A model generated the notes under the pieces. The model saw only the letters and a list, made by a program, of their open reading frames with translations. It searched no databases and was not told where the DNA came from. A program made the position numbers and the translations under genes. A stretch of DNA of 64,000 bases from Salegentibacter sediminis (GTDB lineage Bacteria > Bacteroidota > Bacteroidia > Flavobacteriales > Flavobacteriaceae): assembly GCF_002078605.1 (NCBI RefSeq), contig NZ_MSJR01000006.1, forward strand, positions 150,054-214,053, read 5' to 3'. Every line of letters starts with the position of its first letter. Within the stretch, counting starts at the first letter, position 1. Of the stretch, positions 1 to 64,000 are shown piece after piece.

Positions 1-1
1 G

Positions 2-1042
2 GAAAAAGATGAGATTTATTGGGGGGAAGGTTTTGAAACACTTTATGGTTACAAAATTTCCGAACTTACCACAGATATTGACCTGTGGATCAATAATATT
101 CATCCTGAAGATATGAAAGTTGTTAAGAGTAGTCTGGAAAGGGCTGTCGCAGGTGATGATAAAAAGTGGGAGGCTGAGTATCGTTTTGCTACCGGAAATG
201 GGGAATATAAATACGTGAAAGATAAAGGTTATATCGTTAGGAATAAATCGGGGAAAGCGATAAGGGCAGTTGGTGCAATGCAGGATATTTCCAGGTCTAA
301 AGAATATGAAAGCTCCTTAAAATCCCTCAATGATGATTTAAAAAAACATGCAAAAGAACTTGAAATTTCGAATACAGAGTTGGAGCAGTTTGCCTATGTG
401 GCATCACACGACCTGCAGGAACCGCTTAGAATGGTTACCAGTTTTCTAACTCAACTAGAAAAGAAATATTCTGAGCAGCTGGATGAAAAGGCACATACCT
501 ATATTCATTTTGCGGTAGACGGAGCGAAACGCATGCGAAGCATTATCCTTGATCTATTGGAGTTTTCCCGTGTGGGAAGGACTGAAGACAAACAGGAAAT
601 AATTGATGTTAACGAAATAATTTCTGAAGTAAAAACCCTGTACCGGAAAGAAATAGAGGATACGGGTACTGCAATTATCACACAAAATCTCCCGGAGATA
701 ATGGCTCCAAAAAGTCCTTTAAGACAGGTTTTTCAAAACCTTATCAGCAACGCCATTAAATACCGTAAGGAATCAGTGGCTCCCAGGATTGAAATAGGGG
801 TGGAGGAAACCAATAATTTTTTTGTGTTTAGGGTGCAGGATAATGGAATTGGAATAAACACCGAATATTTTGACAAGATTTTTATTATTTTCCAACGTTT
901 ACATCAGAGAGAAACTTATTCTGGTACCGGGATGGGCTTAGCTGTCACTAAAAAGATTATTGAAAATCTGGGAGGTAAAATTTGGTTAGAGTCTAAGGAA
1001 GGAAAAGGAACCATATTCTATTTCAGTATCGTTAAACATTAA
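2..1042 (+). CDS. PAS-domain sensor histidine kinase, 5'-truncated by window edge
   Basis: The reading frame is open back to base 2, so the ORF-track start at 113 is an internal Met and the gene begins upstream of the window. The first visible residues (WGEGFETLYGY, then IHPED) are a PAS fold, followed by a PAC segment, a short coiled coil, a HisKA dimerisation helix with the phospho-acceptor His in YVASHDLQEPLR, and a HATPase_c domain with N-box (QNLISNAIKYR), G1 (DNGIGI) and G2 (GTGMGLAV). It autophosphorylates in response to an unknown signal. There is no membrane segment in the visible part. The response regulator 63 bp downstream is the probable partner. This layout resembles cyanobacterial phytochrome-type kinases paired with Rcp1-like receivers, but the true N-terminal sensor is outside the window. 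Confidence 0.93.
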   Translation, partial: EKDEIYWGEGFETLYGYKISELTTDIDLWINNIHPEDMKVVKSSLERAVAGDDKKWEAEYRFATGNGEYKYVKDKGYIVRNKSGKAIRAVGAMQDISRSKEYESSLKSLNDDLKKHAKELEISNTELEQFAYVASHDLQEPLRMVTSFLTQLEKKYSEQLDEKAHTYIHFAVDGAKRMRSIILDLLEFSRVGRTEDKQEIIDVNEIISEVKTLYRKEIEDTGTAIITQNLPEIMAPKSPLRQVFQNLISNAIKYRKESVAPRIEIGVEETNNFFVFRVQDNGIGINTEYFDKIFIIFQRLHQRETYSGTGMGLAVTKKIIENLGGKIWLESKEGKGTIFYFSIVKH

Positions 1043-1105
1043 AACTTACCGGATTTTTTCACTATATTTTCAAAGAGTTTTTATCATTTAATCTGAATCA
1101 ACCCT

Positions 1106-1540
1106 ATGAATTCTATTCACATTTTACTTGTTGAAGATAATGAAGGAGATATTTTACTTACTACAGAGGCCCTGGAAGAAGGGAAAATAATGAATAAGTT
1201 AAGCGTAGCCCGGGATGGCCAGGAGGCCCTGGATTTTTTAAATAAAAAAGGCGTATTTCAAACATCAGAACTACCGGATCTTATTCTTCTTGATATTAAT
1301 TTACCTAGAAAAAATGGTCACGAGGTTTTAAAATATATAAAAACTCACCAGGTTTTCAGGAGCATTCCGGTGATAATGCTTACCACCTCTTCTTCACAAA
1401 AGGATATTGATGAGTCTTATAAAAATTATGCAAATTGCTATATCACCAAGCCTATTGAATTAAATGATTTTATGAAGGCTATAAGCAAAATTGAAGATTT
1501 TTGGATCAACCTTGTAAAATTGCCAAAAATAAAGCTTTAA
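1106..1540 (+). CDS. Single-domain response regulator (Rcp1-like receiver)
   Basis: A 144-residue stand-alone CheY-like receiver with no output domain. Visible catalytic residues are the acidic pair E10/D11 (VEDNEGD), the phospho-acceptor D63 (LLDINLP), T93/T94 (MLTTSS) and K115 (ITKPIE). The LLVEDNEGD start and the extended alpha4 region resemble Rcp1-type receivers, which accept phosphate from PAS/phytochrome-like kinases. It follows the kinase by 63 bp on the same strand, so the two probably form one phosphorelay unit. The downstream target cannot be read from the sequence. Confidence 0.93.
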   Translation: MNSIHILLVEDNEGDILLTTEALEEGKIMNKLSVARDGQEALDFLNKKGVFQTSELPDLILLDINLPRKNGHEVLKYIKTHQVFRSIPVIMLTTSSSQKDIDESYKNYANCYITKPIELNDFMKAISKIEDFWINLVKLPKIKL

Positions 1541-1591
1541 AAGAATTCCTTAGAATAAGCCCGGGATCATTAATATATCGTTCTTAATCCT

Positions 1592-1599
1592 TACATTTG
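1592..1599 (+). promoter_or_regulatory. Candidate -7 box (TACATTTG) of ychF
   Basis: TACATTTG matches the flavobacterial -7 consensus TAnnTTTG and lies 32 bp before the ychF start codon. No convincing -33 TTG is seen at the usual spacing. Inferred by eye only. Confidence 0.5.
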
Positions 1600-1631
1600 C
1601 AGCCGCAAAAACTCAGCTTAAAATATAATTT

Positions 1632-2726
1632 ATGAAAGCCGGAATCGTAGGATTACCAAACGTAGGAAAATCTACCCTTTTTAATTGTTTATCAAATGCC
1701 AAGGCGCAAAGTGCAAACTTTCCGTTTTGTACCATTGAACCTAATATAGGGGTGGTAAACGTACCCGATACGAGACTGGAGAAACTGGAAAGCCTTGTTA
1801 ATCCGGAGAGGGTTGTACCTGCAACCGTCGAGATAGTGGATATCGCCGGCCTGGTAAAAGGAGCCAGTAAAGGTGAGGGATTAGGAAACCAGTTTTTGGG
1901 AAATATTCGAGAAACCGATGCTATCCTACATGTTTTGCGTTGTTTTGAAAATGATAATATTGTTCATGTTGATGGTTCTATAGACCCCATTCGGGATAAG
2001 GAAACCATAGATATGGAACTTCAGCTGAAGGATCTTGAAACAGTAGAAAAGAAACTGGAAAAGGTTAAGCGGGCTTCCAGAACCGGAAATAAAGAGGCGC
2101 AGAAAGAAGAAGCCGCATTGTTAAAGGTCAAGGAAGGTTTGGAAGCTGGAAAATCGGTTCGTGCAATAAGCCTAACCGAGGATGAGCGAAAGGAATTTAT
2201 CAAGCCCCTGCAGTTTATTACCGATAAACCGGTAATGTATGTTTGTAATGTGGATGAGGGATCAGCGGTTTCAGGAAATGCCCACGTAGATAGGGTTAGA
2301 GAAGCCGTGAAAGAAGAAAATGCCGAGGTGCTGGTATTAGCCGTGGGAACAGAAGCTGATATTACTGAACTGGATGATTATGAGGAACGCCAGATGTTCC
2401 TTCAGGATATTGGCCTGGAAGAACCCGGTTCGGCTAAGTTAATTCGTGGAGCCTATCAATTGCTTGACCTTGAAACTTATTTTACCGCTGGTGTAAAAGA
2501 AGTTAGAGCCTGGACTTTCCCAAAAGGAGCTACTGCGCCTCAAGCCGCGGGTGTGATTCATACCGATTTTGAAAAAGGATTTATCAGGGCAGAAGTTATT
2601 GCCTATGATGATTTTGTACACTTTGGAAGTGAAGCTAAAGTAAAAGAAGCCGGAAAAATGCGGGTAGAAGGAAAAGACTATATCGTGAAAGACGGCGATG
2701 TGATGCATTTCCGATTTAATGTTTAA
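1632..2726 (+). CDS. ychF: Redox-regulated ATPase YchF (Obg-family GTP-binding fold)
   Basis: 364 residues, the normal length for YchF/OLA1. The P-loop GLPNVGKST is at residues 7-15, the G3 region is [20 protein letters not shown], and the G4 position reads NVDE instead of NKxD. That substitution is a family trait that shifts preference from GTP to ATP. A helical insertion (residues about 130-195) and the C-terminal TGS domain ([30 protein letters not shown]) are intact. YchF is a ribosome-associated ATPase linked to stress and translation-start fidelity. It stands alone between the two-component genes and parE. Confidence 0.97.
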
Positions 2727-2953
2727 TTTTTTTCTACGGAATATAATTCTGGAGATATATTTTTTACTGGTTTACTGATTTTGCCGGATAAACCGGAAGT
2801 TAATCTCAACTGTTTTCCGAAGAAATAACTTTTGAAATACCCAGGAGAACTTATTTTAACAATTTTCCTAAATCTTTGTTAATTACTTTGTGCTGCAAGG
2901 GTTTCAACTTTTTAAGGTATATCTTATATTAGCCACAAACTCCAATTCTACTT

Positions 2954-4816
2954 ATGAGTACGGAAACCAGATATACCGAAGATAATATACGGTCGTTAGA
3001 CTGGAAAGAACACATCAGGATGCGTCCCGGGATGTATATCGGGAAACTGGGGGATGGTTCCAGTGCCGATGATGGTATTTATATTCTTCTAAAAGAAGTT
3101 ATAGACAACTGCATTGACGAATTTGTGATGGGAGCCGGGAAAACCATTGAGATCTCGGTGCAAAACCAACGCGTAATTGTTCGCGATTACGGGCGAGGAA
3201 TTCCATTAGGCAAAGTGGTAGATGTGGTTTCTAAAATGAATACCGGGGGAAAATACGATACCCGTGCTTTTAAAAAATCTGTAGGGCTTAATGGAGTTGG
3301 TACGAAGGCCGTTAACGCACTATCCTCATATTTTAGAGTCGAATCTACGCGAGACGGCCAATCTAAATCGGCAGAATTTGAGCAGGGAAATCTGGTAAAT
3401 GAAGAATTACTCGATGAAACTTCGCGCCGTCGCGGGACCAAAGTAACCTTTAATCCAGATGAGGTTATTTTTAAGCATTTTAAATACCGAAATGAATACA
3501 TCGAAAAGATGCTTAAGAATTATGTTTACCTCAATCCGGGGTTAACCATAATTTTTAATGGGGAGAAATTCCATTCTGAAAATGGTTTAAAGGATCTTCT
3601 AAGTGATAGTATCAGTGAAGAAGACCGTTTATATCCCATTATTCATCTTAAGGGTGACGATATAGAAGTAGCTATAACACATAGCCGAACTCAATACAGC
3701 GAAGAATACCATTCTTTTGTCAATGGCCAGAACACTTCCCAGGGAGGAACACATTTATCTGCCTTCAGGGAAGCGGTAGTGAAAACCGTTAGAGAATTCT
3801 ACGGAAAAAATTATGAAGCCAGCGATATTCGCAAATCTATAGTTGCGGCAATAAGTATCAAGGTGATGGAACCTGTTTTTGAGAGTCAAACCAAAACCAA
3901 ACTGGGTTCTACCGATATGGGCGGAAAATTGCCAACCGTTCGTACTTATATCAATGATTTCATTAAAACCCAGCTGGACAATTACCTGCATAAGAATCAG
4001 GAAACTGCCGAGAAACTTCAGCGTAAAATTCTTCAGGCTGAAAGAGAAAGAAAAGATCTTTCGGGAATACGAAAATTAGCACGAGACAGGGCGAAGAAAG
4101 CCAGTTTACACAATAAAAAATTAAGGGATTGCCGAATTCATTTAGGAGATAGTAAAAAAGAACGTTACCTGGAAACCACCTTGTTTATTACCGAGGGAGA
4201 TTCGGCGAGTGGTTCTATAACCAAATCCCGAAATGTAGAAACCCAGGCGGTTTTTAGTTTAAAAGGAAAGCCACTGAACAGCTATGGTCTGAGCAAAAAA
4301 ATAGTATACGAAAATGAAGAATTCAACCTTTTGCAGGCGGCCTTAAATATTGAGGAATCTTTAGAAGATCTTCGGTATAACAATATCGTGATCGCTACTG
4401 ATGCCGATGTAGATGGAATGCACATCAGGTTATTGCTCATAACATTCTTCCTTCAGTTTTTCCCGGAATTAATTAAGGAAAATCATCTTTATATTCTTCA
4501 AACTCCGCTTTTTAGAGTTAGAAATAAAAAAGAAACAATTTATTGTTACAGTGAGACAGAAAGGAAACAGGCCATCGAAAAGCTAAAAGGCAAAGTAGAG
4601 ATCACCAGGTTTAAGGGGTTAGGGGAGATTTCGCCAGATGAATTTAAATATTTTATTGGAGAAGATATTCGCCTGGATCCTGTTATGTTGGATAAAGAGA
4701 AGTCTATAGAGGAAATGCTTGGTTTTTATATGGGTAAAAACACGCCAGACAGGCAGGAATTTATTATTGATAACCTCAAAGTCGAACTTGATTTGGTAGA
4801 AGAACTAGGGATATGA
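2954..4816 (+). CDS. parE: DNA topoisomerase IV subunit B
   Basis: 620-residue ATPase subunit of a type II topoisomerase. It has a GHKL ATPase with Asn in [11 protein letters not shown] (about residue 52), the [11 protein letters not shown] loop, a transducer domain, and a TOPRIM domain with EGDSASG (414-420) and metal-binding DADVDG (483-488). The C-terminus ends soon after the TOPRIM without the long insert seen in many GyrB proteins. With ParC it decatenates replicated chromosomes. I assign ParE rather than GyrB because parC follows in the same operon and gyrA lies separately at 28251. Its stop overlaps the next ATG (ATGA), so translation is coupled. Confidence 0.95.
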
Positions 4817-5295
4817 GGTTTACCAATAAAAACGAAATAAAGGTAATCCCTTCGATTTATACCATATTGGTAGCCATTTTTGTCACCAATATATTTGTAA
4901 ATATCGAATTGATGGGCTCAGATGAGCCGGTGAATTTTAGCCATTATGTGCCAAATATTGTTGTGGTAATTCTGGCGATATACGTGCACCGGGTAGGGCA
5001 GGCCTTCGATTTTGATAGTGATGGAGAGACTCTTAATTTGAAGAATAACGGCGTGTTTTTTTCAAAGTTTATGGAATACCGGGTGAAAAAGGCCGAGTTT
5101 CCTAAACGCAAACTGGGAAAATACAGGTTTAGCGACTATTTTTTCTATTCAGCATTGACCATTTATATAAGTTCCCGCAGAAGACGCGGCTATAAAAAAT
5201 ATACATTTAACACTACTTTTTTAACCCGAAAAAAGAAAAAGGGAATGCTGAGTTCCCTTGATAAAATTCTCGAGAAGTCTAAAGCAACCGCCTAA
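4813..5295 (+). CDS. Unknown membrane protein between parE and parC
   Basis: 160 residues, no family recognised. Two hydrophobic segments are visible ([19 protein letters not shown], about 11-29, and [18 protein letters not shown], about 48-65), followed by a basic, Lys/Arg-rich soluble region ([19 protein letters not shown]). The basic tail could contact phospholipid or nucleic acid, but nothing catalytic is apparent. The gene overlaps parE by 4 bp (ATGA) and parC by 1 bp (TAATG), so it is translated as part of the topoisomerase IV operon. A role with ParCE is only suggested by position. Confidence 0.85.
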
Positions 5296-7946
5296 TGGAA
5301 GAAAACCACGAAGGAAACCCACAGGAAGAATTTGAACAACCCAGGGAAGAATTGATCAAGGTAACCGGGATGTATAAAGACTGGTTCCTGGATTATGCTT
5401 CTTACGTGATTCTGGAGCGTGCTGTGCCGGCTATTGAAGATGGTTTCAAACCTGTGCAGCGTCGTATAATGCATTCTATGAAAGACCTGGACGATGGCCG
5501 CTATAACAAAGTAGCAAATATCGTGGGTCACACTATGCAATACCATCCGCACGGAGACGCCAGTATAGGGGATGCTATGGTACAGATGGGGCAAAAAGAA
5601 TTGCTTATAGATACCCAGGGGAACTGGGGAAATGTATTAACAGGTGACCGGGCTGCCGCTCCGCGTTATATTGAGGCCAGGCTTTCTAAATTCGCCCTGG
5701 AGGTGTTATTCAACCCAAAATTAACCGAATGGCAACTTTCTTACGACGGAAGAAAAAGCGAACCCGTTAATTTGCCGGTTAAATTTCCGATGTTGCTGGC
5801 TCAGGGTGCCGAAGGGATTGCGGTAGGGCTTAGCACAAGAATTCTTCCACACAACTTTAATGAGCTCATCGATGCTTCTATAAAACATTTAAAAGGAAAA
5901 AGATTCACGCTGTTCCCCGATTTTCCAACCGGAGGAGTTGCCGATATTTCAAATTATAACGATGGTAGGAGAGGTGGAAGAGTTCGGGTTCGGGCAAAGA
6001 TCAGCCAGCATGATAAAAACACCCTGGCCATCACAGAGATTCCTTATGGAACAACCACTTCTACGTTAATTGATTCAATTTTAAAGGCAAATGATAAAGG
6101 AAAAATAAAGATCAAAAGGATTGAGGATAATACCGCTGCCGAAGTGGAGATCCTCATTCATTTGCCCAACAATATTTCACCCGATAAAACCATCGATGCC
6201 CTATATGCTTTCACCCAATGTGAAAACTCACTGGCACCCCTGGGATGTGTAATTATCGATAACAAACCAGAATTTTTAGGAGTTTCCGAGATTTTACGCC
6301 GGTCTACAGATCATACGCTTTTTCTGCTGAAAAGGGAACTTCAAATTAAACTTGAGGAATTCGAAGAACAGTGGCATTTTGCATCTCTAGAGCGAATTTT
6401 TATTGAAAACAGGATCTATCGTGATATTGAAGAAGAAGAAACCTGGCCTGGCGTAATTGAAGCCATCGATAAAGGTTTAAAGCCTTTTACAAAACACCTG
6501 AAAAGGGAAGTTACCGAGGAAGATATTGTTCGACTTACCGAAATTCGCATTAAACGTATTTCAAAATTCGATATTGACAAGGCCCAGCAAAAGATCGAGG
6601 CGTTGGAAGGCGAAATCGCCCAGATAAAACATTATCTCGATAACCTGGTAGAATTTGCCATAGATTACTTTAAAAAGCTCAAAAAGGATTACGGCCAGGA
6701 GCAGGACCGAAAAACTGAGCTTCGTATTTTCGATGATATTGAAGCTACCAAAGTGGTGATTAGAAACACCAAGCTTTATGTAAACCGCAAGGAAGGTTTT
6801 GTAGGTACCTCCCTCAAAAAAGACGAATACGTAACCGATTGTTCAGATATCGATGATGTGATTGTCTTTACCGCCGATGGAAAAATGATGGTCACCAAGG
6901 TAGATACCAAAACCTTTATCGGGAAGGATATAATTCACGTCGCCATTTTCAAGAAAAAAGATAAGCGCACTATTTATAATATGATTTACCGCGATGGTAA
7001 AAATGGAGCTTCTTATATAAAGCGATTTGCAGTTACTTCGGTGACCAGGGATAGGGAATACGATCTTACCCAGGGCAAAAAAGACTCCAAGGTACATTAT
7101 TTCTCAGCTAACCCTAATGGCGAAGCCGAAGTGGTTTTGGTATTATTACGCCAGGTGGGAAGCATTAAGAAGCTGAAATTTGATGTAGATTTTGCCGATA
7201 TCCTGATAAAAGGTCGGAACGTAAAAGGAAATATAGTTACAAAATATGCTGTAAAACGAATAGAATTAAAAGAAGAAGGTGTTTCTACTTTAAAACCGCG
7301 CAGGATCTGGTTCGACGAAACGGTTAAACGCTTGAATGTCGATGAACGGGGCGAATTGCTTGGAGAATTTAAAGGGGATGACCGTATTCTTATCGTAACT
7401 GCAGATGGAATCGCCAAAACCATTAAACCTGAACTTACTACCCGTTTTGATGAAGAAATGCTGGTTTTGGAGAAATGGAACCCTAAAAAACCTGTTTCAG
7501 CGATCTATTGGGAGCCTGAAAAAGAACGCTTTTATGTAAAACGTTTCCTGATTGAAAATCCAGATAAAGAAGAAAAGTTCATCAGTGATCACGAAAATTC
7601 CTATCTCGAGATAGTTTCAACAGATTACTACCCGATGGCAGAGGTGGTCTATAACAAGCCAAGAGGAAAAGAACAACCACCAAACGATGAGGTAAACCTG
7701 GAAGATTTTATTTCAGTAAAAGGGATAAAGGCCCAGGGGAACCAGTTAACTTCAGAAAAGGTGAAACAAATCAATTTACTGGATCCATTGCCGTATGAAG
7801 AGGAAGAGGAAACCCCTGCGGAAGAAATAGAGGTAGTGGATGAAGAGAGTCTTACCGAGGATAAAAACCGGGCAGATACTGGAAAACCCATCAATGGGAA
7901 AGCCTCAGAAAATTCTGAAAGTCAAACCAAATTATTTGACGAGTAA
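5295..7946 (+). CDS. parC: DNA topoisomerase IV subunit A
   Basis: 883-residue breakage-reunion subunit. The winged-helix core carries KPVQRRIMHSM, the quinolone-region motif YHPHGDASIGDAM, and the catalytic Tyr at residue 125 in APRYIEARL. A long coiled-coil follows (about 400-460), then a beta-pinwheel-like C-terminal domain (about 490-770). The end is a strongly acidic tail (YEEEEETPAEEIEVVDEES) that is probably disordered. It forms the ParC2E2 tetramer with the product of 2954-4816. The start ATG overlaps the preceding stop (TAATG), and the stop overlaps mscL in the same way. Confidence 0.95.
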   Translation: MEENHEGNPQEEFEQPREELIKVTGMYKDWFLDYASYVILERAVPAIEDGFKPVQRRIMHSMKDLDDGRYNKVANIVGHTMQYHPHGDASIGDAMVQMGQKELLIDTQGNWGNVLTGDRAAAPRYIEARLSKFALEVLFNPKLTEWQLSYDGRKSEPVNLPVKFPMLLAQGAEGIAVGLSTRILPHNFNELIDASIKHLKGKRFTLFPDFPTGGVADISNYNDGRRGGRVRVRAKISQHDKNTLAITEIPYGTTTSTLIDSILKANDKGKIKIKRIEDNTAAEVEILIHLPNNISPDKTIDALYAFTQCENSLAPLGCVIIDNKPEFLGVSEILRRSTDHTLFLLKRELQIKLEEFEEQWHFASLERIFIENRIYRDIEEEETWPGVIEAIDKGLKPFTKHLKREVTEEDIVRLTEIRIKRISKFDIDKAQQKIEALEGEIAQIKHYLDNLVEFAIDYFKKLKKDYGQEQDRKTELRIFDDIEATKVVIRNTKLYVNRKEGFVGTSLKKDEYVTDCSDIDDVIVFTADGKMMVTKVDTKTFIGKDIIHVAIFKKKDKRTIYNMIYRDGKNGASYIKRFAVTSVTRDREYDLTQGKKDSKVHYFSANPNGEAEVVLVLLRQVGSIKKLKFDVDFADILIKGRNVKGNIVTKYAVKRIELKEEGVSTLKPRRIWFDETVKRLNVDERGELLGEFKGDDRILIVTADGIAKTIKPELTTRFDEEMLVLEKWNPKKPVSAIYWEPEKERFYVKRFLIENPDKEEKFISDHENSYLEIVSTDYYPMAEVVYNKPRGKEQPPNDEVNLEDFISVKGIKAQGNQLTSEKVKQINLLDPLPYEEEEETPAEEIEVVDEESLTEDKNRADTGKPINGKASENSESQTKLFDE

Positions 7947-8395
7947 TGGGGTTGATCAAGGAATTTAAGGAGTTTGCCATCAAAGGCAATATGATAGATA
8001 TGGCCGTAGGTATCATTATTGGTACTGCTTTCAATGCGGTGGTAAATACCTTGGTTAAAGAAGTGGTAATGCCGCCACTCAGTTTAATGACCAATGGCAT
8101 AAGTTTTTCTGACAAAAAAATAGTCTTAAAGGAAGTTGTACCTGAAGCCGGGGGAGTAGAGGCGGTTCAGGAAGTTGCGATTGGATATGGTGCCTTGATC
8201 GAGACCTTGCTCGATTTTATTATAATTGGCTTCACAATTTTCCTGGTAATTAAAGTGATAAACCGGTTTCGCCGAAAAGCTGAAGATCCAAAAGATACCC
8301 GGGAAACAACCCCAAAGGATATCGAGTTACTATCAAAACTAACCGAACTGATGGAAGAACAGAATAAATTGCTGAAAAAAGGAAACAGGAATTAA
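7946..8395 (+). CDS. mscL: Large-conductance mechanosensitive channel MscL
   Basis: 149 residues. The N-terminal amphipathic helix and TM1 (EFKEFAIKGNMIDMAVGIIIGTAFNAVVNTLVKEVVMPP) match the MscL pore helix, TM2 is at about residues 90-112 (LLDFIIIGFTIFLVIKVINRF), and a C-terminal cytoplasmic helix follows. As a homopentamer in the inner membrane it opens under hypo-osmotic shock to release solutes. The ATG overlaps the parC stop by one base, so it is the last cistron of the topoisomerase IV operon, an unusual partner for a channel. Its stop codon abuts the stop of the convergent lipoprotein gene with no spacer. Confidence 0.96.
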   Translation: MGLIKEFKEFAIKGNMIDMAVGIIIGTAFNAVVNTLVKEVVMPPLSLMTNGISFSDKKIVLKEVVPEAGGVEAVQEVAIGYGALIETLLDFIIIGFTIFLVIKVINRFRRKAEDPKDTRETTPKDIELLSKLTELMEEQNKLLKKGNRN

Positions 8396-8773
8396 CTATT
8401 CTGTTACACGTTTTACCGAGCCTCGTTCTTTTCTTGAATCTCCAACTACTCCATATTCAAAAGTATAGCCATCTTTGCTGGTGGTAAGAATCTTCATATG
8501 AATTGGCTTTTCTTCAGCCATATTCTTCGGGTTGAGGTTTTTTAAAATATATTCGCAGTCATTTAGCCAACGCACCGAAGAGGTATCGGTATTCCCCTGG
8601 AAATAATCAATTTCAATACTATCGTTTCTTACGAAGCGTGAGGTAACCAATTCCCCGCTTAGATAGGTCTCAAATTCGTATGTACCGGTTTTGAAGTCGG
8701 AACAATTGCGTTCTGGTTGAAAGCAACCGGTGAGGCTAAAAATAATAGCCAGAAGGATAAGGCTTTTTCTCAT
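8396..8773 (-). CDS. Small conserved lipoprotein of unknown function
   Basis: I start at the Met 17 codons inside the track ORF because MRKSLILLAIIFSLTGC is a clean lipoprotein signal with a lipobox (LTGC); the longer version would precede it with charged residues. This gives 125 residues. The mature part contains NCSDFKTGTYEFE, SVRWLNDCEYIL and MKILTTSKDGYTFEYGVVG, a compact beta-rich domain. I recall similar flavobacterial proteins beside parC that databases label as topoisomerase IV, which is likely a neighbour-based misnomer. It lies 31 bp downstream of the XRE regulator and is probably co-transcribed with it. Confidence 0.85.
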   Translation of the reverse strand: MRKSLILLAIIFSLTGCFQPERNCSDFKTGTYEFETYLSGELVTSRFVRNDSIEIDYFQGNTDTSSVRWLNDCEYILKNLNPKNMAEEKPIHMKILTTSKDGYTFEYGVVGDSRKERGSVKRVTE

Positions 8774-8804
8774 ACTGCAAAATAAGCGTATTTTAACCTG
8801 AAAG

Positions 8805-9218
8805 TCAATTTTCAAAAGCTTCAAAAGTCCCGTCTGTATAAAAAATCACAATTTTCTTTATTTGTTTTTCCTTTTGGGTAGAATCCATAGGAATTTTATG
8901 CTGTGGAATTCCAGAGGAAGGGTTTTCTTTTTCAGGAATAGGAGGAATTGGTTTTGACTGAAATTCGGGTTGCGGGGTAGAAACAGCTCTTTCTTTTGGG
9001 AATTTCCCTTTTCCATTTAAAAGCCAGTAGAGTTCTACCTCCGGAAAATGTGAGATCACTTTCATCACAAAATCCAGGCTGGGTTTATTTCTTCCCGATA
9101 GAATATGTGAAATAGAGGAGCGACCAACTTCAATCTGATCGGCAAATGCTGCAGCCGATAAATCGTAATAATCGATTATCTTTTCCAGTCTTGCAGCAAA
9201 TTTTTCGGTGTTTACCAT
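8805..9218 (-). CDS. XRE-family helix-turn-helix regulator
   Basis: 137 residues. An N-terminal XRE/Cro-type HTH is clear (LSAAAFADQIEVGRSSISHILSGRNKPSLDFVMKVI, about residues 18-55). A Pro/Lys-rich linker follows (about 75-118), then a short terminal block (KKIVIFYTDGTFEAF). There is no peptidase or ligand domain. The divergent spacer holds six copies of a 14-bp palindrome, one of them across this gene's start codon and one across its candidate -7 box, so autoregulation is likely. The divergent M14 peptidase gene has two copies over its promoter and is the probable target. DNA specificity is inferred from position only. Confidence 0.92.
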   Translation of the reverse strand: MVNTEKFAARLEKIIDYYDLSAAAFADQIEVGRSSISHILSGRNKPSLDFVMKVISHFPEVELYWLLNGKGKFPKERAVSTPQPEFQSKPIPPIPEKENPSSGIPQHKIPMDSTQKEKQIKKIVIFYTDGTFEAFEN

Positions 9219-9224
9219 TGTGAA
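9211..9224. promoter_or_regulatory. Operator-like palindrome 1 (TTTAC-CATT-GTGAA)
   Basis: Imperfect copy of the TTTAC-N4-GTAAA palindrome that covers the start codon of the XRE gene. Its centre is 34 bp from copy 2. Confidence 0.5.
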
Positions 9225-9244
9225 TTAAAATGATGTAAATTCTA

Positions 9245-9258
9245 TTTACAAATGTAAA
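9245..9258. promoter_or_regulatory. Operator-like palindrome 2 (TTTAC-AAAT-GTAAA)
   Basis: Both 5-bp arms match perfectly. It lies in the leader of the XRE gene, 34 bp centre-to-centre from copy 1 and 35 bp from copy 3. Confidence 0.65.
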
Positions 9259-9275
9259 TAAAAGATTCACAAGAA

Positions 9276-9283
9276 CAAAGTTA
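9276..9283 (-). promoter_or_regulatory. Candidate -7 box (TAACTTTG) of the XRE gene
   Basis: The minus strand reads TAACTTTG, matching TAnnTTTG, 58 bp before the XRE start. It overlaps operator copy 3, which would let the regulator block its own transcription. Confidence 0.45.
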
Positions 9284-9293
9284 CAATTGTAAA
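9280..9293. promoter_or_regulatory. Operator-like palindrome 3 (GTTAC-AATT-GTAAA)
   Basis: Contains the perfect 12-bp palindrome TTACAATTGTAA. It overlaps the candidate XRE -7 box. Confidence 0.65.
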
Positions 9294-9422
9294 CAAGTGT
9301 TTTTAGTTTAAATTATTTATTTATATAATAGTTTTTAAATAACTCATAAATAGAATGATATAATAATTTTTATGCTTAATAGGATAGATTCCTAATGGGT
9401 GTTCAGCTTTCTGAATATACTT

Positions 9423-9436
9423 GTTACACTTGTAAA
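9423..9436. promoter_or_regulatory. Operator-like palindrome 4 (GTTAC-ACTT-GTAAA)
   Basis: Same geometry as the other copies, with TTAC/GTAA arms. It sits upstream of the M14 promoter, 35 bp centre-to-centre from copy 5. Confidence 0.6.
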
Positions 9437-9457
9437 CACACATCTCTGCACAACTTG

Positions 9458-9471
9458 TTTACAATTGTAAA
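9458..9471. promoter_or_regulatory. Operator-like palindrome 5 (TTTAC-AATT-GTAAA)
   Basis: A perfect 14-bp palindrome that contains the TTG (9465-9467) that could serve as the -33 element of the M14 promoter. Confidence 0.65.
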
Positions 9472-9481
9472 ATATTGAATG

Positions 9482-9495
9482 TTTACTTTTGTGAA
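9482..9495. promoter_or_regulatory. Operator-like palindrome 6 (TTTAC-TTTT-GTGAA)
   Basis: Imperfect copy overlapping the M14 candidate -7 box and ending one base before its ATG. Binding here would block that promoter directly. Confidence 0.5.
9484..9491 (+). promoter_or_regulatory. Candidate -7 box (TACTTTTG) of the M14 peptidase gene
   Basis: Matches TAnnTTTG, with a TTG 16 bp upstream (9465-9467) as a possible -33 element. It lies inside the track ORF, which argues that translation starts at 9497 and not at 9479. Confidence 0.55.
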
Positions 9496-9496
9496 C

Positions 9497-10660
9497 ATGA
9501 ATTATTCAACAATACTACAGCCTTTAATGGAGTCTTATTCTTCTGTTAAGGAAAAAACAATCCAGGGCCGATATCTTCATTTAGAACATATTGAGCCCTT
9601 GCTTCAAAAGCATTCAAAAAATTTCAGAATAAAGGTAATCGGCAGATCGGTTTTGAATGAGCCTATTCATCGTGTTGAAATGGGCAAGGGTAAAATAAAG
9701 GTATTGGCCTGGTCACAGATGCATGGAAATGAATCTACCACCACAAAGGCAGTCTTTGATCTTTTAAATGCTGCTAGCCTTTTAAACACAAATTCTGTGC
9801 TGTCTGCTATTCTCTCCAGGTGTACTGTTCGTATTATTCCTATGCTAAATCCCGATGGGGCAAAGGTCTACACCAGGCTTAATGCTAATCAAGTGGATTT
9901 AAATCGTGATGCGCAGGAGCTCAAAGAGCCTGAAAGTAGAGTGTTGCGCAACGAATTTGATGCTTTTAAACCTGATTTTTGTTTAAATCTTCACGACCAG
10001 CGTACAATTTTTAGTGCGGGTAGGGCGGCAAGGCCGGCGACCCTGTCTTTCTTAACCCCTTCTATGGACCGGGACAGGGCTGTACACCCTGAAAGAAAGA
10101 AAAGTATGCAGATTATTACAAGAATCTATGAGGACCTAAAACTGGTCTTGCCGGGAAGGATTGGGAGGTATGACGATGGATATAATATCAATTGTACCGG
10201 AGATACTTTCCAGACCGCTAAGGTTCCTACCATTTTATTTGAAGCCGGTCACGCTCCTGGGGATTATGAGCGGGAAAAAGTAAGGGAGTATGTTTATGCC
10301 GCCATGGTTTCAGCTTTGTATGCTATCGCTTCGGGAAACTTTACCGAAAGCAACTATTCAGTTTATACCGATATCCCTCAAAACGAGAAGCTATTTAACG
10401 ATATAATTCTGAAATATGTATTGTTAAATAATCAGCGGATGGATGTATCTATTCAATATAAAGAAGAATTAGTGGGGGATAATATAGAATTGGTACCAAT
10501 AATTGAAAAAATAGCCCCTGAGATTACAAATTTTGCTCATAGGATAATCGATGCTAAAGGCGCAAAAATTGAATTTCCGGATGTGCCTGAAGTTCGCGAA
10601 AACGTTATAGTTAATAAAATTATCTTAAACGGGGAGATAATAGGTCTTAAATGTGAATAA
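9497..10660 (+). CDS. M14-family zinc carboxypeptidase-like protein
   Basis: I start at ATG 9497, because the track start (9479) lies upstream of the likely -7 box. This gives 387 residues. The zinc-carboxypeptidase signature is present: H76 and E79 in QMHGNES, H166 in NLHDQRT, and a catalytic Glu at 249 in LFEAGHAPGDYE, with Arg/Asn substrate residues in the LNPDGA and DLNRDA segments. There is no signal peptide, so it should act in the cytoplasm. The C-terminal 110 residues are not part of the catalytic fold. It is divergent from the XRE regulator and has three operator palindromes upstream. The substrate is unknown; peptides or amidated amino acids are typical for the family. Confidence 0.88.
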   Translation: MNYSTILQPLMESYSSVKEKTIQGRYLHLEHIEPLLQKHSKNFRIKVIGRSVLNEPIHRVEMGKGKIKVLAWSQMHGNESTTTKAVFDLLNAASLLNTNSVLSAILSRCTVRIIPMLNPDGAKVYTRLNANQVDLNRDAQELKEPESRVLRNEFDAFKPDFCLNLHDQRTIFSAGRAARPATLSFLTPSMDRDRAVHPERKKSMQIITRIYEDLKLVLPGRIGRYDDGYNINCTGDTFQTAKVPTILFEAGHAPGDYEREKVREYVYAAMVSALYAIASGNFTESNYSVYTDIPQNEKLFNDIILKYVLLNNQRMDVSIQYKEELVGDNIELVPIIEKIAPEITNFAHRIIDAKGAKIEFPDVPEVRENVIVNKIILNGEIIGLKCE

Positions 10661-10698
10661 TTCTCAAAATACTTAGTAATTATTCAACGATTTTGTAT

Positions 10699-10706
10699 TA
10701 ATTTTG
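10699..10706 (+). promoter_or_regulatory. Candidate -7 box (TAATTTTG) of the Lrp gene
   Basis: Matches TAnnTTTG, 28 bp before the start codon. No clear -33 TTG. Confidence 0.45.
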
Positions 10707-10734
10707 AACTTCATTAAAAAAAGAGATTTGAAAA

Positions 10735-11214
10735 ATGGCCAAGTTTAAATTAGACGAAACAGACCACCAGATTCTTGATATGCTTATCGAGAATACCCGG
10801 ACTCCTTTTACCGATATTGCCAAGAAACTATTAATATCGGCCGGAACCGTTCACGTAAGGGTGAAAAAGATGGAAGAAGCAGGAATTATTACTGGTTCTT
10901 CCCTGACATTGGACTATAAAAAATTGGGTTATGCCTTTATTGCTTACGTAGGCGTATTCCTTAAAAACACTTCTCAAACAAAATTCGTTTTAGAGAGAAT
11001 AAATGAAATTCCTTTTGTAACCGTTGCCCACGTTACTACCGGGAAATTTAATGTTTTTTGTAAAATAAGAGCTCGAAATACCCAACACGCAAAAGAGATT
11101 ATCTTTCAATTAGATGATATTGAGGGAGTTTATAGAACAGAGACAATGATTTCTCTGGAAGAGAGCCTGAACGATAAAAAACGCTTAATGCATTCTATTT
11201 TTCAGAATTTGTAA
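10735..11214 (+). CDS. Lrp/AsnC-family transcriptional regulator
   Basis: 159 residues. The N-terminal winged HTH is LDETDHQILDMLIENTRTPFTDIAKKLLISAGTVHVRVKKMEEAGIITG (about 5-55), and a RAM effector-binding beta-alpha domain follows (about 67-145, with VAHVTTGKFNVFCKIRARN). Lrp-type proteins form octamers that respond to amino acids, and autoregulation is common. The effector cannot be read from the sequence. A strong intrinsic terminator follows immediately, so it is monocistronic. Confidence 0.95.
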   Translation: MAKFKLDETDHQILDMLIENTRTPFTDIAKKLLISAGTVHVRVKKMEEAGIITGSSLTLDYKKLGYAFIAYVGVFLKNTSQTKFVLERINEIPFVTVAHVTTGKFNVFCKIRARNTQHAKEIIFQLDDIEGVYRTETMISLEESLNDKKRLMHSIFQNL

Positions 11215-11233
11215 AGCGTCCTAAACTTTTACT

Positions 11234-11271
11234 AAAAACCCTTTAGGCTACTCTGTTTAAAGGGTTTTTTT
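11234..11271 (+). terminator. Intrinsic terminator after the Lrp gene
   Basis: Stem AAAACCCTTTA pairs with TAAAGGGTTTT around an 11-base loop, followed by a T tract. Confidence 0.85.
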
Positions 11272-11300
11272 ATAAATTTAAATAAACACCAATTAAGATT

Positions 11301-13874
11301 ATGCATAGAGAACCAAAACTGGAAAGATTTAATGAAAGTGTACTCGCGAAATACCAGGTTTATAATAGCATTTTTCTAACCTTACCCTTTGATGATATAA
11401 AAAAAACAGGGGCTTTATTGCCCTTGTTTCAGGAAATTTGTGAAGCCGGATTCGCTGAGAACAAAAATCCTTCGGAAATAATTGAAACCTTTTTTAATAA
11501 ATACCAGGAAGATCCTTCTGAAAGTGAAAAGATAGACTTGCTTTTTAGGTTTATTCAGTATATAGAAAGACAGGTAGTATTGTTTGATGCTATAGAAGAT
11601 GCCTCTTTCCCTGTAGTTAACAATATGGATGGGCACGGAACCCTTAGGAATATTAAAGAGGAAGCTGAAGCTGTTAATAAAACCTCTGAGCTCAGGGATT
11701 ACCTGAAACGGTTTAAAGTGCGGCCTACGCTTACAGCGCACCCCACGCAATTTTACCCGGGTGCTGTATTGGGGATCATCACCGACCTGGATAAAGCCGT
11801 ACAGAAAAACGACTTAACAACCATAAAAAATCTCCTGGCCCAGCTTGGTAAAACCCCGTTTTTCAAAAAAGAAAAACCCTCGCCATTCGATGAAGCGGTA
11901 AGCCTGATTTGGTACTTTGAGAATGTATTCTATCAAAGTGTAAGTCAGATATATAATTATTTGCAACAAAATATTTTTAATGGAGAAGATCCCGGAAATC
12001 AGGTGATCAACCTTGGTTTTTGGCCAGGAGGAGACCGGGACGGAAACCCATTTGTAACCACGGAAATCACCCTGAAGGTTGCTAAAAGACTTCGGTCTAC
12101 AATCCTGCTTAATTATTACAGGGACTTAAGAAAATTAAAGCGCCGTCTAACCTTTAGTGAGGTAGATGAGATCATTTCTGAAATCGAACCTAAGCTGTAT
12201 GCCAGCGCTATTTCAAAAACAGGAAAAATTAAAATAAGCCTTGAAGACTTAAAGTCTAAGTTGACTAAGATCAGGGATATAGTTCGTGACAAACATCAAT
12301 CATTATTTTTAGAGGAAGTAGACGATCTTCTAAATAAAATTAACCTCTTCGGGTATCATTTTGGCACTTTGGATATTCGTCAGGATTCCAGTAAACACAA
12401 TGAGGTGCTGGAAGAACTTCACCAATATAAGCCCGATCTCTTCGGTGGAAAATATTCCGATTTAACCGAGGAGGAGCAAATTGATGCTTTAACCAAAGTT
12501 CAGGGGAATATAGACCCTGAGAATCTGGAAGAAGGGATGGCTAAAGCTACCTTGTCTTCGATATATGCAATGCAAAGTATTCAGCAAACCAATGGAGAGA
12601 ATGGTGCAAACCGATATATTATAAGTAACTGCGGAAGTGTGCAGGGGGTATTGCAGCCTTTTGCGTTTATGAGATTATGTGGTTGGGAAAAACCATCGGT
12701 AGATATTATCCCGCTTTTTGAAACCGTACCCGATCTAAGAAAGGCTCATGAGGTGATGGAAGTTCTGTATAATAATTCGGTTTACAAAGAGCATCTTGAG
12801 CGACGCGGAAACAAGCAAACAATTATGCTCGGCTTTAGTGATGGAACCAAGGATGGGGGTTACCTAATGGCTAACTGGAGTATTTATAAGGCCAAAGAAA
12901 AGCTTACAGAGATTTCAAGGAAATATGATATAAAAGTAGTTTTCTTTGATGGTCGGGGAGGGCCACCTGCTCGAGGAGGAGGAAAAACGCACCAGTTTTA
13001 CGCTTCTTTGGGTCCAGGCATAGAAAATGAAGAGATCCAGCTAACCGTGCAGGGGCAAACCATTAGTTCAAATTTTGGTACTCAGGACAGTTGCCGCTAT
13101 AATCTGGAACAGTTACTAAGTTCCGGAGTTTCGAACGAAATTTTGAGTGAAGGAGAAAATGTCCTTTCGGAAGAGGACAGGGAGACTATGGATAGATTGG
13201 CGGAATTGAGTTATACTACTTATACCGATTTCAAACAGCATCCAAAGTTTATTCCTTATCTGGAACAAATGAGTACGCTGAAATATTACGCGAAAACCAA
13301 TATTGGTAGTCGCCCTTCTAAAAGAAATAAATCTGAAAAGTTAAACTTAAGCGACCTAAGAGCGATTCCTTTTGTGGGAAGCTGGAGTCAATTGAAACAA
13401 AATGTCCCCGGATTTTTTGGAGTTGGAACTGCTATGGAGTTTTACGAAAAAGAAGGGGAGTTTGATAAAGTGATCCATCTCTATGAGAACTCAGTGTTTT
13501 TTAAGACACTGCTGGAAAACAGCATGATGAGTCTAACCAAGTCATTCTTTGCTTTAACATCTTATATGAAGGACGACAAGGAATTCGGAGAGTTCTGGCA
13601 ACTGATTTATGAGGAATATGAGCGTACAAAAAGAATGTTGCTCAAGGTTACCGGTTACAAAGAGCTGCTGGAAAATCAACCGGCAGGCAAGGCCTCAATT
13701 CAGGCCCGGGAACGTATCGTGTTACCTTTACTAACCATTCAGCAACATGCCTTAAGAAAAGTTCAGGAACTACAGAAGCAGGGTGAAGCTTCTGAAGATT
13801 TGCTTGAGATCTATGAAAAGATGGTTACCCGCTCTTTATATGGAAATATTAATGCAAGTAGAAACTCCGCATAA
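11301..13874 (+). CDS. ppc: Phosphoenolpyruvate carboxylase
   Basis: 857 residues, the usual length. Signature segments are LTAHPTQ (catalytic His at 147), WPGGDRDGNPFVT, MLGFSDGTKDGGYL and the glycine-rich loop FFDGRGGPPARGGGKT, the Bacteroidota variant of the classic HGRGGSVGRGG. It carboxylates PEP to oxaloacetate, an anaplerotic step that also fixes bicarbonate. It is the first gene of a three-gene overlapping run with the DinB-like and YihY genes. The C-terminus (NASRNSA) departs from the common NTG ending, but that tail varies in this phylum. Confidence 0.95.
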   Translation: MHREPKLERFNESVLAKYQVYNSIFLTLPFDDIKKTGALLPLFQEICEAGFAENKNPSEIIETFFNKYQEDPSESEKIDLLFRFIQYIERQVVLFDAIEDASFPVVNNMDGHGTLRNIKEEAEAVNKTSELRDYLKRFKVRPTLTAHPTQFYPGAVLGIITDLDKAVQKNDLTTIKNLLAQLGKTPFFKKEKPSPFDEAVSLIWYFENVFYQSVSQIYNYLQQNIFNGEDPGNQVINLGFWPGGDRDGNPFVTTEITLKVAKRLRSTILLNYYRDLRKLKRRLTFSEVDEIISEIEPKLYASAISKTGKIKISLEDLKSKLTKIRDIVRDKHQSLFLEEVDDLLNKINLFGYHFGTLDIRQDSSKHNEVLEELHQYKPDLFGGKYSDLTEEEQIDALTKVQGNIDPENLEEGMAKATLSSIYAMQSIQQTNGENGANRYIISNCGSVQGVLQPFAFMRLCGWEKPSVDIIPLFETVPDLRKAHEVMEVLYNNSVYKEHLERRGNKQTIMLGFSDGTKDGGYLMANWSIYKAKEKLTEISRKYDIKVVFFDGRGGPPARGGGKTHQFYASLGPGIENEEIQLTVQGQTISSNFGTQDSCRYNLEQLLSSGVSNEILSEGENVLSEEDRETMDRLAELSYTTYTDFKQHPKFIPYLEQMSTLKYYAKTNIGSRPSKRNKSEKLNLSDLRAIPFVGSWSQLKQNVPGFFGVGTAMEFYEKEGEFDKVIHLYENSVFFKTLLENSMMSLTKSFFALTSYMKDDKEFGEFWQLIYEEYERTKRMLLKVTGYKELLENQPAGKASIQARERIVLPLLTIQQHALRKVQELQKQGEASEDLLEIYEKMVTRSLYGNINASRNSA

Positions 13875-14395
13875 TGATAGTCTCAGAGTTAAATAAAGGA
13901 GATTACCACGAGTTTTATCAAACTTATATAGATAAACTTCCCGGCGATAAGTCGCTGGGAAGTTTGCTTATGGAAAATCAAAGAGAGCTTGAGGAAGTGC
14001 TCAGCATAATTACTCCGGAAAAGCTGAGTTTTAGGTATGCCCCGGGAAAATGGAGCCTGGCAGAAGTACTTCAACATATGATTGATGTGGAACGTATTTT
14101 TCAATACAGGGCGCTGTGCATAGCCAGGAATGATAAAACTTCGCTTCCTGGATTTGATCATGATGCCTATGTACCGGCTTCAGAAGCAAACCGTCGGGAA
14201 CTTGAAGGCTTAAAAGAGGAATTTATAAATGTAAGAATCTCGAGTATTGATCTTTATGCAAGTTTTTCTGAAGAAATGCTTCAACGTACCGGAGTGGTGA
14301 ATAATAACAAAACCAGTGTCGGGGTCATAGGATTTATAAGCATAGGACATACCCTTCATCATCTGGAGCTTTTGAAGAAAAAGTACCTGATATGA
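13874..14395 (+). CDS. DinB-family metal-dependent protein
   Basis: 173 residues with the four-helix DinB/YfiT fold. The metal-binding His positions are visible in SLAEVLQHMIDVERIFQYRAL (about residue 64) and GHTLHHLELLKKKYL at the C-terminus. Relatives are putative thiol-dependent S-transferases or damage-inducible proteins of unproven substrate. The ATG overlaps the ppc stop (TAATG), and the stop overlaps the YihY start (ATGA), so the three are translated from one message. Fold confident, function not. Confidence 0.88.
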   Translation: MIVSELNKGDYHEFYQTYIDKLPGDKSLGSLLMENQRELEEVLSIITPEKLSFRYAPGKWSLAEVLQHMIDVERIFQYRALCIARNDKTSLPGFDHDAYVPASEANRRELEGLKEEFINVRISSIDLYASFSEEMLQRTGVVNNNKTSVGVIGFISIGHTLHHLELLKKKYLI

Positions 14396-15405
14396 ATTTT
14401 TTCAAGACCTTCTTTAGTTTACTGAAAAAGGCTTATTTCAGCTGGAACCGCAATGATCCTTATGCAAGGAGTGCAACTATAGCATATTATACCTTATTTT
14501 CTTTACCTTCTTTATTAATCATAGTTGTAACAATTGCGAGCTATTTTTTTAAGCGGCAAGCGGTGCAGGGGCGAATCACTGATGAAATAGGAGAGTTTAT
14601 CGGTCCCGATTCTGCAAATGCCATTGAAGCCATAGTCGCCAATGCGGCACTCTCGGGAGATTCTACCTGGGCTATTATCGTGGGTGTTGCGCTGTTGCTT
14701 TTTGGTGCTACCGGGGTATTCTTTCAGCTAAAGAAGGCAATGAATAATATTTGGAATGTAGCAGCGAAAAAATCTAATTTTTTGCAATTACTTCTGGACA
14801 GAGTTATCTCTTTTGGAATGGTGCTGGTAATTGGCCTGCTTTTGCTGGTTTCAATGGTTATCTCTGCACTACTGGCTATTCTAAGCGATCATATAGACCA
14901 ATTTGCACCCGGGGTAACCGGATTTATGGTAGATGTTACTAACTTTTTTATTTCCTTTTTAATTGTTACCACCCTTTTCGCTGCGGTTTTTAAATTGCTT
15001 CCCGATATAAAAATAAGGTGGCGAATAACCTATTTGGGTGCAGTTTTAACCACTATTTTATTCTTAATAGGAGAAAAAATACTGGGTTTCTATTTTGGTA
15101 GCAGTGAACCAGCCTCTGTGTATGGCGGGGCCTCCTCTGTAGTATTACTCCTTTTATGGGTCTATTATACCTGTCTTATTCTTTTCTTTGGGGCCGAATT
15201 TACAGTTCAATTTGCTTTACATAGAAATGAAAAGGTGGTCCCAAATAAATATGGGGAGCCTGCGATCTACCAGGAGATGGAAAAGCTGGAGCAAAAACGG
15301 GTGCAACTCCAGGAAGAAAAAAAGATTATAGATACCCTTAAAAGTAACCTGGACCTTGAGGAAGAAAAACAGAATAGAGATAAGAAAGATTCAGCAGAAA
15401 AATAA
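14392..15405 (+). CDS. YihY/BrkB-family inner-membrane protein
   Basis: 337 residues with six hydrophobic segments. The family signature ARSATIAYYTLFSLPSLLIIV is at about residues 24-44, and GATGVFFQLKKAMNNIWNV marks the first cytoplasmic loop. The C-terminal 60 residues are a charged coiled coil (EMEKLEQKRVQLQEEKKII). The family was once called ribonuclease BN in error; the transport or envelope role is still unclear. Last gene of the ppc run. Confidence 0.92.
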   Translation: MNFFKTFFSLLKKAYFSWNRNDPYARSATIAYYTLFSLPSLLIIVVTIASYFFKRQAVQGRITDEIGEFIGPDSANAIEAIVANAALSGDSTWAIIVGVALLLFGATGVFFQLKKAMNNIWNVAAKKSNFLQLLLDRVISFGMVLVIGLLLLVSMVISALLAILSDHIDQFAPGVTGFMVDVTNFFISFLIVTTLFAAVFKLLPDIKIRWRITYLGAVLTTILFLIGEKILGFYFGSSEPASVYGGASSVVLLLLWVYYTCLILFFGAEFTVQFALHRNEKVVPNKYGEPAIYQEMEKLEQKRVQLQEEKKIIDTLKSNLDLEEEKQNRDKKDSAEK

Positions 15406-15440
15406 ATGACGACCTTTGCTTTTATTAATAAAGTTTAACG

Positions 15441-15458
15441 ATAAACCTTCGGTTTTTT
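15441..15458 (+). terminator. Weak terminator-like hairpin after YihY
   Basis: AAACC and GGTTT pair around a three-base loop and run into T bases. The stem is short, so this is tentative. Confidence 0.35.
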
Positions 15459-15494
15459 ATAAAGGCCTTAATACCCATTGGCTCCTGTGATGTT

Positions 15495-15502
15495 TATCTT
15501 TG
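15495..15502 (+). promoter_or_regulatory. Candidate -7 box (TATCTTTG) of the PfpI gene
   Basis: Matches TAnnTTTG, 25 bp before the start. A TTG at 15478-15480 is slightly too close to be an ideal -33. Confidence 0.5.
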
Positions 15503-15527
15503 AGTAAAACCGAAAAAAGATAAGATT

Positions 15528-16076
15528 ATGGAAAAGAAAGTTGCAATTTTAGCTACAAATGGATTTGAAGAGTCTGAATTGAAATCTCCAAAAGAAGCAA
15601 TGGAGAAAGAAGGCTTTAAAGTGGATATTATCAGCATTGAAAAAGGAAAGATAAAAGGCTGGGCCGATGGGGGCTGGAGTGGTGAAGTAGAAGTAGACCG
15701 CACTGTTAAAGAGGTGAAAGCAAAAGATTATAACGGGCTGGTACTTCCTGGCGGAGTTATGAATCCGGATATTTTGAGAAGAGATGAAGATGTCCTGACA
15801 TTTGTTCGGGATTTCTTTAAACTGAAAAAACCAGTTGGAGCAATTTGCCATGCAGGCTGGACCCTTATTGAGGCCGAAGTGGTGAAAGGTCGAACTATGA
15901 CTTCTTTCAATTCTATTAAAACCGACCTGAAAAATGCCGGTGCCAATTGGGTTGATAAAGAAGTAGTTGTTGATGAAGGCTTTGTCACCAGTCGAAACCC
16001 CAATGATCTACCAGCTTTTAATGCCAAGATTATTGAAGAAATTAAAGAAGGCAAGCACGATATGCAACATGCATAG
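15528..16076 (+). CDS. DJ-1/PfpI-family protein (type 1 glutamine amidotransferase-like)
   Basis: 182 residues. The nucleophile elbow AICHAGW places Cys107 next to His108, and an upstream Glu (GFEESEL, about residue 14) completes the PfpI-type site. Members include intracellular proteases and YhbO/YajL-type stress proteins proposed to act on glyoxal adducts. The sequence does not decide between these. Promoter and terminator flank it, so it is a monocistron. Confidence 0.93.
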   Translation: MEKKVAILATNGFEESELKSPKEAMEKEGFKVDIISIEKGKIKGWADGGWSGEVEVDRTVKEVKAKDYNGLVLPGGVMNPDILRRDEDVLTFVRDFFKLKKPVGAICHAGWTLIEAEVVKGRTMTSFNSIKTDLKNAGANWVDKEVVVDEGFVTSRNPNDLPAFNAKIIEEIKEGKHDMQHA

Positions 16077-16100
16077 GGACTGAGATTGCTATGAAAAAGA

Positions 16101-16143
16101 AAAGAGGCCGTTTAAAAATCACTTTTTAGACGGCCTCTTTATT
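16101..16143. terminator. Bidirectional terminator between PfpI and the acidic protein gene
   Basis: AAAGAGGCCGT..TAAAAA pairs with TTTTTA.ACGGCCTCTTT around a short loop, with A/T tracts on both sides. It serves the two convergent genes. Confidence 0.88.
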
Positions 16144-16155
16144 TATAGCTCGGAA

Positions 16156-16470
16156 TTAATGATCATCATCATCGGAATCTTCCTCTTCAACTTCGTTTGT
16201 TTTTTCGGGAATTTCCACTATTGGTTCGTTAAAATCTGAATCATCATAGTCTTCTTCATCGAAATTGGCCATCGTATTTTCAAGACGTGTACTCACTTTA
16301 ACAAGGTACACGGTATCCTCGGTCTTAACTTCAACCGCATCAACCGTCTCATTCTTAGCGTTTTTAAAGGAGATCACCTGGTCGTCATCATATCCATCGG
16401 GATACTTCTCCACCAGGAGGCTAAGTATTTCTGGCGTAAGCTTTTTGTAATCAACAATTATTCTTTTCAT
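16156..16470 (-). CDS. Small acidic conserved protein, function unknown
   Basis: 104 residues, no family recognised. The first 65 residues look folded (IIVDYKKLTPEILSLLVEKYPDGY, then VDAVEVKTEDTVYLVKVS). The last 40 are very acidic, ending EEEDSDDDDH, and are probably disordered. There is no signal or membrane segment. I recall similar ORFs in flavobacteria upstream of aroB-like or primase-labelled entries, but no tested function. It lies 79 bp downstream of aroB on the same strand and may be co-transcribed. The conserved-looking N-terminus supports a real gene. Confidence 0.82.
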   Translation of the reverse strand: MKRIIVDYKKLTPEILSLLVEKYPDGYDDDQVISFKNAKNETVDAVEVKTEDTVYLVKVSTRLENTMANFDEEDYDDSDFNEPIVEIPEKTNEVEEEDSDDDDH

Positions 16471-16549
16471 AGCGCGAATGGTTTCTGCAATAATAACAAA
16501 AAAAATATCTGATTTAGATTTTTAAATAAAACTATTAATTTTTAAAAAA

Positions 16550-17617
16550 TCAAGCTTTTCCATAAAAATCGAATGCTTTTTGAATAACTGCATTTGATAC
16601 AAGACAGTCAATTAAAGGTTTCCCAATGTCTTCCAGCAGTACGAAATTAATTTTTCCATATTCATTCTTCTTATCATACTTCATTAACTCGATTATTTTT
16701 GTAATATCCTGGTCCTCAAACTCTACCTTTCCATACATATCGAGTATGTTACTGGTAATTTGTTCCATTTTTTTCTTAGGAAACTCTTTTAATTCTGAAG
16801 AAATAAATGTTGCTAAAATCATCCCAATCGCCACGGCTTCTCCGTGTAGTAGTCTTGTTTTAGAAGCGTGATTAAGGAAGTAAGATTCAATGGCATGTCC
16901 AAGGGTATGACCATAATTAAGGGTTTTCCTAAGATTTTTTTCATCAGGGTCACGGGATACTATTTTGGCTTTAATGGCGACAGATTCTTTAATAATATCG
17001 TCCAGATCTTCTAAGCTTAAATCTTTTAACGAAGTAAGCTTATTCCAGTACTTCTCATCCTTAATAAGACCGTGCTTTAAAATTTCGGCCAGGCCACTTC
17101 GCATTTCATTGGCAGGGAGGCTTTTTAAATAATCAGGGTCGATTAAAACCATTTTGGCGTTATTGATCACTCCTATTTGGTTTTTAAGGTTCCCCAGGTC
17201 CACCCCGGTTTTTCCTCCTACTGAAGCGTCTACCATAGCCAATAGCGTTGTAGGAATATTTATATAAGAAATACCTCTTTTAAAACAAGAAGCTACAAAA
17301 CCACCCAGATCTGTCACTACGCCGCCGCCAAGGTTCAATACCAGGCTTTTTCGGTCGGCTTCCAGTTCAGAAAGTACATTCCAGATCTGGCTGCAGGTTT
17401 CCAGATTCTTATGGCTTTCGCCTGCTTCCATCTCTATGACCTCTACAGGAGTTTCTGTTGCAAGCCTGGCAAGAAAGGCGGAAAGACAAAAATTATGGGT
17501 GTTGGAATCAACCAGAATGAAAATTTTTGAAGCCTTGTTTTCGGTCAGATAAGTAGCGAGTTTTTCGTAGGCATTATCCCTGTAAAAAACAGGGGCACCA
17601 ATTGCCGTTTTTGCCAT
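16550..17617 (-). CDS. aroB: 3-dehydroquinate synthase
   Basis: 355 residues. NAD-binding and substrate motifs are visible: GGGVVTDLGGFVASCFKRGI, NIPTTLLAMVDASVGGKTGVDL and metal-binding NYGHTLGHAIE. It converts DAHP to 3-dehydroquinate, the second step of the shikimate pathway, using NAD+ and a divalent metal. No other shikimate genes are in the window. It is divergent from proline dehydrogenase across a 105-bp spacer. Confidence 0.96.
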   Translation of the reverse strand: MAKTAIGAPVFYRDNAYEKLATYLTENKASKIFILVDSNTHNFCLSAFLARLATETPVEVIEMEAGESHKNLETCSQIWNVLSELEADRKSLVLNLGGGVVTDLGGFVASCFKRGISYINIPTTLLAMVDASVGGKTGVDLGNLKNQIGVINNAKMVLIDPDYLKSLPANEMRSGLAEILKHGLIKDEKYWNKLTSLKDLSLEDLDDIIKESVAIKAKIVSRDPDEKNLRKTLNYGHTLGHAIESYFLNHASKTRLLHGEAVAIGMILATFISSELKEFPKKKMEQITSNILDMYGKVEFEDQDITKIIELMKYDKKNEYGKINFVLLEDIGKPLIDCLVSNAVIQKAFDFYGKA

Positions 17618-17695
17618 AATTTATAAGGTTTTAAATATCTTTAAAGAAGCCTCGAAAATAAGCAGAAATATTCAAAAAAATCAAAGTCTCTGTTT

Positions 17696-17703
17696 TATCT
17701 TTG
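17696..17703 (+). promoter_or_regulatory. Candidate -7 box (TATCTTTG) of the proline dehydrogenase gene
   Basis: Matches TAnnTTTG, 19 bp before the ATG, which implies a short leader. No clear -33 TTG. Confidence 0.5.
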
Positions 17704-17722
17704 TTGTAAGAATTCTAACAAC

Positions 17723-18925
17723 ATGATAAGAAGAAAAATATTTAATGATACCAAAACAGCTTTTAAATTAAAATCTGATTTAGAACTGGACCGCGCCGTT
17801 TTCCTTTTTAGTATGATGAACCGGCAGCCTTTGGTGAACGCAGGGATTTTTCTTACCAACCTTTCGTTAAAACTACACTTACCAATCGAAGGCTTGATAA
17901 AAAAAACCATTTTTGAACAATTTTGTGGGGGGGTTACCGAAGAGGATTGTAAACCCTTAACCAATAAAATGTACGAGAAGAAGCTGCATAGCATTCTCGA
18001 TTATTCCGTTGAAGGAAAAGAGACCGATGAGCAATTTGATGCTGCTTTAAACAAAAAATTGGAGCTTATTAAATACGCTGCAGAGCGTGATGAATTGCCT
18101 TTTGCTTTGTTTAAGCCCACAGGAATTGGCCGATTTGCGATCTGGGAAAAAACCAGTGAACGAATAAATTTAAGTGAAGCCGAACAACAAGAGTGGGAGC
18201 GTGTTAAAGAGCGTGTAAATACGCTTTGCCAAACAGCTTATGACCATAATGTTCGTCTTTATGCCGATGCTGAAGAAAGCTGGATGCAAACCTCTGCCGA
18301 TGAACTTATGGAAGAGATGATGCGCAAGTATAATAAAGAAAAGGTTATTATTTTTAATACCCTTCAATGCTACCGGTGGGATAGGATGGAATATCTTAAA
18401 GACCTGCATGAAAAAGGGAAAGCCGAAGGTTTTAAGGTTGGTGCTAAAATTGTTCGCGGGGCATATATGGAAAAAGAGAATGCCAGAGCTAAAAAACATG
18501 GCTATGTTAGTCCCATCTGTGAAAATAAAGAGGCTACCGATGTAAACTTCAATAGTATAATGTCCTACTGCCTGGCTCATCTTGACGAAATTGAGCTCTT
18601 TATTGGTACTCACAACGAGGTAAGCAATTACCTGGCCTTACAGGTTATGGAAGATAAAAAACTTCCTTTAGACGATGATCGTATTTGGTTTAGCCAGCTA
18701 TATGGGATGAGTGACCATATAAGCTATAACCTGGCAAGAAAAGGTTATAACGCTGCTAAATTATTGCCGTTCGGACCTGTGCGGGATGTGGTACCTTACC
18801 TTTTGCGTAGAGCTCAGGAAAACACCTCTGTTAAAGGGCAAACAGGTAGGGAATTATCCTTATTGCGCGAAGAAAAACGCAGAAGAAAAGGAGAACCTAC
18901 AAAACACGATCGTAAGGAATTTTAG
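17723..18925 (+). CDS. Proline dehydrogenase (monofunctional)
   Basis: 400 residues, the Bacteroidota monofunctional PRODH rather than a bifunctional PutA. The FAD (beta-alpha)8 barrel shows RLYADAEESW, KIVRGAYMEKENARA, FIGTHNE and the C-terminal YLLRRAQENTSVKGQ, where paired Arg residues bind the proline carboxylate. It oxidises proline to pyrroline-5-carboxylate and passes electrons to the membrane quinone pool. The P5C dehydrogenase partner is not in the window. A strong terminator follows. Confidence 0.94.
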   Translation: MIRRKIFNDTKTAFKLKSDLELDRAVFLFSMMNRQPLVNAGIFLTNLSLKLHLPIEGLIKKTIFEQFCGGVTEEDCKPLTNKMYEKKLHSILDYSVEGKETDEQFDAALNKKLELIKYAAERDELPFALFKPTGIGRFAIWEKTSERINLSEAEQQEWERVKERVNTLCQTAYDHNVRLYADAEESWMQTSADELMEEMMRKYNKEKVIIFNTLQCYRWDRMEYLKDLHEKGKAEGFKVGAKIVRGAYMEKENARAKKHGYVSPICENKEATDVNFNSIMSYCLAHLDEIELFIGTHNEVSNYLALQVMEDKKLPLDDDRIWFSQLYGMSDHISYNLARKGYNAAKLLPFGPVRDVVPYLLRRAQENTSVKGQTGRELSLLREEKRRRKGEPTKHDRKEF

Positions 18926-18941
18926 TTTTTAAGATTAAAAT

Positions 18942-18984
18942 AAAAAAGGGCTGTTTTGAAAAGAAAACAGCCCTTTATTTTTTT
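18942..18984. terminator. Bidirectional terminator between proline dehydrogenase and YebC
   Basis: AAAAGGGCTGTTTT pairs with AAAACAGCCCTTT around a six-base loop. T-rich tracts occur on both strands. Confidence 0.88.
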
Positions 18985-18995
18985 GAGGATTCGTT

Positions 18996-19715
18996 TTAGT
19001 CCGTGCTTTCCTCCATAGTGTGATAAACATTTTGAACGTCTTCATCTTCCTCCAGTTTCTCCAGAAGTTTCTCTACATCTTCAGCCTCTTCAGGAGTTAG
19101 TGCTTTGGTAACCTGCGGGATTCGCTCAAAGCCTGAAGAAAGGATCTCGATCTCACGCTTTTCCAGTTCTTTTTGTATAGCCCCAAACTGGCCAAAAGGC
19201 GCATAGATATGAATTCCGTCTTCATCCTGGAAAACCTCTTCGGCACCAAAATCAATAAATTCAAGTTCCATCTCCTCTACATCCAGCCCTTCAGCAGCTA
19301 CCCGGAAATTACAGGTGTGATCGAACATAAATTCTACCGAGCCTGAAGTTCCGAGATTCCCATCGCTTTTATTGAAGTGAGAGCGCACATTGGCCACTGT
19401 ACGATTATTATTATCGGTGGCTGTTTCTACCAATACTGCAATTCCGTGAGGGGCATAACCCTCGAATAGTACAACTTTATAGTCGCCCTGGTTTTTGTCG
19501 CTGGCCCTTTTAATGGCACGTTCTATATTGTCTTTGGGCATATTAACGCTCTTCGCGTTTTGGATCACTGCCCGCAGTTTTGCATTTGTGTCAGGATCTG
19601 GACCGCCTTCTTTTACAGCCATTACAATATCCTTTCCTATACGAGTGAATGCTTTGGCCATTGCCGACCAACGCTTCATCTTTCGTGCTTTTCTAAATTC
19701 GAATGCTCTTCCCAT
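18996..19715 (-). CDS. YebC/PmpR-family protein
   Basis: 239 residues. The start MGRAFEFRKARKMKRWSAMAKAFTRIGKDI is the Bacteroidota form of the usual MAGHSKW opening. Later family motifs are NMPKDNIERAIKR, EGYAPHGIAVLVE and TDNNNRTVANVRSHF. The C-terminus is acidic (LEKLEEDEDVQNVYHTMEES). YebC proteins were named as transcription factors; recent work links members to ribosome rescue at proline stretches. The sequence fits either. Its candidate promoter overlaps the upstream terminator. Confidence 0.94.
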   Translation of the reverse strand: MGRAFEFRKARKMKRWSAMAKAFTRIGKDIVMAVKEGGPDPDTNAKLRAVIQNAKSVNMPKDNIERAIKRASDKNQGDYKVVLFEGYAPHGIAVLVETATDNNNRTVANVRSHFNKSDGNLGTSGSVEFMFDHTCNFRVAAEGLDVEEMELEFIDFGAEEVFQDEDGIHIYAPFGQFGAIQKELEKREIEILSSGFERIPQVTKALTPEEAEDVEKLLEKLEEDEDVQNVYHTMEESTD

Positions 19716-19739
19716 TTATTTTCTGAATAAAAATCCTTG

Positions 19740-19747
19740 CAAAAATA
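19740..19747 (-). promoter_or_regulatory. Candidate -7 box (TATTTTTG) of yebC
   Basis: The minus strand reads TATTTTTG, 25 bp before the YebC start, directly after the T tract of the upstream terminator. Confidence 0.45.
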
Positions 19748-19785
19748 TAAAAAAGCTTCCAATAAAAATCTGGAAGGTTTTTTTC
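19747..19785 (-). terminator. Terminator between the PCD gene and YebC
   Basis: On the minus strand CTTCCA pairs with TGGAAG around a nine-base loop, followed by CTTTTTTAT. Confidence 0.65.
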
Positions 19786-19812
19786 AAGTTGCCTGGTGAG
19801 GCTTATATTTCT

Positions 19813-20100
19813 TTAAGCCGATTCTACAATGTCTTCTATGGCTCTGGCGAGTTTAAAATCCTTTTCGGTGACTCCATTGGCATCGTGGGTGGAGAGTGAA
19901 ATCTCTAACTCATTGTAAACGTTACCCCAATTGGGGTGGTGCTGCAGGGCTTCGGCCTCAAAGGCAATGCGAGTCATCACAGTAAATGCATCTTTAAAAT
20001 TATCAAACTGAAAAGAGGTGTGGATAGCATCTTCAGCATAAGTCCATCCATCGAATTCTTTCAATTTTTTGTTGATTTCTTCGTCACTTAATTTTTTCAT
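19813..20100 (-). CDS. phhB: Pterin-4a-carbinolamine dehydratase
   Basis: I start at the internal Met (MKKLSDEEINKKL), not the track start, because the 13 extra residues are basic and unlike the family. This gives 95 residues, the standard PCD length. The motif HHPNWGNVYNELEISLSTHD..GVTEKDFKLA carries the paired catalytic His. The enzyme dehydrates 4a-hydroxy-tetrahydropterin, normally recycling cofactor for phenylalanine hydroxylase, which is not in the window. It may also assist molybdopterin or other pterin metabolism. Confidence 0.93.
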   Translation of the reverse strand: MKKLSDEEINKKLKEFDGWTYAEDAIHTSFQFDNFKDAFTVMTRIAFEAEALQHHPNWGNVYNELEISLSTHDANGVTEKDFKLARAIEDIVESA

Positions 20101-20179
20101 AATGGTATAATTAAAGCTTAGTCGCCTAAAATTAAGCAACCGGGCGGGAAAAACCCGTTGTTTTCAGCATTTTTTGTGG

Positions 20180-20995
20180 TTAAACCTTTATGGATGCATT
20201 TACCACCCGTTGGACGCTTAGTTCCAAATTTTTCGGAAGTAAATTATCTTTAGGCAGAACGGCTAGAAACCGGTCATTATTAGAATCGTAGACGTTTTTA
20301 AAAAGAGGATTCGGGTAGCCTAAGGTTTGACAAACCTCTTCAATAAAATCTTTTTGGTGAATTAAATCGCTGCTTCCCAGGTGAAAAACCCCGTTTTTCT
20401 TACGGTTTATTATGTAATGGACTTGCCTTGCAAAATGGTCTGCTTCGGTTACATTAATAACCACATTGGGGAACACCTCTATGGCTTCACCCAAATAGAG
20501 CATATTTTTTACTTCCTTTATTCGTGGGGAATCCAGCCCAAAAACCATGGGAAGCCTAAGGATATTGTACTTCTCATTAGGTAATCTTAGCAGGGCATTT
20601 TCAATTTTAATCTTGAACCTTCCGTAAATACTTTGCGATAAGGTTTTATCGTATTCGTAAGATGGAAAATTGGTAAAGGCATCAAAAACATTGGCTGAAG
20701 AAATAAAAATCAGTCTGGAGTTATGATGCTGCAGATAATTAATAATTGAGAAATGGGCTGCTATTTGTGCATTAAAATTTCCGCGAAGCGCAGAAATAAT
20801 AATTGTGGGCTTAATATTTTCAAGCAGAATCTCAATATTTTCGGTTTCAAGGTCGTATTGATAAAAATGCTGATTTTTTTCCAGGACAGGATTATCTGTA
20901 AAATACGTACCATAGGTATCAAAATAGGAGCATAGCTCTTTATATAAGGCATTGCCTATAAAGCCGCTAGCTCCTAAAATCAATATTTTCTCCAA
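20180..20995 (-). CDS. RmlD-like NAD(P)-dependent sugar-nucleotide reductase/epimerase
   Basis: 271 residues, extended SDR fold. The Rossmann motif is GASGFIGNALY (about residues 8-18), the active site is IYGRFKIKIE (YxxxK), with Ser-rich ISSANVFD before it. The C-terminal half has the RmlD/NAD-epimerase substrate domain (GVFHLGSSDLIHQKDFIEEVCQTLGY). A dTDP-4-dehydrorhamnose reductase-like activity is plausible, but no other rml genes are nearby. It begins 4 bp after gcvT ends and is probably co-transcribed with it, a pairing with no obvious metabolic link. Confidence 0.82.
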   Translation of the reverse strand: MEKILILGASGFIGNALYKELCSYFDTYGTYFTDNPVLEKNQHFYQYDLETENIEILLENIKPTIIISALRGNFNAQIAAHFSIINYLQHHNSRLIFISSANVFDAFTNFPSYEYDKTLSQSIYGRFKIKIENALLRLPNEKYNILRLPMVFGLDSPRIKEVKNMLYLGEAIEVFPNVVINVTEADHFARQVHYIINRKKNGVFHLGSSDLIHQKDFIEEVCQTLGYPNPLFKNVYDSNNDRFLAVLPKDNLLPKNLELSVQRVVNASIKV

Positions 20996-20999
20996 AAAT

Positions 21000-22082
21000 T
21001 TATCCTTTAAAAAAGGGTGATTTCACCTGTGTGGCGGGAACGGCTTTTTTTCTTATTTGAATTTGAATTTTATTTCCAACTCCTGCTACCTCTGTAGGGA
21101 CGTAGCCTAAGCCAATTCCTTTTTCCAGCGACGGTGACATTGTACCCGAAGTTACCTGGCCAATAACCTTGCCATTTTCATCTACAATATCGTAACCTTG
21201 TCTTGGGATTCCACGCTCATCCAGTTCGAAAGCGATGAGTTTACGTTTGGGACCTTCTTCTTTTTCTTTTTTAAGATTTTCTGAATTAACGAAGTCTTTG
21301 GTGAATTTGGTGATCCAGCCAAGACCGGCTTCAATAGGAGAGGTTGTCTCATCAATATCATTCCCGTAAAGACAGAAGCCCATTTCCAAACGTAAGGTAT
21401 CACGCGCCGCAAGACCTATGGGTTTAATTCCATAATCTTTTCCTGCCGCCATCACTTTTTCCCAGATTTCGGCAGCATCTTCATTTCTAAAGTAAATCTC
21501 AAAACCACCACTGCCAGTATATCCTGTAGCTGAAATAATCACTTTTTCTACACCGGCAAACTCGGCTACCTCGAAAGTGTAAAATTTCATATTCTGAAGA
21601 TCTATATCGGTAAGTGCTTGCATGGCTTCAGCGGCTTTTGGCCCCTGGATAGCAAGTAAGGAAAGCTCATCACTCATATCGCGCATCGTCGCATCCATTG
21701 TATTGTGGTGAGATATCCAGTTCCAGTCTTTTTCAATATTAGAAGCATTTACCACAAGCAGGTACTTTTCTTCATTGATACGATATACAATGAGATCGTC
21801 TACAATCCCTCCCGATTCGTTAGGCATACAAGTGTACTGTGCTTTTCCATCGGTAAGTTTGGAGGCGTCATTAGAACAAACTTTTTGTATAAGCTCTAAG
21901 GCTTTATCTCCAGAGATTAAAAATTCTCCCATATGGGAAACATCAAAAACACCAAGTTTTTCACGTACTGTTTGATGTTCAATATTTACTCCTTCGTAGG
22001 AAATCGGCATATTATAACCGGCAAAAGGAACCATTTTAGCATTTAAAGATTTATGGATGGCATCAAGGGCGATTTCTTTCAT
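21000..22082 (-). CDS. gcvT: Aminomethyltransferase (glycine cleavage system T protein)
   Basis: 360 residues. Visible signatures are [11 protein letters not shown] near residue 45, the folate-binding Asp region ([17 protein letters not shown]), [16 protein letters not shown] and the C-terminal [21 protein letters not shown]. It transfers the aminomethyl carbon of glycine from the H protein to tetrahydrofolate and releases ammonia. gcvP and gcvH are not in the window, which is common in this phylum. The 125-bp upstream region does not show a glycine riboswitch that I can recognise. Confidence 0.96.
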
Positions 22083-22207
22083 TTTCTTAAAATTTGAGCA
22101 AATTTATTGAATTCTCCCTGAAATAAAGATGAAATATATTTTTTTATTAAGTACCTAATATTCTCCATTAGAATATGTGTATTTTAGTATAAAGCAATTT
22201 TACTTCA

Positions 22208-23740
22208 ATGAAGATTTATAGTGCCGAACAATTACAAAAAGCTGATAGCATAAGTGTTAAAAACCAGAATATTACCAGTACCGAGCTGATGGAACGTGCC
22301 GCCGGAATGGTGTTTAATCAAATTCACTCGCGCCTTGAGGCTAGTGATATTGTGGTAAAAATATTTTGTGGAATAGGAAATAATGGAGGAGATGGTTTGG
22401 TGATAGCCCGAATGTTGGTAGAACACGGGTATGAGGTAAAAGTCTTCGTGGTGAACTACAGCGACAAACGCTCAAAGGATTTTCTGATTAATTACGACAG
22501 ATTTAAAAATACCACTAAAGACTGGCCTGTACTTATTAAAAACCAGAATGATTTTCCAAAAATTGACGAGGGTGATTTTGTAATTGATGCGATGTTTGGA
22601 ATAGGCCTTAACCGCCCTATTGAGGGATGGGTAGGCGCTTTGGTAGCCCATATAAATAAATCAGGTGCATTTATACTTGCCATAGATATGCCATCGGGTC
22701 TCTATGCAGAAAAGATTCCCGAAAGTAAGTCTGCTATCATTAATGCTAATTTCACCCTTACTTTTCAGAGTCCGAAATTCACTTTTTTCCTTCCTCAAAC
22801 CATGGATAATGTTGGTGATTTCCAGGTGTTGGATATAGGTTTAGACAAGGAATTTCTTGCAAAAACCAATACCAGTGCAAGGTTAATAGGAAAGGAAGAA
22901 GCCCGGCTATTATATAAAAACAGGAAAAAGAATTCCCATAAAGGAGATTACGGTCATAGCCTGATAATTGGTGGTAGCTATGGAAAAATAGGCAGTATTG
23001 TACTTTCAGCAACTGCAGCACTTAAAACCGGCGCCGGCTTATGCAGTGTTTTTAGTCCTGAATGTGGTTATGAAATTATTCAAACGGCTTTGCCAGAAGC
23101 TATGGTGATTACCGATAAACAGAAAAAACATCTAAGCGAAATAAAAATAGATTTTGAACCTGATGTTCTTTGCTTCGGAATGGGGGCGGGGACTGGCGAT
23201 GAAGCGAGTAGTGCGTTTCAAAAATTACTTAAAGAGACCAAAAAGCCTATGCTAATTGATGCCGATGGTTTAAATATGCTGGCAAAAAATAAAGAACTTC
23301 TGGACCTTGTGCCAGAAAGATCTGTGCTCACCCCACATCCTAAAGAATTAGAACGTCTTATCGGCAAGTGGGATGATGACCTTCATAAAATTAAAAAGGT
23401 CCAAAAGTTTATAAAAAAATATAATGTAATTCTTGTTTTAAAGGGAGCTCATAGCTTCTGTTTCAGCAAGGAGGAGATTTTTATAAATAACTCCGGAAAT
23501 CCAGGAATGGCGACGGCTGGTGCTGGGGATGTACTGTCGGGAGTAATTTCCGGTCTGATGTCGCAAAAATACGATCCTGTTATTGCTGTGGTTCTTGGGG
23601 TTTATCTTCATGGCTTAGCGGGCGATCTTGCTGCAGAAAAAATGGGATATGAGGCTATTACTGCCCGGGAGATCATCAATAATTTGGGGGGTGCTTTTTT
23701 TGAATTATTCACAGAGGAAGAGGACCTTCATTTTGATTGA
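22208..23740 (+). CDS. nnr: Bifunctional NAD(P)H-hydrate epimerase/dehydratase
   Basis: 510 residues with two domains. The N-terminal YjeF_N epimerase has GIGNNGGDGLVIARML (about 57-72) and AIDMPSGL. The C-terminal ADP-dependent dehydratase, a ribokinase-like fold, has SHKGDYGHSLIIGGSYGKIGS (about 240-262), LTPHPKELERL and NPGMATAGAGDVLSG. Together they repair hydrated NADH and NADPH. The gene is divergent from gcvT across 125 bp. Confidence 0.95.
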   Translation: MKIYSAEQLQKADSISVKNQNITSTELMERAAGMVFNQIHSRLEASDIVVKIFCGIGNNGGDGLVIARMLVEHGYEVKVFVVNYSDKRSKDFLINYDRFKNTTKDWPVLIKNQNDFPKIDEGDFVIDAMFGIGLNRPIEGWVGALVAHINKSGAFILAIDMPSGLYAEKIPESKSAIINANFTLTFQSPKFTFFLPQTMDNVGDFQVLDIGLDKEFLAKTNTSARLIGKEEARLLYKNRKKNSHKGDYGHSLIIGGSYGKIGSIVLSATAALKTGAGLCSVFSPECGYEIIQTALPEAMVITDKQKKHLSEIKIDFEPDVLCFGMGAGTGDEASSAFQKLLKETKKPMLIDADGLNMLAKNKELLDLVPERSVLTPHPKELERLIGKWDDDLHKIKKVQKFIKKYNVILVLKGAHSFCFSKEEIFINNSGNPGMATAGAGDVLSGVISGLMSQKYDPVIAVVLGVYLHGLAGDLAAEKMGYEAITAREIINNLGGAFFELFTEEEDLHFD

Positions 23741-23856
23741 AACTTTATGCTTAAATCGTGAAGCAGGTAATTAAATGATAAATTTCAGCTAAGTTTATTT
23801 GGAATACTTTAACAGATGTTAGATTTTTGAGCTTTCAATTATAAATTTAAAAATTC

Positions 23857-25368
23857 ATGCAAACTCATCATTATATTAGTTCCGCCGTATTAGACCTTGC
23901 CACGATTCAGGATATACTGGAAACTAATAAAAAACTGGTCTTAAGCGATGAGTCTGTTCTAAATATCAAAAAGTCCAGAGCCTATCTCGATAAAAAAATC
24001 CAGGAAAGTAATACTCCTGTTTACGGTATTAATACAGGCTTCGGAGCCTTATGTAATGTAAAGATCACTTCTGAAAAACTCACTGAATTACAGGAAAACC
24101 TTGTAAAATCTCATGCTTGTGGTACAGGAGAGAGAGTAGGGAAGCCAATTATTAAACTAATGTTACTTCTCAAAATACAGTCTTTAAGTTACGGACATTC
24201 AGGGGTAGCACTAGAAACAGTAACGCGCCTTTTGGATTTTTATAATGAGGATATCCTGCCAGTGATTTTCGAACAAGGGTCTTTGGGAGCCTCTGGTGAC
24301 CTTGCACCCCTGGCACATCTCGCTTTGCCACTAATAGGAGAGGGTGAAGTTTATTATAAGGGGCAGGAAATTACTGCTGCAGAAATGTTGCAGAAAATGG
24401 AGTGGAAGCCTTTAAAACTGCAGTCCAAAGAAGGACTTGCTCTTTTAAACGGCACCCAGTTTATGAGCGCCCATGCCGTATATGGCTTACTTCAGGCTTT
24501 TAAATTGTCTTACCTGGCAGATAAGGTTAGTGCGGTGTCTATGGACGGTTTCAACTGTAATATGTCGCCTTTTGATGAGCTGGTTCATCTGGTAAGGCCT
24601 CATAGAGGACAGGTTAAAACCGCAGAAAGGATAAGATATTTTTTAGAAGGAAGTGAAATTGCCCGAAAAGAAAAAGACAATGTTCAGGATCCTTATTCTT
24701 TCAGGTGTGTGCCCCAGGTACATGGCGCTACAAAGGATACCCTGGGTTTTGTTCGGAAGATTGTAAAAACTGAGATTAATTCAGTTACCGATAATCCTAA
24801 TATTTTTATTGAAGAGGATAAAATAATCTCTGGTGGTAATTTTCATGGACAACCTCTGGCACTTGGCCTGGATTATTTAGCTATTGCCATGGCCGAGTTA
24901 GCCAATATTTCTGAAAGAAGAACATATCAGCTGGTGTCTGGGTCACGTGGACTACCTCAATTTCTTGTGGAGAACCCGGGTCTCAATAGCGGTTTTATGA
25001 TTCCTCAATATACAGCAGCCAGTATTGTGAGCCAGAATAAACAATTTGCAGTTCCTGCTTCGGTAGATTCAATTGTTTCATCAAACGGGCAGGAGGATCA
25101 CGTTAGTATGGGGGCAAACAGTGCGACAAAAATGATTAGAATCATTGAAAATGTAAATTCGGTTCTCGCCATCGAACTTTTTAATGCTTCACAGGCACTT
25201 CATTTCCGGGAACCTGCGCTGACTTCAGAAATTCTCCAGGAATTCATTTCAGAATTCAGAAAAGAAGTGCCCATTGTAAAAGAGGATGTCACTATGGCGC
25301 CACATATTAAGAAAGCAAAGGAATTTTTGAATTCTTATAGAATTCTACCTGAAGTTCTTTTCGAATAA
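23857..25368 (+). CDS. hutH: Histidine ammonia-lyase
   Basis: 503 residues. The self-forming MIO cofactor comes from Ala-Ser-Gly in GSLGASGDLAPLAH (145-147). Y56 in VYGINTGFG and the SH pair at 85-86 (VKSHACG) fit histidine rather than phenylalanine or tyrosine selectivity. The later SSNGQEDHVSMGANSA motif is conserved. It deaminates histidine to urocanate. hutU, hutI and hutG are absent from the window, so the rest of the pathway must lie elsewhere or this copy has another role. Confidence 0.92.
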   Translation: MQTHHYISSAVLDLATIQDILETNKKLVLSDESVLNIKKSRAYLDKKIQESNTPVYGINTGFGALCNVKITSEKLTELQENLVKSHACGTGERVGKPIIKLMLLLKIQSLSYGHSGVALETVTRLLDFYNEDILPVIFEQGSLGASGDLAPLAHLALPLIGEGEVYYKGQEITAAEMLQKMEWKPLKLQSKEGLALLNGTQFMSAHAVYGLLQAFKLSYLADKVSAVSMDGFNCNMSPFDELVHLVRPHRGQVKTAERIRYFLEGSEIARKEKDNVQDPYSFRCVPQVHGATKDTLGFVRKIVKTEINSVTDNPNIFIEEDKIISGGNFHGQPLALGLDYLAIAMAELANISERRTYQLVSGSRGLPQFLVENPGLNSGFMIPQYTAASIVSQNKQFAVPASVDSIVSSNGQEDHVSMGANSATKMIRIIENVNSVLAIELFNASQALHFREPALTSEILQEFISEFRKEVPIVKEDVTMAPHIKKAKEFLNSYRILPEVLFE

Positions 25369-25387
25369 GACCTTAGAGTTATAAAAA

Positions 25388-25427
25388 ACAAAAAGCCGCT
25401 TGAGAAGTCAAACGGCTTTTTGTTTTT
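25388..25427. terminator. Bidirectional terminator between hutH and clpC
   Basis: ACAAAAAGCCG.TTGA pairs with TCAA.CGGCTTTTTGT around GAAG, with T tracts on both strands. Confidence 0.9.
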
Positions 25428-25443
25428 AGCTTGTTTTTGTATT

Positions 25444-28005
25444 TTAAGATTCGGCTTCTTTAACCGGTTTTTCTACCTTAATGGTGAGTTCATTTTTCTT
25501 TTCATCCAGGTCCATAAAGATAATATCTCCTTCGGCTATTTTGGAAGTGATTATCTCTTCGGCAAGGGCATCTTCAATATACTTTTGAATTGCTCTGTTA
25601 AGTGGTCTTGCCCCATATTGTTTATCGAAGCCTTTTTCGGCAATAAAGTCTTTCGCTTTATCACTTAATTTAAGGTTATAGCCTAACCCTCCAATTCTGT
25701 CATATAATTTCACAAGCTCTATCTCGATGATTTTATGAATATCTTCTCTTTCAAGAGAATTGAAGATCACCACATCATCAATTCTGTTAAGGAATTCTGG
25801 CGCGAAGGCTTTTTTAAGGGCATTCTCAATAACACTTTTCGTATTTTCATCTGCCTGAGAACGCTGTGAAGCAGTTCCGAAACCAACTCCCTGACCGAAA
25901 TCTTTCAATTTCCTTGCTCCAATATTAGAGGTCATTATAATAATGGTGTTTCTGAAATCTATCTTCCGACCTAAACTGTCGGTGAGGTAACCATCATCAA
26001 GTACCTGCAATAGCATATTGAAAACATCAGGATGTGCTTTTTCTACCTCATCGAGTAATATTACTGCATAAGGTTTACGTCTTACTTTCTCGGTAAGCTG
26101 GCCACCTTCTTCATAACCAACATATCCCGGAGGTGCACCTATCAATCGGGATACAGCGAATTTTTCCATGTACTCGCTCATATCAATTCTGATAAGGGCA
26201 TCGTCGTTATCAAAAAGCTCCCGGGCAAGGACCTTTGCTAACTGGGTTTTCCCCACCCCGGTTTGCCCAAGAAATATAAATGACCCAATGGGTTTATTGG
26301 GATCCTTAAGACCCGCTCGATTACGCTGAATGGCTTTTACAACTTTGGCCACAGCTTCGTCCTGACCAATTACTTTTCCTTTTATCTTTTTAGGTAATTC
26401 TACCAGTTTATTACTTTCGGTTTGAGCGATTCTATTAACCGGAACTCCAGTAATCATAGAAACCACATCGGCAACATCATCTTCACTAACTGTCTCCTTG
26501 TGTTTTTTAGATTCTTCTTCCCAACGTTCCTGGGCTAGCTGAAGTTCTTTTTCAAGATTTTTTTCATCATCTCTTAATTTGGCAGCTTCTTCATATTTTT
26601 GCTTTTTCACTACTGAATTTTTCTTCTCTCTAACTTCTTCCAGCTTTCTCTCGAGGTCAAGAATCTGTTTTGGTACATCGATATTTGTGATATGAACCCG
26701 GGAGCCTGCTTCATCTAAAGCATCAATAGCCTTGTCTGGAAGAAACCTATCGGTCATATACCGGTTGGTTAATTTCACACAGGCATCAATAGCTTCTGGA
26801 GTATAAACCACATTGTGGTGGTCTTCATATTTATCTTTGATATTATTAAGGATTTCTATTGTTTCTTCTACAGAAGTGGGTTCTACGATCACTTTCTGAA
26901 AGCGTCGCTCCAATGCCCCATCTTTTTCGATGTATTGCCTGTACTCGTCTAAAGTGGTTGCACCAATACATTGTATTTCACCACGCGCTAAGGCAGGTTT
27001 AAACATATTGCTTGCATCTAGGCTACCTGTAGCTCCACCAGCACCAACAATGGTGTGAATCTCATCTATAAATAGAATGATATCGTCATTCTTTTCCAAC
27101 TCGTTCATAACCGCCTTCATACGTTCTTCAAACTGACCGCGGTATTTTGTGCCCGCCACCAGGCTGGCAAGATCGAGAGTTACAACCCTTTTGTCGAATA
27201 ATATTCTTGATACTTTCCTTTGGATAATTCTCAAAGCAAGCCCTTCAGCAATGGCTGATTTACCTACTCCAGGTTCCCCTATTAACAGCGGGTTATTTTT
27301 CTTTCTTCTGCTTAGAATTTGCGAAACTCTTTCGATTTCCTTTTCGCGTCCAACAACGGGATCTAATTTATCGGCTTCGGCAAGGGCAGTTAAATCTCTT
27401 CCGAAGTTATCAAGAACCGGGGTTTTTGACTTCTTAGAGGTTTTACCCGGCCCACCTGAGCCACTCCCGCTAAACGGATTGTCTTTGGTGGCATCATCGG
27501 CACCGCTGTCTTCATCAGAAAAAGCACTTGAAGGGCTATCTGTGAAATCATTTTCGTCACTGGCGATCATGTATTTAAACTGATCCTTCACCCCATCATA
27601 ATCAATCTTTAATTTATTTAAAAGCTTAGTGGTGGGGTCGTTTTCATTTCTTAAAATGCAAAGTAGCAGGTGTGCTGTATTAATTGAAGAACTCTGGAAA
27701 AGTTTTGCCTCCAGAAAAGTTGTCTTCAAGGCTCTTTCTGCCTGTCGGGTTAAATGCAGATTCCGCTTGTCGTTAGATAGACTGCCTATGTTAGGATTGG
27801 CCGGACTAAGAATTTCGACTTTTCTTCTCAGGTGGCTAAGGTCTATATCCATCGCATTTAAAATATCTATGGCCTTACCGTCGCCATCACGAAGTAATCC
27901 CAGCATAAGATGCTCGGTTCCTATAAAATCATGCCCCAGCCTGAGAGCTTCCTCTTTGCTGTAAGCAATTACGTCTTTTACTCTTGGGGAAAAATTATCA
28001 TCCAT
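25444..28005 (-). CDS. clpC: ATP-dependent Clp protease ATP-binding subunit ClpC
   Basis: 853 residues. The order is an N-domain repeat ([34 protein letters not shown]), a low-complexity linker ([13 protein letters not shown]...GSGSGGPGK, about 160-190), AAA1 with GEPGVGKSA and FIDEIHT, a UVR-type coiled middle ([16 protein letters not shown]), and AAA2 with GQTGVGKTQ and [12 protein letters not shown]. This HSP100 unfoldase feeds ClpP. The middle domain is short, as in ClpC and unlike ClpB. No clear CtsR or HrcA operator was found upstream. The 245-bp spacer to gyrA shows no other feature. Confidence 0.95.
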
Positions 28006-28250
28006 CTTTATCTTCCTTTCTCTCTGTTATTTCAACTAAAACTTTCAAAAATCATACCTTTTGGAGAGTCTTAAGCTAATTGACAAAATAACTTCCAATT
28101 ATCAAAATGGAAAGTAAGGAACTTATTAACGAAACTCCACTAAAAATTTGTTAATAAAATATGGGTAATATCGGGCTGAAGGAGCCGTTCAACAGAGATA
28201 AAATATGTAAATTGGCTCGTTAGATTTTAGAACTAAAATAAACTTAGAAT

Positions 28251-30782
28251 ATGGCTGAAGGAGAAAAGTTAATTCCTATCAACATTGAAGACGAAATGAA
28301 GTCGGCTTACATTGATTATTCAATGTCGGTCATTGTGTCACGTGCTCTTCCCGATGTACGTGATGGTTTAAAACCGGTACACCGCCGGGTTTTATTCGGG
28401 ATGCACGAACTTGGTGTACTTTCAAACCGTGCTTATAAAAAATCTGCAAGGATTGTAGGGGAAGTTTTAGGTAAATATCACCCTCACGGAGACTCCTCAG
28501 TTTATGATACCATGGTTAGGATGGCTCAGCACTGGAGCATGCGCTATATGTTAGTAGATGGCCAGGGTAACTTTGGTTCGGTAGATGGTGATAGCCCTGC
28601 CGCCATGCGTTATACCGAAGCCCGAATGCGGAAGATAAGTGAAGATATGCTTATCGATATTGATAAAAATACGGTTGATACCCAACTGAATTTTGATGAT
28701 TCTCTTTCCGAGCCAGTAGTTCTTCCTACAAGAATTCCCAATCTTTTAGTCAATGGAGCAAGTGGAATTGCTGTAGGTATGGCGACAAATATGGCTCCAC
28801 ATAATTTATCTGAAGTTATAGATGGTACCATAGCTTATATCGATAACCACGATATAGAAATAGATGAACTAATAGAACATATTAAAGCCCCTGATTTTCC
28901 AACAGGAGGAACCATTTATGGTTACGATGGTGTTAGAGAAGCTTTTAAAACAGGAAAGGGACGGGTAGTTCTCCGGGCTAAATCTTCGCTGGAAGAAATT
29001 AACGGGAGAGAGTTTATTGTGGTTACCGAAATTCCTTACCAGGTAAACAAGGCGGATATGATCAAGAAAACCGCTGACCTGGTAAATGAAAAGAAAATAG
29101 AAGGTATTTCGCTCATAAGAGACGAATCAGACCGTAATGGAATGCGCATAGTATACCAATTAAAAAGAGATGCCATTCCAAATATTGTTTTAAATACCTT
29201 ATATAAGCATACTGCACTTCAGTCCTCCTTTAGCGTAAATAATATTGCGCTGGTAAATGGCCGTCCTGAGTTGCTTAACTTAAAAGACATTATTTACCAT
29301 TTTGTGGAGCACCGCCATGTGGTAGTGGTGAGAAGAACTGAATTTGAGCTGAAAAAAGCTGAAGATCGTGCTCACATCCTTGAAGGTCTTATTATAGCTT
29401 CAGATAATATTGATGAGGTTATCGCACTTATCAGGGCTTCCGGAAATGCCGAGGAAGCAAGGGAGAAATTAATGGATAAGTTTGAATTAACCGAAATTCA
29501 GGCCAGAGCTATCGTAGAAATGCGATTAAGACAACTTACCGGACTCGAGCAAGACAAATTACGTGCAGAATATGAAGAAATCCTTAAAACCATAGAAGAT
29601 CTTAAAGACATTTTGGCACGTAAAGAACGCAGAATGCAGGTTATTAAGGATGAACTTCTGGAAGTAAAAGAGAAATATGGTGACGAACGTCGTTCTACTA
29701 TAGAATATTCCGGAGGAGATTTAAGCATAGAAGATATGATTCCGGATGAGCAGGTGGTAATTACCATTTCACACGCCGGTTATATTAAAAGAACTTCTCT
29801 TAATGAATATAAAACCCAAAATAGAGGAGGAGTAGGCCAGAAAGGTTCTACCACCCGAAATGAGGATTTTCTGGAATATCTTTTTGCAGGAACCAATCAC
29901 CAATATATGCTCTTCTTTACTCAAAAAGGAAAATGTTACTGGATGCGGGTTTATGAAATTCCGGAAGGTAGTAAGGCCTCAAAAGGTAGAGCAATTCAAA
30001 ATTTAATCAATATCGATCCAGATGATAGGGTTAAAGCCTTTATCAATACTCAGGACCTCAAAGATGAGGAATATGTAAACAGCCATTATGTGATTATGGC
30101 AACCAAAAAGGGACAGGTGAAAAAAACTTCCCTGGAGCAGTATTCCCGTCCAAGAACTAATGGAATTAATGCCATTACCATTAGAGAAGATGATGAATTG
30201 CTGGAGGCTAAACTTACCAATGGCGAAAGTCAGGTAATGCTTGCCATAAAAAGCGGAAAAGCCATAAGGTTTGAAGAAAGCAAAACCCGTCCTATGGGAA
30301 GAAACGCATCAGGGGTAAGAGGTATCACACTTGCCGATAAGGATGATGAAGTTGTAGGGATGGTTTCGGTAGAAGACTTTAATTCTGATATCCTGGTAGT
30401 TTCCGAAAATGGTTACGGAAAACGTTCAAGTCTTGATGACTATAGAATTACAAATCGTGGAGGGAAAGGAGTAAAGACCATTTCTATTACCGAAAAAACC
30501 GGAAATTTAGTCGCGATTAAAAATGTTTCGGATGAAGACGATGTTATGATTATTAATAAATCCGGAATAGTAATAAGAATGGAGGTTGCTAATTTAAGGG
30601 TCATGGGACGTGCAACTCAGGGAGTTAGGCTTATCAATTTAAAAGGTAATGATTCTATTGCTGCGGTAGCCAAGGTGCTTCATGATGAAGATGATGTAGA
30701 GCATATGGAAGACGCCATAACACCTGAACCTACTAAGCCCGATGCCAATGGCACAACTATTGCTGAGGATAGTGAAGAATAA
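28251..30782 (+). CDS. gyrA: DNA gyrase subunit A
   Basis: 843 residues. Catalytic Tyr121 lies in [10 protein letters not shown]. The quinolone-determining segment reads [13 protein letters not shown] with Ser at the position equivalent to E. coli Ser83, so the susceptible form is present. The GyrA-box-like sequence in the C-terminal pinwheel is [11 protein letters not shown] (about residues 525-535). The acidic tail is probably disordered. With GyrB (not in the window) it introduces negative supercoils. The TPR gene follows after 23 bp and may be co-transcribed. Confidence 0.96.
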
Positions 30783-30805
30783 ATTAAATATAAAACCAAA
30801 TCAAA

Positions 30806-32053
30806 ATGAAAATTAATATTTTAACAGTAGCTCTGTCATTTTTCACCCTGGCAGCAGTTGCTCAAAAAAGTGAAATTAGAAATGCCGGAGACGCGGTGGA
30901 AGATGGTAACTACACCGAAGCCAAAGCTGAAATAGAAAAAGCAGAGCCCATGTTAGCCGATGCTAATGATAAATGGAAGGAAAGATTTTACCTTTATAAG
31001 GGGCAGGCATATCTTGGAAGTGGCGAAAATGTGACAGTGGAGGATATGCTAACCGCATCTGAAGCTTTCCAAAAAGCGGCTGAGATGGGAAGTACTGAAG
31101 CTCAGGATGGATTATTAAATGTAAGAAACAGCCTGGTACAAAGTGCAGTGGATGATCAAAATGCTGAGAATTATAAAAGCGCTTCAGAAAAACTTCTTAC
31201 AAGTTATAAGTTAAACCCAAAGGATACCCTTTATCTTTATTACGCTGCGGCAAATTCTCTGAATGCTCAGGACTATGATACAGCCCTGGAATATTATAAA
31301 GAACTTAGAGATTTAGGTTTTGACGGTGCTGAGATAGAATACCTCGCTACCAATGTCGAGACCGGAGAACAGGAAGCTATGCCAAAGGAACAACGTGACC
31401 TTATGGTAAAAACCGATGAGTATACAGATCCTGAAGACAGAAAATCTCCTTCTAAAAAAGGTGAAATCGCTAAGAATATTGCTCTTATATATATCAACCA
31501 GGAGAAAATGGATGAGGCTGTTGAAGCCATGGAAGATGCCAAACGCGAGAATCCTGATAATGTGATGCTAATTCAAGCTGAGGCTGATATGTATTACCGA
31601 ATGGGCGATAAAGAGAAGTATAATGAGTTAATGAAACAGGTTCTTGAGAAAAGCCCTGATGATCCTACTATCTATTACAATCTTGGTGTAACTACAGCCG
31701 AATTAGGAGATACCGAAGGAGCTATTGAATACTATGAGAAAGCTTTGGAACTTGACCCTGATATGTCAGAAGCAAGAATGAATATTGTTGTAGCAATTCT
31801 TGCTCAAGAAAGAGAGATCATTGATCAAATGAATCAATTGGGAATGAGCAAAGAAGACAATAAGCGTTATGAGGAGCTTGAGGAAGAGCGTTTAGAAGTA
31901 TATCAAGAAGTAATTCCTTACCTTGAAGATGCTATTGAGCATGATCCTGAGAATGTTGAAATTATCAGGACTGCAATGAATATTTTTAGTGCTCTTGACC
32001 AGGAGGAAAAAGCTCAGGTAATGAGAAAGAAATTAGAAGAATTACAACAGTAA
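30806..32053 (+). CDS. Exported tetratricopeptide-repeat protein
   Basis: 415 residues with an N-terminal signal peptide (MKINILTVALSFFTLAAVAQ). Multiple TPR helices are visible, clearest at DPTIYYNLGVTTAELGDTEGAIEYYEKALELDPDMSEA (about 290-325), with related units before and after. It is very acidic and probably periplasmic, acting as a scaffold. No enzymatic motif. It follows gyrA by 23 bp and ends at a strong bidirectional terminator. The partner is unknown. Confidence 0.92.
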   Translation: MKINILTVALSFFTLAAVAQKSEIRNAGDAVEDGNYTEAKAEIEKAEPMLADANDKWKERFYLYKGQAYLGSGENVTVEDMLTASEAFQKAAEMGSTEAQDGLLNVRNSLVQSAVDDQNAENYKSASEKLLTSYKLNPKDTLYLYYAAANSLNAQDYDTALEYYKELRDLGFDGAEIEYLATNVETGEQEAMPKEQRDLMVKTDEYTDPEDRKSPSKKGEIAKNIALIYINQEKMDEAVEAMEDAKRENPDNVMLIQAEADMYYRMGDKEKYNELMKQVLEKSPDDPTIYYNLGVTTAELGDTEGAIEYYEKALELDPDMSEARMNIVVAILAQEREIIDQMNQLGMSKEDNKRYEELEEERLEVYQEVIPYLEDAIEHDPENVEIIRTAMNIFSALDQEEKAQVMRKKLEELQQ

Positions 32054-32074
32054 TTATTCGGGTAAAATTAATAT

Positions 32075-32108
32075 AAAAAAGACCGCTGGAAAACAGCGGT
32101 CTTTTTTA
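32075..32108. terminator. Bidirectional terminator between TPR and NlpC/P60 genes
   Basis: AAAAAAGACCGCTG pairs with CAGCGGTCTTTTTT around a short A-rich loop. Confidence 0.92.
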
Positions 32109-32855
32109 TATAATCTTTTTAATAACTCTTAATTGGTGGGTATGTCGCCGAAGTTCTGAGTTAAAAATTCCCGAGTGGTCCAGCCGATCTATTCTTACCT
32201 TCCCATCGGCGTGAATTATATAATTGTCGGTCATAATAATGCCCACATGATTTATAAGTCCTTCTTTGTCATCAAAAAAGGCAAGGTCTCCAACTTCACT
32301 TTCTTCTATAAAGCTTAATGCTTCCCCCTGTTTAGCCTGTTCAGCAGCATCACGGAAAAGTTTATAACCATTTAACCTGTAGACCATTTGGGTAAAACCA
32401 CTGGAATCTATTCCCAATGGGGATTTTCCGCCCCAGGTATACGGGCTGTTTAGATAGAGAAGTGCAGTCTCGATAAGGTGCGCTTTTGGTTTTTCACCGG
32501 TTTCTCTTTGTCCTTCGTAGACGTGTTGAAATAATGTTAGAGAATTTAAAACCGATCCCAATGGGATAGGCATTAAATGTCCTTTCTCATCGGTAATATA
32601 ATTTATAACATCGGCCGAAAGCTCGGGTTTAGCTTTCTTTAGTTCTAGATACTGTTCCTCCTGGATTTTAAGAAATTGCTTATTGTTTATCCAGGCTTCA
32701 TAATTATCGAATGCAACACGAATTCTGCTCCATTGGCTTCGTTCTTCTAAAATTTTAAAATATTCTCCATAAAGAATCTGAGATACCATTTCACTTTCAT
32801 CTGAAGCTGAACTGCGAAGCGGTACTATGCTTAAGTGGCAAACTCCGTATTGCAT
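32106..32855 (-). CDS. NlpC/P60 (C40)-like protein with Ser in place of the catalytic Cys
   Basis: 249 residues. An N-terminal SH3b-like domain (about 1-65, SEMVSQILYGEYFKILEE...WSRIRV) precedes the NlpC/P60 fold (about 125-249). The nucleophile motif, normally DCSGF, reads GIDSSGF here: the codon is TCC, one base from TGC. The downstream His (INHVGIIM) and the following HADGKVRIDRL segment are intact. There is no signal peptide, although family members usually cut cell-wall peptides outside the cytoplasm. It is either an inactive binding protein, a Ser variant, or a point change. It lies 25 bp after the thiolase gene. Confidence 0.88.
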   Translation of the reverse strand: MQYGVCHLSIVPLRSSASDESEMVSQILYGEYFKILEERSQWSRIRVAFDNYEAWINNKQFLKIQEEQYLELKKAKPELSADVINYITDEKGHLMPIPLGSVLNSLTLFQHVYEGQRETGEKPKAHLIETALLYLNSPYTWGGKSPLGIDSSGFTQMVYRLNGYKLFRDAAEQAKQGEALSFIEESEVGDLAFFDDKEGLINHVGIIMTDNYIIHADGKVRIDRLDHSGIFNSELRRHTHQLRVIKKII

Positions 32856-32880
32856 TCAATATTTTTTTCTAAATCTTATC

Positions 32881-34059
32881 TTAAGCGTTTCTTTCGATAA
32901 CCATTGCAGAGGCACCACCGCCACCGTTACAGATTGCTGCTGCACCAATTTTGGCATTATTCTGCTCCAGAACATTTAGTAGTGTAATAAGAATTCTTAC
33001 ACCACTGCAGCCTAATGGATGACCCAGTGAAACCGCCCCACCATTAACATTGGTTTTATCGGCACTAATATCTAAAATTTTCATATTAGCAAGCCCTACC
33101 ACGGCGAATGCTTCATTGAATTCAAAATAATCAACATCATTTTTAGAAATTCCAGCTTTATCCAGGGCTATTGGTAAAGCTTTAGCTGGCGCGGTCGTAA
33201 ACCATTTTGGTTCCTGTGCAGCATCAGCAAAAGATTTAATAGTCGCTAATACCTTTAATCCTAACTCCTCAGCTTTTTCACGGCTCATTAGAATCATCGC
33301 TCCGGCTCCATCATTAATGGTAGAGGCATTAGCAGCAGTTACAGTACCATCTTTACTAAAGGCGGGTCTAAGAGAGGATAATTTATCCATTCTTACATTC
33401 TTAAACTCCTCATCTTCTTTTACTATAATTGGATCTCCTTTGCGTTGTGGCACTTCCACAGGCACTACTTCATTATCAAATTTTCCTTCTGCCCAGGCTT
33501 TTGCAGAGCGTTCGTAAGATTGTCTGGCAAAATCATCCTGGTCTTCCCTGGAGAAATTATGTTCCTTAGCACAAAGGTCACCACAAACTCCCATCGCATT
33601 TTGATCGTAGGCATCTACCAATCCATCGCGTTGTAATCCGTCTACCATCGTGACAGGCCCGAATTTTTGCCCTTTACGCATAGGTACATAATGTGGAATT
33701 AAACTCATATTTTCCATTCCCCCTGCCACAATAATAGAGCTGTCTCCAAGCATAATAGACTGTGCTGCCTGCATTACGGCTTTCATTCCGCTGGCACAAA
33801 CTTTATTCACTGTGGTGCAGGGTACGGTGTCGGGAATTCCGGCGCCAAGTGCGGCCTGTCTGGCTGGAGCCTGCCCAACATTAGCCTGTACAACATTTCC
33901 CATTAAAACCTCTTCCACCAGTTCTGGTTTAAGGTTAATTTTATCCATTGCACCTTTAATGGCAATAGATCCTAATTTGGTGGCCGGAATCGTAGATAGG
34001 CTGCCCAGAAAACTACCTATAGGCGTACGTGCGGCACTTACAATAACAACTTCTTTCAT
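32881..34059 (-). CDS. Acetyl-CoA C-acetyltransferase (thiolase)
   Basis: 392 residues. The acylated Cys88 lies in NKVCASGMKAV. The other catalytic motifs are NEAFAV, GGAVSLGHPLGCSG (His) and AAICNGGGGAS (Cys near the C-terminus). It condenses two acetyl-CoA or cleaves acetoacetyl-CoA. Sequence alone does not separate the biosynthetic from the degradative role, and no other fatty-acid genes are adjacent. It starts a two-gene unit with the NlpC-like gene. Confidence 0.94.
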   Translation of the reverse strand: MKEVVIVSAARTPIGSFLGSLSTIPATKLGSIAIKGAMDKINLKPELVEEVLMGNVVQANVGQAPARQAALGAGIPDTVPCTTVNKVCASGMKAVMQAAQSIMLGDSSIIVAGGMENMSLIPHYVPMRKGQKFGPVTMVDGLQRDGLVDAYDQNAMGVCGDLCAKEHNFSREDQDDFARQSYERSAKAWAEGKFDNEVVPVEVPQRKGDPIIVKEDEEFKNVRMDKLSSLRPAFSKDGTVTAANASTINDGAGAMILMSREKAEELGLKVLATIKSFADAAQEPKWFTTAPAKALPIALDKAGISKNDVDYFEFNEAFAVVGLANMKILDISADKTNVNGGAVSLGHPLGCSGVRILITLLNVLEQNNAKIGAAAICNGGGGASAMVIERNA

Positions 34060-34151
34060 ATTATGTTTTGTTTTAGTTTTTCCTTCTATGCGAATTTAGT
34101 GATTTTAATAGGAACTTGACCAACCACTCACCATTCACGCCTATTTTTTAG

Positions 34152-34159
34152 TACATTTG
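34152..34159 (+). promoter_or_regulatory. Candidate -7 box (TACATTTG) of the 7TM-HD gene
   Basis: Matches TAnnTTTG and overlaps the TTG (34157) used as start in the ORF track, which supports ATG 34178 as the real start. Confidence 0.5.
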
Positions 34160-34177
34160 GACTATAGTACTTTTTGT

Positions 34178-36223
34178 ATGACTAAATTCGTAAATGGCCT
34201 TTATAAAAATCAGGCTTTATTTTACAAAGTATTTTTATTTGCGCTTACCGCAATTTTAATTGTGTACCTCTTACCCAAAGGAGGTAAATTTAAATATGAG
34301 ATTCCCAAAGGTAAGCCATGGCAATATGAAAATCTCTATGCTCCCTTCGATTTTGCTATTCTGAAGACCGAAGAGGAGATTCAGGCTGAACGCCAGGAAA
34401 TCACCCGAAATCATACGCCCTATTTTCAGTTGGATGAATCCAAATTACCTGAAATAAAAGCACAGGCCCAGTCAGAAATCGAGCTAATCTTCACTGATAG
34501 TATTTTGAATATTTATCAAAATCAGATTGAAGATTTTGTAGATTCCAGTCTCGATGATTTATATGAGAATGGAATCCTACAAGAAAGTAATCGCCTGGAT
34601 CCCGATCAACTGGTGTATCTACGACGAGGAAATGAAGCCTTTGAAATTCCATATAAAAGGATTCTCAAATTAAACCAGGTTAGAGATGCCCTCGCCATAA
34701 AAATTGAAAATTCAAATCTCAATTCCCTCAAAGATGGCCTATTGGAGGTTTTCTTTAACTCGGTTGAGCCTAATGTTGAATTTGATAATGAACTCACACA
34801 GCGGGAGCTGGAAAGTAAACTGAACAATATTTCCTACACCCGTGGAAATGTCGAACAGGGGAGTAGGGTTATCGCTAAAGGAGAAGTGGTTGAAGGCAAT
34901 AAATATCATATTCTAAGATCTCTTAAAACCGAATATGAATCACAGGTATGGAGTGGTAGTAATTACGTCTGGATTATTGTAGGATATAGCACTCTGGTAG
35001 CTCTGGCCTTGCTCATGTTGCTACTTTTTATAAGAAAATATCGGTATGATATCTTTGAAAACAATGTGAAAGTCACTTTTATTTTCTTCAATATCCTGTT
35101 TATGGTGATGCTCACCACTTTGGTGGTAAGGTTTAATATCGATTACGTGTATGTTGTTCCTCTGGCGGTTTTACCACTTACCTTAAAGGCCTTTTTTGAT
35201 TCACGGCTGGGACTCTTTACTCATGTGGTAACGGTACTTCTTCTGGGCTTCATCGTGCCGAACAGTTATGAATACATGTTCCTTCAAATTATTGCAGGAA
35301 TTGTTACAATCCTCACAGTTTCGGAATTGTATAAACGGGCAAACCTGTTTATCTCAGTAGGAGAGATCACCCTGGTTTATATTATAAGTTACTTCGCCTT
35401 TACGATAATTCAGGAAGGAAGTATTGCTGAGATAGAAGCCGAAGTTTTTCTCACATTTTTATTGGGTGGGCTGGCTACGCTCTTTGTACAACCGCTAATC
35501 TATATTTACGAAAAAATCTTCGGATTGGTTTCCGATATGTCCTTACTGGAACTTTCAGACACCAATTCCAAATTGCTCAAAGAGATGGCAGAAAAAGCCC
35601 CGGGAACTTTTCATCATTCGCTTAATGTTGCCAATCTCGCTGAAGCTGCTGCCAATGAGATTAATGCTAATGCCATGCTCGTGCGGGTAGGTGCTCTTTA
35701 TCACGATATTGGGAAAATGCATAATCCCACCTATTTTTCTGAAAATCAAACCAGTAATGTGAATACCCACGATGATCTTGATCCCCAGGAGAGTGCTCAA
35801 ATCATAATTGAACACGTGATCAAAGGAATTGAAATAGGTAAAAAGAATAATTTACCAGACCGGGTGATTGACTTTATAAGAACGCATCACGGTACCAGTA
35901 CCGTTTATTTTTTCTATAAAAAAGCAAAGGAGAAAGACGAAAATGTGCCGGCAGATGCTTTCCGTTATCCCGGGCCGATCCCATTTAGTAAGGAAACAGC
36001 AATTTTAATGATGTGTGACGGGGTGGAAGCCGCAAGTAAAAGTCTTAGAGAGCCTACCGCTGGGCTTATAGATAATTTCGTAGAGAAGATCGTGAATAAA
36101 CAAATGGAAGAAGGGCAGTTCCTCAATGCTAATATTACCTTTAAAGAAATTCAACTTATCAAGAAGATTCTTAAACGAAAGCTTAAAAATATATATCATT
36201 TAAGGGTAGAGTACCCCGAATAA
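34178..36223 (+). CDS. 7TM receptor with HD phosphohydrolase domain (PgpH-like)
   Basis: I start at ATG 34178 (MTKFVNGLYK), since the track's TTG lies in the promoter box. This gives 681 residues. An N-terminal TM is followed by an extracytoplasmic domain (about 40-260), a 7TM block (about 265-460), and an HD domain with TFHHSLNVANLAEAA, LYHDIGKM, HVIKG and THHGTS. The same arrangement occurs in PgpH, which hydrolyses the second messenger c-di-AMP. That activity is inferred. It controls osmolyte and wall balance elsewhere, and mscL and MscS genes are in the same window. Confidence 0.9.
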   Translation: MTKFVNGLYKNQALFYKVFLFALTAILIVYLLPKGGKFKYEIPKGKPWQYENLYAPFDFAILKTEEEIQAERQEITRNHTPYFQLDESKLPEIKAQAQSEIELIFTDSILNIYQNQIEDFVDSSLDDLYENGILQESNRLDPDQLVYLRRGNEAFEIPYKRILKLNQVRDALAIKIENSNLNSLKDGLLEVFFNSVEPNVEFDNELTQRELESKLNNISYTRGNVEQGSRVIAKGEVVEGNKYHILRSLKTEYESQVWSGSNYVWIIVGYSTLVALALLMLLLFIRKYRYDIFENNVKVTFIFFNILFMVMLTTLVVRFNIDYVYVVPLAVLPLTLKAFFDSRLGLFTHVVTVLLLGFIVPNSYEYMFLQIIAGIVTILTVSELYKRANLFISVGEITLVYIISYFAFTIIQEGSIAEIEAEVFLTFLLGGLATLFVQPLIYIYEKIFGLVSDMSLLELSDTNSKLLKEMAEKAPGTFHHSLNVANLAEAAANEINANAMLVRVGALYHDIGKMHNPTYFSENQTSNVNTHDDLDPQESAQIIIEHVIKGIEIGKKNNLPDRVIDFIRTHHGTSTVYFFYKKAKEKDENVPADAFRYPGPIPFSKETAILMMCDGVEAASKSLREPTAGLIDNFVEKIVNKQMEEGQFLNANITFKEIQLIKKILKRKLKNIYHLRVEYPE

Positions 36224-36251
36224 AAAAAGGTGCATTTAATGCACCTTTTTA
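36224..36251. terminator. Bidirectional terminator that includes the end of the Gre-like gene
   Basis: AAAAAGGTGCAT pairs with ATGCACCTTTTT around a short loop, T tracts both ways. The stem on the minus strand encodes the last residues and stop of the Gre-like gene. Confidence 0.88.
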
Positions 36252-36685
36252 ATTTCTCTTTCTTTTTCTTTAAAACTGAACCTGTCTCCGGCTTTTTTGT
36301 CTTTCATCAATTCATAAATTGGAGCTTCTGTTGAAATGGAAAAAACTTTGCTGCCATCCTCAAGTTCTATCTCTCCTATGGGAACAGCTACAAAATATAG
36401 ATCCTTATCGGTTTCTACCACACTGCCAAAATTAACGGTTTCACTATAATGATCCAGATCTATGGCTGCCAGTTTTTCTTTCATTTCCTGGGCCTGATTA
36501 AGGTATTCGGCATACTTTTCGAAATCTCCCAGTAACTGCCCCTTATTATCTTCGTCGTAATCGGTTTTTACATCATTGGCCTCCATGGATTCTTTGATCA
36601 TATCCATTTCCTTTTCATACTTTTCAATTCGCCGGTTTACAGCTTCAAGGCTCTTGTAGTAAATTTCTTTTTTATTAATTGCCAT
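36236..36685 (-). CDS. GreA/GreB-type transcription elongation factor-like protein
   Basis: 149 residues. The N-terminal half is a predicted coiled coil (NRRIEKYEKEMDMIKESMEA, about 16-80). The C-terminal half has a Gre-like FKBP fold: VNFGSVVETDKDLYFVAVPIGEIELEDGSKVFSISTEAPIYELM. The usual tip acidic pair that coordinates Mg2+ in RNA polymerase is not clear; DYDEDNK is a candidate. It is shorter and more divergent than the classical GreA, so the role may differ. Its 3' end forms part of a shared terminator. Confidence 0.72.
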   Translation of the reverse strand: MAINKKEIYYKSLEAVNRRIEKYEKEMDMIKESMEANDVKTDYDEDNKGQLLGDFEKYAEYLNQAQEMKEKLAAIDLDHYSETVNFGSVVETDKDLYFVAVPIGEIELEDGSKVFSISTEAPIYELMKDKKAGDRFSFKEKEREIKKVH

Positions 36686-36870
36686 TTTTTACTTTTTTGG
36701 TGTTTTTTTAAAATTAAGTATCGGAAATTCCTTAAAAGAACATTTAGCAAAAATTTAATATCAGAAAATCTTTCAAAACTCCTGGCACATAAGTATAATT
36801 CCTTAAAACAAAGTATTATAAGTTAATAGACTTATAAATATAAATTATAAGGTTATATGCTAATATTTTG

Positions 36871-36878
36871 TATATTTG
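36871..36878 (+). promoter_or_regulatory. Candidate -7 box (TATATTTG) abutting the SatD-like start
   Basis: Matches TAnnTTTG with only four bases before the ATG, implying a leaderless or nearly leaderless message. No -33 TTG is evident. Confidence 0.45.
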
Positions 36879-36882
36879 AATT

Positions 36883-37533
36883 ATGATAGCAGTCTTAACA
36901 GCAGATCTTATAGATTCTACAAATTATTCGGAAAGCCTTATGAGCCAGGTTATGGCTGTATTAAAGGAGGAGTTTGCCGATATAGAAAAGAAATATCCTT
37001 CTTCAGAGTTTAATATCTATCGAGGCGATAGTTTTCAGGGCATTCTAAAAAATCCTGCAGAGGCCCTGCTTGTAATGTTACAAATCAAAACAGCCATCTT
37101 AAGCATTTCTACAACAAAAAAAGGAAAATTAAGGGAGGCCGACCTTAGAATAGCTATTGGTGTTGGTAGCCTGGATTACCAGGGCAATAGCGTTGAAGAA
37201 TCTAATGGGCAGGCTTTTCAGTTTTCAGGCCGATCTCTGGATGAAATGAAAGCTGAAGGCCGTAAAACCCGATTAAAAACTCCAAATGAAACTATAAACG
37301 GCGAGTTTGATGCGAGCCTTTTTCTTCTTGATGAAATTACCGATAGATGGAGTACCGCCTCGGCAGAAGTAATATATTTTCTTCTGAAAGGAGCTAAAGA
37401 GAAGGAAATTGCTCTGGAATTAGGCATCAGCCAGTCCGCAGTGAATCAACGCAAAAAAGCAGCCGGTTGGGAAGCAGTAAATGCACTTTTGGTACGTTAC
37501 AATAATATAATTTCCAAAACTTTTATTGAATGA
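36883..37533 (+). CDS. SatD-like protein with cyclase-like N-terminus and HTH
   Basis: 216 residues. The N-terminal part (VLTADLIDSTNYS with D8, then FNIYRGDSFQGIL with D49) has two Asp residues 41 apart in strand-like contexts, as in class III nucleotide-cyclase folds, where paired Asp bind metal. The SatD family, named in streptococci, has the same GDxFQ pattern. The C-terminal 45 residues hold an HTH (GAKEKEIALELGISQSAVNQRKKAAGW). A ligand- or nucleotide-sensing regulator is plausible; cyclase activity is only inferred. The ATGA overlap with the DUF3307 gene shows they are a unit. Confidence 0.78.
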   Translation: MIAVLTADLIDSTNYSESLMSQVMAVLKEEFADIEKKYPSSEFNIYRGDSFQGILKNPAEALLVMLQIKTAILSISTTKKGKLREADLRIAIGVGSLDYQGNSVEESNGQAFQFSGRSLDEMKAEGRKTRLKTPNETINGEFDASLFLLDEITDRWSTASAEVIYFLLKGAKEKEIALELGISQSAVNQRKKAAGWEAVNALLVRYNNIISKTFIE

Positions 37534-38261
37534 AAGAAGCAATAATTATTTTACTTCAGCTCTTACTGGCCCACGTATTGACAGATTTTGTACTGCAACC
37601 CACCAGGTTTATTAAACATAAACGCCGTTGGAAACAAAGGTCCTGGTTTCTGTATGTACATTCACTAATAGCAGGCCTTCTAAGTTTATTATTTCTTCAG
37701 GATCCCGGGTTTTGGTTGGTTGCAGTTTTTATTGGAGTCACCCATTTTTTTATTGATCTATGGAAACTTCAGCAGAGGAAGGATAATTTAAGGATCTTCC
37801 TCTTCGATCAGTTTCTTCATTTAGTGGTCATATTCCTGGCTTGGTTATATATTGTAAATGGTTTTGTTGAAATTCTTCCGACCTTGCAAAACCTGCTCAT
37901 AAACACCTATTTTCTTGCCATCTTTATCGGGTATCTCCTTATAATTTTCCCAGCGGGATTTCTTATCGGTAAAGCCACTCAGCGCTGGCAGGAGGAAGTA
38001 GAAGTAGCTCATAAAAAGAATAGCCTTGAAGCGGCCGGGCGGTACATAGGTGTTTTTGAAAGAATTCTTGTGCTCACCTTTATTCTTACCGATAATTTTT
38101 CGGCTATAGGGTTTTTAATCGCTGCCAAATCAATTCTCCGCTTTAGCGATAAAAGTGAAACAGGGGCCCGTAAACAAACCGAATACGTGCTTATTGGTAC
38201 GTTGATGAGTTTCGCGATTACGATTGTAATAGGTTTGCTAATACGCCAGTTCGCGCTCTAA
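37530..38261 (+). CDS. DUF3307 multi-pass membrane protein
   Basis: 243 residues with about six hydrophobic segments. Polar residues lie inside these segments in a repeated HxxxD pattern: H15/D19/Q23 (LLAHVLTDFVLQ), H44 (YVHSL), H72/D76 (THFFIDLWK) and D93/H97 (DQFLHL). This resembles metal-binding sites of intramembrane hydrolases such as the YdjM group, so a metal-dependent membrane enzyme is possible but unproven. It overlaps the SatD-like gene by 4 bp. Its 3' end overlaps the convergent gene at 38238 by 24 bp. Confidence 0.85.
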   Translation: MKEAIIILLQLLLAHVLTDFVLQPTRFIKHKRRWKQRSWFLYVHSLIAGLLSLLFLQDPGFWLVAVFIGVTHFFIDLWKLQQRKDNLRIFLFDQFLHLVVIFLAWLYIVNGFVEILPTLQNLLINTYFLAIFIGYLLIIFPAGFLIGKATQRWQEEVEVAHKKNSLEAAGRYIGVFERILVLTFILTDNFSAIGFLIAAKSILRFSDKSETGARKQTEYVLIGTLMSFAITIVIGLLIRQFAL

Positions 38262-38645
38262 TAACTGAATTCTTCCCTGGAGGTTTTGTTTTACAATATT
38301 CATCATCCGTTTATTCAGCGCAGAAGAATTTAGAATATATTTTCTGTATTCTTCAAGGCTAAACTGGCCTATGATGATCCCCTTTAAACTGTTGCGAAAC
38401 TTGATGTCTTTGTGAATAGCATTTTCGATATATTCGAATCTCTTTTCCAGGTTTAGTTCATAAAACGAATTTTTATGTTTTTCGATGTAATTTCTAAAAA
38501 CTTCCAGGATAAGATCTTCCTGGAGTTTAGTAATGGGCCGCAGAGTTTGATTTTGAAAATACTCATCTGAACTCATTTTTTCTGAAACTTTCGCCGAAGG
38601 AATATCGGGTCGCATTTCAATCACTTGTAGATCTCGTAGGTTCAT
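38238..38645 (-). CDS. Conserved protein of unknown function
   Basis: 135 residues, no family recognised. It is helical and charged with no signal or membrane segment. Segments that look conserved are MNLRDLQVIEMRPDIPSAKVSEKMSSDEYFQNQTLRP, IENAIHKDIKFRNSLKG and YILNSSALNKRMMNIVKQ. I recall flavobacterial entries of this type labelled glyoxalase, but no glyoxalase metal site is visible. It overlaps the end of the DUF3307 gene on the opposite strand, so the two messages would be complementary at their ends. Confidence 0.82.
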   Translation of the reverse strand: MNLRDLQVIEMRPDIPSAKVSEKMSSDEYFQNQTLRPITKLQEDLILEVFRNYIEKHKNSFYELNLEKRFEYIENAIHKDIKFRNSLKGIIIGQFSLEEYRKYILNSSALNKRMMNIVKQNLQGRIQLLERELAY

Positions 38646-38824
38646 AACTAATAGAGTTTCTTAAATTTAAGGAATTAACAGCCAGATTTTTGATGAGCCT
38701 TCAAAGACTTGTAAACCACTTATAAACAACAGCATTTCCGTTAAAATCCTCTTAATCGCCCCAGTGGGCCGCTAACTTCTTTTTATCTTTAATTGAATCC
38801 ATTCTATAATACGAACTATTTAAA

Positions 38825-40177
38825 ATGATAATTTCCAAAAATCCTTACACTGGAGAAGAAATTTCCAGAATAAAGGAATTCACCAAAAACGATATCGAAA
38901 ATGCCCTGGCTAATGCCGAAAAAAGATTTCATTCCTGGAAATCCACAAGTTTTGATAAGCGGGCAGAATTATTGCTAAATCTGGCTAAGGAACTTAAAGA
39001 AAATTCCAAAGAGTATGCTACAGATATTAGCCTGGAGATGGGGAAACCTATTTCCCAGAGTATTGCCGAAATTGAAAAATGTGCCTGGGTTTGTGAGTAT
39101 TATGCCGAAAATGGTGAAAAACAACTTGCTAACGAGAAAATAAAAACAGATGCGGCCGAATCCTACGTAAGTTTTGAACCTCTCGGCGTAATTCTCGCCG
39201 TTATGCCCTGGAATTATCCTTTCTGGCAGGTATTCAGGTTTGCAGCTCCGGCATTAATGGCAGGGAATATAGCGGTACTCAAACATGCCAGCAATGTAAT
39301 GAAATCTGCTGCGAGCATCCAAAAAGCTTTTGAAAGAGCCGGATTTCCAAAAGAGTGTTTTCAAAGCCTGGCCATAGGAAGTGATAAAGTAGAGGTTATA
39401 ATCAGAGATCCAAGAGTAAAAGCAGTTACGCTTACCGGTAGTAATCCTGCCGGAAGTGCTGTTGCTTCTGTTGCCGGAGAAGAAATAAAGAAAACAGTTC
39501 TGGAATTGGGAGGTAGTAATGCGCTCGTTGTTTTTGAGGATGCTAAGCTTCCCGAGACGGTAAAAACCTGTGTGATGGCAAGATTTCAGAATACGGGACA
39601 AAGCTGCATTGCCGGGAAACGTCTTTTGTTACATAAAAACATTGCTGAGGAATTTCTGGAAGAATTCACAAAACAGGTTCGGGAACTTAAAAGTGGAAAT
39701 CCTATGGATGAAGAAACCTTTATAGGAGTACTTGCACGGGAAGATTTGGCAAAGGACATTGAGGAACAGGTTCAGAAATCATTGAAAATGGGAGCAGAAA
39801 TTATTTTAGGCGGAAATCGGGATTCGGCCTATTATGAGCCAAGTATTTTAATAAATGTAAAACCCGGTATGCCGGTATTTGATGAAGAAACATTTGGGCC
39901 GGTAATAGGAGTAACCATTTTCAAAGATGAAAAGGAAGCTATAGAACTTGCTAACCATTCTAAATTCGGCTTGGGCGTCTCGGTATTTACCGAAGACCTG
40001 GATTTCGCCAAAAAAATAATCCCTAAGTTTAATGATGGGGCAGTTTTTATTAATGACCTGGTAAAAAGTGATCCCCGGTTACCTTTTGGAGGTACTAAAA
40101 GTTCAGGTTATGGAAGGGAATTGTCAGAACACGGAATTAGAGAATTTGTTAATCGTAAAACAGTATATTTTAAATAA
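38825..40177 (+). CDS. NAD(P)-dependent aldehyde dehydrogenase (succinate-semialdehyde type)
   Basis: 450 residues. Catalytic Cys is in FQNTGQSCIAGKRL, the general-base Glu in VLELGGSNALVV, and the cofactor-binding stretch in VMPWNYPFWQVFRF. The opening MIISKNPYTGEEI and the short length match the Bacteroidota succinate-semialdehyde dehydrogenase group. Substrate remains inferred. The Nudix gene starts 5 bp after its stop, so they are co-transcribed. Confidence 0.92.
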   Translation: MIISKNPYTGEEISRIKEFTKNDIENALANAEKRFHSWKSTSFDKRAELLLNLAKELKENSKEYATDISLEMGKPISQSIAEIEKCAWVCEYYAENGEKQLANEKIKTDAAESYVSFEPLGVILAVMPWNYPFWQVFRFAAPALMAGNIAVLKHASNVMKSAASIQKAFERAGFPKECFQSLAIGSDKVEVIIRDPRVKAVTLTGSNPAGSAVASVAGEEIKKTVLELGGSNALVVFEDAKLPETVKTCVMARFQNTGQSCIAGKRLLLHKNIAEEFLEEFTKQVRELKSGNPMDEETFIGVLAREDLAKDIEEQVQKSLKMGAEIILGGNRDSAYYEPSILINVKPGMPVFDEETFGPVIGVTIFKDEKEAIELANHSKFGLGVSVFTEDLDFAKKIIPKFNDGAVFINDLVKSDPRLPFGGTKSSGYGRELSEHGIREFVNRKTVYFK

Positions 40178-40182
40178 AAATT

Positions 40183-40593
40183 ATGAAACAGGAGATAGCT
40201 GTAACAGTAGATATAGTTGCTTTTTGCAATGCAAATAGCAGAATAAATGTATTATTAATCAAACGAAAAAATGAGCCATTTAAAGGGCAATGGGCAATTC
40301 CCGGCGGTTTTGTTGATGAAAATGAAGACCTTGAAGATGCCGCCAAACGGGAGCTGGCCGAAGAAACCGGGGTAAAAGCCAAAACCCTTGAGCAGGTAAG
40401 AGCCTTTGGAACTCCAGGACGAGACCCGCGGGGACGCATAGTTTCCATAGGTTTTTTAGCCTGGATAGACTGCGAAGAAAATCCGGTAGCAGCTGATGAT
40501 GCCGCAGAAGCCAAATGGTTTAAACTTGATGAGCTTCCGGAATTGGCCTTTGACCACGCCGAAATAATTAAAGCAGCTGAAAATTATTTGTAA
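40183..40593 (+). CDS. Nudix hydrolase
   Basis: 136 residues. The Nudix box GGFVDENEDLEDAAKRELAEETGV fits GX5EX7REUXEEXGU (about residues 44-67). Family members remove nucleoside diphosphates from linked metabolites such as ADP-ribose, NAD(H) or oxidised nucleotides. The particular substrate is unclear. It follows the aldehyde dehydrogenase closely and may clean up a related cofactor. Confidence 0.94.
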   Translation: MKQEIAVTVDIVAFCNANSRINVLLIKRKNEPFKGQWAIPGGFVDENEDLEDAAKRELAEETGVKAKTLEQVRAFGTPGRDPRGRIVSIGFLAWIDCEENPVAADDAAEAKWFKLDELPELAFDHAEIIKAAENYL

Positions 40594-40724
40594 TGCGAAT
40601 CCAAGAGTAAATCTGCGATAAAAATTTATTTTTTTGATTTTGACCCTGGAGAAAGACCGATTTTCGTAAAAATGAAGGCAGGTTTTTTCAGCCAGGGTTT
40701 AGTTTATTACTTTTAAAATAAAAA

Positions 40725-41120
40725 ATGAGATTTCATACGAGAAAATGGGTAAAACCTCAGGATTTAAACCCCAACGGAACTCTGTTTGGAGGTAGACTTC
40801 TGGAGTGGATTGATGAAGAATGTGCTCTTTATAGTATCATTCAATTGGAAAATCCACGAACGGTGACCAAATATATAAGCGAAATCAATTTTCAGAATTC
40901 TGCACATCAAGGCGATATTGTAGAAATAGGCATTGATGTTCTGAAATTTGGAAATACTTCTTTGAATTTGCGCTGCGAGGTAAGAAATAAAATGACCCGG
41001 GCCGTCATAATTACCATTGAAAAAATAATTATGGTCACTCTTGATAAAGACGGCAAACCGACACCGCACGGAAAAACAAAAATAGAATATGTAAGAGACA
41101 GGCTTAATCAAAACGATTAA
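40725..41120 (+). CDS. Acyl-CoA thioesterase (hotdog fold)
   Basis: 131 residues. The hotdog signature NPNGTLFGGRLLEWIDEECAL (about 16-36) carries the catalytic Asp/Asn region. The rest, ISEINFQNSAHQGDIVEIGIDVLKFGNTSL, fits the YciA/BfiT acyl-CoA hydrolase group. It cleaves acyl-CoA thioesters in the cytoplasm. Its last 4 bp overlap the convergent EEP gene, with no terminator hairpin between. Confidence 0.9.
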   Translation: MRFHTRKWVKPQDLNPNGTLFGGRLLEWIDEECALYSIIQLENPRTVTKYISEINFQNSAHQGDIVEIGIDVLKFGNTSLNLRCEVRNKMTRAVIITIEKIIMVTLDKDGKPTPHGKTKIEYVRDRLNQND

Positions 41121-42214
41121 TCTTCTTCTTCAGCTTCTTTTGCTTTTTCCTGATTTTCTTTTTCCTCTTCCTTTATTTGCTCGTTAGCTCTTTTTAACTG
41201 ATTTTCATTGGGTTCTTCTGCGGTCTGTTCACTTGCTATTCCTGGTTCCAGACTAAGTATGGCATAGAAAGGAAAATGATCAGACCCGGTTTTCTCACCG
41301 GTTTTCACATCTTTTACTCTAAATTCTTCCGAAGTAAAAATATGGTCCAGCGGCCATCTTAGAAGCAGGTTTTCAGCATTAAAAGTGTTGTAGAACCCCC
41401 GGCCAACCCTTACATCCAAAAGCTTGCCTACACTCTGAAAAAGGGAGGTAGTTTCAGACCAGGCCACATCGTTAAAATCTCCAATTACAATTACCGGCAG
41501 TTCCCGTTCCAGGCTCATTTTTGCAACTTTCATCATTTCAGCATCCCGGTCTGAAGAACTGGGGTTATGTTGTGGCATAGGAGGAGTGGGATGGATGGCA
41601 TGAAGCTGCACCAAATCTCCCCCAGGAAGTTTTATTCGGGTGTGAATGGATGGAATGCTGTCATCTACAAGATAGCGCACCTGAGGATTATTCAGTTCAA
41701 ATTTTGAATAAAGCAGCATTCCGTAGGTGTTATCTAAAGGGACTTCAACTTTATAACGGTAGGAGGGATCCAGGTTTTTAGAAATTTCATTTTTCCAAAT
41801 TGTATTGGTTTCAGTGAAGACCATAACATCGGGATCTATACGAGCCACTTCGCCTATTAATTTCTCGTATTTTTCATTCTTCTGAAGCACATTAGCCGTT
41901 AGGAGCTTTATTTGAGGAGCTTCTGGGTTTGTGCTCTCTCCAATTTCATATGTTGAAAAAGGGGTGTATGGATAAATCTTACCAAACTGAAAGGCAAAAC
42001 ATGCCAGAAGAACACCCATAAAAATATAGTCCTGGACCCATTTAATATCGAAGCGTATAAAATAGGCGGCAATGGCCGTGAGGGTTAAAAGAGTTAACTG
42101 GATATGCGGAAAATCAAAAATCCGAATCCACCAAAAATCGGCTGCGATTAGGGGAATTAAAGTCAAGACAACGGCAATTGCACCAAAGATTTGTAGAAAG
42201 CTTTTTAATTTCAT
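41117..42214 (-). CDS. Endonuclease/exonuclease/phosphatase-family membrane protein
   Basis: 365 residues. Three hydrophobic segments occupy residues about 5-85, followed by an EEP domain: LTANVLQKN, VFTETN, VIGDFNDVAWSETT and a final SDHFPFYA with the catalytic Asp-His. The tail (KRANEQIKEEEKENQEKAKEAEEED) is strongly charged and probably disordered. The layout resembles YafD-type membrane phosphodiesterases. The substrate may be lipid or nucleic acid; the sequence does not say. Confidence 0.88.
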   Translation of the reverse strand: MKLKSFLQIFGAIAVVLTLIPLIAADFWWIRIFDFPHIQLTLLTLTAIAAYFIRFDIKWVQDYIFMGVLLACFAFQFGKIYPYTPFSTYEIGESTNPEAPQIKLLTANVLQKNEKYEKLIGEVARIDPDVMVFTETNTIWKNEISKNLDPSYRYKVEVPLDNTYGMLLYSKFELNNPQVRYLVDDSIPSIHTRIKLPGGDLVQLHAIHPTPPMPQHNPSSSDRDAEMMKVAKMSLERELPVIVIGDFNDVAWSETTSLFQSVGKLLDVRVGRGFYNTFNAENLLLRWPLDHIFTSEEFRVKDVKTGEKTGSDHFPFYAILSLEPGIASEQTAEEPNENQLKRANEQIKEEEKENQEKAKEAEEED

Positions 42215-42245
42215 TGGTTGAATTTATTTGCTAAATATAGCAGAA

Positions 42246-43538
42246 TTAATCTTTGGACTCAGAAGCCTGCCGTAAATATTTAGTGATATCGTCCCCCGAG
42301 GGAGCTTCAAATAGCTGGAGCCCGAAGTAAGGAACCGCCGCAATTATGTGGTCGAAGATATCGGCAGAAATATATTCAAAATTTTCCCAGCGTTTGTCCC
42401 TGCTAAAACAAAGAATTTCTACCGGAATTCCCTGGGAAGTAGGTGCAAGATGTCTCACAATAATATAAAGTTCTTTATGCACCGCAGAATGATTTTGAAG
42501 ATAGGTGTCTACATATTTTCGAAAAATGCCGAGGTTAGTTTGGTTTCGTCCATTGATGGGTAAGGAGCGGTCAATGTTTTGAGCCTCATTATAGGAATTA
42601 ATTTCATTTTGACGGTTTTCCAGGTAGGGTTCAATAAGTTGGATCTTTTTGAGTTCTTCCAGGTTGGCATCGGTCATGAATTTAACCGAATTCTGCTTAA
42701 TAAAAATCGCCCTTTTAATCCTTCTGCCCGGAGATTCCTGCATTCCCCGCCAGTTTTGAAAAGAATCGGAAATTAGGCTGTAAGTTGGAATTGTGGTAAA
42801 AGTATTGTCAAAATTCTGCACCCTTACGGTTGAAAGGTTGATCTCGGTAACAGTTCCATCAGCACCATATTTGCTGAAAGTGATCCAGTCACCAATCCTT
42901 ACAATATCATTTACAGTTACCTGAATAGAAGCCACAAAACCTAAAATGGTATCTTTAAAGACCAATAACAAGATGGCGGAAGCCGCCCCCAGAGAGATTA
43001 TAAATTTCACTACTGATTCTCCGGTGATTTCTGCAAAAATAAAAAGCAGGGCGATGATCCATACCACGATCATAACCACCTGAATATAACTTTCAACAGG
43101 TTTGTCTTTAAAAGATTCCTGGGTTTTGAGAAAAGCTTTCAGGGTTCGCATGAAACTGCGAAAAATCCAAACTACCAGGAAAATAACATAAATATTGAAA
43201 ACGAATTCAAATACTTTAATTACTAATGGGAAGTCATTAAATATAAAGGGGAATAAATAGTAAAGGATAAAAAGAGGCACTACCCGGCCAATATATTTCG
43301 GAAATTTAGTTTTGATAAGAAAATCATCAAAGGTGGTTTTAGTTTTATTAGTGAAGGCTTTAAAACCCTCAATAACAAAAGTTTTGATAAGGTGATTAAT
43401 CCCCAGAACAAGGAGGATCAGGACCAGGATATTAATCGTTAAATTGATATACTGGGCCGCTATGGGATCCAAACCATTCTCTATAAGCAGGTCTTCAACA
43501 AGACATACAAGATTTTTTAACCACCCATCAAATTCCAT
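42246..43538 (-). CDS. MscS-family mechanosensitive channel
   Basis: 430 residues. Four or five membrane segments lie in residues 20-190. The pore-lining helix and beta domain are visible as LGAASAILLLVFKDTILGFVASIQVTVNDIVRIGDWI, followed by GTVTEINLSTVRVQNFDNTFTTIPTYSLISDSFQNW. It is longer than E. coli MscS, closer to the YbdG/YnaI group. Opens to osmotic stress. It lies 2 bp after DUF3817 and is co-transcribed with it. Confidence 0.94.
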   Translation of the reverse strand: MEFDGWLKNLVCLVEDLLIENGLDPIAAQYINLTINILVLILLVLGINHLIKTFVIEGFKAFTNKTKTTFDDFLIKTKFPKYIGRVVPLFILYYLFPFIFNDFPLVIKVFEFVFNIYVIFLVVWIFRSFMRTLKAFLKTQESFKDKPVESYIQVVMIVVWIIALLFIFAEITGESVVKFIISLGAASAILLLVFKDTILGFVASIQVTVNDIVRIGDWITFSKYGADGTVTEINLSTVRVQNFDNTFTTIPTYSLISDSFQNWRGMQESPGRRIKRAIFIKQNSVKFMTDANLEELKKIQLIEPYLENRQNEINSYNEAQNIDRSLPINGRNQTNLGIFRKYVDTYLQNHSAVHKELYIIVRHLAPTSQGIPVEILCFSRDKRWENFEYISADIFDHIIAAVPYFGLQLFEAPSGDDITKYLRQASESKD

Positions 43539-43540
43539 AG

Positions 43541-43819
43541 CTATAAATATTTTCTTTCAACATAAAAGGGGCCGAAAGGAACCAGCGAACATGCGAGAAT
43601 TAGAGATAGTTCTTTGAAGTTCCAATTCATTGGTCTAAAAAGATAAATAGCACCTAAAACATATGCTATAAAAAGTAGCCCGTGAGCCATACCAATATTT
43701 TCAACCATTGCAGGTTTATCAAACATATATTTTAGAGGCATTGCTATAAACAACAATAGTAAAAAGGACAAACCTTCTAAAATACTCACCCATTTAAAAA
43801 TTTTCTTCTTCTTTTCCAC
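43541..43819 (-). CDS. DUF3817 small membrane protein
   Basis: 92 residues with three hydrophobic segments (VSILEGLSFLLLLFIAMPLKY, MAHGLLFIAYVLGAIYLF, LSLILACSLVPFGPFYVE). The pattern matches DUF3817, often called a YdzA-like membrane protein. Function unknown. Start supported by a TATCTTTG box 20 bp upstream. It precedes the MscS gene by 2 bp, so a link to osmotic control is possible. Confidence 0.88.
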   Translation of the reverse strand: MEKKKKIFKWVSILEGLSFLLLLFIAMPLKYMFDKPAMVENIGMAHGLLFIAYVLGAIYLFRPMNWNFKELSLILACSLVPFGPFYVERKYL

Positions 43820-43839
43820 AATATTTAATTTAAACAGCG

Positions 43840-43847
43840 CAAAGATA
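43840..43847 (-). promoter_or_regulatory. Candidate -7 box (TATCTTTG) of the DUF3817-MscS unit
   Basis: The minus strand matches TAnnTTTG, 20 bp before the DUF3817 start. No -33 TTG seen. Confidence 0.5.
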
Positions 43848-43986
43848 GTTTTTATACGAGATTTATGCAGAGAGTAGAGCGCTATTTTTAAGAAGCCCGG
43901 AGGATAGATTAAATCAAATTAGCGTTTCGTTAACGAGCGCTTGTTTAACATTTTTCTTAATTTGCACAATCAACAAAAAATATTAA

Positions 43987-45027
43987 ATGAATTCTAAAAT
44001 ATTGGTCACCGGTGGCCTCGGTTTTATCGGGTCGCATACCGTGGTGGCCCTGCAGGAAAAAGGTTTTGAAGTAGTAATTATAGATAATTTGTCTAATACC
44101 AGTATCGATGTATTGGGCGGGATTACCAAAATAAGTCAGAAAACCCCGGTTTTTGAAAACTTTGATCTAAGAGATAAGGCTAAAGTAAAGGAGTTTTTTG
44201 AAAAGCATCCCGACATTGATGGGGTGATACATTTTGCAGCTTCCAAAGCGGTAGGGGAAAGTGTGATAAATCCACTTTTATATTACGAAAATAACCTGGC
44301 CAGCCTAATCTATTTGCTTAAAGAACTCAATAAGAAAGAAAATCCAGGTTTTATTTTTAGTTCTTCCTGTACCGTTTATGGGCAGGCCAAAGACTTACCT
44401 ATTACAGAGGATGCGCCAGTGAAGAAAGCTGAATCGCCTTATGGGAATACCAAACAGATTGGGGAGGAGATAATTGCAGATACCTGTAAGGCCAACCCTG
44501 GGTTTAGGGCAATTTCACTTCGCTATTTCAATCCTATTGGAGCCCATCCAAGTGCAGAGATTGGTGAGCTTCCAATAGGGACTCCGCAGAATCTTATTCC
44601 CTTTATCACACAAACGGCCATTGGGGAGCGGGAAGAATTATCGGTTTTTGGCGATGATTACCCAACTCCAGATGGGACCTGTATTAGGGATTATATTCAC
44701 GTAATGGATCTTGCCCGGGCCCATGTGGTGGCTTTAGAACGACTTATGGAGAACAAGGAGGAGACCAATTACGAAGTCTTTAACCTCGGTACGGGGAAAG
44801 GGAATTCCGTTTTAGAAGTGATTAAGAGCTTTGAAAAAGTTAGCGGCGTGAAGTTGCCATATAAGATTACCGATAGAAGAGAAGGTGATATCACCGCGGC
44901 CTATGCCGATACGACCAAAGCAAATGATGAACTCAACTGGAAAGCAAATCTCAGTTTAGACGAAGCTTTAGATAGTGCCTGGAAATGGCAAAAGGAGGTT
45001 AAAAGAAGAACTGAAACCGAAAATTAA
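43987..45027 (+). CDS. galE: UDP-glucose 4-epimerase
   Basis: 346 residues. NAD-binding GGLGFIGSHTV is at residues 8-18, the catalytic SSSCTVYG and YGNTK at about 120-155, and the substrate-binding NPIGAHPSAEIGE and YIHVMDLARAHV segments follow. It interconverts UDP-glucose and UDP-galactose for surface polysaccharides or galactose use. It is monocistronic, ending at a perfect terminator hairpin. Confidence 0.95.
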   Translation: MNSKILVTGGLGFIGSHTVVALQEKGFEVVIIDNLSNTSIDVLGGITKISQKTPVFENFDLRDKAKVKEFFEKHPDIDGVIHFAASKAVGESVINPLLYYENNLASLIYLLKELNKKENPGFIFSSSCTVYGQAKDLPITEDAPVKKAESPYGNTKQIGEEIIADTCKANPGFRAISLRYFNPIGAHPSAEIGELPIGTPQNLIPFITQTAIGEREELSVFGDDYPTPDGTCIRDYIHVMDLARAHVVALERLMENKEETNYEVFNLGTGKGNSVLEVIKSFEKVSGVKLPYKITDRREGDITAAYADTTKANDELNWKANLSLDEALDSAWKWQKEVKRRTETEN

Positions 45028-45045
45028 TAATTTATCATTTATCCC

Positions 45046-45087
45046 AAAAAGCGCCCCGGTCTTTTAAGACCGGGGCGTTTTATTTTC
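45046..45087. terminator. Strong terminator after galE
   Basis: CGCCCCGGTCTT pairs perfectly with AAGACCGGGGCG across TT, flanked by A and T tracts on both sides. It can serve galE and the convergent YqaE gene. Confidence 0.93.
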
Positions 45088-45101
45088 TGAGAGTTTTACT
45101 T

Positions 45102-45260
45102 TTATCTTGTTCCATTTACCAGAAAAGCATGAATTACACCTGGAATCCATCCCAGGGCTGTAAGTATCAAGCTTATAACAAATGTTCCACTTAAGCCGTG
45201 TTTTAAAAAAACAGCGAGGGGTGGTAAAAGAATATTCAATATTACAGTTAATAAAGACAT
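45102..45260 (-). CDS. YqaE/Pmp3-family small membrane protein
   Basis: Not in the ORF track because it has only 52 residues. The translation MSLLTVILNILLPPLAVFLKHG, then GWIPGVIHAFLV, is the Pmp3/YqaE signature: two hydrophobic helices joined by a short loop with the conserved LPP and WIPG motifs. These proteolipids are induced by salt or low temperature and affect membrane potential. It lies between galE's terminator and DUF1206 on the minus strand. I am confident in the family. Confidence 0.92.
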   Translation of the reverse strand: MSLLTVILNILLPPLAVFLKHGLSGTFVISLILTALGWIPGVIHAFLVNGTR

Positions 45261-45356
45261 AATTGAAGTTTTAATTGATTAGTAATATGGAAGATAAATA
45301 ATCTCTTAGGATTAAAATTCTCCTTTAAGATGGATTTCAGATAGTTTAACAGCGAC

Positions 45357-46151
45357 TTAAGTTCTGAATTTTCTGTATTTAACCATCATAAAGACATAGA
45401 TGGAATAGCAAATCATTCCTGCTGCTACAGTTCCCATCAACCAGGAACCCATGGGAGATTCACGTAAAAAAGCGAACGCATCTGTAGTGCTCTTTATGTC
45501 TGTAGTATTATGGGCTACCGCCGCTCGAACAAAGAAATAAGCAAGGATAGCGAAGATAATTCCACGGGCGATTAAACCTAGATATCCCGTATTTTTTATA
45601 GTCCTTCTACGCTTTTCTTCTGAAATTGATTTGTAATCAAATTTCTTCAGAAAATCTTTATAAAAGGCCTTTTTAAACTGAAAGAAACTGGTCGCTACAA
45701 GGCCTATTCCTATTGCTGTAAAAACATAAACTCCACTATCACCTGTTAAAAATGAGTTTATCATTCCATTTTGACCAGAACCCGACTGAGAAGTTGATCC
45801 GGCGTTTAGAAGTTTCATTACAGCATAACCCGCGATACTTAGGTAAAGTAGGCCACTTATGAAAAAGCCAAATCTTTTGGCCTTAGCTTTCATATCCTTT
45901 CCAATATTTTCCGGGTCCTTTATAGCTTGAAAAAACCGCCATCCAGAATAACAAAGTAAGCCAAGGGCAATTAAAGCCAATAAAACATTACCAAAAGTTT
46001 GTTTTTCCAGAAAGTCGATTACTTTAAGCTTACCCGCTGTTTGGCCTCCCATATTAAAAGCAGCCAATAAAGTTAGGATTCCAATTAATCCGTATACCAC
46101 TGCTTTAGCGGCGTAACCAGTGCGCGCCACCTTCTTTAATTTAGAATTCAT
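45357..46151 (-). CDS. DUF1206 membrane protein
   Basis: 264 residues with three tandem DUF1206 units, each a pair of hydrophobic helices. They begin at KVARTGYAAKAVVYGLIGI (about 5), RFGFFISGLLYLSIAGYAV (about 90) and IKNTGYLGLIARGIIFAIL (about 185). Function is unknown; such genes often sit with stress-related loci. It lies 96 bp upstream of YqaE on the same strand. Confidence 0.9.
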   Translation of the reverse strand: MNSKLKKVARTGYAAKAVVYGLIGILTLLAAFNMGGQTAGKLKVIDFLEKQTFGNVLLALIALGLLCYSGWRFFQAIKDPENIGKDMKAKAKRFGFFISGLLYLSIAGYAVMKLLNAGSTSQSGSGQNGMINSFLTGDSGVYVFTAIGIGLVATSFFQFKKAFYKDFLKKFDYKSISEEKRRRTIKNTGYLGLIARGIIFAILAYFFVRAAVAHNTTDIKSTTDAFAFLRESPMGSWLMGTVAAGMICYSIYVFMMVKYRKFRT

Positions 46152-46255
46152 AAAATTGAGTTTTTGGTTGGTTTTTATTAAAACTAATTCAATTCTATGA
46201 AAGCGGAAGGACCGTTAGGAAAAATTTAGAATTTAGGAATATGCCAAGAAAGGGA

Positions 46256-46876
46256 TTAAACCATCTCAAAAATGACCAGGGCATAAAGATAAAAACGCAC
46301 AAACCGCAATAGTCCAAACATCAAAAAGCTAGGGAAGGGGAATTTAATTATTCCTGCTGCGATACTCGTCATTGCAAAAGGAATAGGGAGTAAGGCTCCT
46401 ACAATAATTAAAAAACCACCCCATTTTCGGGTGTTTTTAATATGATCGGCCATTTTTACTTCAATATCCTCGTGTACCGCAGGAATTTTTGTGATAGCCC
46501 TACCTATATGATAAGAGATTACACCTCCAAGGTAAGAAGCAAGAGCGAGTAAAGAGAGATAAAGAATGGGGCTGGAAGATTTTCCAGACCAGGCGATAAA
46601 CAGTTCGGGGGGAATTAATCCCAATAGAGATTCAGAAAGGAAAAATACCCCTAAAATCCCCAGAGGGGAATAGGTTTCTGTAACGGTAATCAACATCTGG
46701 TCGATATCCAGAACATATCGGTCTAATGCAAATATAGCAGCAAGGAATAATACTATTGGTATTATCGCTTTTTTTACGCTGCGCCATACAAATTGATAGA
46801 AACCTGTATAGCTATAATACTGGTGCAATAAACGTATGCGCGACTTCTTTTTTTTAGATTTCGCTTCTTTTTTCAT
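46256..46876 (-). CDS. VTT/DedA-like membrane protein (YqaA-type)
   Basis: 206 residues with a basic N-terminus (KKEAKSKKKKSRIR) and four or five membrane segments. LGVFFLSESLLGLIPPELFIAWSG and LGGVISYHIGRAI carry the SNARE-associated/VTT domain motifs, and GALLPIPFAMTSIAAGIIKFPFP continues it. Relatives move phospholipids or polyprenyl carriers across membranes. Specific cargo is unknown. Confidence 0.88.
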   Translation of the reverse strand: MKKEAKSKKKKSRIRLLHQYYSYTGFYQFVWRSVKKAIIPIVLFLAAIFALDRYVLDIDQMLITVTETYSPLGILGVFFLSESLLGLIPPELFIAWSGKSSSPILYLSLLALASYLGGVISYHIGRAITKIPAVHEDIEVKMADHIKNTRKWGGFLIIVGALLPIPFAMTSIAAGIIKFPFPSFLMFGLLRFVRFYLYALVIFEMV

Positions 46877-46968
46877 TTAGAAAAAGTGTTTTAGCATTTT
46901 TGGTGGTAAGGGCACCAATAAAAGCGCAGCAATATCAAATTCCGGACCCAAAGAGAATCTTAACAGAA

Positions 46969-47346
46969 TTAATTTTCTTCTGCATAAATATTTAGAGCAT
47001 TTACATACTCTCTTAATTCTATTTTATTGACTTTATTCTCAGGGTCTGCCATTAAAGATAAAAGGTAATCAAGGCTTTCCTGTCCGGTTTCAGCGGGGTT
47101 TTCAGGCATTTCCTCACCTTCTTCCACCGGTTCGTCATCGGGAATAGCAATTTCAAAGCCTTCAAAATTCTCAATATGTTCATAGGTTAACCTTAATGCT
47201 TTTGCAAGCAGCGGGTTTCCCTCTTCGTCAACAATAATGCTTCTTAGTTCTTTGAGATCGTTTACCAGGGTATTGATGATAATGCCATTGCGCATAAGAT
47301 CGCGTTGAATTTTATTGAGTAACTGCTGTGCCTTTATATTTTTCAA
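46969..47346 (-). CDS. Conserved protein of unknown function
   Basis: 125 residues, no family recognised. It starts with an amphipathic helix (AQQLLNKIQRDLMRNGIIINTLVNDLKELR), then an acidic linker (DDEPVEEGEEMPENPAE), then a short helical end (KIELREYVNALNIYAEE). It has no signal or membrane segment. A TAACTTTG box upstream suggests its own promoter. Divergent from the SDR gene. Confidence 0.85.
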   Translation of the reverse strand: MKNIKAQQLLNKIQRDLMRNGIIINTLVNDLKELRSIIVDEEGNPLLAKALRLTYEHIENFEGFEIAIPDDEPVEEGEEMPENPAETGQESLDYLLSLMADPENKVNKIELREYVNALNIYAEEN

Positions 47347-47403
47347 AAGAAAGATTTTATTCTGATTAGACTTTTAATACCCTTCTACGGCTATTATTTT
47401 TTG

Positions 47404-47411
47404 CAAAGTTA
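47404..47411 (-). promoter_or_regulatory. Candidate -7 box (TAACTTTG) of the 125-residue protein gene
   Basis: The minus strand matches TAnnTTTG, 57 bp before the start codon. Confidence 0.45.
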
Positions 47412-47556
47412 CTTCTTTCAGTCTTTTCTGAAACATTTTAACACAGAATTATTGTCGCTTTTTAGCTTTAAAATTAACAATATCTTAGTCTCCTAAATTT
47501 TAATGAAACTGCGATCTTTAGTAGCTTTAGATTAAAATTTTAATAAAAAATTGAAA

Positions 47557-48270
47557 ATGAAATCATTAGAAAACAAAGTAGCATTTATAACCGGGGGAAG
47601 TAAAGGAATAGGTTTTGGCGTGGCTAAATCGCTCCTGGATTTAGGGATGAGGGTGGCCATCACAAGTCGATCTCTTGAAAATGCTAAAAATGCCGCAGAT
47701 AAGTTAGGTAGCAAAGACAAAGTAATGGCCCTGGAAGCCGATGTACGTGATTATGAAAGTCAACAAAAAGCGGTAGATTCATTGATGAAAGAATGGGGGC
47801 AGATGGATGTGCTCATTGCCAATGCAGGTATTGGCCATTTTGGGAATATCGATGAACTTTCAGTCAAACAATGGCAGGAAACTCTTGATACCAATTTGAG
47901 TGGGGTGTTTTATAGCATAAAATCTTCTCTGGAAGCTTTGAAAAAGTCTCAAGGTTATGTGATTACCATATCCAGCCTTGCAGGAACTAATTTCTTCTCT
48001 GGCGGGGCAGCTTATAATGCGAGTAAATTTGGAGTCACAGGATTTACCCAGGCCGTGATGCTGGATCTTAGAGATAAAGGCATAAAAGTGAGTACTATAA
48101 TGCCGGGTTCTGTAGCAACTTATTTTAATGACCATACACCTACTGAAGAAGATGCCTGGAAGATACAACCCCAGGATATTGGAGAATTGGTAGTAGATCT
48201 ATTAAAAATAAACCCAAGAACGCTGCCAAGTAAAATTGAGGTGCGACCTTCCCAACCTCCGAAGAAATAA
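47557..48270 (+). CDS. Short-chain dehydrogenase/reductase
   Basis: I start at ATG 47557 (MKSLENKVAFITGG) and not at the track's TTG six bases earlier, giving 237 residues. Classical SDR motifs are TGGSKGIGFG (about 10-19), NAGIGHFG, catalytic Ser in ISSLAG and YNASK. It resembles 3-oxoacyl-ACP reductase (FabG) in length and motifs, but substrate is undecided. It is isolated from other fatty-acid genes and is followed by a terminator. Confidence 0.93.
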   Translation: MKSLENKVAFITGGSKGIGFGVAKSLLDLGMRVAITSRSLENAKNAADKLGSKDKVMALEADVRDYESQQKAVDSLMKEWGQMDVLIANAGIGHFGNIDELSVKQWQETLDTNLSGVFYSIKSSLEALKKSQGYVITISSLAGTNFFSGGAAYNASKFGVTGFTQAVMLDLRDKGIKVSTIMPGSVATYFNDHTPTEEDAWKIQPQDIGELVVDLLKINPRTLPSKIEVRPSQPPKK

Positions 48271-48295
48271 GGAAACATTCAAAGAGAAAAGTATC

Positions 48296-48327
48296 TAAAG
48301 CAGTTCGTGATTCGGGCTGCTTTTTTC
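48296..48327 (+). terminator. Terminator after the SDR gene
   Basis: AAAGCAG pairs with CTGCTTT around a 13-base loop, followed by a T tract. Confidence 0.72.
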
Positions 48328-48444
48328 TTAAATTTTATTGAATATTTACATTATTGAGTACCAAATAATTTTACAATAAATTATAATTATAAAATAACAT
48401 ATTTACTTCAATTTCACTAACTTATACTATTAAATGCAGGGGTT

Positions 48445-48852
48445 ATGAAGAAGAAAATTACTTTTATCGTATTTATATTTTTGTTTCCCCTTATTTCTTG
48501 CAATAAGCTGTCGGCACCGGGAAAGGATAAGCAATTTGAGGGTAAATCCTATGTAAGGTTATTTTTTAATTCAGAAGAAGAATGTATGGCTGCCCAACCT
48601 CCAGACTTTTTCATCAATTGTCATCAACAAATTGATTTTTTAAAAGATAACGAAGTAGAGATTATGCTTTCTGATATCATTTGGAGGGGTACATATAAAG
48701 TGATTAATAAGAAGATCATCATTTCTATGGAACCCAATTTTGAAGTCCCATCGGGAGAAATAATCTTCCTGGTGAAAAATAACACTCTTCTTATTAAATC
48801 TGACGACAAGACAGAATGGAGAAAGATGAAAGGGAATTCTATCTGGAATTAA
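48445..48852 (+). CDS. Small lipoprotein of unknown function
   Basis: 135 residues. Signal peptide MKKKITFIVFIFLFPLISC ends in a lipobox (LISC). The mature domain (YVRLFFNSEEECMAAQPPDFFINCHQQIDF...ISMEPNFEVPSGEIIFLV) is probably beta-rich with two more Cys. No known family. Its AT-rich upstream region (48328-48444) shows nothing else. It overlaps the convergent MDR gene by 4 bp. Confidence 0.85.
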   Translation: MKKKITFIVFIFLFPLISCNKLSAPGKDKQFEGKSYVRLFFNSEEECMAAQPPDFFINCHQQIDFLKDNEVEIMLSDIIWRGTYKVINKKIIISMEPNFEVPSGEIIFLVKNNTLLIKSDDKTEWRKMKGNSIWN

Positions 48853-49844
48853 ACTTCTACGACCATTTTACCCTTGTTCTTTCCTTCAAAAAGATCCAGG
48901 AAAGCCTGGGGAGTCTTTTCGAATCCCTTTATTACCGTTTCCTCGTATTTTAATTTTCCTTCTCCCAGCCAGGTTGCGAGTTGATTTATGGCAGGGCCAA
49001 AATCCTTTACATGGTTTCTTACCAGAAATCCCTGCATTAATGCACTTTTCTTTATAAGAATACCTTCCACACGCGGGCCGGTGGGCATTTCTTCTTTATT
49101 GTAGAGTGAAATTGCTCCACAATTAATAATACGGGCAAAGTCATTTATATTTTGCATTACAGCGTCAAGTATTTCTCCTCCCACATTATCATAGTAAACA
49201 TCAATGCCCTCAGGACAATTTTCGGCCAGGGCCTCGTTCATATTTGAAGTGGTTTTATAATTTATTCCTGCATCAAAACCAAACTTATCTGTAATTTGTC
49301 TGATTTTTTCATCGCTCCCGGCTATTCCTACCACTTTACAGCCTTTGATTTTTCCTATCTGTCCAACCACACTTCCTACAGCACCCGCAGCCCCGGAAAC
49401 AACCATTGTTTCTCCGGCCTTTAAGTCGGCAATTTTATCCAATGCAATATATGCTGTAAGACCTGTTAGGCCAAGAATCCCCAAATATGCTGAAAGCGGT
49501 GCTTTCTCCTTATTTATTTTATTAAGTCCCTTTCCCGGGCTATTTTGAAACTCCTTCCATTGAAGCATTCCGCTTACAAAGTCTCCTTGCTGGAAATTAG
49601 CATTATTGGATTTTATAACTTCGGCAACTATCATTGACTCCAGTGGCTTGCCAACCTCAAAAGGAGGAATATACGATTCTTCATCGCGCATTCTTCCTCG
49701 TAAATAGGGGTCTACAGAGATATATTTTGATTTAAGCAATAATTCCCCCGGTCCCGGTTCGGGCTTTTGCTCTTCTGTAATCTGAAAATTTTCAAGGCTG
49801 GGAGTGCCTTTTGGTCTGGAATTTAAAAGTATAACTCGGTTCAT
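48849..49844 (-). CDS. NADP-dependent medium-chain reductase (zinc-independent MDR)
   Basis: 331 residues. The GroES-like N-terminus contains SKYISVDPYLRGRMRDEESY, and the Rossmann motif is SGAAGAVGSVVGQIGKIKGC (about 148-167). No zinc-binding Cys/His set is visible. It is like the leukotriene B4 dehydrogenase/curcumin reductase group that reduces enone or aldehyde substrates. The physiological substrate is unknown. Confidence 0.92.
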   Translation of the reverse strand: MNRVILLNSRPKGTPSLENFQITEEQKPEPGPGELLLKSKYISVDPYLRGRMRDEESYIPPFEVGKPLESMIVAEVIKSNNANFQQGDFVSGMLQWKEFQNSPGKGLNKINKEKAPLSAYLGILGLTGLTAYIALDKIADLKAGETMVVSGAAGAVGSVVGQIGKIKGCKVVGIAGSDEKIRQITDKFGFDAGINYKTTSNMNEALAENCPEGIDVYYDNVGGEILDAVMQNINDFARIINCGAISLYNKEEMPTGPRVEGILIKKSALMQGFLVRNHVKDFGPAINQLATWLGEGKLKYEETVIKGFEKTPQAFLDLFEGKNKGKMVVEV

Positions 49845-49982
49845 AGGTACTATCAGTTAATCGGTGAAGCCTTAATTTACTACCTCTAAGAAATGTAAGC
49901 AAGCTTTATCTGCTAATTTAAACTTAAAAAATTGCTTGAGGAAATCCTGCAAAATCATGCCGCTTAAGTTTTAAATTGCTTG

Positions 49983-49990
49983 TACTTTTG
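49983..49990 (+). promoter_or_regulatory. Candidate -7 box (TACTTTTG) next to the FUSC gene start
   Basis: Matches TAnnTTTG with one base before ATG 49992. The track start TTG 49980 lies upstream of this box, so ATG 49992 is preferred. A leaderless message is implied. Confidence 0.5.
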
Positions 49991-49991
49991 T

Positions 49992-52250
49992 ATGCTAATC
50001 AGCACCAACTTGGATAGAATAAACAACTATTTTGAGGATCTTCTTAAATTTTTCCGCAGTCCGGACTTTTCCAAGGCGGTGATACTTAGTATTGCAATTA
50101 GTTTACCTATTGTGATTTTTAGTTATATGGGAAATTATGAGATTGGGGCTGCTCTGGCCATTGGATGCCTCCTGAGTTCTCCAAGTGATATCCAGGGGAG
50201 TTTTAGCCATAAAATCATTGGTGTTTTTCTGGCCGCAATTCTGGCTGGCATTGTTTCTCTAATTTTTGGCTATGCCTCAGTGAAAATCTGGATATTGTTG
50301 CCGGTTTTGGCTCTTTTGGTTTTTGGAATCGCCTATTTGGCGGTCTTTGGCTTCAGGGCTTCCCTGGTTGCTTTTTCAGGACTGTTTGCTATTGTATTGA
50401 GTTTTGCCAATATTTCTACTGTTCTGGAAGTTTGGGAACGCGCGCTGTTAATTGTTTTAGGTGGTTTATGGTATTTATCATTAAGTGTACTCTGGCATTA
50501 TTTAAATCCAAAAAGAGCTACCGAACAACTCCTGGCTCAGGCGATGGAACTTACTGCCTTGTATTTAAAAACCCGCGCACAATTATTAACTGAAACCGAG
50601 GAAAGGGTAAGCCTGCAAAAAGAACTTTTTAGAATACAGGGGGAACTAAATGAAAAACACGAAAGTTTAAGGGATATTCTTATAAGGTCAAGGTTAAATT
50701 TTGGAAATTCTAATTATGCTCGAAAAAGGCTGCTCATTTTCATTGAATTAGTAGATATTCTGGAACTGGCGATAGCCAATCCTGTAGATTACGATAAAAT
50801 GGATGAGGTTTTTGGTAGTAAATCGATAATGCCTCAAAGGTTAAGTTCTCTTGTAGAAAGTCTTGCCCATGAATTAGACGATATCGCTATTTCCCTTCAA
50901 AAAACCTCTAATTACAATCAAAAGGAAGTGCGGGAGAATCTGGAGAAAATCCAAACTGCATTTAGTAGTTTTAGAACAAACCTTGATTCAGATGATAAAA
51001 AAGAGCATATGTTTTTGCTTCAGAATCTTTTCGATTACCTGGAGCGACAATCTCAAAAGATAAATACAATCATTAGAATCCTGTATAATCTTGAAGACAG
51101 AAAACGGGTTTTTCCGAAGAAAAAAGAGGTTCTGAAATTTATTACCCCTCAGGATTACGACCCCAAAATATTGCTTGAAAACCTAAATTTTGATTCCACA
51201 ATTTTTAGACATTCCTTGCGACTGGCGGTAGTGGTTTTGGTAGGTTTTTCTATTGGAGCTTTTTTTTCACTGGATAATGCTTATTGGATTTTGTTAACTA
51301 TTATTGTGATCATGAGACCTAATTATGGTCTTACCAAGGAACGTTCAAAACAAAGGATTATCGGCACGCTTATAGGGGGTGTAATTGCCATAGGGATCGT
51401 TTTTTTCTTTAAAAGCCAAATCCTTTATGCGATTTTAGGGCTGTTTTCTCTAACCCTTGCTTTTTCGCTGGTGCAAAGAAATTATAAAACCGCTGCGGTA
51501 TTTATTACTCTAAGTATTGTCTTTATTTATTCCTTATTACAACCCGATGTTTACAATGTAATTCAATACAGAATAATTGATACCCTGGTAGGAGCGGGAC
51601 TTGCCGCCTTTGGTAACCTGGTCTTATGGCCGGCCTGGGAAGTTAAAGGGATTAAGAATGTAATGCTTAAAAGTATAGAGGCAAATAAGGTTTATCTGGA
51701 AGAGATAGCGCTATTTTATAAGGAAAAGGGAAATTTGCCGATTTCTTATAAGCTGGCCAGAAAGAATGCTTTTCTTGAAACCGGAAATCTTAATACAGCC
51801 TTCCAACGCATGACCCAGGAGCCCAGGTCGAAACGGAAGGAAATAAGTGGGGTTTACGAAATAGTAGGGCTTAATCAAACTTTTTTGGGAGCTCTGGCTT
51901 CCCTGGGAACCTATATTAGAAACCATAAAACCACCAGTGCTTCTAAGCATTTTGAAATTTTGGTACAACACACACTTCAAAATCTAAGAAATACCGAAAA
52001 TATCCTTTCCGAACAGAAAATTGAAAAACTTCCCAATCAGGAAAATACTCTTAGAGCAGAGAAAGCACTTAACCGGAATTTCAAAGATTTACTTCAGAGA
52101 AGCGAAGCAATAAAAGATGAAAATTCTCAAACGGGTGAAAATCTCCAGGCGCAGGTTCGGGAAGCACATTTGGTCATTAATCAGCTAAATTGGCTTTTAG
52201 ATCTTTCAGAAAAACTGCAAAAGAATATTGCGAAAACACGACTTTACTAA
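49992..52250 (+). CDS. FUSC/YccS-family membrane protein
   Basis: 752 residues from ATG 49992. Two membrane blocks, about six helices each, lie at residues about 20-165 and about 405-540. A long soluble helical region sits between (about 165-400), and a cytoplasmic C-terminal domain follows. The second block has the FUSC signature (LDNAYWILLTIIVIMRPNYGLTKERSKQRIIGTLIGG). Relatives include YccS/YhfK and the AaeB efflux pump, so export of aromatic acids or similar compounds is possible. Confidence 0.9.
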   Translation: MLISTNLDRINNYFEDLLKFFRSPDFSKAVILSIAISLPIVIFSYMGNYEIGAALAIGCLLSSPSDIQGSFSHKIIGVFLAAILAGIVSLIFGYASVKIWILLPVLALLVFGIAYLAVFGFRASLVAFSGLFAIVLSFANISTVLEVWERALLIVLGGLWYLSLSVLWHYLNPKRATEQLLAQAMELTALYLKTRAQLLTETEERVSLQKELFRIQGELNEKHESLRDILIRSRLNFGNSNYARKRLLIFIELVDILELAIANPVDYDKMDEVFGSKSIMPQRLSSLVESLAHELDDIAISLQKTSNYNQKEVRENLEKIQTAFSSFRTNLDSDDKKEHMFLLQNLFDYLERQSQKINTIIRILYNLEDRKRVFPKKKEVLKFITPQDYDPKILLENLNFDSTIFRHSLRLAVVVLVGFSIGAFFSLDNAYWILLTIIVIMRPNYGLTKERSKQRIIGTLIGGVIAIGIVFFFKSQILYAILGLFSLTLAFSLVQRNYKTAAVFITLSIVFIYSLLQPDVYNVIQYRIIDTLVGAGLAAFGNLVLWPAWEVKGIKNVMLKSIEANKVYLEEIALFYKEKGNLPISYKLARKNAFLETGNLNTAFQRMTQEPRSKRKEISGVYEIVGLNQTFLGALASLGTYIRNHKTTSASKHFEILVQHTLQNLRNTENILSEQKIEKLPNQENTLRAEKALNRNFKDLLQRSEAIKDENSQTGENLQAQVREAHLVINQLNWLLDLSEKLQKNIAKTRLY

Positions 52251-52279
52251 GTATTGTTTTTTGGCCATGAGGAGTATTA

Positions 52280-52287
52280 TAACTTTG
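52280..52287 (+). promoter_or_regulatory. Candidate -7 box (TAACTTTG) of the T9SS surface protein gene
   Basis: Matches TAnnTTTG, with TTG at 52261-52263 as a possible -33 element (16-bp spacing). ATG 52294 lies six bases later. Confidence 0.55.
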
Positions 52288-52293
52288 CAACGA

Positions 52294-52665
52294 ATGAAAA
52301 AATTACTCCTTTTTGTCTTTTTTATAACTACTTCTCAGACCTATTCCCAATTAGGATTCTGTGCAGGTAGTAAAGGTCATCCTATTTTTCATGAAGATTT
52401 CGATGGGGGAGGACCCCTGCTACCAGGAACCACCAGTTATACTTTTGTAGCCGGCCAGGATCCCCACGATGGAGAGTATACCGTATCTGATGAAATTGGG
52501 AATGATATAGGGGGTTGGTTTTCTTATCTTCCAAATGGTACAATTTCAGATGGGAATGCCCTTATTGTGAATGCCGATTATACTGCCGGACAGTTTTATG
52601 AATATAGTGTTTCCGGTCTTTGTGAGAATACCAGTTATGAGTTTTCGGCTTTTCTTTTAAATTAA
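52294..52665 (+). CDS. T9SS-exported surface protein, N-terminal part (frameshifted gene)
   Basis: I start at the Met preceding the signal peptide (MKKLLLFVFFITTSQTYSQ). The track start is 22 codons upstream and lies before the promoter box. The 123-residue product contains the first half of a flavobacterial jelly-roll-like surface domain (HEDFDGGG, GQFYEYSVSGLCENTSYEFSAFLLN), then stops. The missing half (LSPTSSCPEDTSPIPINVKFQIWDE) continues in the -1 frame from 52662. It is therefore one gene broken by a one-base shift, not an independent short gene. The stop follows a TTTAAAT heptamer. Confidence 0.85.
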   Translation: MKKLLLFVFFITTSQTYSQLGFCAGSKGHPIFHEDFDGGGPLLPGTTSYTFVAGQDPHDGEYTVSDEIGNDIGGWFSYLPNGTISDGNALIVNADYTAGQFYEYSVSGLCENTSYEFSAFLLN

Positions 52666-54158
52666 GCCCGACCAGTTCCTGTCCAGAAGATACATCTCCT
52701 ATTCCTATAAATGTAAAGTTCCAGATTTGGGATGAAACCAACACCGAATTACTGGCAGAAGGGAGTACCGGAGATATTCATACTAAGAATACCCCACAAT
52801 GGGAAGAATATGCTCTTACCTTTAGGAGTGAACCGGGACAAGCTTCGGTTATCTTAAGAATGTATAATAATTCAGACGGTGGCTGCGGAAATGATTTGGC
52901 CATAGATGACATTATCTTTAGATCTTGTGGTGATTTAACTGAAATCTCTACACCCAGCATAGATGCTTCAGAATTGAACTTATGCGAAGAAAATGCCCCC
53001 ATTAGTCTGGAGCTGACTGCAACACCCGATTTCTCATCTTATGACGAGCATTATTTTCAGTGGCAGGAAAGCATCGATAAGGAAGACTGGAATGATATTC
53101 CCGGCGAGACTACCGATGAATACACGACCCCATCCCTTAGTAGTTCCCGATATTACCGGGTAAAAGTAGCCGAAGATCCGGTGAATCTCGCAAATAATTT
53201 ATGCAGTACAGTCTCTGAAGCTTTTTCAGTAAATATTATTAAAACCCCTAAAGCTCCGGTTAGCAACGGAGATAAGTCAATATGTGAAGGCGAAGAAATT
53301 CCCTCCCTTAGCGTGGAAAAGGAGGAAGATGAAACTGTGAATTGGTATGCATCAGAAACCGGTGCAGATCTATTGCTTAAAAATTCGGAATATTTCATTC
53401 CGGAAACACCGGGAGTTTATTATGCCGAGGCCGTTAAAACCGGTTTTGAGTGTGCTGCCAGCGAGCGAACTGCGGTAGAATTGAAAATTTATGAATTGCC
53501 GGTGGCAAAGGATGAAAAACTTCAGATCTGTGAGGAGGGAGAATTAGAACTCGATGCTGGTGTTGATGTTTCGGCCTATTTGTGGAGTACCGGGGAAACC
53601 ACCAGAAAGATTAGCATTAATTCTCCCGGAATTTTTAAGGTGGAACTAATCAATTCGCATGGCTGTTCAACTATTAAAAATATAGAGGTTGCTCCCGTTG
53701 ATATAGTAGGTATTGAAAATATAATTTCAGAAGAAAAAAAGCTGATTATTAAGCCGCTGGTAGATGGTGTTTTTGAATATTCTATTAACGGGAACAATTT
53801 CCAGGATTCTAATGAATTTAATGTTTCAGGGGGAGTTTATACAATTTATATGAGAGATAAAGCAGGCTGTAAAACAATTTCGCAGGACTTTCCCCACCTG
53901 GTTTTTCCGAAGTTTATCACTCCTAATGGCGATGGTTACAATGATGTTTTTAGGGTAAAAGGGCTTGAGTTTTTCAACAAGTCAAGGATAAGTATTTATA
54001 ATCAATATGGAAAACTACTAAAATCGGGTGATGGGAAGAACTTTAGCTGGGGGGGAAAACGGGGTGGCCGGGAACTGCCCTCAACCGATTACTGGTATGA
54101 AATAAAGATCGAAAATTTTCCGGGGCAAAAGGGGCATTTCAGCCTTATCCGCCAATAG
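52662..54158 (+). CDS. T9SS-exported surface protein, C-terminal part with CHU_C domain
   Basis: The frame is open from 52662, well upstream of the track Met at 52860. It supplies NVKFQIWDETNTELLAEGSTGDI and YNNSDGGCGNDLAIDDIIFRSCGD, completing the domain started in the previous entry. One or two Ig-like modules follow (SICEGEEIPSL...WYASETGADLLL). The end is a gliding-motility-associated CHU_C domain (KFITPNGDGYNDVFRVKGLEFFNKSRISIYNQYGKLL...), the signal for type IX secretion type B. It has no signal peptide of its own, so expression needs readthrough of the frameshift. The joined protein would be about 621 residues. It overlaps the convergent MFS gene by 14 bp. Confidence 0.85.
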   Translation, partial: LSPTSSCPEDTSPIPINVKFQIWDETNTELLAEGSTGDIHTKNTPQWEEYALTFRSEPGQASVILRMYNNSDGGCGNDLAIDDIIFRSCGDLTEISTPSIDASELNLCEENAPISLELTATPDFSSYDEHYFQWQESIDKEDWNDIPGETTDEYTTPSLSSSRYYRVKVAEDPVNLANNLCSTVSEAFSVNIIKTPKAPVSNGDKSICEGEEIPSLSVEKEEDETVNWYASETGADLLLKNSEYFIPETPGVYYAEAVKTGFECAASERTAVELKIYELPVAKDEKLQICEEGELELDAGVDVSAYLWSTGETTRKISINSPGIFKVELINSHGCSTIKNIEVAPVDIVGIENIISEEKKLIIKPLVDGVFEYSINGNNFQDSNEFNVSGGVYTIYMRDKAGCKTISQDFPHLVFPKFITPNGDGYNDVFRVKGLEFFNKSRISIYNQYGKLLKSGDGKNFSWGGKRGGRELPSTDYWYEIKIENFPGQKGHFSLIRQ

Positions 54159-55344
54159 TTTTAATCCGCTGATTATTTAGCGCCACTAAAGTCATAATTC
54201 CGATAATCATTAGCATAATATAGCTAAAATCTATATTAAGATCTAAAAGGAAACCTACCAGAAGGGGCCCCAGGGCGGTGCTAATTACCATAAACATGGT
54301 AAAGACACTTCTGATAGCTCCCATTCTCTCTGTTCCATACATTTCAGCAATAAGAGAAGTTTGCACAGTACCCGACATACCCACTGTAATTCCCGCAAGG
54401 ACAAGGAAAATAAAAGCCCCAATTATACTTTCCATAAACGCGAAGGGCACGAGGCCAATAATTATAGGAATTAAAAACCAGCGAAACATTTTCCTGGCGG
54501 TGAATTTATCAACCCACATTCCGCCGAATATGGAAAACAGCAATCTCGTGATCGCGTAAACCGTAAAGAAGCTGGCATAAAGTTGAACCGACCAGCCTTT
54601 ATCCTCAACAAAAACATACTGGTAGAAAAAAATCGCGGTAATAGAAAAACTCAAAATAAAACTGGCGGGCATCATAATGCCAAATCGTTTTTCAAAAACA
54701 ACACTCTTATAATCCTTGAGCAGGACCCAGGTTGAAGGTTTTCTTTGCGTAGAAAGTTGTTTGTCAAATTCGCTTAGATCGGTAGAATGTAATCGAAGGA
54801 GATAAAGCAACAGGGCTATTCCACTGGCAATGGCAGCTACACGCCAGTCGAACCAGGAAATCAACAAGGCGATGATAACCGGAAAGACAGCTTCCCCAAT
54901 AGAATAGCCCAGAGAAGAAATGCTTAAAGCCTTACCACGATTTTTATCGAAGTACTTCGAAATTATGGTCATACTAATATGGCTAAGCAATCCTTGTCCC
55001 ATTAGCCTTAACCCCATTAATGCTATAAAGAGTAAAAAGATGTTGAAAGAAAAACCTAAAAGTATTGCCGAAAGACCAAGCCCCAGAACTGTATATGCGG
55101 TAACTTTTTTGGCAGGTTTATGATCTACTGTATGACCTACGGTAAGCATAATTATAGAAGCGGCCACGGTACATCCGGCATAGATAGCCCCAAAGGAACC
55201 TTCGGTTAAACTGAAATCCTTAATAATCTCGGGAACGTAGAGGGATATTAGAAAGGTTTGTCCAAAACTTGAAAGGAAAGTTAGCAACCAACCAAAACTT
55301 ACTTTTTTAAAATGTTCTTTTGCAAAATAGTAAAACTCCTTCAA
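54145..55344 (-). CDS. Major facilitator superfamily transporter
   Basis: 399 residues with about 12 hydrophobic segments. The loop 2-3 motif reads GHTVDHKPAKKV, and the second-half counterpart is GGMWVDKFTARKMF. It belongs to the drug/metabolite-like group of MFS, but the substrate cannot be told. A TAACTTTG box lies 28 bp upstream. Its 3' end overlaps that of the CHU_C gene, without a separating terminator. Confidence 0.93.
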   Translation of the reverse strand: MKEFYYFAKEHFKKVSFGWLLTFLSSFGQTFLISLYVPEIIKDFSLTEGSFGAIYAGCTVAASIIMLTVGHTVDHKPAKKVTAYTVLGLGLSAILLGFSFNIFLLFIALMGLRLMGQGLLSHISMTIISKYFDKNRGKALSISSLGYSIGEAVFPVIIALLISWFDWRVAAIASGIALLLYLLRLHSTDLSEFDKQLSTQRKPSTWVLLKDYKSVVFEKRFGIMMPASFILSFSITAIFFYQYVFVEDKGWSVQLYASFFTVYAITRLLFSIFGGMWVDKFTARKMFRWFLIPIIIGLVPFAFMESIIGAFIFLVLAGITVGMSGTVQTSLIAEMYGTERMGAIRSVFTMFMVISTALGPLLVGFLLDLNIDFSYIMLMIIGIMTLVALNNQRIKTIGG

Positions 55345-55372
55345 ATCCAGTATTTAATTTAGGTTAGGTCAT

Positions 55373-55380
55373 CAAAGTTA
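55373..55380 (-). promoter_or_regulatory. Candidate -7 box (TAACTTTG) of the MFS gene
   Basis: The minus strand matches TAnnTTTG, 28 bp before the MFS start codon. Confidence 0.5.
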
Positions 55381-55423
55381 AAGTCTTGAATTTAAAATTT
55401 ATTAATAACTTCTATAATTCTAA

Positions 55424-55451
55424 AATAAAAAACCACCCTTGTGAGGTGGCC
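55424..55451 (-). terminator. Terminator after the Lys-rich miniprotein gene
   Basis: On the minus strand CCACC pairs with GGTGG around a seven-base loop, followed by TTTTTTATTTTA. Confidence 0.75.
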
Positions 55452-55482
55452 TGAGAATATTCTAAATGTTTTAAAACAGAGC

Positions 55483-55581
55483 CTATTTTTTGGGTTTAGC
55501 TTGTTTTGGTGGTTGTTTCTTTGGAGCAGCTTGCTTCTTGTGCCCTTTTTGCTCCTCTTCATGTTTTTTACTCTGTGCCAT
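55483..55581 (-). CDS. 32-residue Lys-rich miniprotein
   Basis: Too short for the ORF track, whose 55392-55607 entry is another frame. The translation starts MAQSKKHEEEQKGHKKQAAP and ends PPKQAKPKK: 13 Lys, no hydrophobic core, probably disordered. It has an A-rich leader and a terminator 31 bp after the stop, so a dedicated transcription unit is likely. I recognise no family. It might bind RNA, DNA or ribosomes, but this is only charge-based inference. Confidence 0.68.
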   Translation of the reverse strand: MAQSKKHEEEQKGHKKQAAPKKQPPKQAKPKK

Positions 55582-55707
55582 AATTTTGTTTTTAGAGAAT
55601 TATACACTTAAAAATACTAATAAACCAAACTCTTAAAATGCTAATTCACACAACATTAACTATACTGTAAACCAGTATTTTATATTGGATGAGAACAATG
55701 TATTTTG

Positions 55708-55748
55708 CCTGATTTTCTATTGGTTTAAGTATTTAAGGAAAAATCAGG
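55708..55748. repeat. Inverted repeat upstream of cysE
   Basis: CCTGATTTT at 55708-55716 and AAAATCAGG at 55740-55748 are perfect 9-bp complements with 23 bases between. It lies just before the cysE promoter candidate and could be an operator or RNA hairpin. Confidence 0.5.
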
Positions 55749-55769
55749 AAAATTTGTTTTTCTATTGAT

Positions 55770-55777
55770 TACTTTTG
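55770..55777 (+). promoter_or_regulatory. Candidate -7 box (TACTTTTG) of cysE
   Basis: Matches TAnnTTTG, 29 bp before the cysE ATG. Confidence 0.5.
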
Positions 55778-55806
55778 AAATAGTACCAATAATCAATAAT
55801 AGGTAG

Positions 55807-56595
55807 ATGATAGAAAAAAAGGTAATTGCTGATATTCAAAAGCAAAAGCAGCTTCCAAATTTAAGGTTAAGTATAAAGGAAAAAACCGAGGCTTTTGTCG
55901 ATAAGATTTTTTACACCCTTTTTGATGCCGATACCAAGGTGGAAGATAATATTGAGCAACTGGAAAAGGATTTTTCTGAACTGGCTGAACTTGTATGCTG
56001 GCAACCGGATAAATCCTGTCATGAGATCTGGTGTGGTTACCTGAGAATTCTTCCTGAAATCTTAACAAAATTGAATGAGGACGCCAATGCTATAGCCTTA
56101 AATGATCCTGCTGCGAATTCTGTTGAAGAGGTATATCTATCTTACCCGGGGTTCTTTGCCATTGCTATTTATAGGTTAAGCCATGAATTTTACAAGATTG
56201 GGTTCCCGTTGGTGCCAAGATTAATGACCGAATGTGCACACACCTTAACCGGGACCGACATTAACCCCGGAGCAGAAATTGGAGTTCCCTTTTTTATAGA
56301 CCATGCAACAGGCGTTGTAATAGGGGAGACCGCCGTAATAAAAAATAATGTAAAGATCTATCAGGGGGTTACCCTTGGAGCTCTTTACGTAGACAGGAAT
56401 TTAAGGGATACCAAACGACATCCTACTATAGAAGATAATGTAACAATTTACGCGAATGCTACCATTCTTGGAGGAGAGACCGTGGTTGGTGCCAATAGTA
56501 TGATTGGAGGGAATGTATGGTTAACAAAATCGGTTCCTGAAAATTCTATAGTGACTCATAATCCGCAGATTAATATTAAAAACAGCACGAAATAA
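55807..56595 (+). CDS. cysE: Serine O-acetyltransferase
   Basis: 262 residues. The N-terminal helical domain is followed by a left-handed beta-helix of hexapeptide repeats (INPGAEIGVPFFIDHATGVVIGETAVIKNNVKIYQGVTLG, then HPTIEDNVTIYANATILGGETVVG). The paired His/Asp residues of the active site are in IDHATG. It makes O-acetylserine from serine and acetyl-CoA. Its stop overlaps the cysM start (TAATG), so the two enzymes of cysteine synthesis are translated together. The longer, helical N-terminus is common in Bacteroidota. Confidence 0.95.
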   Translation: MIEKKVIADIQKQKQLPNLRLSIKEKTEAFVDKIFYTLFDADTKVEDNIEQLEKDFSELAELVCWQPDKSCHEIWCGYLRILPEILTKLNEDANAIALNDPAANSVEEVYLSYPGFFAIAIYRLSHEFYKIGFPLVPRLMTECAHTLTGTDINPGAEIGVPFFIDHATGVVIGETAVIKNNVKIYQGVTLGALYVDRNLRDTKRHPTIEDNVTIYANATILGGETVVGANSMIGGNVWLTKSVPENSIVTHNPQINIKNSTK

Positions 56596-57482
56596 TGAAC
56601 GATTCTATTTTAGATCTAATTGGAAATACTCCACTGGTGAAAGCTCAGAGATTGGTAAAAAACCCCAATGTGCAGCTTTATTTTAAGCTGGAAGGCCAGA
56701 ATCCCGGAGGAAGTGTGAAAGACAGAGCTGCTTACAATATGATAAAAAGTGCACTGGAAAGAGGGGATATTAACAAAGAAACCCGTTTAATTGAAGCTAC
56801 TAGCGGGAATACCGGTATTGCCCTGGCAATGATCGCTGGAATATTTCATCTTAATTTAGAGTTGGTTATGCCCGAGAATTCAACCATAGAACGAGTCCAA
56901 ACGATGAGGGCCTATGGAGCTACTGTAACCTTAACAGATGCAGAAGGAGGCATTGAAGGGGCTCGTGATTACGCTGAAGCTAAGTTAAAGGATGGAGATC
57001 ATTTTATGTTCAACCAATTCGCCAACGACGATAATTGGAAAGCACATTATAACAGTACGGGTCCTGAAATTTGGAATGACACCCATTATAAGATAACTCA
57101 TTTTGTTTCATCAATGGGGACTACAGGTACCATTATGGGCACATCCACTTATTTAAAAGAAAAAAATAAAGAAATTGAAATAGTTGGAGTGCAACCTACC
57201 GATGATTCTAGGATTCCTGGAATTCGAAAATGGAAAGAAGAATATCTCCCTAAAATATTTAAAAAAGAGAAGGTAGATCGTATTCTGGAAGTTAGTAAAG
57301 AAGAGGCAAAATTAACGACAATTAAACTTGCTCGTCAGGAAGGTATTTTTGCCGGAATGAGTAGTGGTGGGGCTGCTGCTGCTGCAATTAGATTATGTGA
57401 AGAACTGGAAAGCGGTTTAGTGGTAAGCATAATTTGCGATCGCGGAGACCGCTATTTATCATCTGATCTTTTTGACGCATAA
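56595..57482 (+). CDS. cysM: Cysteine synthase B
   Basis: 295 residues. The PLP lysine is K42 in GGSVKDRAAYNMI, the Asn-loop is ATSGNTGIALAM, and the phosphate cup SSMGTTGTIMGTS. The shorter length and features such as TDDSRIPGIRKW fit the CysM group, which can use thiosulfate as well as sulfide. It acts on O-acetylserine from the coupled cysE. A perfect terminator follows. Confidence 0.94.
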   Translation: MNDSILDLIGNTPLVKAQRLVKNPNVQLYFKLEGQNPGGSVKDRAAYNMIKSALERGDINKETRLIEATSGNTGIALAMIAGIFHLNLELVMPENSTIERVQTMRAYGATVTLTDAEGGIEGARDYAEAKLKDGDHFMFNQFANDDNWKAHYNSTGPEIWNDTHYKITHFVSSMGTTGTIMGTSTYLKEKNKEIEIVGVQPTDDSRIPGIRKWKEEYLPKIFKKEKVDRILEVSKEEAKLTTIKLARQEGIFAGMSSGGAAAAAIRLCEELESGLVVSIICDRGDRYLSSDLFDA

Positions 57483-57516
57483 AAACACGGCCCTTTTAAG
57501 GGCCGTGTTCTTTTTT
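57483..57516. terminator. Bidirectional terminator between cysM and the secreted protein gene
   Basis: AACACGGCCCTT pairs perfectly with AAGGGCCGTGTT around TT, with T tracts both ways. Confidence 0.93.
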
Positions 57517-57521
57517 AAAAA

Positions 57522-58079
57522 CTACATGGCGGCAAGTTTACCCATACCCGATTTATCCAGGTCCACTCTAATATTCTTGCTTTTAGATCCGTTTCTGAGT
57601 TTAACCTTAAAGAACTCCTTATCCAGGGTCCAGCTATTCCTTGAGGATGCGATATGCTTATTCCCTACTATAGAGTAATTTGGGTTTTGTTTTAAAATAC
57701 TTACAGCAGTTGCATAAGGCATTTTTACATCTTTAAAAACCTGGTAACTGGTTAAAAGATCACCTTTGTTATTAAACCTAACTTTTAGATCTCCTTTATT
57801 GGTTTTAAAGTAGACATCATAATGTTCATAATCTGCATCCCGGTTAGCAATGATAAACTTTTGGATATCAAAATTCTCGCGTACAAACCTTAAAGGGCTT
57901 TCATTAAAGTGCCCGGTGTATTTCTCGGGAAGATTCACAATTAAAGTTTGTGAGTCAGGATTCAATTTGAGTGCTTCAGAGCTTAGCTCCATTGTTACTT
58001 CATCCAATCGGATGACCTTTTGTGCATAGCTGGAGAATACGATCCCCATCAATACTATGCTGAAAATTAACTTTTTCAT
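57522..58079 (-). CDS. Secreted protein of unknown function (PepSY-like)
   Basis: I start at MKKLIFSIVLMGIVFSSYAQ, an evident signal peptide, 26 codons after the track start. This gives 185 residues. The mature part shows a paired beta-alpha layout (VYFKTNKGDLKVRFNNKGDLLTSYQVFKDVKMPYATAVSILKQNPNYSIVGNKHI) that resembles PepSY-type periplasmic domains. Flavobacterial entries of this type are often mislabelled nicotinate-nucleotide adenylyltransferase, and no nucleotide-binding motif is present. Probably periplasmic or surface located. Confidence 0.82.
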   Translation of the reverse strand: MKKLIFSIVLMGIVFSSYAQKVIRLDEVTMELSSEALKLNPDSQTLIVNLPEKYTGHFNESPLRFVRENFDIQKFIIANRDADYEHYDVYFKTNKGDLKVRFNNKGDLLTSYQVFKDVKMPYATAVSILKQNPNYSIVGNKHIASSRNSWTLDKEFFKVKLRNGSKSKNIRVDLDKSGMGKLAAM

Positions 58080-58186
58080 GACAGTATATTTTTTAGATTT
58101 AAGTAAAGATATATCAGCTAGAGCCAAACAAATACTACGTAAGTAGCATTGGATCAATATTGTATAATATTTAACGCTTGTTTCAT

Positions 58187-58885
58187 TTAACCTGAAAAGT
58201 GATTTTTTTCGGCTTGTTTTAAAAGTAATTCCAGGTTAGTGATTTCTACTTTTTTCCTGCTAATTTTTAAAATACCATCTTTTTTAAATTGCTGAAGATG
58301 CCTGTTAACCACTGCACGGGTAGAACCAATAAGATTGGCCAGTTCGTCATTGGAGAGATCATTTATTAATTCGAGTTTCTTTGACTTCTTATTGATATTT
58401 GTCAATATTAATTTAGCCAAACGACTGGAGATATCAGACAGAACAACGTTTGAAGTGTACTCTTCGAGAATACGAATCTGTTTGCCCATATAGGGCAAAA
58501 GCGATTTATTTATCTGCGGATATTTCACGATCCACTCCCGCATAATTTTAATGGGAACAGATAAGAGGGTAGCTTCATCCAAAGTTTCATAAAAAACTTT
58601 GTGCTCACAGTTTTCGAGCAGACACAATACATCAAAAATATCATTCTTTTTGAGCAGAAACAAAGTAAATTCCCTGGCGCTTTCGGGGTCTACCCGGTAA
58701 ATTTTCACTCTGCCCTCAGCGATAATATAGAATTTAAAGAGAGTTGGAGTTTTAGTGATGTTACAGGTATTTTTTGGCCAGATCTCTTCCTGAAATGCCG
58801 TTAAAAAACCAGCCAGCTTTTCCTCCTCCAAATCCTTAAATAGTATATTTTCCCTTAATAACGATATATAATTTTTCCCTATCAT
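58187..58885 (-). CDS. Crp/Fnr-family transcriptional regulator
   Basis: 232 residues. A cyclic-nucleotide-binding-like beta-barrel (about 20-125, IIAEGRVKIYRVDPESAREFTLFLLKKNDIFDV) is followed by a long helix and a Crp HTH (LSNDELANLIGSTRAVVNRHLQQFKKDGILKI, about 177-208). The Cys cluster of Fnr is absent, and the residues that bind cAMP in Crp are not clear, so the effector is unknown. It lies divergent from the helicase. Confidence 0.93.
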   Translation of the reverse strand: MIGKNYISLLRENILFKDLEEEKLAGFLTAFQEEIWPKNTCNITKTPTLFKFYIIAEGRVKIYRVDPESAREFTLFLLKKNDIFDVLCLLENCEHKVFYETLDEATLLSVPIKIMREWIVKYPQINKSLLPYMGKQIRILEEYTSNVVLSDISSRLAKLILTNINKKSKKLELINDLSNDELANLIGSTRAVVNRHLQQFKKDGILKISRKKVEITNLELLLKQAEKNHFSG

Positions 58886-59043
58886 AAAATCTGGTGTATG
58901 TTATTTCAATTTCAGAAAACAACGAGGGGAGTGAGGAACTTTCAATTAGAGGTGAAAGAAGATATTTCTCTAAAAATAGGAAAAAGACAAAATTCAATTC
59001 TTTATTTCCTACATAAATATTTTCCCAAACTTAAGAAATCAGC

Positions 59044-59051
59044 TATTTTTG
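59044..59051 (+). promoter_or_regulatory. Candidate -7 box (TATTTTTG) of the helicase gene
   Basis: Matches TAnnTTTG, 27 bp before ATG 59078, and lies within the track's longer ORF. This supports the shorter start. Confidence 0.5.
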
Positions 59052-59077
59052 CAAAATTGGAGTTCTTAAAAGATATT

Positions 59078-60592
59078 ATGGAGGTTGAAACATTCGGAAT
59101 TGAAGACAAAAAAGTAGATAAGCAATTATATGATTATCAGCAGGAAGATATTAAAAAGATCTTCAAGGTAATCGATGAACACCCTGAACATTATAATTTG
59201 CTTTATCAGTTGCCTACCGGCGGGGGAAAGACCGTGATTTTCTCCCAAATGGTGCGGGAATACATTCAGCGTACCCAAAAGAAGGTGTTAATTCTTACTC
59301 ACCGTATTGAATTGTGTAAGCAAACCTCAACAATGCTTACCGACTTTGGAGTGCGTAATAAGATAATTAACAGTAAGGTTAAGGAGCTACCCGATCAGGA
59401 AGATTATATGTGCTTTGTGGCGATGGTAGAAACTCTCAATAACCGTCTTAATGACGAAAAGCTCGAGATGGAAGATATCGGGATGGTTATTATCGATGAA
59501 GCCCATTACAATTCCTTCAGAAAACTATTCAAATTTTTTGAAAAATGCTTCATTCTTGGAGTTACGGCGACCCCGTTAAGTTCTAATATTAAATTACCTA
59601 TGAAGGATAATTACCGGGAACTCATCGTTGGGGATTCCATTGCCTCCCTTATTGAAAAAGGCTTCCTTGCAAAAGCAAATACCTACAGCTATAATGTAGG
59701 GTTAACAAGCCTTAAGGTGGGAATGAACGGGGATTACACGGTTAAATCTTCAGAAGAGCTCTACACAAATTACAGCATGCAGGAGAAACTCCTTAATGCT
59801 TACTACGATAAATCAAAAGGTAAGAAAACCCTTATTTTCAATAACGGGATCAATACTTCTATTGAAGTTTACGAGACTTTTAAAAATGCCGGCTTGCCTA
59901 TCCGGCACCTTGATAATACGACCGGGAAACAGGACCGAAAAGAAATTCTAAAATGGTTTAAACATACTCCCGGTGCTATAGTTACTTCGGTAAGTATATT
60001 AACCACGGGATTTGATGAACCTACCGTCGAAACAATTATTTTAAACAGGGCTACAAAATCACTTACTCTTTATTTTCAAATGATTGGTAGAGGCTCAAGA
60101 ATACTTCCGGGGAAATCTGAATTTTCGGTTTTAGACCTGGGGAACAACCTTTCGCGGTTTGGGGAATGGAGTGCCCCGGTAGATTGGCGACAAATATTCA
60201 GAGCTCCCGATTTCTATTTTGAAAACCTGCTTAGTGATGAGGAGATTGAAAGAGAATTCAAATATGAAATGCCTCCGGAAATAAGAGAGAAATTCGCCAA
60301 TACCGAGGATGTTGATTTTGATGTGGAAGCGGCCTATGACAAAGTGATTAAACAGGGACTAAGATCTAAAGCAGTCCTGGAGTGGTCAATGGAACAACAT
60401 GTAAAAATGTGTGTGGAAAACAGCGAAGATGTATTCGATGCCAGGCTACTAATAAAGGAATTGAAGGATGATATATCGTCAAGGATTAAGCAGTATTCTT
60501 ACTGCATAAGCAAGAGCACTCAAAATTACAGGGACTGGCTGGAAGAAGATTATTCCCGAAAACTAAGATTGGCTATCAATAAGGAGTTCTAG
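59078..60592 (+). CDS. DEAD/DEAH-box superfamily 2 helicase
   Basis: I start at ATG 59078 (MEVETFGIEDKKVDKQLYDYQ), because the track's additional 60 residues are unlike the helicase family and contain the promoter box. This gives 504 residues. Motifs are LPTGGGKT (I), LTHR, DEAH (II), TATPLSS (III), SILTTGFDEP (V) and QMIGRGSR (VI). There is no accessory nuclease or RecG wedge. It may unwind or remodel DNA or RNA; its precise task is unknown. Confidence 0.9.
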   Translation: MEVETFGIEDKKVDKQLYDYQQEDIKKIFKVIDEHPEHYNLLYQLPTGGGKTVIFSQMVREYIQRTQKKVLILTHRIELCKQTSTMLTDFGVRNKIINSKVKELPDQEDYMCFVAMVETLNNRLNDEKLEMEDIGMVIIDEAHYNSFRKLFKFFEKCFILGVTATPLSSNIKLPMKDNYRELIVGDSIASLIEKGFLAKANTYSYNVGLTSLKVGMNGDYTVKSSEELYTNYSMQEKLLNAYYDKSKGKKTLIFNNGINTSIEVYETFKNAGLPIRHLDNTTGKQDRKEILKWFKHTPGAIVTSVSILTTGFDEPTVETIILNRATKSLTLYFQMIGRGSRILPGKSEFSVLDLGNNLSRFGEWSAPVDWRQIFRAPDFYFENLLSDEEIEREFKYEMPPEIREKFANTEDVDFDVEAAYDKVIKQGLRSKAVLEWSMEQHVKMCVENSEDVFDARLLIKELKDDISSRIKQYSYCISKSTQNYRDWLEEDYSRKLRLAINKEF

Positions 60593-60612
60593 CGTTAAAA
60601 AGGTTAAAGACA

Positions 60613-60648
60613 GAGCCGGAAGGATGGATCATCTTTCCGGCTTTTTAT
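60613..60648 (+). terminator. Terminator after the helicase gene
   Basis: AGCCGGAAGGAT pairs with ATCTTTCCGGCT, with one G-T pair, around a short loop, then a T tract. Confidence 0.85.
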
Positions 60649-61137
60649 TTATTCATTTTCGGCATCAGCCGATTTCAAGTCTTGCTCTACAAATTCTCTC
60701 TCCCGCACCGATCCACCGGCAACTATGGCCGCAGCGATTATTACCAGGTTTTTAATAATGTATTGCCCTTCAGTAGTAAGAACAAATGGAAAATCTTCAA
60801 AACAAACTTCGGGCAAAATGATTAGAGGCAGAAAGGTACCGGGCATTTGAAGAAACAATAAGATAACGGCGATTCTTATTGTTTTTCGGGAAAGCATTAA
60901 CAAACCTATCAGCACTTCCCATACACCAAGAATGGGAATGAATATCTCAGGATCGAACCAGAAAACCGTGGCGGCAATTAGTTCCTGGGCAGGGCTGTCA
61001 AAAACAACCTTTAGGGCTCCAAACCAAATAAAAACAACAGCGATGGAGATCCTAAGCAAAGGTTTACCGTATTTATACATCCATCGGGTTACCTTGTAAT
61101 CTATCTTTCCTAATTTCTGAGTTTTATCTACCTGCAT
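60649..61137 (-). CDS. DoxX-family membrane protein
   Basis: 162 residues with four membrane segments. GKPLLRISIAVVFIWFGALKVVFDSPAQELIAATVFWFDPEIFIPILGVWEVLIGLLML matches the DoxX/SURF4-like fold. Relatives are subunits of terminal oxidases or thiosulfate oxidoreductases, while most are of unknown role. It has no partner gene here. The 158 bases after its start (61138-61295) show nothing else. Confidence 0.88.
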   Translation of the reverse strand: MQVDKTQKLGKIDYKVTRWMYKYGKPLLRISIAVVFIWFGALKVVFDSPAQELIAATVFWFDPEIFIPILGVWEVLIGLLMLSRKTIRIAVILLFLQMPGTFLPLIILPEVCFEDFPFVLTTEGQYIIKNLVIIAAAIVAGGSVREREFVEQDLKSADAENE

Positions 61138-61295
61138 TATATCACTTTAGTTGAATAACAAGTTGAAAATAAAATCCTGATCTGGAAAAATTTAGAATAA
61201 ATTATAGGATTTTATTAACAAAGTAATTGAATTTCAGTAAATTAAATATCTGAAAGATGGATGTGTTTTAGGATGATTTTAAAATCAATTTTATA

Positions 61296-63611
61296 TTAAT
61301 TGTTTTTCTTTCCACCAAACAGTCTTTTAAAGAAACCTTTTTTCTCTTCTTTTTCCTCCTGTTTTTCAGCTTGGTTATTCACCTTTTTGTCATCATCTTT
61401 TTTTCCAAACAAACGTTTAAAGAAACCATCTCGTTTTTCTGGTTCACAGTCCAGCATCGCGATCACATCAGCCGAAACCGGGAAGCGCGACTGGGTAATT
61501 TCTTTAAATTGAGGCTCGGCATTCATTTTTTGCATCAGTTTTCCGAAGATCGGTAAGGCAGAATTTGCGCCCTGGCCAATATAGGTATTTTTAAATCCAA
61601 TGCGGTGATCATCGCTTCCCACCCAGGTTACGGTAACCAGGTTGGGGGTCATCCCCACAAACCATCCGTCTTTATTATTTTGAGTGGTTCCGGTTTTTCC
61701 GGCTATGTCATTTCTTAGTCCGTAAGTACTTCTTAGGCGGTATGCTGTACCTTCATTAACAGTAGCTTTCATCATTTCTACCATTACCTGCCTGTTGGTT
61801 TCAGAAAGGGCAGGGGAAGTACCGTTCTTGGGTTTAAATTCGGCTAAAAGGTTTCCATTGCCATCCTCAATTTTGGTAATATAGAAAGGCTCACTATATC
61901 TCCCGTCATTAACAAAAGGGGTGAAGGCAGTAGTAAGTTCCGCCAGATTTAACGAAGCCGTACCAAGGGCAATTGATGGTACCGCCGGAATTTTTGACTC
62001 GACTCCCATTCTCCTGGCCTGATTGATGACATTACCAATCCCGGCTTCCATGAGAACCTTAACCGCGATGGTGTTCATAGACTTGCTCAGGGCCTCCTTC
62101 ATATTATAATTCATATGAGGATCGTTATCATCACTTCCCGAATTAGATGGGGTCCATCCTTTTTTATAGGTTACTTCCCGGGCAGAGAAGTAGGTGCAGG
62201 GCTCAATACCTTGTTCCAGTGCTGCCGAGTATACGATAGGCTTAAAAGTTGAACCTACCTGGCGCTTGCTTTGAGATACGTGATCGTACTGAAAATAACG
62301 GTAATCAATGCCGCCAACCCACGCCTGAACAGCCCCGGTACTCGGTTCCACCGCCAGCATCCCGGAATTTAGAAACTTAAGATAATGCTCAATACTGTCT
62401 TTTATACTGGCTGTTTTAGTTACCGTTCCATCATAATCAAATAATTCCATCGGCCTGGTTTTATCAAGCTCAAGCATTATTTCATCTTCCGATAAGCCTT
62501 CCCTTTCAAGATTTTTATAGGGTTTGGAGTTTTTAATAGCATCTTCAAGGATTTTAGGGTTTCGTTTCCAGGGTGTTGCCTCGCCGTAAGATTTTTCGTG
62601 TTGGTCCTGTAAAGCGCCCATATGTTCCTTCATCGATTCCTCTGCTAACTCCTGCATTCTATAATTTAATGTAGTATGTACAATGAGTCCATCTCGGTAG
62701 ATATTATATTTCTTTCCATCTTTATTTTTTAGAGTATCCAGGATCTTGCTTACGTCTTTGCGAACCTGCTCTCTAAAATATGGGGCCAGACCTTTGTCAT
62801 GCCCGTAATTTTTATAATTCAATACCAATTCTGAATCCTGGGTAGCCTTTTCTTTCTCTTCTGAAATGAAACCATATTTTTCCATTTGTGAAAGCACCAC
62901 ATTTCGCCTTAATTTGCTTCGCTCTGGAAAGATACGCGGATTATAATAATGCGAAGCTTTGAGCATTCCCACCAACACTGCTGATTCTTCTATGTTTAAT
63001 TCCGAAGTATGTTTTCCGAAGAACTTCATCGAAGCACTCTCAATACCAAAAGTATTATCACTAAAGGGAACGGTATTGAAGTACAGCCTAATGATATCTT
63101 CCTTATCATAAGTATTTTCCAGCCTTTTAGCGATCACAACTTCCTGGAATTTATTCACTACAATTCCCAGAACTCCATAATCTTTTCTTCCGTAGATATT
63201 CTTGGCAAGCTGAAGCGTGATAGTGCTCCCACCTCCTGCAGAATCGTCTTGCAATAAGATAGATTTAAAAAACACCCGCATTAAACTTCGGGTGTCAATC
63301 CCACTATGATTATAAAAGCGAACGTCTTCAGTAGCGATAAGAGCATCTATTAAATGCTGGGGGAATTCTTCAAATTTTACCGGCTGCCTGTCGTGAATAA
63401 AAAATTTTCCTATCAACTCCCCTTCAGAAGAAAGAACCTGGGTGGCCCGGCTTTGCTGAAGTTCGCTCAATTCTTTGGAGGAGGGAAGTTTGCCCCAGGC
63501 ACCAAAATATATACTTGCAAAAAAAAGTATTCCAAGTGCAAATAAACTCCCGACAATAATTAATCCCCATTTTAGTTTGGGGGAATTTTTAATCTTTAAT
63601 AACAATGACAT
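61296..63611 (-). CDS. Penicillin-binding protein 1A (bifunctional peptidoglycan synthase)
   Basis: 771 residues. TM anchor at about 14-36, glycosyltransferase GT51 domain with catalytic Glu95 in ATEDVRFYNHSG and GGSTITLQLAKN, then a transpeptidase domain with STFK (454-457), SMN (511-513) and KTG (639-641). It polymerises and crosslinks peptidoglycan in the periplasm. The C-terminal 45 residues contain a repeated GFFKRLFG motif (729 and 759) joined by a charged linker, not part of the enzyme fold. The family is commonly ponA/mrcA. Confidence 0.95.
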   Translation of the reverse strand: MSLLLKIKNSPKLKWGLIIVGSLFALGILFFASIYFGAWGKLPSSKELSELQQSRATQVLSSEGELIGKFFIHDRQPVKFEEFPQHLIDALIATEDVRFYNHSGIDTRSLMRVFFKSILLQDDSAGGGSTITLQLAKNIYGRKDYGVLGIVVNKFQEVVIAKRLENTYDKEDIIRLYFNTVPFSDNTFGIESASMKFFGKHTSELNIEESAVLVGMLKASHYYNPRIFPERSKLRRNVVLSQMEKYGFISEEKEKATQDSELVLNYKNYGHDKGLAPYFREQVRKDVSKILDTLKNKDGKKYNIYRDGLIVHTTLNYRMQELAEESMKEHMGALQDQHEKSYGEATPWKRNPKILEDAIKNSKPYKNLEREGLSEDEIMLELDKTRPMELFDYDGTVTKTASIKDSIEHYLKFLNSGMLAVEPSTGAVQAWVGGIDYRYFQYDHVSQSKRQVGSTFKPIVYSAALEQGIEPCTYFSAREVTYKKGWTPSNSGSDDNDPHMNYNMKEALSKSMNTIAVKVLMEAGIGNVINQARRMGVESKIPAVPSIALGTASLNLAELTTAFTPFVNDGRYSEPFYITKIEDGNGNLLAEFKPKNGTSPALSETNRQVMVEMMKATVNEGTAYRLRSTYGLRNDIAGKTGTTQNNKDGWFVGMTPNLVTVTWVGSDDHRIGFKNTYIGQGANSALPIFGKLMQKMNAEPQFKEITQSRFPVSADVIAMLDCEPEKRDGFFKRLFGKKDDDKKVNNQAEKQEEKEEKKGFFKRLFGGKKNN

Positions 63612-63696
63612 AGGTTAAATTAACTGCTACAAATTAACGAAGACTTGCAAAAAATAGTTCACTATTTATGCCAACTTTAAGGTTTACGGGAGAATA

Positions 63697-63735
63697 TAAA
63701 AAAAAGCCGGACACAAATTAATTTGTGCCGGCTAA
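63697..63735 (-). terminator. Terminator downstream of the possible 47-residue ORF
   Basis: On the minus strand AGCCGG.CACAAATT pairs with AATTTGTG.CCGGCT, then runs into a long T tract. Confidence 0.8.
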
Positions 63736-63764
63736 ATCAAGGCAAAGTTCATAAGCTTTGGTTT

Positions 63765-63908
63765 TTATGGTTCTATTGCAAAACTTTTGTGATGCTTCCA
63801 GGCTGATGCAAAATGGTTATTTTTTATTACACGGAAATGTTTCCGTCGTTTTAAGAACCCTGTTTTGCGCTCTCCAATTTCCATAATCATATTCTCCAGG
63901 GTTTTCAT
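63765..63908 (-). CDS. Possible 47-residue basic protein
   Basis: Not in the ORF track. The translation starts MKTLENMIMEIGERKTGFLK and continues RRKHFRVIKNNHFASAWKHH. It is basic, with no signal or membrane segment, and has no family that I recognise. The strong terminator 30 bp after its stop shows a transcription unit ends here. It could be coding, or this could be the 3' part of an RNA. The rest of 63612-64000 shows no other feature; a TATTTTTTG-like element near 63640 may belong to the PBP gene. Confidence 0.45.
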   Translation of the reverse strand: MKTLENMIMEIGERKTGFLKRRKHFRVIKNNHFASAWKHHKSFAIEP

Positions 63909-64000
63909 AATCTAAAATTAAAATGGTTTAATAATTAACTTAAATAACGTCTTTGGTTATCCCAGCTGCTTCGGCTGTTTTGTTTCTCGGTGTTTAAAAA

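Follow-up and report, generated by a model that had tools for sequence, protein, structure and literature searches.

Loop formation by a DNA-binding regulator is usually shown by half-turn insertions in one model promoter. The closest described case to the locus reported here is Rco, an Xre-type HTH regulator of the B. subtilis plasmid pLS20, which forms tetramers, binds cooperatively and closes a phase-dependent loop, such that a 5-bp insertion destroys regulation (PMC4207663). Arrays of dyads are likewise used by the lambda CI and 434 repressors and by the controller (C) proteins. The initial annotation of the present locus, in which an XRE regulator is paired with an M14 peptidase, knew of no described regulon with this pairing, and we also found none in the open-access literature searched; the main text of the F. 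psychrophilum transcriptome paper mentions neither XRE regulators nor palindromes.

We analyzed a stretch of 64,000 nucleotides from Salegentibacter sediminis (contig NZ_MSJR01000006.1), hereafter the window. It contains six 14-bp TTTAC-N4-GTAAA palindromes in the spacer between an XRE/HTH_3 regulator gene and a divergent M14 gene (Table 1). The start positions of all six sites given by the initial annotation were right, as were the spacings of 34, 35, 143, 35 and 24 bp, the ATG-to-ATG spacer of 278 bp (9219-9496), the perfect arms of sites 2 and 5, and the inclusion of the XRE start codon (9216-9218) in site 1. Each site carries zero or one mismatch. The dyad consensus is TGTTTACAWWTGTAAACA, and the extended dyad derived from 252 sites is TGTTTACA-WW-TGTAAACA.

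Table 1 Features of the XRE-M14 locus, in window coordinates
Feature	Coordinates	Strand	Remarks
XRE regulator gene, 137 aa	8805..9218	-	N-terminal HTH_3, unstructured linker, C-terminal beta-hairpin IKKIVIFYTDGTFEAFEN
Putative operator site 1, TTTACCATTGTGAA	9211..9224		overlaps XRE start codon
Putative operator site 2, TTTACAAATGTAAA	9245..9258		holds XRE -7 box
XRE promoter -7 box, TACATTTG	9249..9256	-	inside site 2; minus strand 9256-9249
XRE promoter -33 box, TTTG	9276..9279	-	19 bp from -7 box; abuts site 3
Putative operator site 3, GTTACAATTGTAAA	9280..9293		minority of genera; 35/195 loci
Second, different palindrome, TAGGATAGATTCCTA (TAGGA-N5-TCCTA)	9380..9394		spacer middle
Putative operator site 4, GTTACACTTGTAAA	9423..9436		128/195 loci
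Putative operator site 5, TTTACAATTGTAAA	9458..9471		over possible -33 region of M14 promoter
Putative operator site 6, TTTACTTTTGTGAA	9482..9495		holds M14 -7 box; 24 bp after site 5 in 173/175 loci
M14 promoter -7 box, TACTTTTG	9484..9491	+	inside site 6
M14-family metallocarboxypeptidase gene, 387 aa	9497..10660	+	catalytic residues all invariant
Lrp/AsnC-family regulator gene	10735..11214	+	just after M14, same strand, in 79/79 named loci

The new result of this analysis is that the distance between the two site groups takes four values, one helical turn apart. Across 195 loci, the separation of sites 2 and 5 groups into classes of 202-204, 209-215, 221-225 and 232-235 bp, centered on ~203, 213, 223 and 234 bp. 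The best period was 10.5 bp, with R = 0.84 over the 195 loci and 0.81 after thinning to 71 lineages; 2000 draws from smooth distributions of equal spread, used as the null, reached a maximum R of 0.22 for 195 values and 0.32 for draws of 60. The same loci were used to derive the site weight matrix, which carries no distance information. The phasing was present both in loci with site 4 and in those without, and the M14-side group shifts as a block. On a single tree, built on the XRE and M14 proteins themselves, 29 of the 34 inferred steps of at least 4 bp were whole turns (within 1.6 bp), versus 6 of 22 on the same tree for the control distance, the interval between site 6 and the M14 ATG. In the window, site 2 to site 4 and site 3 to site 5 each measure 178 bp by coordinate arithmetic, which corresponds to 16.95 turns, and thus each pair lies on the same face of the helix.

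The phase kept between the groups supports looping on evolutionary grounds. Two groups placed over the controlled promoters with their helical phase maintained, as expected of a looping repressor, are known here from the sequence, and the earlier proposal of a cooperative switch with possible looping gains support from this phasing, from the palindromes present in orthologous spacers and from the coincidence of missing sites with a missing regulator. We think it quite probable that an autoregulating XRE repressor shuts both promoters via a helically phased DNA loop, and we infer from the conserved patterns binding, repression, tetramer formation and looping by the XRE protein. Dimers would bind each dyad. 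At site 2 the protein would cover its own -7 box, causing autorepression, to which site 1 over the start codon would add, and at sites 5 and 6 it would cover the promoter of the M14 and Lrp/AsnC pair. The two groups would touch across ~213 bp and close a loop; since the loop would make binding cooperative, both promoters would close together, and open together once a signal lowers XRE activity. Many genera lack sites 3 and 4, which means that the contacts within the loop either vary or rest on sites 1, 2, 5 and 6.

The XRE protein could also bind all of the sites and repress both promoters without any loop, the phasing then arising from a stiff or curved segment or from face-specific access of the polymerase. 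Each group covers its own promoter and could act alone, and a periodicity of A/T tracts might itself hold indels to whole turns. The A/T tracts of the spacer middle do have excess power at 10.5 bp, but the same was seen at 9.5 and 11.5 bp, and therefore this periodicity is only suggestive. Moreover, curvature between operators commonly assists looping. If the two promoters were independent, there would be no reason for sites 2 and 5 to stay in phase over ~34 inferred length changes, and the nearby distance to the M14 start codon is unphased. We regard repression without a loop as unlikely.

A second question is the sign of the regulation at the M14 promoter. The flavobacterial -7 element is TAnnTTTG, the Bacteroidota promoter consensus. 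On the XRE strand, 184 of 195 loci carry it within site 2; on the M14 strand, 175 of 183 carry it within site 6. The XRE promoter in the window reads TTTG-N19-TACATTTG. The initial annotation had put the XRE -7 box in site 3, which is unsupported, as TAnnTTTG sits in site 2 and only the upstream TTTG touches site 3; its placement of the M14 -7 box (TACTTTTG, 9484-9491) in site 6 proved correct. With its weak -33 box (TTG, 16-bp spacer), the M14 promoter resembles those that depend on an activator, and the XRE protein might activate M14 rather than repress it, or act as a dual regulator, like Rco of pLS20 at its own promoter; the location of site 4 upstream of the M14 promoter would suit this reading. 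Against it, most loci have site 6 right over the -7 box, and an operator in that position normally blocks the polymerase in the case of bacterial repressors. We judge activation improbable and retain repression through the loop.

In Salegentibacter and its allies, the -7 box is followed by the M14 ATG at a distance of 5 bp, whereas the ATG of other genera is ~12 bp further downstream. Given this short distance, the M14 mRNA of Salegentibacter may be leaderless, a type that accounts for ~5.5% of mRNAs in F. psychrophilum (PMC9723704).

The sites coincide with the XRE gene and are almost absent without it. Among ten genomes that have a clear M14 orthologue but lack the XRE gene, eight carry no site upstream of M14 and two carry a single weak one, compared with a mean of 4.6 sites in the XRE-bearing loci (n = 238). 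The M14 paralogues also lack sites. Since absence of the sites accompanies the natural absence of the XRE gene, the XRE regulator is the likely protein that binds the palindromes. In 220 of 225 loci the third XRE codon reads AAC despite a preference for AAT elsewhere in the gene (1233:459), indicating selection on the DNA sequence of site 1 where it overlaps the coding frame.

The dyad by itself does not name its binder, because its core, TTTACANNTGTAAA, is identical to the cop box of the CopY/CopR winged-helix repressors (PMC7253601). A BlaI/CopY-type winged-helix repressor encoded elsewhere could accordingly bind the array, the XRE neighbor being incidental; the dyad is the same as that of the Lactococcus CopR operators (PMC7253601), and the genome holds one BlaI-family gene. 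However, of the 10 genomes with an M14 orthologue that lack both the XRE gene and the array, 9 contain BlaI-family genes, no such site was found within ~1.5 kb at eight BlaI-gene loci, and the clusters adjoin XRE orthologues in nearly every genus. The sites thus showed no association with Penicillinase_R genes, BlaI genes being present without sites, and binding by such a repressor is disfavored as highly improbable.

The XRE regulator, the likely binder, is present in 283 of 301 Flavobacteriaceae genomes, and M14 is divergent from it in 238 of 243 distinct loci. In every species of Salegentibacter, a genus assigned here from named loci, the second XRE codon and the M14 ATG are 281-282 bp apart, and the six dyads keep constant positions, the third being the weakest, in a spacer whose middle has diverged. 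Site 4 lies 34-35 bp before site 5. The initial annotation would have been refuted by orthologous spacers lacking the palindromes; we found 330 sites (at most one mismatch) in 80 spacers, against 5.2 expected. The enrichment beside XRE orthologues that it proposed as support was also seen, the sites clustering there in nearly every genus, and a two-dyad (tandem) pattern searched over 60 relatives matched almost only in the XRE-M14 spacer. In one relative (G030), the same dyad forms two more pairs (3973-4018 and 5070-5104 of locus L157) a few kb away from the XRE-M14 locus; these fall within a methyltransferase-like gene and at its end, in or beside unrelated coding genes. Distant XRE homologues from outside the order (L356-L362) had no M14 neighbor in the stretch examined.

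The palindromes number six in ~330 bp, against 0.06 expected from shuffles of the same sequence. Whole-genome scans, performed as pattern searches, gave 276 matches versus 253 for the backward control, and the sole multi-site cluster was the XRE-M14 spacer. With no genome-wide excess of the pattern, the six sites represent one local array and not a dispersed repeat. In the search for a genome-wide regulon, the perfect sites inspected elsewhere were in or beside unrelated genes and formed no cluster. A chance origin in AT-rich intergenic DNA, to which a spacer middle of ~21% G+C and the lack of excess in a 2-mismatch scan of the window might point, is refuted by the orthologous spacers, with positions fixed across genera, and by the six sites seen against 0.06 expected, and its probability is negligible.

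The spacer holds other conserved elements. GGA-N5-TCC, the motif of the second palindrome, occurred in 52 of the 195 spacers, consistently 134-138 bp away from site 2, and never in the shuffles; it had no genome-wide enrichment. In Psychroflexus, where site 5 is displaced by 10 bp, the motif keeps its place relative to site 2. It is possible that this palindrome is an operator of the Lrp/AsnC protein encoded downstream. In addition, many genera have repeated copies of the short motifs AACTTTA and ACTGAAA in the middle of the spacer (e.g. 9310-9370), at 4 to 15 times their frequency in shuffles.

The HTH_3 profile (PF01381) matched the XRE protein with 28.9 bits, above the gathering cut-off of 23. 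The AlphaFold monomer comprises a confident five-helix HTH, a disordered, low-confidence linker and a C-terminal two-stranded hairpin, and its HTH fold is closest to those of the C proteins (C.AhdI), SinR and 434 Cro. The hairpin (IxKIVIFYxDGTFxxF, encoded at 8805-8860 of the window) is conserved and follows a hypervariable linker, and is a candidate oligomerization or ligand-sensing element. A reading of the protein as a HigA antitoxin was rejected (TIGR02607, 20.3 bits versus a cut-off of 47.7); the divergent neighbor is M14, and no HigB-like ORF adjoins the gene.

In the M14 protein, H76, E79, N136-R137, H166 and E249 are invariant in 30 sequences, providing the predicted zinc ligands (H76 and E79 of HxxE, and H166), the carboxylate pocket (Asn-Arg) and the catalytic Glu (E249). 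The PF00246 profile scored 45.6 bits against a cut-off of 21.6, and the fold matches bacterial M14 enzymes. Identity with the murein tripeptide amidase MpaA was rejected (NF007897, 24.9 bits versus 157). The Lrp/AsnC protein is 69-100% identical over 79 loci, mostly above 80%, and is far more conserved than the neighboring XRE and M14 proteins.

On balance, we believe that a chromosomal loop of ~20 turns, closed by an undescribed XRE regulator over the peptidase and Lrp/AsnC pair, has probably been kept in register throughout the family. If this is true, a spacer whose length changes almost only by whole turns documents how evolution has preserved helical phasing at a looping switch in nature, and ~200 species form a natural experiment in which about 30 inferred changes involve one or two whole turns and very few half a turn. 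Should binding be confirmed, the array would provide the first targets and operator of a regulator found almost universally in flavobacteria, and the locus would become a system for measuring selection on the torsional register of DNA.

The operators of CopY/CopR and BlaI/MecI (RNYKACANNYGTMRNY) share an identical dyad core, GTTTACAATTGTAAAC, with the array (PMC7253601), but these are winged-helix proteins of an unrelated family that serve copper or beta-lactam systems; a cop-box sequence does not by itself identify a CopY/BlaI repressor. The C proteins (C.AhdI, C.BclI) provide the closest solved HTH folds and autoregulate through multiple dyads, as predicted here, but they use tandem adjacent sites with no long loop and are linked to restriction-modification. 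The lambda CI and 434 repressors resemble the XRE regulator in their HTH_3 fold and in dyad arrays over divergent promoters, and also in dimer formation and autoregulation, both presumed here. CI, however, closes a 2.3 kb loop as an octamer and is inactivated by RecA-driven cleavage, whereas the XRE regulator has just a short beta-hairpin in place of a peptidase-like C-terminal domain. The likeness to Rco (PMC4207663) extends to an Xre-type HTH regulator, divergent promoters and two multi-operator groups, with cooperativity that we infer for the XRE protein. Rco operates a plasmid conjugation switch (Pc/Pr) with a 75-bp spacer, overlapping promoters and relief by a quorum peptide, whereas the XRE locus is chromosomal and conserved family-wide, with its promoters ~240 bp apart.
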